From: Chlorobiales bacterium
GTDB taxonomy: Bacteria > Bacteroidota > Chlorobiia > Chlorobiales > JACMJS01
Length of the DNA stretch: 35,899 bases
Direction: 5' to 3'
NCBI GenBank assembly: GCA_014380515.1
Contig: JACMJS010000119.1
Location: forward strand, 1 to 35,899
The translations under genes and the position numbers were made by a program. The notes beneath the pieces were generated by a model. The model searched no databases. It was given only the letters and a program-made list of their open reading frames with translations, and was not told where the DNA came from. This document shows, in pieces, positions 1-35,899 of this stretch; the stretch's first letter is position 1; every line of letters begins with the position of its first letter.

Positions 1-348
1 GATTTGCAACATGAGTGTTGATTTGCCGATGCCCGGTTCGCCGCCGATGAGAATGACGCTCGCCGCCATCAGGCCGCCGCCGAGCACGCGGTCGAACTCA
101 CCGATGCCGGTTGTGAGCCGCTCTTCTTTCAGGGCGGAAATATCGGGCAATCGTTGGGGCAGGCTGCGAAGCCCCGTCCCGCCTGACGATGCGGCGAGGC
201 TGCTACCGTTCTTGCGCGATGGCTTTTCTTCGGCGACGATTTCTTCAACCAGAGTGCCCCAACTGTTGCACTCGAAACATTTGCCTTGATACTTCAATGT
301 CGCTGCCCCACAGTTGGAGCAGACATATCGCGTTTTAACTTTTGCCAC
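1..348 (-). CDS. radA: DNA repair protein RadA, N-terminal part (partial at window edge)
   Basis: Not in the ORF track because it starts with GTG (346-348 on the minus strand) and runs off the window edge. The 116 visible codons begin VAKVKTRYVCSNCG. A four-cysteine zinc finger follows (CSNCG ... CFEC), then a linker, then the start of the RecA-like ATPase core with the Walker A motif GGEPGIGKST. This order is diagnostic of RadA (Sms), a branch-migration helicase that works with RecA in recombinational repair. The rest of the core, the KNRFG motif and the Lon-like C-terminal domain lie outside the window. The upstream gene on this strand is separated by a strong terminator, so radA probably has its own promoter in the roughly 55 bases between them. 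Confidence 0.93.
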   Translation of the reverse strand, partial: MAKVKTRYVCSNCGAATLKYQGKCFECNSWGTLVEEIVAEEKPSRKNGSSLAASSGGTGLRSLPQRLPDISALKEERLTTGIGEFDRVLGGGLMAASVILIGGEPGIGKSTLMLQI

Positions 349-403
349 GTGATGCGTCCGATTTAAGTGTTGCGTGCAACATAGCCAACACCTGCCCGAA
401 ATG

Positions 404-432
404 AAAAAGCCCCATCGGGTTCGGGGCTTTTT
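404..432 (-). terminator. Rho-independent terminator after the LRR/T9SS gene
   Basis: A ten-base perfect stem, AAAAAGCCCC paired with GGGGCTTTTT, closes a nine-base loop and carries an A/T run on each side. It lies 18 bases past the stop codon of the large minus-strand secreted-protein gene and before radA, so it most likely ends that transcript. The symmetric A and T tracts would allow it to act in both directions. Confidence 0.85.
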
Positions 433-449
433 ATGATCTCTAAAAACGG

Positions 450-2675
450 TTACTTGACAAACAGCATTTTCTTGGTTTGCACATTGCTTCCCGCTGCAAG
501 GCGATAGAAATAAATCCCACTTGAAAGTTCGCTCGCATTGAAACTGACACTGTGATTTCCGGCCGTTTGCCGTTCATTAACCAGCGTTGCGACTTCACGA
601 CCTAGCACATCGTAAATCATCAGGCGGACGGATGAGGGCTGAGGGATGAAATAAGAAATTGTTGTGCTCGGATTAAACGGATTCGGATAATTCTGCTTCA
701 ATCCAAATTCACTTGGCTTGCCGGATACCGGAGCGGCATCATTGCCCGTTGCGAGTATCGTATTGCCGCCGCCGTTATTTGTTATGACGCTTGTGCCATT
801 GCTGCCTACTGCAACACCCGAACCACTCGGCAAAATGGCAATTGCATTAAGCGTATCGCTTGTACCGGAAGATTGAAGTTCCCAACCTGCACCGCCGGTC
901 GTTGTTTTGAGAATCGTACCGCCTGCGCCGGAAATGTATCCAACGGTTTGGGTCGTCATCACAACCGAAAGCAGGTTTGCATTTGTGCCGCTTGAAACGC
1001 TCGACCAGTTTGCGCCGCCGTCAAGGCTGCGCAAAATCGTGCCGCCGACGCCGACCGCCACCGCACTTCCAAACCCTTGCGTGCCCAAAGCAGTGTTGCC
1101 TTTCGCGGCGAAGGCATCGCCGAACCATGCGACCGCATTCAAATCACTGGCGGACGGTGCGGAGACCGGAGCATTCCAGTTATCGCCGCCGTCGCTGCTT
1201 CTGAGAATCGTGCCGCCGACGCCGACCGCGACGGCTGAACCGAATCCATTGACGCCTTGCGCGCCGTTGGATTTCTGTACAACCGCCAGCGTGTAATCAT
1301 TTGAGACCGCGACGCCGCGTAGGTCTGCGCCCGCGCTACCTGCGCTTGTCCAACTTACGCCGTCCGCACTTCTTAAAATTGTGCCGCCGACGCCGACTGC
1401 GACTGCTGAGCCGAAGCCTTGTGTTCCCAAAGTGCTATTGCCTTTTGCACCCGCGCCGCTTGTGCCATCAATCGCATTAAGCGCATTGTTGTTCCCGGAA
1501 GCATTGACGCTCGTCCAATTTGCGCCGCCGTCGCTGCTTCTAAGAATCGTGCCGCCGACGCCGACCGCCACCGCGCTGCCGAAGCCTTGTGTGGATTGCG
1601 CATCGTTGCCTTTCGATGCAAGTGTGGGCGCGAAGTTATCGGAAACAATCAAACCTTTGAGGTTGGCGGTGGAAATGCTTTGCGGGCTGGCCGTCCATGT
1701 TTTGCCGGAATCCACGGACGCATAAATTTTACCGCTGTCTCCGGCGGTGAGAAAGGTGGAAGCACTCGCTGCAGCGACGGCATTGAAAGTAATCGCAGGA
1801 GCAACGGTATTCTGCACCCAGCCCGGTAAGACAAACACCGCTGCCGTGTTGCTTGCGTCCAGAGTAACCCCGCTGGGCGGGAATGGCAACATCCATACGG
1901 TCATGGAGGCCAGTGAAGAGTTGTTACTGATGTCAATATTCGTCAGGTTGGTATTTCTTGAAATGTCTAAACTTGTCACTCCATTGGTACTGCAGACGAA
2001 AGTTTCTAACGCGGTGTTAGCCGAGATATCCAGATTCGTCAGTTGATTGTTGTAGCAAAACAAACTCCTCAACGCAATATTTTCTGAGACGTCTAGACTC
2101 GTGAGTGGGTTGTTGCTGCAAACCAAAGTTTGCAGGGCTGCGTTGGCCGAGACATCCAAACTCACGAACTGGTTATTGTAGCAGTACAGGTATTGCAGCG
2201 TTGTGTTGGCCGAGAAATTCAAACTCGTGAGTTGATTGACACTGCAATCCAAGATTGTCAAAGCCGCATTAGTCGAGATGTTCAAACTCGTCAGTCTATT
2301 GTCGAAGCAAGACAAGAATGATAAAGCGGTGTTAGCCGAAACATCTAAACTAGTGAGTTGGTTGAAGCGGCAGCTCAGGGAGTTTAAGAGTGTATTGGCC
2401 GAAACATCCAAACTGGTGAGTTGGTTATTGCTACACTCCAAAGACTGCAAACCGGTGAAGACTTCTATGCCCGCCAGACTGGCGATGTTTGAGCTATCGA
2501 CATCCATAGCCGTTAGAGCCGCGGCCGTGCCGGGGTTAGTGATGTTGTTGCTTGCATCGAAGGTGATTGCATATAGGGCAGTTAGCCGAGCGCGGAAGTT
2601 AGAATCGGGTACATTCTGGGCGTGGACAGTAGCAGCGACGAGCATTGTCACAAAAAATACTATGATCTTTTTCAT
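450..2675 (-). CDS. Secreted leucine-rich-repeat / HCF136-like repeat protein with T9SS sorting domain
   Basis: The start is taken at the internal ATG (MKKIIVFFVTMLVAATVHAQ), four codons inside the ORF track frame, because this gives a clean signal peptide. About 741 residues. After the signal come roughly eight leucine-rich repeats of 21 residues (core LTSLDVSANTALxxLxCxxNQ). Four near-identical blocks of 56-57 residues follow, each containing GFGSAVAVGVGGTILRS and a DGGxNW turn, as in Ycf48/HCF136-type or BNR beta-propeller blades. The last ~80 residues (NYPNPFNPSTTISYF ... GIYFYRL ... KKMLFVK) are a Por secretion sorting domain. The protein is therefore probably exported by the Sec and type IX systems and anchored or released at the cell surface. 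LRR and propeller modules suggest binding to a protein or glycan; the ligand is unknown. Confidence 0.88.
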   Translation of the reverse strand: MKKIIVFFVTMLVAATVHAQNVPDSNFRARLTALYAITFDASNNITNPGTAAALTAMDVDSSNIASLAGIEVFTGLQSLECSNNQLTSLDVSANTLLNSLSCRFNQLTSLDVSANTALSFLSCFDNRLTSLNISTNAALTILDCSVNQLTSLNFSANTTLQYLYCYNNQFVSLDVSANAALQTLVCSNNPLTSLDVSENIALRSLFCYNNQLTNLDISANTALETFVCSTNGVTSLDISRNTNLTNIDISNNSSLASMTVWMLPFPPSGVTLDASNTAAVFVLPGWVQNTVAPAITFNAVAAASASTFLTAGDSGKIYASVDSGKTWTASPQSISTANLKGLIVSDNFAPTLASKGNDAQSTQGFGSAVAVGVGGTILRSSDGGANWTSVNASGNNNALNAIDGTSGAGAKGNSTLGTQGFGSAVAVGVGGTILRSADGVSWTSAGSAGADLRGVAVSNDYTLAVVQKSNGAQGVNGFGSAVAVGVGGTILRSSDGGDNWNAPVSAPSASDLNAVAWFGDAFAAKGNTALGTQGFGSAVAVGVGGTILRSLDGGANWSSVSSGTNANLLSVVMTTQTVGYISGAGGTILKTTTGGAGWELQSSGTSDTLNAIAILPSGSGVAVGSNGTSVITNNGGGNTILATGNDAAPVSGKPSEFGLKQNYPNPFNPSTTISYFIPQPSSVRLMIYDVLGREVATLVNERQTAGNHSVSFNASELSSGIYFYRLAAGSNVQTKKMLFVK

Positions 2676-2705
2676 GATCGTTTGCAATTAGGTGATTAAA
2701 GGGAA

Positions 2706-2856
2706 ATGCCAACGAGAAAATGTACGGGTGGAGACCTGCCCTATTTTCGGCTAGCAACCTTAAAGTGATTCCCCTCCCGCTGGGGTCTCCCCGGCTAACT
2801 CGTCTTCGGTTCAGAATGTGGAGTGCCCGAGGTTAACACGGGCAGGTGTCATTAAT
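2706..2856. other. Palindromic, possibly structured intergenic element
   Basis: The 460-base gap 2688-3149 holds no intact gene. Within it, GAGACCTGCCC (2731-2741) matches GGGCAGGTGTC (2840-2850) as an inverted repeat of 11 bases with one mismatch. The enclosed ~100 bases are rich in pairing segments: CCCC/GGGG/CCCC at 2771-2792, and GGTCTCC at 2784-2790, which could instead pair with GGAGACC at 2730-2736. The two pairings overlap and cannot form together. On the minus strand this would lie in the leader of the LRR gene. In the plus strand the stretch reads in one frame as MPTRKCTGGDLPYFRLATLK and then hits stops. It could be a leader RNA, a repeat element, or decayed coding sequence. I cannot assign it to a known family. 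Confidence 0.4.
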
Positions 2857-2899
2857 GAGAGGATAATGTGTATGTAGAGAATAGCGTCAAATCTTATGC

Positions 2900-3148
2900 C
2901 GCTTTCTTGTTTGTCCGCATCCTCAACAAAGGAAACACGTTTTGGTGAGCAGCTAAATTTTCAACGATGCGTGTATTTGCACTTGTAGAGGTTTGACAGG
3001 CGAAGGGTATAAAGGAAGGCGAGGGTCATTTCCCTAACATATTGGATAAACCCAAATCAATATCAAAGATGGAGATGCGCCGGGAGGCGAACCGACAGAG
3101 GGATAGGTTTTCGGGTACTCGCTTCTCATTAGCAATACCTTTGTAACG
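2900..3148 (+). pseudogene. Coding-like remnant with in-frame stops (tentative)
   Basis: In the same plus-strand frame as the ATG at 2706, this stretch reads as protein-like segments broken by TGA codons. A segment around FSTMRVFALVEV is followed by a stop and then about 50 open codons containing KGIKEGEGHFPNILDKPKSI and MEMRREANRQRDRF, ending at TAA near 3145. No start codon or ribosome site precedes it, and I do not recognise the sequence. It may be the remains of an ORF that once belonged to the palindromic element next to it, or a chance open frame. Confidence 0.2.
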
Positions 3149-3149
3149 A

Positions 3150-3929
3150 TCACAGTAGCGAACGCCGCATCGATGCTTTTTCCGATTCGATCTCGGTGTC
3201 CTGAAAAGAATTTCGGTCGACGAAATTTCGGATGAGCGGATCGGTTGCCGTTCTTAATTCCTCCGGCGTGCCGAGAAAATAAATCCGGCCTTCGTGCATC
3301 ATCGCAACGCGGCCTGCCACTTTATAAACACTTTGCATATCGTGCGTAATGACGACGGAAGTTACCTTCAACTCTTTGGCGAGCTGCACGACGAGCAAAT
3401 CGATGGCGTCCGACATAATCGGGTCAAGTCCCGTCGTCGGTTCGTCGTAAAAAACGTAGGTGGGATTGGTGGCGAGTGCCCGCGCAAGCCCAACGCGCTT
3501 TCGCATTCCGCCCGAAAGTTCCGACGGCTTCATCCGCTCCGTTTCCGGCAACCCAACCATCGCCAATTTTTCCGCCACGATTTTTTTAATCTCCGCCGGT
3601 TTCATGCCCAAGTTTTCGCGCAGCGCAAGTCCGACATTCTCGCCGACGGTCATTGAATCAAACAAAGCCGCGCCTTGAAAAAGCATTCCGAATTTTTTTC
3701 GCAATTCATACAGTTCCGTTTGTGAGAGCGCGGAAATCGTTTGCCCGTCCACTTTCACCGCGCCCGCGTCCGGCACGAGCAGCCCGACGATGTGTTTGAG
3801 CATCACGGATTTGCCGCACCCGCTCCGGCCAATGATCGCCATCGTCTCGCCGGTTTGCACGGTGAGCGAAACATCTTGCAACACGTGCTTGACACCGAAA
3901 CTTTTTTTGAGATGTGAGATTTCAATCAT
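3150..3929 (-). CDS. ABC transporter ATP-binding protein, MlaF/Mkl type
   Basis: 259 residues, normal length for the MlaF (Ttg2A) family, the ATPase of phospholipid-trafficking ABC systems between inner and outer membranes. Visible motifs: Walker A GRSGCGKS (residues 34-41), Q-loop region LFQGAALFDSMTVGENV, signature LSGGMRKR (from about 138), Walker B VFYDEPTTGLDP (159-170) and switch His in ITHDM (near 196). The SGGMRKRVGLARAL and FDSMTV wording is typical of MlaF rather than of amino-acid importers. The permease (MlaE) and MCE protein (MlaD) that usually flank it are not in the window. The upstream neighbour, 44 bases away on the same strand, is an esterase gene. The partner permease must therefore be encoded elsewhere or downstream of a broken cluster. 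Confidence 0.87.
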   Translation of the reverse strand: MIEISHLKKSFGVKHVLQDVSLTVQTGETMAIIGRSGCGKSVMLKHIVGLLVPDAGAVKVDGQTISALSQTELYELRKKFGMLFQGAALFDSMTVGENVGLALRENLGMKPAEIKKIVAEKLAMVGLPETERMKPSELSGGMRKRVGLARALATNPTYVFYDEPTTGLDPIMSDAIDLLVVQLAKELKVTSVVITHDMQSVYKVAGRVAMMHEGRIYFLGTPEELRTATDPLIRNFVDRNSFQDTEIESEKASMRRSLL

Positions 3930-3973
3930 CAGACTACGGGAAAGAATTATTTCAACGAAGGTATCGCAACAGT

Positions 3974-4879
3974 TCAGCGCACGGCGTTCGTCAGGCTTTT
4001 CAGAAACGCGTAGACTTGCGCGGTCGGCGGGTCATTAGGCAATCCCAATTCTTTGTTGAGCGTCGCGTGCGTTTTGTTGGATGCCGGTTGCACGTCTGCT
4101 TTGATCCCACTGTCCGTCAAGGCTTTTGCCAATTGCTCCGATTGACGCTTTGTGGCCTCCCGCGTTGCTACATAGATAATCAAAAACGGCGGGATGTTTT
4201 TTCCTTGCGAAACATTATAGACCGGCGAGGCTTGTTTCCACGCGGCTTTATCACTGCCGAATGCATCGGCGATGCGCTCGTCTTTACCGATGGCGGCGGT
4301 CATGTTATATGAACCGCCGTCGAGCAAGATTGCGCCGCGTAGATTTTTCAAACTCATGCCTTCGGCGTTGAGATAGCGATCGTCGGTCGCTATCAAGGCG
4401 GCCAGATGTGCGCCTGCGGAATGTCCCATCACGAAAATTTGACTGGAGTCGCCGCCATATGTTGCAATGTTGCCATGTACCCACCGCAAGGCTTTGGCCA
4501 CGTCTTCAATATGCGCCGGATGCGTAACTGCGGGTGAAAGACGGTAGTTGATGCTCACGAACACGTATCCGGCTTTGGCAAAACTTTCCGCTTTCACTTT
4601 TGCACCGCTTTGTTTATCGCCGATGCGCCAGCCGCCGCCATGAATAAAAACAACGACCGGCTTTGCCGCTGCTTGACCTTCAAGCGTATACACATCAAGG
4701 CTGTTGAGCTTTGCATCGCTGCCGCTACGTGTTGCGTAACGAATATCCTTTGCGGCTCGCACCGTGCCCGCAGGTTGTGCGGATGCCGGTTGAGCGTCTC
4801 GCAGCAGCATGAATACGGTTGCACAGATGATGAACGCTGCTTTCCGGCGGGCGATGAACTTTTCTTTTTCGAAAAACAT
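3974..4879 (-). CDS. Secreted alpha/beta-hydrolase (carboxylesterase-like)
   Basis: 301 residues. The N-terminus has a basic stretch (FIARRKAAF), a hydrophobic core and ASAQ, consistent with a signal peptide. A good ribosome site (GAGGAG) lies six bases before the ATG. The hydrolase fold is clear: oxyanion motif HGGGW (80-84), nucleophile elbow GHSAG (Ser154) and a C-terminal catalytic His candidate in KTHATL (His271). The acid residue is less obvious; the usual DxxV-type position reads TREATKRQ, so an Asp or Glu near 240 may serve. The pattern fits the HSL/BD-FAE-type esterases that remove acetyl or other short acyl esters. The substrate is not evident from neighbours (an MlaF ATPase downstream, an HPP protein divergently upstream). 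Confidence 0.85.
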   Translation of the reverse strand: MFFEKEKFIARRKAAFIICATVFMLLRDAQPASAQPAGTVRAAKDIRYATRSGSDAKLNSLDVYTLEGQAAAKPVVVFIHGGGWRIGDKQSGAKVKAESFAKAGYVFVSINYRLSPAVTHPAHIEDVAKALRWVHGNIATYGGDSSQIFVMGHSAGAHLAALIATDDRYLNAEGMSLKNLRGAILLDGGSYNMTAAIGKDERIADAFGSDKAAWKQASPVYNVSQGKNIPPFLIIYVATREATKRQSEQLAKALTDSGIKADVQPASNKTHATLNKELGLPNDPPTAQVYAFLKSLTNAVR

Positions 4880-4996
4880 ATTTTCTCCTCGACGTCTTGT
4901 TAAGAAATTTTAAATTCCTTCGTAGGACATCGCGGGTTTGGTTCGGTTTAAGCCGCTCGCGGCGGTTTCATTTTTCTACGACGATACATACAAAGC

Positions 4997-5506
4997 ATGA
5001 AAACTTATCTGGCAAAAATGCGGGGCACCGCGGTGCCGCCACCCGCGCCGCCGCCCAATCATATTTTTTGGTCGATGTCGGGTGCGATGATTGGCATTGC
5101 GGCGGCGGGATTTCTTTCCGTGAGTTTCAATGTGCCGCTGCTCGTCGCGCCGTTCTGCGCCACGTGCGTACTCGCCTTCGGCCTGCCGGAAAGCCCGCTC
5201 TCCCAGCCGCGCAGCATCATCGGCGGACATTTGATTTCCGCGGCCATTGGAATTGCGATTGCAAGCCTGTTCGGCACGGCGTGGTGGGCGGTGGCGATTG
5301 CCGTCGGCCTCGCGCTGGCTGCCATGCAACTGACGCGCACGGTGCACGCGCCCGCCGGAGCCATGGCCGCGCTTGCGGTGCTCTCAAATCCTACATGGAT
5401 GTTTCTGCTGTTCCCCGTCCTTGCGGGCGCGGTCTTGATCGTCACCGTTGCTGTCATCTTCAACAATCTCATCGAAGGCCGCGCCTACCCGAAGTACTGG
5501 CGGTAA
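4997..5506 (+). CDS. HPP-family integral membrane protein
   Basis: 169 residues with a proline-rich N-terminus (PPPAPPP) and about five hydrophobic segments. The conserved heart of the HPP family (PF04982) is present as QLTRTVHAPAGAMAAL; the name-giving HPP triplet reads HAP here. Other family features are GLPESPLSQPRSIIGGH and the C-terminal NNLIEGRAYPKYW. Some plant and cyanobacterial HPP proteins move nitrite across membranes; for this bacterial member the substrate is unknown. The gene stands alone, divergent from the esterase and convergent with DAHP synthase, whose stop codon is only 26 bases away. No ribosome site is apparent. Confidence 0.85.
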   Translation: MKTYLAKMRGTAVPPPAPPPNHIFWSMSGAMIGIAAAGFLSVSFNVPLLVAPFCATCVLAFGLPESPLSQPRSIIGGHLISAAIGIAIASLFGTAWWAVAIAVGLALAAMQLTRTVHAPAGAMAALAVLSNPTWMFLLFPVLAGAVLIVTVAVIFNNLIEGRAYPKYWR

Positions 5507-5532
5507 GAAAAATCTTGACGCCTGGAAAAATC

Positions 5533-6588
5533 CTAAACCGATGCGGCGGCTTCGATCTCCGTCGTTTCTAATCTTCGGCCAACGGCTTCGGCGACAAGTT
5601 TGAGTTCCTCCAGCAACTTGACGAATTTTTTCGGCTTGAGCGATTGGGGCCCGTCGGATAAAGCCATTGCGGGATTCGGGTGCACTTCGATAATGAGTCC
5701 GTCCGCGCCGCACGCGACCGAGGCTTTCGCCATCGCGCCGACATGTTCCCACAACCCGACGCCGTGTGACGGATCGGCGATGATCGGCAGATGCGACAGC
5801 ATCTTCACAACGGGAATCGCGCTCAAATCCATCGTGTTGCGCGTGTAGGTTTCGAACGTCCTTATGCCGCGCTCGCACAAAATCACATTCGGATTGCCGT
5901 TCGAGTAAATGTATTCCGCCGCCATGAGCAGTTCTTCAATCGTCGCCGCAAGGCCTCGCTTGAGCAGCACGGGATTTTTGTATTTGGCGACGGCCTCAAG
6001 CAGCGAAAAGTTTTGCATGTTCCGCGCGCCGATTTGGAGAATGTCGGTGTGCTCGGCCACCATCGGCAGCGTCTCGGTGTCTTTCACTTCGGTTACGATG
6101 ACGAGACCGAATTTTTCCGAGGCTTCTTTCAAAAGTTCAAGTCCCGCTTGCTTCATGCCCTGAAAGGCATAAGGCGACGAGCGCGGTTTGAACGCGCCGC
6201 CGCGCATCACTTTCACACCTGCCGATTTTAAAATCCCGGCAACTTCGAAAAGTTGATCGCGGCTTTCGACCGAGCACGGCCCTGCGGCAATCTGAATTTC
6301 ATCGCCGCCGAATACGACGTCTCGAACTTTGACGAGCGTCGTTTCCGGTTTGACTTCGCGGCTTACCAATTTAAATGGCTTCGTAATCCGAACGACGTCG
6401 GTTACGCCGCCGAGCGAGAGAAATAGCGCGCGGCCTTCTTCACCGAAGCCGCCTTTGTTGCCCGTAATCCCAATGGCGACGCGGCTCGCGCCGGGAATTT
6501 CATGGGGCGTGAATCCGAGCGAACGGATTTTTTCAGCGACGCGCAGGATGTCTTCGCGCGATGCATCGAGTTTCATCATAATCAGCAT
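5533..6588 (-). CDS. aroF: 3-deoxy-7-phosphoheptulonate (DAHP) synthase, type I-beta
   Basis: Catalyses condensation of phosphoenolpyruvate and erythrose 4-phosphate, the first step of the shikimate pathway. The start is placed at [13 protein letters not shown] (351 residues), 36 codons inside the ORF track frame, because the family begins with this ferredoxin-like regulatory domain (residues ~1-70) and the extra N-terminus has no resemblance to it. The catalytic barrel shows [86 protein letters not shown] and ADPSHGVG, all conserved. The short N-terminal domain is typical of the I-beta subgroup, in which it often mediates feedback control by an aromatic amino acid. Transcribed alone; no other aro gene is nearby. 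Confidence 0.93.
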
Positions 6589-6852
6589 AATGCAAATAGG
6601 TATAAGGAAGTTGTTGAAATTAAAATTGATTTTGTTTCCAAACGGACGTCGTTGCGGGGGTTTGGCGGACGTGGTTCGGAACTGAAGGAGCAGCATAGCC
6701 GCTCAAAGCGAAGAAATAAAGTTTAGTGTCGCCAACGGGCGACGTAGAGGCAGGTGTAGCGGACGAAGGTATGTAAGGATGCGTGTGTCATGCAAGAGTA
6801 TACCGCCCGCGACTTAAAATTCCAACAATGCTCAACATCTTTCCTTAGAGCA

Positions 6853-6881
6853 TGTCATTCCCGCGAAAGCGGGGAATGACA
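6853..6881. repeat. Dispersed palindrome, TGTCATTCCC family
   Basis: TGTCATTCCCGC and GCGGGGAATGACA pair across a GAAA loop with one bulged base. The same TGTCATTCC / GGAATGACA ends recur in a longer element at 8556-8633. It is intergenic, between the DAHP synthase start and the met-gene promoter. The ORF called over it in the track (6845-7087, minus) is an artefact. Confidence 0.7.
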
Positions 6882-6943
6882 TCAAAGGCGGGTGCGGGCC
6901 ATGACAATGAAAAAAATATTTTCGATAATTTTTCGCGCGGGGG

Positions 6944-6974
6944 TTGACATCCAAAGTTTTTTAGTTTACCTTTG
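6944..6974 (+). promoter_or_regulatory. Promoter of the SAM-riboswitch/met transcript
   Basis: TTGACA at 6944-6949 is followed after a suitable gap by TACCTTTG at 6967-6974. TTG plus TAnnTTTG is the primary-sigma promoter pattern known from Bacteroidota. A start site near 6980 would lie about 20 bases before the riboswitch. Confidence 0.65.
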
Positions 6975-7002
6975 TTCAAATTATTTGTTCTTTGTCGTAA
7001 TT

Positions 7003-7131
7003 GACTTTCATCAAGAAAGGCTGAGGGATTAGACCCGATGACGCCTTGACAACCGATTTCATCCGCATGGGTGAAGCACGGTGCCAAGTTCTATCTTCCG
7101 CAACATCGCTGTTCGGAAGGAAAGATGAGTG
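7003..7131 (+). promoter_or_regulatory. SAM-I (S-box) riboswitch
   Basis: Core S-box segments are all present in order: CATCAAGAAAGGCTGAGGGA, GACCCGATGACGCCTTGACA-ACC, a P3 hairpin (TTCATCC GCAT GGGTGAA), GGTGCCAAGTTC, a P4 hairpin (CTTCCG ... CGGAAG), and the closing GAAAGATGAG. The P1 helix pairs CTTTCATC (about 7005-7012) with GATGAGTG (7124-7131). The RNA senses S-adenosylmethionine and turns off the downstream Met/Cys genes when the ligand is abundant. It precedes two PLP enzymes of methionine synthesis, which fits. Its expression platform is the terminator entry that follows. Confidence 0.93.
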
Positions 7132-7174
7132 GACAAGAGAAAATGTTCTCGCTGTTTCAAAACACCGATTTCAG

Positions 7175-7210
7175 AATCCTCTTCCAACTCATCTTGGAAG
7201 GGGATTTTTT
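7175..7210 (+). terminator. Riboswitch-controlled intrinsic terminator (with antiterminator)
   Basis: AATCCTCTTCCAA pairs with TTGGAAGGGGATT around a CTCATC loop, followed by a T run. The bases ACTCATCTT (7187-7195), spanning the loop and the foot of the right arm, are the exact complement of AAGATGAGT (7122-7130), which contains the 3' strand of riboswitch helix P1. The two structures exclude each other. With SAM bound, P1 forms and the terminator folds; without SAM, the nine-base antiterminator pairs and transcription continues into the metB-like gene. Confidence 0.88.
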
Positions 7211-7333
7211 ATTTCGATGCAACCCCTGTGTCGGAATAAACTTTTCTTCCAAGATGTCGCCGCTCCCGCATCGCTACCGTCCTCGCCTTTCCGCTTTTAA
7301 TCTTAAAACCACAATCCACAAGCGGAGGCCACT

Positions 7334-8536
7334 ATGAGTTTTCAAACCGACACCATTCACGCGGGCGTTCCGTCCTCAGGCCATGCCTACGGCGCGGTCA
7401 TGACGCCTATTTTTCAGACTTCAACGTTCGTCTTCGAAGACATCGGCAAAACCAAAGGCTACGACTACACGCGCAGCGGCAACCCGACCCGCGCGGCTTT
7501 GGAGGAATGTCTTCGAGTGCTCGAAGGCGGATCGTCCGCCGTCGCCGTAACGACCGGCATGGCGGCCATCGCCACCGTACTTCATCTCTTCAAAGCGGGC
7601 GATGAAATCATCTGTACCGACGATTGCTACGGCGGCACCGCGCGGCTGTTCAAAACGCTTGAAGCCCAGTTTGGTCTTGCGGTTCGCTTCGTCAATCTGC
7701 AACAACCCGAAACGCTTTCAGCAGCGCTCACGCCGCACACCAAAGCCGTGTGGATTGAAACGCCGTCGAATCCACTGCTCAACCTCATTGACATCGAAGC
7801 CGTTTGCACACTCGCCGCATCGCACGGCTTGATTTCGATTGTCGATAACACGTTTCTTTCACCGTACAACCAAAGGCCGTTTGAATTGGGCGCCGATATT
7901 ATCGTCCATTCCACAACCAAATATCTCAACGGACATTCTGACGTCGTTGGCGGCGCGATTGTCTCCAACCGTGCCGACCTTGACGAACGTTTGAAGTTTC
8001 TGACGAACTCGCTCGGCACCTGCGCCCAGCCGTTTGATTGCTGGCTCGTGCTCCGCGGTATAAAGACGCTGGCGGTGCGGATGCGGGAACATGAAAAAAA
8101 TGCGCAGGCCGTCGCGGAATTTTTGGCGTCGCATCCGCTCGTTAAAAAAGTTTTTTATCCGGGCCTTGCGTCGCATCCGCAGCACGATTTGGCCAAGCGG
8201 CAACAGCGCGGGTTCGGCGGCATGGTTTCGTTCGAACTTTCCGGCGACGCGGAAGACATCAACACGTTTTTGCGCAGCACCCGGCTTTTCGCCCTTGCCG
8301 AAAGTTTAGGCGGCGTGGAATCGTTGGCCGAACATCCGGCCTCGATGAGCCACGCATCGATGGACGCCGCGCATCGTTTATCTGTTGGCATCACCGATCA
8401 AGTCATCCGGCTTTCCGTCGGCATTGAGGACGGCGGTGATTTGCTTGCCGATCTTGAATCGGCGTTCGAACAAGTTGACGCCCGCAAACGCACTGAACAC
8501 AAGGCACGCCGTCCGGTTGCCGCATCAACGCTTTAA
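7334..8536 (+). CDS. metB: Cystathionine gamma-synthase / beta-lyase family PLP enzyme
   Basis: 400 residues, full length for the Cys/Met metabolism PLP family. A GGAGG ribosome site lies just before the ATG. PLP-site features: YTRSGNPTR (44-52), TTGMAAI, the Asp of SIVDNTF (about 171) and the Schiff-base lysine in STTKYLNGHSDVVGG (Lys196). The C-terminal AESLGGVESLAEHPASMSHASM and RLSVGIED are conserved. The family includes cystathionine gamma-synthase (MetB), beta-lyase (MetC) and gamma-lyase, which are hard to tell apart by eye. Position behind a SAM riboswitch and upstream of a MetY-like gene favours a role in methionine synthesis. The symbol is provisional. Confidence 0.85.
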   Translation: MSFQTDTIHAGVPSSGHAYGAVMTPIFQTSTFVFEDIGKTKGYDYTRSGNPTRAALEECLRVLEGGSSAVAVTTGMAAIATVLHLFKAGDEIICTDDCYGGTARLFKTLEAQFGLAVRFVNLQQPETLSAALTPHTKAVWIETPSNPLLNLIDIEAVCTLAASHGLISIVDNTFLSPYNQRPFELGADIIVHSTTKYLNGHSDVVGGAIVSNRADLDERLKFLTNSLGTCAQPFDCWLVLRGIKTLAVRMREHEKNAQAVAEFLASHPLVKKVFYPGLASHPQHDLAKRQQRGFGGMVSFELSGDAEDINTFLRSTRLFALAESLGGVESLAEHPASMSHASMDAAHRLSVGITDQVIRLSVGIEDGGDLLADLESAFEQVDARKRTEHKARRPVAASTL

Positions 8537-8555
8537 TTTCTCAACCAGCTTTTTG

Positions 8556-8633
8556 TGTCATTCCCGCTGCCGGTGCCATGGGAATCCTTTCTGCTCTTAG
8601 GAAAAGAAGGATTCCGGACAAGCCGGAATGACA
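8556..8633. repeat. Dispersed palindrome, TGTCATTCC family, long form
   Basis: Outer arms TGTCATTCC and GGAATGACA enclose a second inverted pair, GGAATCCTT and AAGGATTCC. The element fills much of the 176-base gap between the two met genes, so the transcript can fold a large cruciform-like hairpin there. Shares its ends with 6853-6881. A further TGGAATGACAG lies just after it, suggesting a partial duplication. Confidence 0.7.
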
Positions 8634-8700
8634 GATGGAATGACAGATAAAAAGAGATCTACTGTTTTTTCTCTAGAAGTCAGTTCACTTCAATAACTAA

Positions 8701-10068
<1,368 letters not shown>

Positions 10069-10089
10069 TTTTATTTATGTGTGTCAACC

Positions 10090-10117
10090 GTAGGGGCGAG
10101 GCATGCCTCGCCCCTAC
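10090..10117. repeat. Perfect 28-base palindrome, GTAGGGGC family
   Basis: Two 14-base arms (GTAGGGGCGAGGCA and its exact complement) meet without a loop. Related, more decayed copies lie at 11523-11571 and 22121-22176. It is intergenic, after the metY-like stop codon. Confidence 0.75.
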
Positions 10118-10159
10118 AATGTTTGTCAGACTTTTGATGTATTTTTATGTATTGAAAGT

Positions 10160-10193
10160 AAAAGGCAGGCTTGTGGCTTGCCTTTTCTTTTTT
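10160..10193 (+). terminator. Rho-independent terminator after metY
   Basis: AAAAGGCAGGC and GCTTGCCTTTT pair around a short TTGTG loop (one G-T pair), followed by CTTTTTTG. It ends the riboswitch-controlled met transcript about 90 bases past the metY stop. Confidence 0.8.
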
Positions 10194-10315
10194 GCCGGAT
10201 CACATTTCGGACGAGGGCGACAACTGTGAGAAAACTGTGAGTGCGGTTTTGCATCTTGCCGCTGTCAGTTCCTGTATCAAAACTTTAAACACGCAGAACA
10301 AAAACGAAAGACGCT

Positions 10316-11512
10316 ATGAAACGAACATGGATTTTACCAACACTGTTTTTACTCTTTGCTCACACCACGCTCATTGCCCAAACCGCGATGCCCAACAAAA
10401 TGGCGGGCGTAGATATAAAAGCCCTTGCGGAGCGGATTGTTACGCAGAGTGCGGCGGTGAAGGAAGGCGAGATTGTTCAGATCACGGGTAGCGTGCGCGA
10501 CGCCGAACTTCTGGACGAAATCGCTCTGAACGTCTATAAAGTTGGAGGACATGCATTTGTCAGGCTCTCCAGCGAAATGCGCAGCTGGCGATCTTTCAAC
10601 GAAGTACCCGCCAAGTATGATTCTCAAGAGCCAAAACTCGGTTTGAAGCTTGCCGAAATCATTGATGTCCTTATCAACGTCAGCGTCGGTGAAAATTTAA
10701 ACTTATTCGCTGGTGCCGATCCCGTTCGTTTGGCCGCACAGGAAAAAGCCTCCGCGGGGCTTATTCCTATTTATATCAAACGCAAGGTTCGCAGGGTAGA
10801 CGTAGGCAACGATCTTTATCCGACGGCGAATCTCGCCAAGCGGTGGGGCGTTTCGGAAAGTGATCTGGCGTCGCTGTTCTGGAAAGGGGTTTCAGCCGAT
10901 TACACGCGCATTGCGGCGACGGGCGAAAGTGTCAAAGCGCGGCTTGCGGGGGGCAAGGAACTGGTGCTCACACATCCGAACGGCACGAACTTAAAGATGC
11001 GCATCGAACAGCGTCCGGTGGTCGTCAGCGACGGTCTTATTTCGGAAGCGGATAAGCAAGCAGGCGCCGCGGCGTCGATCGTGTATTTGCCCGCAGGCGA
11101 GGTGATGGTTACGCCTGTGCCCGGTACGGCTGAAGGCACGGTGGTCATCGACCGGCAATTCTACGAGGGCAAAGAAATTGGCGCAATGACGCTGACGTTC
11201 AAAGCGGGCAAAATGACTTCGATGACGTCCAAGTCCGACATCACGCGGCTCAAAGCCTTTTACGACGCGGCGGGTGCACGCAAAGATGAGTTCGCCGTTA
11301 TCGACATCGGCATCAATTCAGAAATCGGTTTGATTGCGGGCAGCAAAATGGAATCTTGGATTCCGGCGGGCATGATCACCGTCGGCTTCGGCGGCAACGA
11401 TTGGGCGGGCGGCGATAATCCGGCGACATTTGTCTGGGGTGGGCATCAAAGCGGATGCACGCTGAAAGTCGATGGCCAAACGCTCGTCGAGAACGGCACA
11501 TTGAAACCATAA
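10316..11512 (+). CDS. Exported M29-like aminopeptidase, possibly lacking canonical metal ligands
   Basis: 398 residues with an N-terminal signal peptide (MKRTWILPTLFLLFAHTTLIAQ). The body resembles peptidase family M29 (AmpS/aminopeptidase T): the region VYLPAGEVMVTPVPGTAEGTVVID corresponds to the conserved PxGEVfTaP block, and IDIGINSEIGLI, GFGGNDWAGGDNPA and LKVDGQTLVENG match the C-terminal half. In canonical M29 enzymes, as I remember the family, the metal ligands include a His in a HxALG segment and the HxD of a SxxHWD segment. Here the matching positions read MITVGFG and ATFVWGG, so those ligands seem absent. A Glu in AGEV and another in NSEIG remain. It may be a periplasmic relative with altered chemistry or a non-enzyme. 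Transcribed alone after a terminator. Confidence 0.7.
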   Translation: MKRTWILPTLFLLFAHTTLIAQTAMPNKMAGVDIKALAERIVTQSAAVKEGEIVQITGSVRDAELLDEIALNVYKVGGHAFVRLSSEMRSWRSFNEVPAKYDSQEPKLGLKLAEIIDVLINVSVGENLNLFAGADPVRLAAQEKASAGLIPIYIKRKVRRVDVGNDLYPTANLAKRWGVSESDLASLFWKGVSADYTRIAATGESVKARLAGGKELVLTHPNGTNLKMRIEQRPVVVSDGLISEADKQAGAAASIVYLPAGEVMVTPVPGTAEGTVVIDRQFYEGKEIGAMTLTFKAGKMTSMTSKSDITRLKAFYDAAGARKDEFAVIDIGINSEIGLIAGSKMESWIPAGMITVGFGGNDWAGGDNPATFVWGGHQSGCTLKVDGQTLVENGTLKP

Positions 11513-11522
11513 CGACATCATC

Positions 11523-11571
11523 GTAGGGACAGCGAGGCGACAGAACTTGTGTTCAATGGTCTCGCCCCTAC
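11523..11571. repeat. Decayed GTAGGGGC-family palindrome
   Basis: GTAGGGACAGCGAGGCGA at the left and CTCGCCCCTAC at the right pair imperfectly around a central insert. It is a degraded member of the family seen intact at 10090-10117. It lies directly between the aminopeptidase stop and the pnp fragment. Confidence 0.55.
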
Positions 11572-11580
11572 ATCGTTCGT

Positions 11581-11673
11581 TCAAAGCCGTTCGATGATCT
11601 TTTTGAACATCGCGGTCATCTTCGGTTCGGCTGTGTTCGCAGCGATCTCCTCGATCTCCTCGATGCTTAACGC
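11581..11673 (-). pseudogene. Second, diverged copy of the pnp 3' end (direct repeat)
   Basis: On the minus strand this reads ALSIEEIEEIAANTAEPK... to FKKIIERL and a TGA stop, matching the last 30 codons of the intact pnp gene at 12368-12457 (AVSIEEVIAAANMAEPK... FKKVIERL). The last 51 bases differ at only two positions; further in, divergence is greater and one codon is added. There is no upstream part of the gene here. The fragment abuts the vapC stop codon, overlapping the toxin gene by seven bases in another frame. With the intact gene end it brackets the toxin-antitoxin pair as a direct repeat. Confidence 0.85.
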
Positions 11674-12080
11674 AGAAGGGCGGTGAAACCGGCTTGTTCA
11701 AAATCGATGTCATGAGCGAGGGCTTCGGTGATGCTTTGCTCGTGCATGACGACGAATGAAATGCAGTCCGTCATTCCCCAACATTTATCGGGACGCTGCC
11801 GGTAGAGCACAAATGCTTTTGCGTAGAGATCGGATGTAACCGGCACAATTTCAACCATCGGATTGTTTTCGAAGCCCTGCAACAGTCGCGCGGCTGCCGC
11901 TCGATATTTTTCCCGTGAAAGTGCATTCCCGATTTCGGTCAAGACTGCATGCGTCGTTACCAAGCGGGCCTGTTGCCGAAGGATTTCCTGTTCCAGCTCC
12001 ACCGCCTTCGCGTAATGAATGTTCGATGCAAAAGCCAGCGAGAGCGCAAAGCCGGTATCGATAAAAAGACGGTTCGTCAT
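11667..12080 (-). CDS. vapC: VapC-like PIN-domain toxin
   Basis: 137 residues with the PIN nuclease fold: Asp8 in LFIDTGFALSL, Glu49 in VLTEIGNAL, Asp105 in WGMTDCISFVVM, and Asp124/126 in ALAHDIDFEQAGF. These acidic residues coordinate the metal used for RNA cleavage. The ATG overlaps the stop of the antitoxin gene by four bases, the usual translational coupling of such pairs. Its last codons run into the duplicated pnp 3' end, and the stop TAA is formed within that repeat. The target RNA cannot be told from sequence. Confidence 0.88.
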   Translation of the reverse strand: MTNRLFIDTGFALSLAFASNIHYAKAVELEQEILRQQARLVTTHAVLTEIGNALSREKYRAAAARLLQGFENNPMVEIVPVTSDLYAKAFVLYRQRPDKCWGMTDCISFVVMHEQSITEALAHDIDFEQAGFTALLR

Positions 12081-12313
12081 TTCAAGCGGCCTTGTTCCTT
12101 GTAAGATTCCGAATAGTCCGGTGGCAAGTCGTTGAGGTCGCCGCTTTCTGCCACTTCCCGAAACGCCTCAAAGAAAGACGAGAGTGCTTTGCGATCCGCC
12201 ATATCAGAATCCATCGTGCGCGCCTGAACGGTTACGGTGTCGCCATCCTGAAACTCCGGCGCGTCCAGAATAATTTTGCCGTGCTTAACGATGGCGGTTT
12301 TCGTGATAGTCAT
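12077..12313 (-). CDS. Antitoxin of the PIN-toxin pair
   Basis: 78 residues. The N-terminus (MTITKTAIVKHGKIILDAPEFQDGDTVTVQ) resembles a short swapped-hairpin/AbrB-like DNA-binding strand set, and the C-terminus is acidic and flexible (SGDLNDLPPDYSESYKEQ), as needed to wrap the toxin. It overlaps the vapC start by four bases and begins 54 bases after the pnp stop. The family is not one I can name firmly; the call rests on size, position and coupling to the PIN gene. Confidence 0.78.
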   Translation of the reverse strand: MTITKTAIVKHGKIILDAPEFQDGDTVTVQARTMDSDMADRKALSSFFEAFREVAESGDLNDLPPDYSESYKEQGRLK

Positions 12314-12367
12314 TTCAGGTCTCTGTTTTTGTGTTTATGAAATTGCTTCACCTCTACGACGATAGTC

Positions 12368-13189
12368 TCAAAGCCGTTCGATGACCTTTTTGAAAATCGC
12401 GGTCATCTTCGGTTCGGCCATATTTGCGGCGGCGATCACTTCCTCGATGCTGACGGCTTTCAAACTTTCGGGAAAGCATTCATCGGTGATGATCGAGATA
12501 CCCAAAACTTTCGTGCCTTGATGCACCGCTGCAATCACTTCCGGCACGGTCGACATTCCCACGACGTCGGCTTGCAACAATCGCAGCATCCGGTATTCCG
12601 CCCGCGTCTCCAGCATCGGCCCCGACAGCGCAACATACACGCCCCGCTGCGCCTTGATGCCCAATTCCAACGCAACCTCTTCCGCCAGTTTGATGAGCTG
12701 TTTCGAATAAGGTTCGCTCATATCGGGAAAGCGCGGCCCGATGGTTTCATCGTTCGCGCCGATCAACGGATTATCGCCGAGCAAGTTGATATGATCATCG
12801 ATGATCATCAAATCACCTTTGCGGTAAATCGGATTGAGACCGCCGCACGCATTTGAAATGCAGATTGTTTCTACGCCGAGCGTTTTCATGACGCGCACGG
12901 GGAAAACAATTTGCGGCATCGTGTAGCCTTCGTAGTAATGAAACCGCCCTTGCATCGCCACCACTTTTTTTCCCGACAGCGTGCCGAAGATTAATTTCCC
13001 TTTGTGCGATTCCACCGTCGATACCGGAAAGTGCGGGATGTCGGTGTAATCGAGCACAACTTCCTGCTCGATCTCTTTGGCCAAGCCGCCCAGCCCCGTG
13101 CCGAGCACGATCCCGACCGGATAAGTTTCTTTCGCTTTCGTGCGAATGAATTCATTCGCCGCTTTAATCGCCGTTTGCAATTCCGACAT
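12368..13189 (-). CDS. punA: Purine nucleoside phosphorylase (trimeric class)
   Basis: 273 residues, the usual length. Phosphorolysis of inosine/guanosine for purine salvage. Motifs: phosphate loop GIVLGTGLGGLA, HKGKLIFG, MQGRFHYYEGY, TICISNACGGLNP, the base-binding ALSGPMLETRAEYRML and MSTVPEVIAA, and ITDECFPESL. All conserved positions appear intact. The terminal 30 codons are duplicated at 11581-11673. Upstream on the same strand, after a repeat-filled gap of 190 bases, lie the aminotransferase, cupin, divIVA and yggS genes. Confidence 0.94.
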   Translation of the reverse strand: MSELQTAIKAANEFIRTKAKETYPVGIVLGTGLGGLAKEIEQEVVLDYTDIPHFPVSTVESHKGKLIFGTLSGKKVVAMQGRFHYYEGYTMPQIVFPVRVMKTLGVETICISNACGGLNPIYRKGDLMIIDDHINLLGDNPLIGANDETIGPRFPDMSEPYSKQLIKLAEEVALELGIKAQRGVYVALSGPMLETRAEYRMLRLLQADVVGMSTVPEVIAAVHQGTKVLGISIITDECFPESLKAVSIEEVIAAANMAEPKMTAIFKKVIERL

Positions 13190-13215
13190 GATTGATGAAA
13201 ATGGTTTTGTGGTTC

Positions 13216-13380
13216 GAACCCCTTGAAGAAACCCCTGTCAGCCCTGTGCTGACGTCCCCTTTGTTAAAGGGGACCGCGGTTGAAGAATGAAAAATGAAGA
13301 AGTGAAAAGATGAAATATGATTTTTTTGCCTTGCACTCTCTTTACACTCTCCCCTTTGACAAAGGGGAGCGCAGAGGGGT
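13216..13380. repeat. Repeat-rich spacer with two CCCCTTTG...AAAGGGG palindromes
   Basis: Two short palindromes, CCCCTTTGTTAAAGGGG (13256-13272) and CCCCTTTGACAAAGGGG (13351-13367), lie in a spacer whose ends GAACCCC and GGGGTTC are themselves inverted. A TCAGC...GCTGA hairpin lies at the left. A related CCCCCTTGTCAAAGAGGG element occurs at 24053-24080. It sits between the aminotransferase stop and the pnp start. Confidence 0.65.
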
Positions 13381-14607
13381 TCACTTCACAGTAACCAGAC
13401 GCGCCTCGCGGTAACTCGCCGTAAAATCTGCAACGCGCCCGTACACATCACGCAACGTTTCGACATCGGGCAAAAAGACGATGCGAAAAAATCCGTCCGT
13501 GGCGACGGTGCCGAAACCTGAACCGTGCACGAACAGCACCGCTTTTTCACGCAGCAACGCGAGCACGAACTCTTCATCCGTGCCGAGTTCGCCCTGCTGC
13601 AAATCAACCTGTGCCATCACATAAAACGCCCCTTGCGGCTTGGTGCAATTCATCCCTTGAATCGAATTGATTTTTTCGAACGTGATGTCGCGCTGATCTC
13701 TCAAACGTTGCATCGTCGGCGCAAGATAACCGGCGTTCATTTGCAACGCGGGCGCGACGGCGTGTTGCGGCGCAAGCGGCGAACAGAGCCGCGCATCAGC
13801 CAGTTTTCGTATTGCGGCTTTGAGATCGGCAATCAGATGCGCGTTCGTCATCGTCATCCAGCCGACCCGCCAGCCGGGCGCCAGATAATTTTTCGAGAGA
13901 CTTTCCATCGTAAAAACCGGCAGATCATTTCCGGCCAGCGTCGCCATCGGTACATGCACGCCGTCGTAAATCAACTTGTGATAGACTTCATCGGCAATGA
14001 CGATCAGATGATGCTCGCGCGCCACTTGCAAGAGGCTCTCCAGCGTTTCTTTCGAATAGAGCGCGCCCGTCGGATTGTTCGGATTGATGATGACGAGCAA
14101 CTTGGTGCGTGGTGTGATAAGCGAACGCAGTTCGTCCGCGTCCGGTTGCCAATCGTCTTTCGGGTTCTGCCGGTATTTAATTTCCACTGCGCCCAGTTTG
14201 GCGGTGATGGCCGAGTAAAGCGGATAGCCCGGCGAAGGCACGAGCACTTCATCGCCCGCCTCCAACAACGCCGTAAAAATTAAATCCGCCGCTTCCGATG
14301 CGCCCGACGTGATAATGACGTCATCTACCGACGTCCGAATCCCGCGCACGTTCGCCTCATCCGCAATCGCTTGCCGCGCCGCAAGAATTCCGACGGACGG
14401 CGCGTAACCGTTCAACCCATCGCGCATCGCTTTCGCGGTCGCATCAATCATTACTTGCGGCGGCTGGAAACCGTACAGAATCGGATCGCCGATGTTGAGA
14501 TAGGTAACTTTGCGTCCGGCGGCTTCGACTTTCTGCGCTTCAACCGCAATGTTTCGAATCGCGTATTTGTAGTTCTGCGTCCGCGCGGCGGGTTGGTAGT
14601 AGCTCAT
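13381..14607 (-). CDS. Class I/II aminotransferase, AlaA-like (alanine/aspartate)
   Basis: The start is set at MSYYQPAARTQNYKYA (408 residues); the 73 extra codons in the ORF track are a shadow of the cupin gene. PLP fold type I features: YLNIGDPILYGFQPP, ITSGASEAADLIF, NPNNPTGALY, VIADEVYHKLIYDG, the lysine motif ESLSKNYLAPGWRVGW and the C-terminal FFRIVFLPD with the carboxylate-binding Arg. The GDPxxYGFQPP and K-NYLAPGWR wording is close to the alanine-forming AlaA/AlaT group, giving pyruvate + glutamate to alanine as the probable reaction; aspartate use is possible. Twenty bases separate it from the cupin gene, so they are probably cotranscribed. Confidence 0.85.
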   Translation of the reverse strand: MSYYQPAARTQNYKYAIRNIAVEAQKVEAAGRKVTYLNIGDPILYGFQPPQVMIDATAKAMRDGLNGYAPSVGILAARQAIADEANVRGIRTSVDDVIITSGASEAADLIFTALLEAGDEVLVPSPGYPLYSAITAKLGAVEIKYRQNPKDDWQPDADELRSLITPRTKLLVIINPNNPTGALYSKETLESLLQVAREHHLIVIADEVYHKLIYDGVHVPMATLAGNDLPVFTMESLSKNYLAPGWRVGWMTMTNAHLIADLKAAIRKLADARLCSPLAPQHAVAPALQMNAGYLAPTMQRLRDQRDITFEKINSIQGMNCTKPQGAFYVMAQVDLQQGELGTDEEFVLALLREKAVLFVHGSGFGTVATDGFFRIVFLPDVETLRDVYGRVADFTASYREARLVTVK

Positions 14608-14627
14608 AATTTGCTGTGCAATAAACG

Positions 14628-14951
14628 TTAAATGCTTCCTTCTTTTTCGATCACCAAAATCCGTGCTTCGCCGACCGGATGAGCGACGTGTTCGCAACCG
14701 ATGCCCGCATAAAAAATGTCGCCTGCATTCAGCAAAGTAATTTTCTCCTCGTCCTGTTCGCGGTAGTGCATCTGAACCTCTCCGCCAAGCACGGCGAAAA
14801 TTTCTTCGCCGTCGTTCGTGTGCCACCGGTAGGGCTTGTCCGTCCAGTGTAGCCGCACGGTCGTCCCGTTCAGATTGGCAACGGATTCAGCCCCCCACGC
14901 CCGATCCGCTGTAAAATTTTTGCTGCGAAAAATTTTGAAGTTGCTCGTCAT
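14628..14951 (-). CDS. Small cupin-domain protein
   Basis: 107 residues, single cupin barrel. The two cupin motifs are visible: RWHTNDGEEIFAVLGGEVQMHY and LNAGDIFYAGIGCEHVAHPVGEARILVIEK. His, Glu and His ligands for a metal are present at the usual places. The function of such stand-alone cupins ranges from sugar isomerisation to ligand sensing and cannot be decided here. It is packed between divIVA (15 bases upstream) and the aminotransferase (20 bases downstream). Confidence 0.8.
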   Translation of the reverse strand: MTSNFKIFRSKNFTADRAWGAESVANLNGTTVRLHWTDKPYRWHTNDGEEIFAVLGGEVQMHYREQDEEKITLLNAGDIFYAGIGCEHVAHPVGEARILVIEKEGSI

Positions 14952-14966
14952 TTGTTGCTCGTTTGT

Positions 14967-16055
14967 TTACTCTAAGCCGTCTAAAATATCGTCGATGTTC
15001 ATCGCCCGCTTGGTCGTTTCCGGCGAAGCGGTTCGGTATCCATCGACCGGCACTTCCATATGCGTGGTCTTTTCAACCGTCTCCGTTTTTTCAACCGCGA
15101 CGGGTTGAAAATCATCGAGCGATAGTTTTTTCTTTTCCGCCGCGATCAGATTTTCTTCCGGCGTAGTCATGTCCTGCGCCGCAGCAGCGGCGGGTTTGCG
15201 TTGAATGTTCTTCAATACGTCTTGCAACGACGGCTTGGCTACCCGCTCCGGCTGCGGCTCTACAGGCAGTTCTACGGGTGACGCTACCGTCTCGGCTGCC
15301 GCCGCCGTTGCCTCTGGGATGACTTCTTGCGGTTCAGGAGTTTCTTTCGGTTCGGGCGCGGCGAATTTTTCCAAGACGGATTGCTCCAAGTTTTCAACCG
15401 TTTCGTCGACGCGCAGTTTGCGGCGGGCGGCGATTTGGTTCATCAAGTATCCGTCGCTTTCGGTATCGAACGAACTGAGAATTTCCAATTGCGATTGCAG
15501 CAGCAATTTCAGTTTCGTTACGACTTCATGCTTCTGCATCGCCAGCCGCTGCACATCGTCGCCGATAGCGATGACTTCGCCGCGGGCTTGCTCGATGAGT
15601 TGAGCGGCTTTGATCTGGGCTTCCTTGCGAATGAGTTCGGCTTCGCGCTTCGCATTCTCAATCGTGCCGCTGGTCGATTGTTGAAACTGCTGGATCGTTT
15701 GGTGCATCACGGTTTCGACTTGCTTCGATTTTTGCAAATCACTTTCGAGTTCCGCAATGCGCCGCTTGAAATTTTCTTCGGCGCCCAGCAGCCGCTCTCT
15801 GTACGTTTGCTCCGTCTCCGAAAGCCGCCGACCCGAATTGGTTTCGGCACTTTCAAGTTTTTGCTTCACATCGTCTTCAAGCAAATTCAGACGGCGCTGC
15901 AACTTGTCGTTTTCCGAAACGAGTTCTTCCCACTGCCGCGCGATGGTTTCCAAAAACGCTTTGACTTCTTCGGTCTCGAAGCCGCGAAAGCCTTGCTTGA
16001 ATTCCTGCTTCTTGATTTCAATCGGTGTGAGCCGCATAGAGAAGTTGTTAGTCAT
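14967..16055 (-). CDS. divIVA: DivIVA-domain protein
   Basis: The start is set at the ATG giving MTNNFSMRLTPIEIKKQEF (362 residues); the track begins three codons earlier at TTG, inside a hairpin repeat. The first ~60 residues match the DivIVA membrane-curvature-binding domain (LTPIEIKKQEFKQGFRGFETEEVKAFLETIARQWEEL). A long coiled coil follows to about residue 215, then a Pro/Glu/Ala-rich linker (PKETPEPQEVIPE) and a short C-terminal conserved tail (RAMNIDDILDGLE). In other bacteria DivIVA marks poles and septa and organises cell-wall growth. It follows yggS by 41 bases, the common yggS-divIVA neighbourhood of cell-division clusters. Confidence 0.88.
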   Translation of the reverse strand: MTNNFSMRLTPIEIKKQEFKQGFRGFETEEVKAFLETIARQWEELVSENDKLQRRLNLLEDDVKQKLESAETNSGRRLSETEQTYRERLLGAEENFKRRIAELESDLQKSKQVETVMHQTIQQFQQSTSGTIENAKREAELIRKEAQIKAAQLIEQARGEVIAIGDDVQRLAMQKHEVVTKLKLLLQSQLEILSSFDTESDGYLMNQIAARRKLRVDETVENLEQSVLEKFAAPEPKETPEPQEVIPEATAAAAETVASPVELPVEPQPERVAKPSLQDVLKNIQRKPAAAAAQDMTTPEENLIAAEKKKLSLDDFQPVAVEKTETVEKTTHMEVPVDGYRTASPETTKRAMNIDDILDGLE

Positions 16056-16087
16056 TTGAGCCAAAGGCTCATCAGCCTCCGGCTGAG
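16056..16087. repeat. Double hairpin repeat before divIVA (CAGCCGGAGGCTG family)
   Basis: Read on the minus strand, TCAGCCGGAGGCTGA is followed at once by GAGCCTTTGGCTC and then AAATG, the divIVA start codon. Both are perfect short hairpins. A related element with the same TCAGCCGGAGGCTGA and CCTTTGGCTCAAAT ends lies at 25765-25815. So close to the start codon, the second hairpin could limit ribosome access. Confidence 0.65.
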
Positions 16088-16096
16088 GTTGTTTAT

Positions 16097-16792
16097 TTAT
16101 ATGTTGAAAGAGCGTGCGCCGAAGATCGCCGTGCCGATGCGAATGTAAGTTGCGCCGGATTCAATCGCCAGATCAAAATCACCGCTCATGCCCATCGAAA
16201 GCTCGGTGATGCCCGCGCCGAAATGTTGGTGTAATTCCGCAAGCAATTTTTGCATCGCGTGAAACTGGGTTTTGACTTTCTCGCGCTCCGGCGAGGCAAT
16301 CGTCATCAATCCTTTGAGTTCAACGTTCGGCACTCTCATCACCGCGTCGGCTTCCCGCATCACATCCGCAGGACGAAGGCCGTATTTCGAATCTTCGCCG
16401 GAGATGTTTACTTCGAGCAACACCGGAATCGTTCGGCCCGGTTTCGCCGCGTGCTTCGAAAGTTCAACGGCGAGCGACGCTTTATCGACCGTGTGCACCA
16501 GCGAGATTTTTTCAGCGATGAACTTCGCTTTGTTGGATTGCAAATGCCCGATGAAATGCCATTCGATGTTTGGTGTCGCAAGTTCATGATTATTCCACTT
16601 TTCGGTGAGTTCCTGAACATAGTTCTCGCCAAACCGCGTCTGGCCTGCATCGATGGCCGCTTTGACGTCCGGTGCCGGTTTCGTTTTTGAGACCGCAATG
16701 AGTTTGACTTCTTCCGGTTGCCGTCCCGCCCGGATGCACGCTTCGGCAATCTCCGCGCGAATTTGATTCAGATTTTCCGCAATGTGATTCAT
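16097..16792 (-). CDS. yggS: PLP-binding protein of the YggS/PROSC family
   Basis: The start is set at MNHIAENLNQIRAEI (231 residues, family length); the 28 extra codons in the track lack family similarity. Fold type III PLP barrel: LIAVSKTKP (PLP lysine Lys36), RFGENYVQE, EWHFIGHLQSNKAKF, VHTVDK, VNISGEDSKYGL, LMTIASP, LSMGMSGDFDLAIESGATYIRIGTAIFG. These proteins bind PLP without known catalysis and keep free PLP and amino-acid pools balanced. It heads the divIVA - cupin - aminotransferase run. Confidence 0.93.
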   Translation of the reverse strand: MNHIAENLNQIRAEIAEACIRAGRQPEEVKLIAVSKTKPAPDVKAAIDAGQTRFGENYVQELTEKWNNHELATPNIEWHFIGHLQSNKAKFIAEKISLVHTVDKASLAVELSKHAAKPGRTIPVLLEVNISGEDSKYGLRPADVMREADAVMRVPNVELKGLMTIASPEREKVKTQFHAMQKLLAELHQHFGAGITELSMGMSGDFDLAIESGATYIRIGTAIFGARSFNI

Positions 16793-16908
16793 CTCGCGGC
16801 AAATATACTTAACCCTCTGTTGAGAAAACGATTCGGAAACCGATTGATAAAACGAAAAGGCTTGGGTTATTTTCAAACGACTCTTCTCTCGATTGCTTTT
16901 CTCTTGAC

Positions 16909-16995
16909 TGTCATTCCGAGCGCAGCGATGAATCTCCGTTCTCCGAAAATGAATTAGAGATTCTTCACTTCGCTTGAGCTGCGTTCAGCATGACA
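16909..16995. repeat. Dispersed palindrome, GTCATTC(C/T)GA family
   Basis: TGTCATTCCGAGCGCAGCGA at the left and GCTGCGTTCAGCATGACA at the right are imperfect inverted arms, with inner GAATCTC / GAGATTC arms. A second copy with the same layout lies at 34295-34384. It fills the gap between the divergent yggS and glcD genes. Confidence 0.75.
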
Positions 16996-17021
16996 CAATT
17001 TCTTTTTAGTACATCGTTAAG

Positions 17022-18458
17022 ATGATTGCACACGCAACGCTCCAGAAATTAAAGTCGCTTGTCGGGGCGGAAAATTTTTTAGATGCCGAAGCCGATAAAG
17101 TGCTTTACGCTTACGACGCCACGCCGATGCTTCGCCAAAAGCCCGACGCCGTGCTCATTCCCCGCTCGCCCGAAATCATTTCAGAGATTTTAAAATTTGC
17201 GAACAGCGAACGCTTTGCCGTTGTGCCGCGCGGTTCCGGTTCAGGACTTTCCGGCGGCAGCGTGCCGGTTGAAAACTCCGTCGTGCTGCTCTTTCCGCCG
17301 ATGAACCGCATCATCAATGTTGATGAAGTGAACATGACCGCCACCGTAGAGCCGGGCGTCTTGACCGCGACGTTGCAACAGGAAGCCCTGCGCCGCGGAT
17401 TGTTCTATCCGCCCGACCCCGGCAGCGCGAGCATTTCCACGCTCGGCGGCAACGTGGCCGAAAATGCGGGCGGCCTGCGCGGTTTGAAATACGGCGTAAC
17501 GAAAAACTACGTGCTCTCTCTCGATGTCATCTTGCCATCGGGCGAACCGGTTACGCTCGGCAACCGCGCCCTCAAAGACGTTCAAGGCTTGAACCTCAAA
17601 GATATTTTCGTCGGCTCGGAAGGCACGCTCGGCATCTTTACTTCCATCACGCTGCGATTGCTTGCCAAGCCCGATGCTTCGGCGGTGATGCTGTTTCACT
17701 TCGAAAACCTTTCGCGCACGGGCGCGTTCGTAACCGAAGTCCTCTCGAAAGGCATCACGCCCGCGATGTTCGAGTTTTTAGACCGCACCACGATCACCGC
17801 CGTCGAACGCTACGCCAAGCTGGGATTGCCTTCGGACATCCAAGCCCTCGTCTTAATCGAGCTCGACGGGCGTAAAAGCACGGTGGATGAAGAATCTGAA
17901 ATTATATTTGCGCTCGCCAAAAAATCCGGTTGCACGTTTGCGAAGACCGCCGCAACGGATGCCGAAGCCCTGACCCTCAAGCACGCGCGGAAGTCGGCGT
18001 TCTCGGCGCTCGCGCGGCTGCGCCCGACGACCATCTTGGAAGACGTCGGCGTGCCGCGTTCGGAACTTCCGGCGATGCTCGAGCAGATCGCCACATTTGC
18101 GGCGGCGGAAAATTTGCCGCTCGGCAACTTCGGACATTTGGGCGACGGCAACTTGCATCCGACCTGTCTCATCAGCGAGCGCGATGCGGACGAGGTGCAC
18201 CGGAGCGAACGGCTGTTTGAAAAGATTTTCAGTGAAGCCATCCGTCGCGGCGGCACGATCACGGGCGAACATGGCACGGGCCTCGCCAAGAAAAAATTTC
18301 TGGAAGCCTCTGCGGGGAATCGTCAGGTAGAGTTGATGCGCGAGTTCAAGCGCACGCTCGATCCAAATATGATTTTAAATCCGTCGAAAATGTTTGATGC
18401 GAAAACCCTGTTTAAATCCAAATGCGAACGAAACCTAAACCCCGTTTCATTGCGTTAA
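17022..18458 (+). CDS. glcD: FAD-linked oxidase, glycolate oxidase GlcD / D-lactate dehydrogenase type
   Basis: 478 residues, normal for GlcD. The FAD-binding PCMH domain shows VVPRGSGSGLSGGSVP (68-82), VEPGVLTATLQQ, YPPDPGSASISTLGGNVAENAGGLRGLKYG and DIFVGSEGTLGIFT. The C-terminal oxidase domain ends with GHLGDGNLHPT and GTITGEHGTGLAKK, including conserved His residues of this family. It would oxidise a 2-hydroxy acid such as glycolate or D-lactate. The partners GlcE and GlcF are not adjacent, so a D-lactate dehydrogenase-like stand-alone role is possible. The C-terminal tail after NPSKMFD is about 20 residues longer than usual and looks non-conserved. It is followed after 40 bases by a TPR gene. 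Confidence 0.88.
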   Translation: MIAHATLQKLKSLVGAENFLDAEADKVLYAYDATPMLRQKPDAVLIPRSPEIISEILKFANSERFAVVPRGSGSGLSGGSVPVENSVVLLFPPMNRIINVDEVNMTATVEPGVLTATLQQEALRRGLFYPPDPGSASISTLGGNVAENAGGLRGLKYGVTKNYVLSLDVILPSGEPVTLGNRALKDVQGLNLKDIFVGSEGTLGIFTSITLRLLAKPDASAVMLFHFENLSRTGAFVTEVLSKGITPAMFEFLDRTTITAVERYAKLGLPSDIQALVLIELDGRKSTVDEESEIIFALAKKSGCTFAKTAATDAEALTLKHARKSAFSALARLRPTTILEDVGVPRSELPAMLEQIATFAAAENLPLGNFGHLGDGNLHPTCLISERDADEVHRSERLFEKIFSEAIRRGGTITGEHGTGLAKKKFLEASAGNRQVELMREFKRTLDPNMILNPSKMFDAKTLFKSKCERNLNPVSLR

Positions 18459-18498
18459 TACATCCGATTTTAACCTAACATCTCCACGCGCCTTCACC

Positions 18499-19245
18499 AT
18501 GATTTATTTTGCAACCGTCTTGATGCTGCTTTTCAATTCCGCTCTGCAAATGGTTGATCCGAATGATCTAAAAGACGGCGACGACCGCTTCGCCGCGATG
18601 GACTACGCCGCCGCCGCCGCCAAGTACGACGCGGCACTACAGGCATCGCCCAATAGTGCGGAAGCATTGTGGCGGCTTTCGCGGGTGTATGTGTGCATGG
18701 GCGAAGTCGCGGCGGCGGATGATGCGGAAGCGTTGCACCGCAAGGGGGAAAAATACGCGAGACTGGCGGTGTTGGCAGATGAAAAAAATCCGAGCGCACA
18801 CACGTGGCTCGCCGCCGCGCTCGGTAATCTCACCAACTTTACGAGCGACAACAAAGCAAAAATTCTGATGAGCCGCGATGTGGTCAGTGAATGTTTGCGG
18901 GCGATTGAACTCAATCCGAAAGACGATGTGGCGTATTCGATTCTCGGTTCGTTCTACCGCGCGATGGGCAATATCGGCTGGCTTGAAAAACGTCTTGCCG
19001 CCACCTTTATCGAAAGTTTGCCCGATGGCAGCTACGCGGAAAGTGAAACCATGTTGAAGAAAGCCATCGCCCTCGCGCCGCGCGCCGTCCGGCATCGCTA
19101 CGAACTCGGATTGCTTTATCTCGATATGAACCGCAAAGCCGATGCGAAAAAAGTTTTTGCCGATATGCAATCGCTTCAGCCGCAACTGCGGAGCGACCGA
19201 GACCGCCTCGCCAAAATCAAAGACCTCTTGCCCACGCTCAACTGA
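18499..19245 (+). CDS. TPR-repeat protein, probably exported
   Basis: 248 residues. The N-terminus MIYFATVLMLLFNSALQ looks like a signal peptide or a single membrane anchor. Alpha-helical tetratricopeptide-like units follow: DRFAAMDYAAAAAKYDAALQASPNSAEALWRLSRVY, then DVVSECLRAIELNPKDDVAYSILGSFYRAMG and ESETMLKKAIALAPRAVRHRYELGLLYLDMNRKADAKKVF. The arrangement recalls the RMDN/FAM82-like TPR proteins found in many bacteria. No enzymatic motif. It probably shares a transcript with the glcD-like gene and ends at a strong terminator. Confidence 0.75.
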   Translation: MIYFATVLMLLFNSALQMVDPNDLKDGDDRFAAMDYAAAAAKYDAALQASPNSAEALWRLSRVYVCMGEVAAADDAEALHRKGEKYARLAVLADEKNPSAHTWLAAALGNLTNFTSDNKAKILMSRDVVSECLRAIELNPKDDVAYSILGSFYRAMGNIGWLEKRLAATFIESLPDGSYAESETMLKKAIALAPRAVRHRYELGLLYLDMNRKADAKKVFADMQSLQPQLRSDRDRLAKIKDLLPTLN

Positions 19246-19268
19246 TTTATTTTGGTTGTGCCTCAAGC

Positions 19269-19298
19269 AAAAAGCCTCGCGCTACAGCGAGGCTTTTT
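19269..19298. terminator. Bidirectional terminator between TPR gene and araC-type gene
   Basis: AAAAAGCCTCGC and GCGAGGCTTTTT form a perfect 12-base stem with a GCTACA loop, with A and T tracts on both sides. It lies between two converging genes and can serve both. Confidence 0.88.
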
Positions 19299-19334
19299 CA
19301 TTTCCGAACTTTTTCAAATGGCGGCAGCACTTGC

Positions 19335-20279
19335 TCACTTCTCATCCGGCGATGCCGAACGCCGCTTTTGGTAATGCTTCGGCGTCAGGCCGGTGTGGTG
19401 CTTGAAGACTTTGATGAAGTAGTTGAGGCTGCCGAACCCCGCCGCGAAACAGACGTCGGCCAAAGATCGCAGCGGATTGGAAAGAAGTTGCTCGGCCAAT
19501 TTGATGCGTTCGGCGTGAATGAACTCAAGCGGTGTGAGGCCGAACTCCGTTTTGAAGCTGCGAAAGAAATGCGGCTTGCTCATACAACATTTCTTACTCA
19601 GGTCGCCAATCGAAATCGAATCATGCAGATGTGATTTGATGTAGTGCGCCGCGAAGGCCAAGCGGTGCGTGCTCGCGTGGTGTTTGCAATGCTCGATCAA
19701 CACCAGCCGCGCTTGCGTCTGCATCACACGGACGAGCAGTTCCCGCAATTTCAATTTTGCAAGCGGTTCTTTGGCGGGCTGACTGTCGGGCTGATCATCG
19801 GTAAAAACTTCGACGAGTTCGCCGAGCGTGCGCGCGATGCGGTTGTCGTTGCCGAGATAAAACTGTTCAGGCCGCAGTTGCCAGCGGTCGCCGGTTTCGG
19901 CTTTCGGAGCGCGAAGATTGAGTTCATCCAACACGCTGTAAATCTCTTCGCTGGAGATCGCCAGTGCCAAGCACCGCGTCGGGTTTTGAAGCGCGGCGTC
20001 GGGAAAATCAATCAACATTTTTTGTCCCGCAGGCAGCACGAGCGACTCGCCGGGCAAGAATGTAAACGGCGAAGCTTGCGGCAAGTGCATCACCTTTTTG
20101 CCCTGAATCATGGCTACAGCGAGCGGCTCGGAAAACTCCAGCGGCACGCGGTGGCACGGTTCGAAGGTCTCAAATAAATTCAGTTCGGATTTGGACAGCG
20201 TGAAGACGCTGCGGTTCTCAATCAAGCGGTCGATGGGGCGGGACAGGGCTTTCGGCCCGGAAAAATAAGTCAATGACAT
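19335..20279 (-). CDS. AraC-family regulator next to aldehyde dehydrogenase
   Basis: The start is set at MSLTYFSGPKALSRPI (314 residues), because AAGGAG lies seven bases before this ATG; the track begins 17 codons earlier. The N-terminal ~190 residues form a sensor domain of the AraC_N type (PGESLVLPAGQKMLIDFP, CLALAISSEEIYSVLDEL). The C-terminal ~100 residues carry the two helix-turn-helix units: ISIGDLSKKCCMSKPHFFRSFKTEFGLTPLEFIHAERI and SLADVCFAAGFGSLNYFIKVFKHHTGLTPKHYQ. It is divergent from an aldehyde dehydrogenase with a DUF779 gene behind it, a known conserved trio. It probably activates those genes in response to an aldehyde or alcohol. Confidence 0.9.
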   Translation of the reverse strand: MSLTYFSGPKALSRPIDRLIENRSVFTLSKSELNLFETFEPCHRVPLEFSEPLAVAMIQGKKVMHLPQASPFTFLPGESLVLPAGQKMLIDFPDAALQNPTRCLALAISSEEIYSVLDELNLRAPKAETGDRWQLRPEQFYLGNDNRIARTLGELVEVFTDDQPDSQPAKEPLAKLKLRELLVRVMQTQARLVLIEHCKHHASTHRLAFAAHYIKSHLHDSISIGDLSKKCCMSKPHFFRSFKTEFGLTPLEFIHAERIKLAEQLLSNPLRSLADVCFAAGFGSLNYFIKVFKHHTGLTPKHYQKRRSASPDEK

Positions 20280-20428
20280 CGCGCTACTCCTTGTCTTAGC
20301 ATCGCCGTCCGCCGGGGTTCCCCCCGTCAAGCCCCTCTTGAAGCTTGTAGCGGCGGGATCGCGGATTGCATATTATTTCTCATCGTCAATGGGAGAAGAA
20401 AGTAGCAAAATGGGCGGGTAAAAAAAAT

Positions 20429-20469
20429 GATACGATTGAGCGATACTTTGATACGACCGTGCTACGATT
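20429..20469. promoter_or_regulatory. Candidate AraC-type operator (GATACGA direct repeats)
   Basis: GATACGA occurs at 20429-20435 and again at 20450-20456, exactly 21 bases apart, i.e. two helical turns, as expected for the half-sites of an AraC-family dimer. A GATAC lies between them at 20442, and TACGATT repeats at 20431 and 20463. The cluster is about 110-140 bases upstream of the aldehyde dehydrogenase start. The match to the neighbouring regulator is an inference from spacing. Confidence 0.5.
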
Positions 20470-20567
20470 TCCTGCCGCGCCTGCCCAACTTCCTGCGGTT
20501 GCTTGCTAAGAAGCAAATTTTATGAAACACTATCAGAAACTATCACAACTCTAACCGGAGAATTATC

Positions 20568-22100
20568 ATGGCAGGACTTGTTTCAGAGGCGTCAAAGCCT
20601 AAGGTTCACGAACGCCCGAAGTTCAAAGAGAAGTATGATCATTTCATCGGCGGCAAATTTGTCGCGCCCGCCAAAGGCGAGTACTTCGAAAATACGTCGC
20701 CCGTCGACGGTAAGCCGATGGGCAAAGTCGCCCGCGGCACGAAGGAAGATATAGACCTCGCGCTCGATGCCGCACATGCCGCGTTTCCGAAATGGTCGCG
20801 CACCTCGGCGACGGAGCGCAGCAACATGCTCTTGAAAATCGCCGACATCACCGAAAAGAATTTGGAGGTTCTCGCCGCCGTTGAAACGATGGACAACGGC
20901 AAAGCCATTCGTGAAACCTTGCTCGCGGATTTGCCGCTCGTCATTGATCATTACCGCTACTACGCGGGCGTGATTCGCGCCGAAGAAAGCACGGTCTCGG
21001 AACTGGATGAATACACCGTCTCGCTCAATATCAAAGAGCCGATTGGTGTCGTCGGGCAAATCATTCCGTGGAACTTTCCGCTGCTCATGGCGGCATGGAA
21101 AATTGCGCCCGCGCTCGCTGCCGGATGCTGCACCGTCGTCAAGCCCGCCGAGCAAACGCCGACGAGCATTTTGATTTGGGCGGAGCTGATTAAAGACGTG
21201 CTTCCGGCGGGCGTGCTTAACATCGTCAATGGATTCGGCGTCGAGGCGGGCAAACCGCTGGCACAGTCGCCGCGCGTGGCCAAGATCGCATTCACGGGCG
21301 AGACCACGACGGGACGATTGATCTTGCAATACACGTCGGAAAATATTATTCCCGCAACGATGGAACTCGGCGGCAAATCACCCAACATTTTCTTTAAGAG
21401 CGTGATGGACGCCGACGATGATTTCTTCGACAAGTGCCTTGAAGGTGCGGTGCTCTTCGCGCTCAATCAAGGCGAGGTTTGTACATGCCCGTCGCGCATC
21501 TTGGTCGATGAAAGCATCGCCGATAAGTTCATCGCCCGCGTGATCGAGCGTGTGAAGAAAATCAAGATGGGCAATCCGCTCGATCCTGAAACGATGATGG
21601 GCGCGCAGGCATCCAACGATCAATACGAAAAAATTCTTTCGTACTTCGACATCGCTAAGCAAGAAGGTGCGGAGACTTTGATCGGTGGCGCGCCGATGAA
21701 ACTCAATAGCGGTTTGGAAGGCGGCTTCTACATTCAGCCGACGGTTCTGAAAGGCCACAACAAGATGCGCGTCTTTCAAGAAGAAATCTTCGGTCCCGTC
21801 GTTTCGGTTACGACGTTCAAAACGCCGGAGGAAGCCTTGGAGATCGCCAACGATACGCTCTACGGTCTGGGTGCGGGCGTTTGGACGCGCGACGCGCACG
21901 AAGCCTACATGATTCCGCGCGGCATTCAAGCCGGACGTGTTTGGGTGAATTGTTACCATGCGTATCCGGCGCACGCGCCGTTCGGCGGCTACAAAAAATC
22001 CGGCTTCGGACGCGAGACGCATTTGATGATGCTCAATCACTACCGGCTCAACAAGAACATGCTCATCTCTTACAACAAGCAGAAACTCGGTTTCTTCTAA
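20568..22100 (+). CDS. NAD-dependent aldehyde dehydrogenase (AldB/ExaC-like)
   Basis: 510 residues. GGAG ribosome site before the ATG. Aldehyde dehydrogenase superfamily motifs: [46 protein letters not shown], the general-base Glu in [12 protein letters not shown] (Glu266), the nucleophile in [11 protein letters not shown] (Cys305), and [13 protein letters not shown]. The C-terminus [25 protein letters not shown] matches the AldB/ExaC acetaldehyde dehydrogenases. It oxidises an aldehyde to its acid, probably acetaldehyde or a similar short aldehyde. Flanked by its likely regulator and DUF779. Confidence 0.93.
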
Positions 22101-22120
22101 CCGAGGATGATCATTCGTCG

Positions 22121-22176
22121 TAGGGGCAACCCTTGTGGTTGCCCTGAAGACGGGCGACGACAAGCATCGCCCCTAC
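22121..22176. repeat. GTAGGGGC-family palindrome, two-hairpin form
   Basis: Ends GTAGGGGC and GCCCCTAC enclose a first hairpin GGGCAACC / GGTTGCCC and an inner GGGCGA / TCGCCC pair. It occupies the gap between the aldehyde dehydrogenase and DUF779 genes, so it is probably transcribed and folded within that mRNA. Confidence 0.7.
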
Positions 22177-22197
22177 ATCGTAACAAAAAAAATAAAA

Positions 22198-22566
22198 ATG
22201 AAAACAAAGCGCGTGCTCGTAACGCCGGAAGCGGAAGCGGTGATTGAACAGTTGAAAGCCGCGAACGGCGAGGTGATGTTTCATCAATCGGGCGGGTGCT
22301 GCGACGGCTCATCGCCGATGTGCTTTCCGAAGGGCGAGTTCCGTACGGGCGATAGCGATGTGAAGATGGGCGAGATCGCGGGTTGCGAATTTTATATGTC
22401 CGGCGATCAATTTGCGTATTGGAAACATACCCAGCTCATCATTGATGTAACCAAAGGCCGCGGCGCAAGTTTCTCGCTCGAGATTCCGCTCGGCCTGCGG
22501 TTTCTCACCAAGTCGCGGCTCTTCACCGAAGCCGAGTTGCTCGATTTAGAAATGGTTGTTGGCTGA
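22198..22566 (+). CDS. DUF779 family protein, partner of aldehyde dehydrogenase
   Basis: The start is set at MKTKRVLVTPEAEAVIEQL (122 residues); the longer track frame begins inside the palindrome. Family signatures: HQSGGCCDGSSPMCFP, GCEFYMSGDQFAYWKHTQLIIDVTKGRGASFSLE and RFLTKSRLFTEAE. DUF779 proteins are small, cysteine-bearing proteins coded beside aldehyde dehydrogenases in many bacteria; their biochemical role is not established. The conserved CC...C set could bind a metal or take part in redox chemistry. Confidence 0.87.
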   Translation: MKTKRVLVTPEAEAVIEQLKAANGEVMFHQSGGCCDGSSPMCFPKGEFRTGDSDVKMGEIAGCEFYMSGDQFAYWKHTQLIIDVTKGRGASFSLEIPLGLRFLTKSRLFTEAELLDLEMVVG

Positions 22567-22685
22567 TAAACTTTTGGAAACCGTTGGGCGCAGGGTTTGC
22601 GAGCCGTAAATTTCTGAAGTTTTGATACAAGAGATTCCGTTCGTTTTATATCCGGCTTTTCTCCAAACCGCAAACAACCGCATCA

Positions 22686-22871
22686 ATGACGAAATATCTT
22701 TTTGGCCTGCTGTGCCTCGTTGCCCTCGCGTTCACCGTTTCTGCTTGCAAAGAAGATTCATCCGTAGAAGTGATTTATGAACCTGTCATACTTTACGGAG
22801 GAGTGAAACTGGATAGTATGCGAATAGATTCATCTTTATGGAATCCATACTGGATGAAGGCGGCAAAATAA
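22686..22871 (+). CDS. Small lipoprotein, function unknown
   Basis: 61 residues. The first 20 form a lipoprotein signal: charged start MTK, hydrophobic core LFGLLCLVALAFTV and lipobox VSAC, with cleavage before Cys21. The mature part is only about 40 residues (KEDSSVEVIYEPVILYGGVKLD...), enough for a surface or periplasmic tag but with no known domain. Followed by a terminator. It may be genuine because the signal is well formed; the size makes it less certain. Confidence 0.6.
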   Translation: MTKYLFGLLCLVALAFTVSACKEDSSVEVIYEPVILYGGVKLDSMRIDSSLWNPYWMKAAK

Positions 22872-22904
22872 TTTCCCTCGAGCCCGATTGTTTGGATACA
22901 TGAC

Positions 22905-22934
22905 GAAGCCTCATCTGACGGGTGGGGCTTCTTT
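22905..22934 (+). terminator. Rho-independent terminator after the small lipoprotein gene
   Basis: GAAGCCTCATC pairs with GGTGGGGCTTC through a ten-base stem including two G-T pairs, followed by TTTATT. It includes the stop codon of the converging membrane-protein gene. Confidence 0.65.
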
Positions 22935-23378
22935 ATTGTCCGAGCCTCGGCTCACGTCTGCAATAAAAGAGAGCAGCGTTGCGAGTAATGCAAGCGACAG
23001 CAGCACGGCGATCACAATCGAACACACGCCCAAGAATTCCGAGTTGAATCCCAACATATTTTGCTCTCCGACATGACCGGGCAGGTTGCTTCGATATGCC
23101 CAAGTATGAAATTTATCCCGCATCGGTTCGAAGAAAATGTGCGCGAGCGTGGCGAACAGGAATAGCACGGCTGTGCCCGCCACCCGATACCACGGTTTGG
23201 CTTGAGCAAGAAATATCAAAAGGAAAATTGGGTACGCCAGCAGACTGAAGGTGAACGGCGTTACCCGTGGCAGGAAAGGCCAGCCGCTGTGATCGATGCG
23301 TAACACGTGATCGATGTGGTGAATCACCGATATGATCACTGACAGCAGCAACAATTTTAAACTCAAGTTCGGCTTCAT
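22911..23378 (-). CDS. Four-helix membrane protein, unknown function
   Basis: 155 residues with four hydrophobic segments at about 5-22, 40-60, 66-84 and 115-142. The first loop is rich in His and Asp (HHIDHVLRIDHSGWPF), and another His-rich stretch follows helix three (AHIFFEPMRDKFHTWAY). I do not recognise the family; His-lined membrane proteins can bind metal or haem, but that is speculation. It is followed upstream on the same strand by a rhomboid protease gene 27 bases away, so the two may be cotranscribed. Confidence 0.65.
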   Translation of the reverse strand: MKPNLSLKLLLLSVIISVIHHIDHVLRIDHSGWPFLPRVTPFTFSLLAYPIFLLIFLAQAKPWYRVAGTAVLFLFATLAHIFFEPMRDKFHTWAYRSNLPGHVGEQNMLGFNSEFLGVCSIVIAVLLSLALLATLLSFIADVSRGSDNKEAPPVR

Positions 23379-23405
23379 CAGTTCACAAACTTTGACATTG
23401 AAGAG

Positions 23406-24017
23406 TCAGCCGAAAACTTGCGTGTAGAATCCGGCGAAGGCGTCGGGATCGAGCAGCAAGGTGAGCACCACGCCGCTGACGGCGCCGAAGAGATGCGCTT
23501 CGTGATTCACATTGTCGTATTGGCGGCGGGCGGAAAAGTAGGAATAAGCGACATAGAGCACGGCGAAGATCGGGGCGGGCACGCCGATGGGAATCAGGAA
23601 AAGTGAGATGCGGGTCTGCGGTTCGTAAATGATAAAACTAAAAATCACCGCCGCAATCGCGCCCGACGCGCCAAGGCTTCGATAGTTCGGATTGTCTTTG
23701 TGCTTCACAATCGTACTGATGTCGCTAAGCGCAAGACTGACGAGGTATGTGATCGCAAACTGCGCGGTGCCGACGATACGCTCCAGTGCAAACGCGAAGA
23801 AAAAAAAAGAGAGCATGTTGAAGAGCAAATGTCCGGCGTCGGCGTGAATGAATCCGCTGGTGATGAGCGTGTAATACCGCCGCTCGCGCAGCAGGCTGTA
23901 CGGATGCAGGATGAGCCGATCCATCAGCGCGGGCGCACTCAGTGCCGCGAAACTGAGAATCAACGTGATGACGAAAACAATCGATGCGGCTGGCGTGGTC
24001 TCAAGAAACGGTTGCAT
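23406..24017 (-). CDS. Rhomboid-family intramembrane serine protease
   Basis: The start is set at MQPFLETTPAASIVF (203 residues). Six membrane helices are apparent. Rhomboid hallmarks: the oxyanion motif in FIHADAGHLLFNML (HxxxxHxxxN), the nucleophile in LGASGAIAAV (Ser118 of GASG) and the catalytic His in NHEAHLFGAVSG (His175). The dyad is complete, so the enzyme should be active on transmembrane substrates. The usual Trp-Arg of loop L1 appears as the RERRYYTLITSGF segment. Confidence 0.9.
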   Translation of the reverse strand: MQPFLETTPAASIVFVITLILSFAALSAPALMDRLILHPYSLLRERRYYTLITSGFIHADAGHLLFNMLSFFFFAFALERIVGTAQFAITYLVSLALSDISTIVKHKDNPNYRSLGASGAIAAVIFSFIIYEPQTRISLFLIPIGVPAPIFAVLYVAYSYFSARRQYDNVNHEAHLFGAVSGVVLTLLLDPDAFAGFYTQVFG

Positions 24018-24052
24018 GAATTTTATTTTTTCGTTCGTCGCATTTTTTTCGT

Positions 24053-24080
24053 CCCCCCTTGTCAAAGAGGGTTAGGGGGA
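24053..24080. repeat. CCCCCTTGTCAAAG...GGGGG palindrome
   Basis: CCCCCTT(GTCAAAGAGGGTT)AGGGGG, related to the CCCCTTTG palindromes at 13256 and 13351. It lies between the wecB stop and the rhomboid start; the extra N-terminal codons of the track frame for rhomboid run through it. Confidence 0.5.
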
Positions 24081-24087
24081 GTCGAAT

Positions 24088-25185
24088 TCATTTCAGTACT
24101 TCACCGAGTTGGCTGACGATGCGTTCCGCGGTGTGCCCGTCCCACAACTGCGGAATCTTTCCCGCCTTGCCCTTCCCGGAAAGCACGCCCAGTGCGGCTT
24201 CGCGGACTTCATCTTCGTCCGTGCCGACAAGTTCGTTCGTGCCGACTTCAACCGTTATAGGCCGTTCGGTGTTTTCGCGCATCGTCAAACACGGCACGCC
24301 GAGCACGGTCGTTTCTTCTTGCACGCCGCCGGAATCGGTGAGTACCAGCGAGGCTTCTTTCATCAACCGTAAAAATTCAATGTAGCCTTGCGGATCAACG
24401 AGATGCAGTCCTTTGATTTCTTTCACCCGTGCGGTCAGGCCGGATTGCTCAAACATTTTGCGGGTGCGCGGGTGAATCGGAAAAACGATTTCGGATTTTT
24501 CGGAGATGGCTTTGAAGAGCCGCAGGATTTTTTCGAGGCTTTCCGGTTCATCAACATTGCTGGGGCGATGCAGCGTTACAAGCGTGTAGGATTTCGGCTT
24601 CAACCCAAGTTCCATGAGCACGTTTGATTGCATCGCTTTCGGCAGATGCGTGACGAGGCTATCGATCATGATGTTGCCGACGAGAAACATTTTTTCATCG
24701 GGCACGCCTTCGTTAATGAGGTTGTGCATCCCGCTCGGCTCGCTGACAAACAATAAATCCGAAATCGAATCGGTTACAATGCGGTTGATTTCCTCCGGCA
24801 TCGTGCGGTCGCCGCTGCGAAGCCCCGCTTCAATGTGAGCGACGGGCACGAGCAATTTCGCCGCGGTGATTGAACAGGCGAGCGTTGAGTTCACATCACC
24901 GACGACGACGACCAAATCGGGAATTTGATCTTGCAACACTTTTTCGAACGCCACCATCACCTTCGCGGTTTGTTCGGCGTGCGATCCGCTACCGACGCCC
25001 AAATAAATATCCGGTTTGGGCAGGCCTAGTTCGGTAAAAAAAACCTGCGACATTTTTTCGTCGTAGTGCTGGCCGGTGTGCAGAATGACCGATTGAAAGT
25101 TGCCGCGCTTGACAAGTTCGTGATGAAACGGCGCGACTTTCATAAAGTTTGGCCGCGCGCCGACGACGGAAATAATTTTTTTCAA
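24088..25185 (-). CDS. wecB: UDP-N-acetylglucosamine 2-epimerase (non-hydrolysing)
   Basis: 365 residues, full length. Interconverts UDP-GlcNAc and UDP-ManNAc, a precursor of surface polysaccharides. Conserved blocks: VVGARPNFMKVAPF, HTGQHYDEKMS, VVGDVNSTLA, HIEAGLRSGDRTMPEEINR, GNIMIDSL, LVTLHRPSNVD, FPIHPRTRKM, LTDSGGVQEETTVLGVPCLTMRENTERPITVEVGTN. No other polysaccharide gene is in the window, so it acts at a distance from its pathway. Confidence 0.95.
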   Translation of the reverse strand: MKKIISVVGARPNFMKVAPFHHELVKRGNFQSVILHTGQHYDEKMSQVFFTELGLPKPDIYLGVGSGSHAEQTAKVMVAFEKVLQDQIPDLVVVVGDVNSTLACSITAAKLLVPVAHIEAGLRSGDRTMPEEINRIVTDSISDLLFVSEPSGMHNLINEGVPDEKMFLVGNIMIDSLVTHLPKAMQSNVLMELGLKPKSYTLVTLHRPSNVDEPESLEKILRLFKAISEKSEIVFPIHPRTRKMFEQSGLTARVKEIKGLHLVDPQGYIEFLRLMKEASLVLTDSGGVQEETTVLGVPCLTMRENTERPITVEVGTNELVGTDEDEVREAALGVLSGKGKAGKIPQLWDGHTAERIVSQLGEVLK

Positions 25186-25262
25186 AGCGTTTATTGTTCG
25201 AGAGGATTAAGTGTAAATAAACAACGCATGTTCTCAGTTCTCACTGCACAAAGCTTGTTACG

Positions 25263-25469
25263 CTACAATTCACTTTCTGAAATGTCGGCAATTTTAAGCA
25301 AGTGCTTGAGTAATCCGGTTTTAAGGCTTTGATTGCCATGCACCGGTACGCTGATTCGCTCGGACTGTCCGGTCTTACCGTAAATCTGATGGCTGCCCTG
25401 AACCCGCAGAAGCGTCCAGACCCGCGACTCCAGAACTTTACCGAATTCCTTGCCGGAGATTGATTTCAT
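25263..25469 (-). CDS. hicA: HicA-family mRNA interferase toxin
   Basis: 68 residues, the usual size. Double-stranded RNA-binding-like fold: KSISGKEFGKVLESRVWTLLRVQGSHQIYGK with the catalytic His in GSH, and ISVPVHGNQSLKTGLLKHLLKIADIS. It cleaves mRNA when the antitoxin is lost. The start overlaps the hicB stop by four bases. Gene order is antitoxin first, toxin second. Confidence 0.88.
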   Translation of the reverse strand: MKSISGKEFGKVLESRVWTLLRVQGSHQIYGKTGQSERISVPVHGNQSLKTGLLKHLLKIADISESEL

Positions 25470-25669
25470 ATCGCAATCTCAATCGTGCGCGCCGTAGCCG
25501 TATCTTTCGGGGTTTCTACATCAACGGCAAGACATCCTTCAATGGCTTCATACAAATTATTCAAAAGCTCTTCGAAGGTCTCGCCCTGTGTGGCGCAGCC
25601 TTTAATCGCAGGTACTTCCGCCCAATAGCCGCCTTCTTCGGCTTCGTGTACGATTACTTTTATTTTCAT
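25466..25669 (-). CDS. hicB: HicB-family antitoxin
   Basis: 67 residues. The start is set at MKIKVIVHEAEEGGYWAEVP because AGGAGAT lies just before this ATG; the ORF track runs 49 codons further upstream through a repeat. The partial RNase H-like fold is plain: EEGGYWAEVPAIKGCATQGETFEELLNNLYEAIEGCL. There is no added DNA-binding domain at the C-terminus, so it belongs to the short HicB form. It neutralises the HicA toxin encoded next. Confidence 0.88.
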   Translation of the reverse strand: MKIKVIVHEAEEGGYWAEVPAIKGCATQGETFEELLNNLYEAIEGCLAVDVETPKDTATARTIEIAI

Positions 25670-25764
25670 TGTATCTCCTGAATGTGAATAGCGGTGCGTT
25701 TTATCGGCGGCGAAATTACGATAATTTGAGGCGAGAAAGCCTACTGACTTTAGATCGTTGGATG

Positions 25765-25815
25765 TCAGCCGGAGGCTGATTCCGCCAGAGGCGGACAGCG
25801 GAGTCCTTTGGCTCA
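25765..25815. repeat. Triple hairpin repeat upstream of hicBA and tnpB
   Basis: TCAGCCGGAGGCTGA, TTCCGCCAGAGGCGGA and a GGAGTCCTTTGGCTC segment follow each other without gaps. First and last parts match the element at 16056-16087. It lies between the divergent hicB and tnpB genes. Confidence 0.65.
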
Positions 25816-25890
25816 AATCGCCGATTTGTTTAACACCGTTGAAATAACAAAATGAATAGTTTTTTCGTCATCTTTTTCATGTATTGGGTT

Positions 25891-27018
25891 ATGGAAAAGA
25901 TTATTCACAAAGCCTACAAGTTCCGGCTTGCGCCAACCGCTGAACAGCAAGCATATTTGGCTGTTCAATTCGGACATTGCCGCTTTGTGTTCAATCATTT
26001 CCTCAACCTTCGCATACAGACATATGCCGAAACAGGTAAAGGGCTTTCCTACGCCGCACTCTGCAAGCAACTCACTTCGCTCAAACAACAGGGCGAAACG
26101 AAGTGGCTCTCCGAAGCCTACTCGCAAACTTTGCAGCAATCGCTCCGAGACCTTGACACTGCCTACAACAACTTTTTCAACAAGCGGGCTAAGTTTCCGT
26201 CGTTCAAAAAGAAATCGAATCGCCAAAGTTGTCGCATTCCGCAAGGCTTTGAGATAATTGACCGGAGCGTAAAACTTCCGAAGTTTGCCGAACCTTTTAA
26301 GTTTCGCAAGCACCGCGAGATTAAAGGCACGGTCAAGCATATTTCCATTTCCAAAGAACCGTCCGGTCAATACTTCATTGCGTTTAACGTTGAGGAACTC
26401 GTTGATGTTCCAGAACCGAAAACCAAAAAGGCTGTCGGTATCGATCTGGGTCTCAAGCATTTCGCCGTGCTTTCCGATGGCGCAAAGGTCTCCGCCCCGA
26501 ACTTCTACCGCGCGAGCGAACTTCGTTTGCAACGAGCGCAACGCCGACTTTCCAAGAAGATCAAAGGTTCGCGTAACCGAGACAAAGCACGCTTGCAGGT
26601 TTCTAAAATTCATCGGGACATTCGCAACGCCCGCACAAACTTTCTGCATCAACTCTCGCATCGCACCACTGACGAAAATCAAGTCATTGTGCTCGAGAGC
26701 CTTAACATTGCCGGAATGATTCGCAATCACCATTTGGCAAAATCTATCTCGGACTGCTCTTGGTCTGAATTCGTTCGTCAACTGAAATACAAATCCGAAT
26801 GGAAAGGCGGCACGGTCATTGAAGCCGGTCGTTTCTATCCGAGTTCCAAACGTTGCTCGAAGTGCGGCAATGCCAAGCAAGCATTGAAACTCTCGGAGCG
26901 GGTATGGATTTGCGAGCATTGTCATACTGAACACGACCGCGACATCAACGCGGCAAAGAATCTTTTAAAGTTTGCCTTGCGAGAGCAAGGTGATCCGAAA
27001 TGCAACGAGCCTCAGTGA
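25891..27018 (+). CDS. tnpB: TnpB, RNA-guided nuclease of IS200/IS605 elements
   Basis: The start is set at MEKIIHKAYKFRLAPT (375 residues); the track begins 13 codons earlier with a hydrophobic run not seen in the family. The helix-turn-helix N-terminus is followed by the RuvC-like nuclease: AVGIDLGLKHFAVL (Asp185), IVLESLNIAGM (Glu269) and HTEHDRDINAAKN (Asp351). A zinc finger (CSKCG at 322-325, CEHC at 341-344) lies between the last two. All catalytic and zinc residues are intact, so the protein should be able to cut DNA guided by an omega RNA from the element's 3' end. Confidence 0.93.
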   Translation: MEKIIHKAYKFRLAPTAEQQAYLAVQFGHCRFVFNHFLNLRIQTYAETGKGLSYAALCKQLTSLKQQGETKWLSEAYSQTLQQSLRDLDTAYNNFFNKRAKFPSFKKKSNRQSCRIPQGFEIIDRSVKLPKFAEPFKFRKHREIKGTVKHISISKEPSGQYFIAFNVEELVDVPEPKTKKAVGIDLGLKHFAVLSDGAKVSAPNFYRASELRLQRAQRRLSKKIKGSRNRDKARLQVSKIHRDIRNARTNFLHQLSHRTTDENQVIVLESLNIAGMIRNHHLAKSISDCSWSEFVRQLKYKSEWKGGTVIEAGRFYPSSKRCSKCGNAKQALKLSERVWICEHCHTEHDRDINAAKNLLKFALREQGDPKCNEPQ

Positions 27019-27166
27019 GTTCGGCATATTTCGGCAAGCTCAATAGGGCGGGAATCGCCCGAATCTAAGCCTGTGGAGAAGGTCATTTCAAGCAAGCGAT
27101 TAGTATCGCAAGCGGAAACCCTTCGTTGAATCAGGAAGCCTACGCTTTTAAGCGTAGGTCAATTCA
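26920..27166 (+). ncRNA. Predicted omega RNA scaffold of TnpB
   Basis: By analogy with studied TnpB elements, the guide scaffold overlaps the 3' end of tnpB and ends at the right end of the element. Here that ends in the hairpin at 27139-27158 and TCAATTCAC. An inner hairpin (GGGCGGGAATCGCCC, near 27048-27062) supports folding. The guide would be the flanking bases just past 27162-27167, i.e. TGTATTTTGTTCCGG. The 5' boundary is a guess. Confidence 0.35.
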
Positions 27167-27242
27167 CTGTATTTTGTTCCGGTCGCAAAACCACCATTTG
27201 CATACAATCTACACGCATCGCCACGTGTATCAATTTACCGCT

Positions 27243-28724
27243 TTGAACCAACGCCTCACATTAACTTTCGTTCTCTGGCTCTTTGCCGCGCTGTGCACCG
27301 GGCAAGTCAACCCTCCGGTGGCCATAAAATCCGCACCGAAAAATGATTCGGCGCGTACCGCCGTCTTGGAACACGCCGACGTCTTCGCCGGATCAACCGT
27401 AACCGAGCTGCCTGCTCCGAACCTGCCTCCGATCACCGAAGCGGTTCGCATTGCCACCGGAAACGTAAAGTTCGTCGACGGCAGTACAACTGTTGAGTGC
27501 GACAGCGCGGTGCAATACAGCCTCAGCAAAAAAATTCGCGTGGTGGGTAACGTCAAAATCGTGCGCGACACGGTAACGATTCGCGGGCGAGAAGGTTTCT
27601 ACTACGAACAGGGCCGCCGCAGCGTGCTGCAAGACAGCGTGAGCCTCACCGATCAAAGCGTCATTCTTAACAGTCAGAGCGGCACTTACTTTTCCGATGA
27701 ACAAAAAGCCGTGTTCAGCCAAAACGTGTCGATGAAGGATTCGGCGAACCTCGTGCTTTCCGACAGTTTGATTTACTACCGCGCCTTGCAGAAGTCCGTC
27801 GTCATTGGCCGCGTCCGCATTAGAAATTTTTCCGACAACGTGCTCATCACCGGCGGCTACGCCGAGCACGACATCGGACGCAGTTATAGTTTCATCGAAC
27901 AGCGTCCCGTGCTCACGCAGATTGACACGACGAACAAAGGCAAATCGCAGCCGGATAGTTTGGTGATCCGCGCGATGAAGATGGAAGCCTTTCGCGGCAA
28001 AGCGGATACGGCCAAGCGCGTGGAGATCACCGACAGCGTGCGCATCCGCCGCGGCGACCTCACCGCGCGCAGCGGAAAAGCGATTTACTTTACCGATCAA
28101 AATGAACTCTTGCTCACCGGCAACGCCATCGTCTGGTATCAAGACACACAGATGACCGGCGATTCGGTGCGCGTCGTGCTCCGGCAAACCTCGGGGCCAC
28201 AAGGCCGCCGCAGCCGCATCGATAAAATTATCGTGTTGCGTAAAGCCTTTATGACCAGCCGCGATACGCTCGACCGCACCGGCAAAAAATTCAACCAGCT
28301 TTCAGGCAGAGAAAAAATCGTCATCGCCTTCGATGACAGCTCTCGCTTGCAACGGGCTGAAGTGTTCGCAGAAGCCCGAAGTGTTTATTACCTTTACGAC
28401 GGCCTTGATGCCAACGGCGTCAATGTGGCCAGCGGCGACCGCATCGTGATCGGGTTCGATAGCAGCCGTGTCAGCCGGATTGCGATTTACAAGGGCGTCG
28501 AGGGCGATACGTACCCCGAAGCGATGGCGACGCCGGACGCACGCAACTTGCCCGGTTTCCGGTGGCGGGCGTCGGAACGTCCGGAGGATGAAAGCGTAAT
28601 GCCGCCGGTGAAACCCGCGCCGAAGCCGAAGGAAAAATCAAACCCGCGGAAACCGAAGCCGGATGCGGCACTGCCGAAGAAACCTGCGGCGGCGAAAGAG
28701 CGACCCCGGGCGTTCCCGCCTTAG
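27243..28724 (+). CDS. OstA/LptA-like protein (LPS transport family), exported
   Basis: The track frame starts at 27126, but its first ~12 codons (NQEAYAFKRRS) are the TnpB right-end hairpin read as protein. I place the start at TTG 27243 (NQRLTLTFVLWLFAALCTGQ), which yields a proper signal peptide; GTG at 27225 is an alternative and no in-frame ATG is available. About 493 residues. OstA-type beta-strand repeats follow (ATGNVKFVDGSTTVECDSAVQY, VVGNVKIVRDTVTIRGREGFYYEQ, SGKAIYFTDQNELLLTGNAIVWYQD), as in LptA/LptD N-terminal domains that pass LPS across the periplasm. The C-terminus is a Pro/Lys-rich tail. The insertion may have removed the native start or promoter. Confidence 0.78.
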   Translation: MNQRLTLTFVLWLFAALCTGQVNPPVAIKSAPKNDSARTAVLEHADVFAGSTVTELPAPNLPPITEAVRIATGNVKFVDGSTTVECDSAVQYSLSKKIRVVGNVKIVRDTVTIRGREGFYYEQGRRSVLQDSVSLTDQSVILNSQSGTYFSDEQKAVFSQNVSMKDSANLVLSDSLIYYRALQKSVVIGRVRIRNFSDNVLITGGYAEHDIGRSYSFIEQRPVLTQIDTTNKGKSQPDSLVIRAMKMEAFRGKADTAKRVEITDSVRIRRGDLTARSGKAIYFTDQNELLLTGNAIVWYQDTQMTGDSVRVVLRQTSGPQGRRSRIDKIIVLRKAFMTSRDTLDRTGKKFNQLSGREKIVIAFDDSSRLQRAEVFAEARSVYYLYDGLDANGVNVASGDRIVIGFDSSRVSRIAIYKGVEGDTYPEAMATPDARNLPGFRWRASERPEDESVMPPVKPAPKPKEKSNPRKPKPDAALPKKPAAAKERPRAFPP

Positions 28725-28818
28725 TTCGAGCAGGATAAGTTGAACGACGGCGGTTTCTCCAGCTCCTTTTTTCCTTCACTCGGGCAGGAAGCAAAATTAG
28801 AATTGCCTTTTACATTTG

Positions 28819-28866
28819 GATTCACACCTGATTCACACCTGAAACGTTGTCGCGGCCTCATGTATA
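28819..28866 (+). promoter_or_regulatory. Tandem repeat and possible ECF promoter upstream of the sigma gene
   Basis: GATTCACACCT is repeated in tandem (28819-28829 and 28830-28840). Directly after it, GAAAC at 28841-28845 and GTATA at 28862-28866, 16 bases apart, could form a promoter of the ECF type (AAC-containing -35). It lies about 45-90 bases before the sigma-factor start. Autoregulation by the downstream sigma factor is a guess based on the common habit of ECF genes. Confidence 0.35.
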
Positions 28867-28909
28867 AAACCATTGCCGCTGTAAACTCGTAACTCACCAC
28901 AGACATACA

Positions 28910-29497
28910 ATGATCATCGATAAGAAAACCGGCGATGGCGACTTACTTCGCCTCATCGCAGGCCGCAGTCAAGATGCTTTTGAAATTTTCTATCAACGGT
29001 ATGCGGCATATGTTTATTCCGCCGTTCTGAAAATCATCGGCAGCCAGCCCGATGCCGAAGAACTCGTTCAAGATATTTTCGTGTATGTGTGGAACAAAGC
29101 CGATCTGTACGACGGCACGCGCGGCGGCGGCTCGACATGGCTTTTCACGATTGCCCGCAGCCGCGCGATAGATTTCATCCGCTCCAAACGCTCGCGGCAT
29201 ATGCAGGCGGAAGTTCACGGCGATGATTCGGAATTTGAGGAAACAAACGATGCTGCCGAGTCGAGCGCGCTTACGCAAGTGATTCAAGGCGAAGAGCATG
29301 AACGCATCGTGCGGGCGTTGATGCAACTGCCGGAAGAACAAAAGACGGCGATTGAAATGGCGTTCTTCAGCGGCCTGTCGCATACCGAGATTTCCGAGGC
29401 GCTGAAATCGCCGCTCGGTACGGTCAAGACGCGGATTCGTCAGGGCATGATGAAACTTAGTTTTCTACTCCGCGCCGAAGCAGAAGGAAAAATCTGA
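28910..29497 (+). CDS. ECF RNA polymerase sigma factor (SigK-like)
   Basis: 195 residues. Region 2 runs from about 22 to 95 (AFEIFYQRYAAYVYSAVLKIIG, DAEELVQDIFVYVWNKADLYD, GSTWLFTIARSRAIDFIRSKRSR) and region 4 from about 135 to 190 (LMQLPEEQKTAIEMAFFSGLSHTEISEALKSPLGTVKTRIRQGMMKL). These two domains with a short linker define an ECF sigma factor. The downstream anti-sigma gene of the RskA type places it near the SigK/ECF19-like group. It directs a small regulon, probably including its own promoter. Confidence 0.92.
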   Translation: MIIDKKTGDGDLLRLIAGRSQDAFEIFYQRYAAYVYSAVLKIIGSQPDAEELVQDIFVYVWNKADLYDGTRGGGSTWLFTIARSRAIDFIRSKRSRHMQAEVHGDDSEFEETNDAAESSALTQVIQGEEHERIVRALMQLPEEQKTAIEMAFFSGLSHTEISEALKSPLGTVKTRIRQGMMKLSFLLRAEAEGKI

Positions 29498-29599
29498 AGA
29501 CTGTAACATTATCACATCCGTTGCAGATGTCAATCCCGACGGGTTGATGATACAACGCGGATACACTGCCAAAACACATTGTAATTTTTATTCAAGGAT

Positions 29600-30502
29600 A
29601 TGAACACTATGCCATCCAACTCTGAGGGCGAAAGCATTCAGGAGCAATGTATAGATTACCTCTTCGATCTTATGTCCGCTGAGGAGCGGGCGATGTTTGA
29701 ACCCAATCTTTCCAAGCCGGAATACATTGAGGCGATGCGCGAAGCGGGCGCGATGTTCGTCGCCGTGGCCAAGTCCGCACCGGCGAGGCCGCTGTCGCCC
29801 GTCGTCAAAGGCGGCATCTTCAATGCGATCAACGCCGCCTTGGATGCCGCTCCGCAAAGTGCCGCCGCGCCAAATGCGCCGCTGCCGCTGGGACAATCGC
29901 CCGTTCGCGCCTTCGCGGATCGTCCGGCCCTCGCGTCGGAGCGGCGGCGGATGTCAACGGCGACGGTGTTCGCGCTCTTCGGCGTGCTCATTCTCGCCGT
30001 GCTCTCGACCGCCTTCTACCTCAACCTGCGCGATAAAGACAACACGATTGCCGAACTGAGCGAGCGGACGGAAAAATTGGAAGTCAAGTTGGATCAGCAA
30101 TTCATTGCCGTCTCGGGGTTGCGCCGTGCGCTGGAGCAGCAGTCGGCACTCACGAGTTTTTTTCAAACCTCGACCTTCAAAGCGGTTGACCTGAAAGCCT
30201 CCGATCCGTCGCCGCGACAAGGCAAGGTGTTTTGGTCGGAACAGAAAAAGCGATTGGTGCTTTACCTAACCGAACTGCCCGTCAATGCGAAGGGCAAGGA
30301 GTATGAACTTTGGACGATTCAGGACGGGAAGCCGCAAGGGGCGGGGCTGTTTAGCGTCAAGCTTGAGGCGGAAGAAAAAGAAGTGTTCATCGAGTTGCCC
30401 GCCGGATTCGGAAGCGGCGTTCAAACTTTCGCCATCACCGAAGAACCCATCGGCGGTTCGCCCGCTCCGACCGGCACGATTTTGCTCGCCGGAAACTTGT
30501 AG
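29600..30502 (+). CDS. RskA-like transmembrane anti-sigma factor
   Basis: 300 residues. A short N-terminal cytoplasmic part (QCIDYLFDLMSAEERAMFEPNL) looks like the sigma-binding region but lacks the HxxxCxxC zinc motif. One membrane helix (about 119-142), a coiled segment (LSERTEKLEVKLDQQF), and an RskA periplasmic domain follow (KVFWSEQKKRLVLYLTELP, KEYELWTIQDGKPQGAGLF, VQTFAITEEPIGGS). AAGGAT abuts the first ATG; the second ATG at 29609 has better spacing and may be the real start. It would hold the sigma factor at the membrane until released by proteolysis. Confidence 0.87.
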   Translation: MNTMPSNSEGESIQEQCIDYLFDLMSAEERAMFEPNLSKPEYIEAMREAGAMFVAVAKSAPARPLSPVVKGGIFNAINAALDAAPQSAAAPNAPLPLGQSPVRAFADRPALASERRRMSTATVFALFGVLILAVLSTAFYLNLRDKDNTIAELSERTEKLEVKLDQQFIAVSGLRRALEQQSALTSFFQTSTFKAVDLKASDPSPRQGKVFWSEQKKRLVLYLTELPVNAKGKEYELWTIQDGKPQGAGLFSVKLEAEEKEVFIELPAGFGSGVQTFAITEEPIGGSPAPTGTILLAGNL

Positions 30503-30523
30503 CCCGACGCTTGCAGACGGGCG

Positions 30524-31006
30524 TCAAGAAGCGGGCGTTTTCGAAGCGGATGGATTGCCGCCGGATTCTTTTTTAGAATCGGACTTCGAATCCGACTTTG
30601 ATTCCGGTTTCGGCGCAGACTTCGATTCCGGTTTTGTTTCCGACTTTGGTTTTGATCCTCCGTCCGAATCCGCCGCGCCGGATTTCCCTCCGTCAGATGT
30701 TCGCTCGGCAGCCTTGTCGGCAGCCCTTTCAGCAGATGTACCGGCGGTCGCGGCATCCGCTTTCGATTCACCGGACTTTGCCTCGCCGGACGCCGCTGCG
30801 CCGGAAACCGGTTTCGGCGGCGCGTTTTTATAATCCGTGTTGTAGAAGCCGCTGCCCTTGAGCACGAATCCGCCGCCAAGTGTGATGACGCGGTGCAACG
30901 CCGCCGTGTGGCAGTTCGGACATTCGGTCAAAGCCGCTTCCGACATGCGCTGAACGGTTTCAAATTCGTAGCCGCAGTTGTCGCAGAGGTAAGGATAGGT
31001 TGGCAT
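30524..31006 (-). CDS. FmdB-family zinc-ribbon protein with long low-complexity tail
   Basis: 160 residues. The first ~60 are the small zinc ribbon of the FmdB family (MPTYPYLCDNCGYEFETVQ, LTECPNCHTAALHRVI, GGGFVLKGSGFYNTDYK), with CxxC pairs at 8/11 and 29/32. The remaining 100 residues are almost only Ser, Lys, Ala, Glu, Asp, Pro and Gly (KPKSETKPESKSAPKPESKS), longer than in most relatives. Such proteins are regulatory or of unknown role. The gene converges on the anti-sigma gene with a 21-base gap. Confidence 0.83.
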   Translation of the reverse strand: MPTYPYLCDNCGYEFETVQRMSEAALTECPNCHTAALHRVITLGGGFVLKGSGFYNTDYKNAPPKPVSGAAASGEAKSGESKADAATAGTSAERAADKAAERTSDGGKSGAADSDGGSKPKSETKPESKSAPKPESKSDSKSDSKKESGGNPSASKTPAS

Positions 31007-31104
31007 TTTTTCTCCGGTAAATTTTGTGCGTGTGTACTTTCTCAGTTGTATCCGGCTGGATGAACCCGGGTTGCCTGTTCAATGTGCTCACTCACGGTGC
31101 CCGC

Positions 31105-31707
31105 TCACTGTGCGAATTCAATATGCACATTTAAGATGCGAAGCCGCTTCAACTGCTCCATCGCCTCAATTCCCTTCAAGTCCCGCAAAATAATTGTTCC
31201 TAACTTGCCGTGCTGATACGTCAGTTGGCCTTGTCCCTGCGGCGTCGTTATCCGTACGGTGCCTGATCTTTTCTGCAACACCATCTGCGCGTTGATCTGC
31301 AGCAGTGATTTGTCGCTTGCAGCGGGCGGCAGTGATTGCGAGGTCAAATCCAGAAGCGACGCGATGGCGGTAAGAAACTCCACGCGGCTGATCGGCTTGG
31401 TAAAGTAATCGCCCGCACCGGCTTGAATCGCATCGGAAATAATATCGTGCTCGGTAAGGCCGCTACAGACGATGATGTAGGGCATCTTCAATTTGCGGTC
31501 GGTGATTTCCAAGAGAACATCAAGGCCGCTCATGCCGGGCAGGAGTAAATCGAGCAACACGAGATCGTAGTGTTTGGCGGTAATCAATTTGAGTCCGGTG
31601 ATGCCGTCAGACGCGGTATCGATGTCGATGGGCAACTCCGCCAAAAATTCTTTGTAGATGTCGACGATCATAGATTCATCATCGACAATCAAAATTGACT
31701 TTTGCAT
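31105..31707 (-). CDS. Response regulator with C-terminal DUF4388-like domain
   Basis: 200 residues. The receiver domain covers 1-120: acidic pair DDE (9-11), phosphoacceptor Asp53 in LVLLDLLLPGMSG, Ser in VCSGLTE and Lys in YFTKPIS. The C-terminal ~70 residues (LLQINAQMVLQKRSGTVRITTPQGQGQLTYQHGKLGTIILRDLKGIEAMEQLKRLR) match the DUF4388/PATAN pattern rather than a DNA-binding domain. It probably signals through protein contact. No histidine kinase is nearby. It follows aspC by about 115 bases. Confidence 0.85.
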   Translation of the reverse strand: MQKSILIVDDESMIVDIYKEFLAELPIDIDTASDGITGLKLITAKHYDLVLLDLLLPGMSGLDVLLEITDRKLKMPYIIVCSGLTEHDIISDAIQAGAGDYFTKPISRVEFLTAIASLLDLTSQSLPPAASDKSLLQINAQMVLQKRSGTVRITTPQGQGQLTYQHGKLGTIILRDLKGIEAMEQLKRLRILNVHIEFAQ

Positions 31708-31823
31708 AAAAAGTGGGATAAAATTTCGTAGGAACAGCGGCGCAGGACATGCGATGCTGCTGATAAAGATTAAAGGATAGATTCAAGACTGAAGGAATTT
31801 GATCGCGGTCATCATCGATGCGA

Positions 31824-33056
31824 TTACGATGCGAAGGCTGTCTGCATCCGGCTCAAGGCTTTTTCCAATTCATTCATTCCCGCCGCGTAAGAAAGCCGCA
31901 AGTAGCCTGCGGCGCCGAACGCATCGCCGGGCACGGTTGCGACGAGATGCTTTTCCAAAAGATATTTGGCGACATCGACCGAAGTGTCGAGCCGTGCGCC
32001 CTGAAAAGTTTTACCGAGCAAATTTTCTACCGACGCGAAAACATAAAATGCGCCATCGGGCACGGCGGCGCGAATGCCGCCAATTTTATTCAGACCCGCA
32101 CAGAAAAAATCCCGCCGTTTTTCAAACTCTCCGCGCCTCATGGCGACGACGGATTGATCGCCCGTCAATGCAGCGACGGCGGCCTTCTGCGAAATTGAGC
32201 TGGCGTTCGAGGTCGTTTGTGATTGAATCTTCGCACACGCATCGATGATCCACCGCGGCCCGGCGATATAGCCGACGCGCCACCCCGTCATCGAATACAC
32301 TTTCGAACATGCGTTGCTTGTCAGGATGCGGCCTTTGAGCGATTCAATCCGCGCGGGCGAAAAATGCTGTTGCGAACCGTAAATGAGTTTCTCATACATT
32401 TCATCGGAGATAATGAAAATGCCGTCGTAGGGTTCGAGCACTTGCATCAACGCACGAATCTCCGGTTCGGTATAGACCGCGCCCGTCGGGTTCGAGGGTG
32501 AATTGAAAATAAATAATTTGGTTTGCGGCGTGATCGCGCGGGAAAGTTGTTCCGGCGTGATTTTAAATCCTTGATCCAGCCCCGCCGAAATGACGACGGG
32601 CGTTGCGCCCGCAAGGTGCGCCATTTCAGGAAAACTCACCCAATAGGGCGCGGGAATAATCACTTCATCGCCTTCGCCCGTCAAGGCGAGCACTGCATTG
32701 GCGATGGCTTGCTTGCCGCCGTTGCTGACGAGAATTTCATCGGGCGTATAAACAAGACCGCTGTCCCTGCGGAATTTTTCAGCGACGGCTTTGCGCAGTT
32801 CCAAAATGCCTTGATTGGCGGTGTATTTGGTGAAGCCTTGATCAATCGCACGCTTGGCGGCTTCGCAGACGAAATCGGGTGTGGGAAAATCCGGCTCACC
32901 GGCGGAAAGGCTGATGACGTCTAAGCCCGCATCGATCATCTTTTTGGCTTGACCCGTGATTTGCAAGGTCTGCGATTCATTGACGGCGCGGACGCGCTTC
33001 GAGAGAAAGCGTTCTTCAAGTGAAACGGATTCTGCGACGGATGCGGATGCAGTCAT
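31824..33056 (-). CDS. aspC: Aspartate aminotransferase (class I, subgroup Ib)
   Basis: The start is set at ATG 33056 ([17 protein letters not shown], 410 residues); the track's TTG is ten codons earlier. Features: [90 protein letters not shown], the PLP lysine in [21 protein letters not shown] and LRLSYAAGM with the carboxylate-binding Arg. It transfers the amino group between aspartate and 2-oxoglutarate, and in this subgroup sometimes prephenate. The start lies 55 bases after coaD. Confidence 0.92.
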
Positions 33057-33111
33057 AGCGGTCTTGGTTGAGATCACAGTGGCCAATTAGAATTAGTACG
33101 ATTGATGATGG

Positions 33112-33615
33112 TTAATGAGGTTGGGTGTGATTCGTAGAAAGTTTTTTGGCCAGATGCCGCAGCACAGAATAGGGCACGAAGTCGGCCACTTCCCCGCCAA
33201 GCCGGGCGACTTCGCGGATGATAGACGAGGTGAGATAGGTGTATTTTTCGTGCGGCATCAAAAAGACCGTCGTGATTTCGGGCGTCAAATGGCGGTTCAT
33301 CAAAGCGATTTGAAATTCATATTCGAAATCGGCGACTTGGCGCAGGCCGCGCAGGATTGCGGTGGCATGTTGCTCTTTGGCGTACTGAATCAGCAGCCGG
33401 TTGTCAATACACGAAACCGAAACGTTCGGATAGGATACGGTTGCTTCGCGGATCATTTCCACGCGCTCGCCCGCGGTGAAGATCGGACTTTTCTGACTGT
33501 TCTGCGCAACGACGATGAGAATCTCATCGAAGATGTTCAGACCCTGTTCCAAGACGTCAATGTGCCCGTTGGTAATCGGATCGAATGTGCCCGGATAAAG
33601 TGCCCGACGTTTCAT
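33112..33615 (-). CDS. coaD: Phosphopantetheine adenylyltransferase
   Basis: 167 residues, the standard length. Transfers AMP from ATP to 4'-phosphopantetheine in coenzyme A synthesis. Motifs: YPGTFDPITNGHIDVLEQ (nucleotidyltransferase T/HxGH), SCIDNRLLIQYAKEQHATAILRGLRQVADFEYEFQIALMNR, and the C-terminal YTYLTSSIIREVARLGG. It sits directly behind rsmD, the classic rsmD-coaD pairing of bacteria. Confidence 0.96.
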   Translation of the reverse strand: MKRRALYPGTFDPITNGHIDVLEQGLNIFDEILIVVAQNSQKSPIFTAGERVEMIREATVSYPNVSVSCIDNRLLIQYAKEQHATAILRGLRQVADFEYEFQIALMNRHLTPEITTVFLMPHEKYTYLTSSIIREVARLGGEVADFVPYSVLRHLAKKLSTNHTQPH

Positions 33616-33683
33616 AACTCAAATTTCGTAACCATAAAGCGTTTCATCTTTACAGCAAGCCATAGACTCAAAGACCGTAGAAT

Positions 33684-34262
33684 TTACAACGAATCGTCGG
33701 CGTCTTCCTCATCCGTTCCATCGGGCACGGCTTCAAAAAAACTGACGACCGTGATGCCGAACGCTTTGCTGAAGGCAAATTTTTCGTGCTCGCTATAGAC
33801 TTGCGATTCGTGATGCTCCAACACCAAGTAACCGCGTTCCGAAAGCAGATTGCGGGAGAATACCAGATCGATGACTTGCGAATGCACGTCGGATTTATAC
33901 GGCGGGTCGCAAAAAATCAAATCGAACACGGCTGCGGTACGCTTTAAAAATCCCATCGCATCTTGCTTTTGCAAGGCGGATTCTTTCTCCACTTTCAATT
34001 GCTCGATGGACTGTTGCAACACTTTGGCCACAGCCATGTTCTGCTCGACAAACGTGATCTGCTGCGCGCCGCGGCTCATCGCTTCAAAGCCCAAGACGCC
34101 GCTGCCGGCAAAGAGATCAAGCACGTTCGCATTCTCAAAATCAAATCGCGTGGCGAGCAAATTGAAAACCGTTTCGCGCACACGGTCGGTCGTCGGCCTT
34201 ACTTCCAGCGACTCTACCGTGCCGACGAGCCTGCGTTTATATTTTCCGGCGATAATTCTCAC
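33684..34262 (-). CDS. rsmD: 16S rRNA (guanine966-N2)-methyltransferase
   Basis: 192 residues. N-terminal RIIAGKYKRRLV and RPTTDRVRETVFNLL are the family hallmarks. The SAM site is VLDLFAGSGVLGFEAMSRGA, and the catalytic motif IFCDPPYKSD (NPPY-type, DPPY) marks an N2-guanine methyltransferase. It methylates 16S rRNA in the small subunit. The C-terminus ends in an acidic run (DGTDEEDADDSL) not common to the family. It is followed by coaD 69 bases away. Confidence 0.95.
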   Translation of the reverse strand: MRIIAGKYKRRLVGTVESLEVRPTTDRVRETVFNLLATRFDFENANVLDLFAGSGVLGFEAMSRGAQQITFVEQNMAVAKVLQQSIEQLKVEKESALQKQDAMGFLKRTAAVFDLIFCDPPYKSDVHSQVIDLVFSRNLLSERGYLVLEHHESQVYSEHEKFAFSKAFGITVVSFFEAVPDGTDEEDADDSL

Positions 34263-34294
34263 TTACAGTTTTCGATGGCTCACCAAATTACATC

Positions 34295-34384
34295 GTCATT
34301 CTGAACGAAGCGCAAGCGACGTGAAGAATCTGCGTTTAACGAATCGAAAGATGGATGCAGATTCTTCGCTGCGCTCAGAATGAC
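34295..34384. repeat. Dispersed palindrome, GTCATTCTGA family
   Basis: GTCATTCTGAACGAAGCGC at the left and GCTGCGCTCAGAATGAC at the right, with inner arms GAAGAATCTGC / GCAGATTCTTC. The layout matches 16909-16995. It occupies the gap between the orphan antitoxin gene and rsmD. Confidence 0.78.
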
Positions 34385-34415
34385 AAGCAGATTATTTCAT
34401 ACTCAATTATCACTG

Positions 34416-34634
34416 TCAAGTTTTCTTTCGCAAACTTTCAATTTCCGCGAAGGCTTCCCGCCTCGGCAAATAAGTTGCAGGCTTTCGCTTTGCGGCTTGA
34501 TACACAGCGGCAGAGGCCATGTCATCCAACTCATCGAGCAAAGCTTTATATACTTCAAGGCCGAGCACAACCGCTGCCGGGTTGCCGTTGGGGTTGCCGT
34601 TGGCGTCCGTTAGAAATTGCGGTTTGTGTTTCAT
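34416..34634 (-). CDS. Orphan antitoxin-like protein
   Basis: 72 residues. The pattern PQFLTDANGNP...AAVVLGLEVYKALLDELDDMASAAVYQAAKRKP resembles the short antitoxins of RelE/ParE-type pairs (Phd/RelB-like). No toxin gene adjoins. A perfect 12-base tandem repeat at 34579-34602 gives NGNPNGNP, where relatives commonly have a single DANGNPVAVVL. The start lies only nine bases after the transketolase stop, so it probably rides on that transcript. Confidence 0.6.
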   Translation of the reverse strand: MKHKPQFLTDANGNPNGNPAAVVLGLEVYKALLDELDDMASAAVYQAAKRKPATYLPRREAFAEIESLRKKT

Positions 34635-34643
34635 CGTTGCTTT

Positions 34644-35513
34644 TTAGAAGTCGCCGTATTTCGTTTCGGCAAGATGCGCGAGGGCTTTTTCGCCGAGTTC
34701 TTTCGAGGGCGTTTTGCCGTGCCAGTTCGTGCCGTCGGTCATCAGGCCTTCGAAGAACGGGACGCCTTTGCCCATGATTGTAACCGCGATGATGACCGTC
34801 GGCTGCGTCGATTGCTCGCGCATCGCTTTGGCTTTGTGAACGGTGTCCAGAAAGGCTTCAATGTCATTGCCGTCCGTTTCTAAAACATTCCAACCGAAGG
34901 CGCGCCATTTGTCGGCGAAGGGTTCGATGTTCATCACGCTGGTAACCGCGCCGTCGATTTGCATGTCGTTGCGGTCGATGATGCCGATGAGATTGTTCGT
35001 TTTGTGATGCGCCGCGCTCATGGCCGCTTCCCAGATTTGTCCTTCCTGACACTCGCCGTCGCCCATCAAACAATACACGGTGTTCAGGTTCTTGTTGAGT
35101 TTAAATCCGAGTGCCGCGCCGACCGCCGCTGAAAGTCCCTGACCGAGCGATCCGGATGCGATGCGAATGCCTTTCAAGCCGGTGTCGGTGGCGGGATGGC
35201 CTTGCAGGCGCGAACCGATTTTTCGAAAGGTTTTGAGTTCATCCACCGGAAAGTATCCGGCGCGGGCGAGCGTGCTATACCAGACGGGCGAGATGTGTCC
35301 GTTGGAGAGAAACAGAAAATCTTGATCGTGGTTTTCCCAAAACTTTTCAGGATCGTGCTTCATCAAGTTGAAGTACAGCGACGCGAAAATATCGGACATG
35401 CCGAGCGAGCCGCCCGTGTGTCCCGATTGCGAAAGGACGAGCATCCGAACGATGTCGCGGCGGATTTGACGCGCCATTTCGGAAATGTCGGCGGCGGTGC
35501 TAAGCGTTTGCAT
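34644..35513 (-). CDS. tktN: Transketolase, N-terminal (thiamine diphosphate-binding) subunit
   Basis: 289 residues: only the N-terminal half of a full transketolase, as in split enzymes of many bacteria and archaea. ThDP-site features: SGHTGGSLGMSDIFASLYF, FLSNGHISPVWYSTLARAGYF, RLQGHPATD, IASGSLGQGLSAAVGAALG and the metal-binding LMGDGECQEGQIWEAAMSAAHHKTNNLIGIIDRND. It needs a C-terminal subunit to shuttle two-carbon ketol units in the pentose phosphate pathway. The C-subunit gene would be expected right downstream, but a short antitoxin-like gene and rsmD are there instead. Confidence 0.92.
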   Translation of the reverse strand: MQTLSTAADISEMARQIRRDIVRMLVLSQSGHTGGSLGMSDIFASLYFNLMKHDPEKFWENHDQDFLFLSNGHISPVWYSTLARAGYFPVDELKTFRKIGSRLQGHPATDTGLKGIRIASGSLGQGLSAAVGAALGFKLNKNLNTVYCLMGDGECQEGQIWEAAMSAAHHKTNNLIGIIDRNDMQIDGAVTSVMNIEPFADKWRAFGWNVLETDGNDIEAFLDTVHKAKAMREQSTQPTVIIAVTIMGKGVPFFEGLMTDGTNWHGKTPSKELGEKALAHLAETKYGDF

Positions 35514-35624
35514 TTGTGAAAGTGGTTTGTGGTTATCGGTAGATTGAACAATAAATTTGCTTCGAACCTTTTTAATCAGACGTCTTCTCTTGATTTTCGA
35601 AACATGTCTTTTTCGTTGTGGCGT

Positions 35625-35899
35625 CTATCCGTTCTTGAAGGCCTCTTTGAACACATCGAGATGGCGGATGATTACCAGACCGAGCACCAAGATAATAAAC
35701 GGATAGGCTGACATCCGTTCAAAAATCGGAATGAGAATCAGCGTGCAAATCGTGGCGGAGATGTTGCAAAAGTGAACACGGTTGGAATAGAACCATGCCG
35801 CAACCCACATCACGCCCCAGAGAATCGGCACGGCGGGCATGAAGAGTACCGTCGCGCCCAGACCCGTTGCGAGGCCGCGTCCGCCGTGAAACCGTAGCC
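35625..35899 (-). CDS. plsY: Glycerol-3-phosphate acyltransferase PlsY, C-terminal part (partial at window edge)
   Basis: The ORF track starts at an internal Met (35840), but the frame stays open to the window edge. Added residues read LRFHGGRGLATGLGATVLF, matching the PlsY block FxGGKGVATALG with Arg for Lys. Hydrophobic helices follow (AVPILWGVMWVAAWFY, ISATICTLILIPIF, YPFIILVLGLVIIRH), and it ends in VFKEAFKNG where the family usually has an RLxxGTE-like tail. The enzyme acylates glycerol 3-phosphate from acyl phosphate. The N-terminus is outside the window. Confidence 0.82.
   Translation of the reverse strand, partial: LRFHGGRGLATGLGATVLFMPAVPILWGVMWVAAWFYSNRVHFCNISATICTLILIPIFERMSAYPFIILVLGLVIIRHLDVFKEAFKNG

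Follow-up and report, generated by a model that had tools for sequence, protein, structure and literature searches.

A vapBC toxin–antitoxin (TA) module in a Chlorobiales bacterium lies between two directly repeated copies of the 3′ end of pnp. We put at roughly 0.6 the probability that recombination at the 3′ end of pnp brought the module in, that an illegitimate joint completed the exchange and left the recipient's own gene tail behind as an orphan, and that the same process has acted recurrently on type II TA modules of the Chlorobiales. This reading draws on the repeat structure itself, on its recurrence, on two other loci where relatives show empty and module-only states, and on interspecies transfer at one of them. 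The pnp–vapBC event belongs to a recurrent pattern that is peculiar neither to pnp nor to vapBC. As a VapC the toxin is unremarkable; what is new is how such modules reach their positions.

The window, by which we mean the whole stretch of 35,899 nt that was analysed, is contig JACMJS010000119.1 (positions 1–35,899) of the Chlorobiales bacterium assembly GCA_014380515.1, a draft of 420 contigs. The target gene pnp is intact; it occupies 12368–13189 on the minus strand and encodes a purine-nucleoside phosphorylase of 273 residues (NCBIfam NF006054, E 5e-116; TIGR01700 above its cut-off). Its stop is separated from the antitoxin start by a 54-nt leader (12314–12367, minus strand, delimited by coordinates) that contains no other ORF. 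Two ORFs follow on the same strand. The one upstream, of 78 residues (12077–12313), has no Pfam or NCBIfam match and is named a putative VapB-like antitoxin by its position. The other is a VapC-type PIN toxin of 137 residues (11667–12080; Pfam PF01850, E 2e-10), the start of which overlaps the stop of the 78-residue ORF as ATGA. Inspection of the toxin located acidic residues D8, E49, D105 and D124/D126, and the protein is complete, homologues aligning up to residue 137, its last. The pair is predicted to be a VapBC module by the PIN domain, the acidic residues and the small overlapping upstream gene. The orphan copy of the pnp 3′ end (11581–11666, minus strand) begins at the VapC stop and includes the pnp stop codon. 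Directly past it sits a REP-like palindrome (11524–11573), and a convergent aminopeptidase-like gene on the plus strand is the right-hand neighbour (10316–11512; Peptidase_M29, Pfam PF02073, E 2e-16).

GC content is 0.52–0.53 in all parts, like the whole window, and base composition is uniform. Only two ORFs of note lie between the repeats, which agrees with the single antitoxin–toxin pair described there by an earlier note on this DNA; neither is an integrase, and no recombinase was found between the repeats. The insert has no ORF of transposase size, the inverted repeats nearby are short and chance-like, and the flanking repeat is ~90 nt long. The window holds no tRNA as a target, and the Padloc defence families gave no match at the locus. 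The palindrome past the orphan was identified by a palindrome-family search as an imperfect member of a ~50-bp REP-like family, GTAGGGGCGA ... TCGCCCCTAC, with 12 exact members in the genome against none for the reversed control pattern. Its match score is 47 (maximum 24 in 1000 shuffles), and further members lie at 10090–10117 and 22120–22176. A REP element as the mobile agent was considered and rejected, the likeness of the 54-nt leader being weak (75 of 1000 shuffles were as good). Two copies of another palindrome, TCCCCTTTG..CAAAGGGGA, are located between pnp and an aminotransferase gene (13255–13277 and 13350–13372).

The earlier note had read the last ~30 codons of pnp as occurring twice in direct orientation, and the alignment bears this out. 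The gene-attached copy (12368–12450, minus strand) and the orphan (11581–11666) are 89% identical over 64 nt and 78% over about 105–110 columns (E 1e-19); the local score of 125 compares with a maximum of 39 in 300 shuffles. The orphan spans the last ~28–30 codons, stop included. We also find, as had been noted, that the final 51 nt differ at two positions only and that the inner part is more divergent and longer. Both outer differences change an amino acid (I to M, V to I), and the net gain of 3 nt in the inner part can be read as a 9-nt tandem duplication with a 6-nt loss. Synonymous-only differences are seen in four of the six aligned inner codons, and this predominance, on few informative sites, fits two diverged alleles. 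Similarity begins at the VapC stop (TAA, 11669–11667). The toxin stop had been placed inside the repeat; the contact holds, the two abutting or overlapping by ~1 base, but the stop is not well inside the repeat. Weaker similarity runs ~26 nt beyond the pnp stop (anchored P about 0.003), possibly because both sites adjoin a REP-like palindrome.

Orthologues of pnp are 70–81% identical in 60 relatives from the order. The closest, at ~80% protein identity, all come from other families and are too distant for flank comparison. No orphan pnp 3′ end was found in these 60 relatives and 80 named pnp loci (about 140). The case that would have told against the earlier reading, a full second pnp in relatives, is absent: the relatives within the order carry a single orthologous pnp and lack any further 3′ end, and a pnp paralogue or second full copy was rejected on this ground. 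This absence removes the decayed-duplicate case and does not alone show the mechanism.

Self-comparison of loci with homologues of the window VapC revealed further vapBC modules bracketed by direct repeats, and we therefore surveyed 101 PIN-toxin loci, nearly all from Chlorobiales (L132–L134 are from the wider phylum). A bracket was defined by direct repeats of at least 35 bp, with E up to 1e-5, under 3 kb. The controls were 180 windows of the same order and, from the surveyed loci themselves, 129 positions displaced by 1.8 kb. Direct-repeat brackets surround 31 of the 101 PIN loci, against 3/180 control windows and 9/129 shifted positions; repeat-rich islands inflate the weaker, intergenic brackets among them. 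Within 1.2 kb the counts are 17/101, 1/180 and 1/129. An automatic rule for gene-end brackets (one copy the end of a gene of at least 150 aa, the other an orphan) selected 13 of the 101 loci and none of the 180 controls, with PIN loci from related, draft genomes counted separately and so not independent. The 3′ end of the gene is involved in 11 of the 13 and the 5′ end in two; L233, where the repeat is within 15 nt of the gene stop, may count among the 13. Intergenic brackets at L120, L132, L134, L124 and L233 were rejected as gene-end evidence, having no clear gene end and in some cases being evidently dispersed repeats. Two loci were excluded: at L212 the hits come from an array of short repeats, and those at L270 are tandem domain paralogues. 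The array in L212 (1–3600) is CRISPR-like, with short repeats translated as STRPRRAR/IHAPAKGAT, and lies beside the PIN locus.

The pattern was examined in depth for PIN toxins of one order. None of 40 PIN loci taken from the phylum's other orders has a gene-end bracket, and dispersed repeats bracket two of them; the pattern is thus lineage-enriched, and the TA modules sampled here do not show it in general. Orphan gene ends occurred at three loci in 400 kb of random sequence from TA-rich genomes, and 400 kb of control contained none except a tandem domain paralogue. The window case is the only orphan gene end in 240 kb of its own genome.

The genes whose ends are duplicated are diverse and the repeats vary from 41 to 236 bp among bracketed loci. 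They include an ABC-2 permease gene (L250; 236 bp, 94%), a nitrogenase-component-type oxidoreductase gene (L193; 67 bp, 90%), hipA (L213; 115 bp, 94%), a flavin oxidoreductase gene duplicated at its 5′ end (L211; 205 bp), a gene whose only match, of phosphoribosyltransferase type, is weak (L246; 181 bp) and a histidine-kinase-like gene (L256; 41 bp, starting 4 nt from the VapC stop). An esterase gene has its 3′ end duplicated beside vapBC (L115), and the duplicated 3′ end of ychF (L220, 974–4653; 198 bp, 89%) encloses ParDE and VapBC together in one 2.4-kb insert. In three cases (the window, L193 and L256) the orphan begins at or within a few nucleotides of the toxin stop. The antitoxins of the bracketed modules are MazE-type, PSK_trans_fac-type or unassigned. 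As for the three loci in the TA-rich stretches, ParE and a putative addiction-module antitoxin lie inside one, DUF3368 and UPF0175 inside another; at the third (L397, 13627–15316) the 3′ end of an outer-membrane efflux protein gene (311 bp, 74%) surrounds a flavin/NAD reductase-like ORF, with no evident TA pair.

Relatives at two of these loci, the permease gene (locus A, L250/L333) and the nitrogenase-like gene (locus B, L193), display three states: empty, module without orphan and module with orphan. At locus A the native end is the orphan side: in the empty genome G021, the sequence found beyond the orphan in G032 and G330 comes immediately after the gene tail. In G020 the gene is followed by leader and vapBC, and there is no orphan. 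Its vapC (L349, 4852–5424) carries a 44-nt deletion, while G318 and G360 keep the leader with only part of vapB, and the toxins therefore appear, from these remnants, to have been lost first; G059 retains part of the leader. At locus B, G025 and G291 have gene, leader and vapBC without the orphan, and in the empty genomes G035, G034 and G022 a terminator-like flank comes after the gene. G314 has the module, then the orphan and that flank. The terminator-like flank occurs elsewhere in these genomes, so the evidence is its position directly after the gene and not its mere presence. In G314 the joint coincides with the VapC stop, where the module-only sequence and the native gene have about 2 nt in common. 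At 67 bp, the locus B tails carry too little sequence to tell the imported copy from the other.

At the permease locus, synonymous differences between G032 and G330 number 100/266 in the gene and 4/138 in vapBC (p 5e-17). Identity between G330 and G020 rises from 81–94% in the gene to 99–100% in the leader and vapBC. The last 187 nt of the G330 permease gene are closest to G020 (94% vs 85–88% for others), and the gene-attached tail of G330 is sister to G020 with support 100/99. The AU test rejects the G330 gene-attached tail and its own orphan as sisters (p 0.002); for the G032 tails the same test does not separate them (p 0.41). A clade of all module-attached tails is absent from the tree and is not rejected (AU p 0.29). 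We take these comparisons to show, at the level of sequence, that the module has been transferred between species with a gene tail. The VapC-side junction is common to G032 and G330 (93% over 73 nt), which indicates that the assembled unit itself was inherited or transferred.

These loci bear on two further proposals of the earlier note. Insertion by recombination at the pnp 3′ end with pnp left intact is supported by the direct repeats around vapBC and by the analogous loci, and the idea of a unit travelling with its own version of the target gene end is strengthened by the movement of module and tail between species. That the outer copy is the foreign one is not supported. At the two informative loci the polarity is the reverse: the native flank follows the orphan and the gene-attached tail is module-linked. 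By analogy, pnp would have followed the same route and its orphan would be the native pnp copy.

The proposed sequence of events is as follows. The incoming DNA would derive from a lineage in which the module already lay beside pnp; it may have entered the cell in linear form, natural transformation being one example. On the homologous side, the donor would pair with the recipient pnp through the conserved gene end. On the illegitimate side the far donor end, at the VapC stop, would be joined with little or no homology inside the recipient pnp tail. In the product, pnp with its end complete would be followed by vapBC and then by an orphan, the last ~30 codons that the recipient's gene originally had, still in front of the original flank. 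A homologous anchor with an illegitimate joint needs no integrase, keeps the gene intact, allows variable repeat lengths and makes the native tail the orphan scar. The account is silent on how a module first came beside a given gene. Homology-facilitated illegitimate recombination has been described for Acinetobacter and Streptococcus in transformation. It likewise combines one homologous anchor with one low-homology joint and can duplicate recipient sequence. The G314 joint has an overlap of ~2 nt, and in G330 the homologous side lies within the gene tail. Unlike in transformed bacteria, the process here is deduced from end products alone.

The main rival is local target duplication at insertion, which gives the same end product. 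The module would enter a single site, the cell's own ~90-bp target would be duplicated, and the copies would then diverge. The end structure would be identical, with an intact target gene and repeats of the lengths observed. The orphan could have been lost later to give the module-only states, and an old duplication with such loss in some species may apply. A review describes insertions of restriction-modification systems that are accompanied by duplications of roughly 100 bp (PMC3874152). We nevertheless regard this explanation as unlikely: the two G330 tails are not sisters and the module-linked tail matches that of another species, and in the window the mostly synonymous differences of the inner part, albeit at few sites, are not what decay after a local duplication would favour.

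The other explanations are improbable to differing degrees. Gene 3′ ends are classic integrase targets, and a small circular vapBC element with a pnp-end attachment site, using an integrase in trans, or the remnant of a larger element, would restore the gene end. Such site-specific integration appears improbable given the many unrelated target genes, once with a 5′ end (L211), the variable repeat lengths, and examined inserts that hold small TA genes and no integrase. That the structure is an artefact of a fragmented draft assembly is very improbable. The same junction is present in two assemblies at locus A (G032 and G330), and the pnp copies are only 78–89% identical and thus not an assembler duplicate. 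Least credible is a decayed tandem duplication of pnp into which vapBC was later inserted by chance. A downstream pnp fragment is indeed present, and one genome has a distant tandem pnp paralogue (L085). Against this, the order relatives have a single pnp end, the control sequence is almost free of orphans, and the fragment found across loci is the end of the gene on the side of the module; in the three cases given above it starts at the toxin stop or a few nucleotides from it.

Recombination at the neighbouring gene, the reading we prefer, can be set beside known systems. Insertion with long target duplication is known for restriction-modification gene complexes (Nobusato et al. 2000; Furuta et al. 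2010), as cited in the relevant passages of PMC3874152, PMC3031569 and PMC2654758. The likeness is considerable: an addiction-type gene pair, variable target direct repeats of ~100 bp, an intact target and no transposase. The unit here differs in being a type II TA module and not a restriction-modification system, and the locus A relatives point to an imported gene tail and not a copied recipient target. The window module resembles chromosomal VapBC in its PIN toxin with acidic residues, its small upstream partner and the ATGA overlap; it differs in being flanked by a duplicated neighbour-gene end and in having a partner without a Pfam match. Chlorobium genomes are listed in a table of TA operon distribution published in 2009 (PMC2701414). 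The E. coli TA islets ccd, between folA and apaH, and mazEF, between relA and mazG, are also TA pairs without a mobile element, at sites that are empty in other strains and of a kind where REP sequences also occur, according to the sections of PMC7167474 that deal with them; unlike in the window, those sections describe no gene-end duplication at these sites. The same 2020 review, where it treats the subject, calls the movement of chromosomal TA modules between hosts and their integration unelucidated (PMC7167474). The term homology-facilitated illegitimate recombination is used in PMC6382021. Our literature search, with subscription-only originals outside it, returned nothing describing insertion of the long-target-duplication type, or homology-facilitated illegitimate recombination, for TA modules.

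More broadly, we propose tentatively, at somewhat under even odds, that type II TA modules of the Chlorobiales move between species without a mobile element, using the conserved neighbour gene end as a homology arm, joining illegitimately at the other end and leaving the recipient's displaced gene end as an orphan scar. If true, chromosomal TA modules would have a general route of integration that can be recognised by gene-end scars, and modules may spread between species at one locus by ordinary recombination at the neighbour gene. The footprint, an orphan neighbour-gene end, often at or near the toxin stop, marks about 13% of the PIN loci sampled from one order. Combined with the before, after and recombinant states among species, it would make TA integration scorable in any genome collection and reproducible in a transformable strain.

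We note three other repeat arrangements. Within the window, a direct repeat (997–1105 and 1507–1615; 109 nt, 80%) lies inside a large minus-strand ORF (450–2687), which probably encodes a repeat protein. At L402 (4111–4984) a four-helix bAvd-like gene, of the 23S rRNA intervening sequence family, is bracketed by a 152-bp direct repeat (85%). L121 and L127 (G019:C51) contain tandem vapBC-like segments of about 1.16 kb that are 88% identical, one of the toxin copies being broken.
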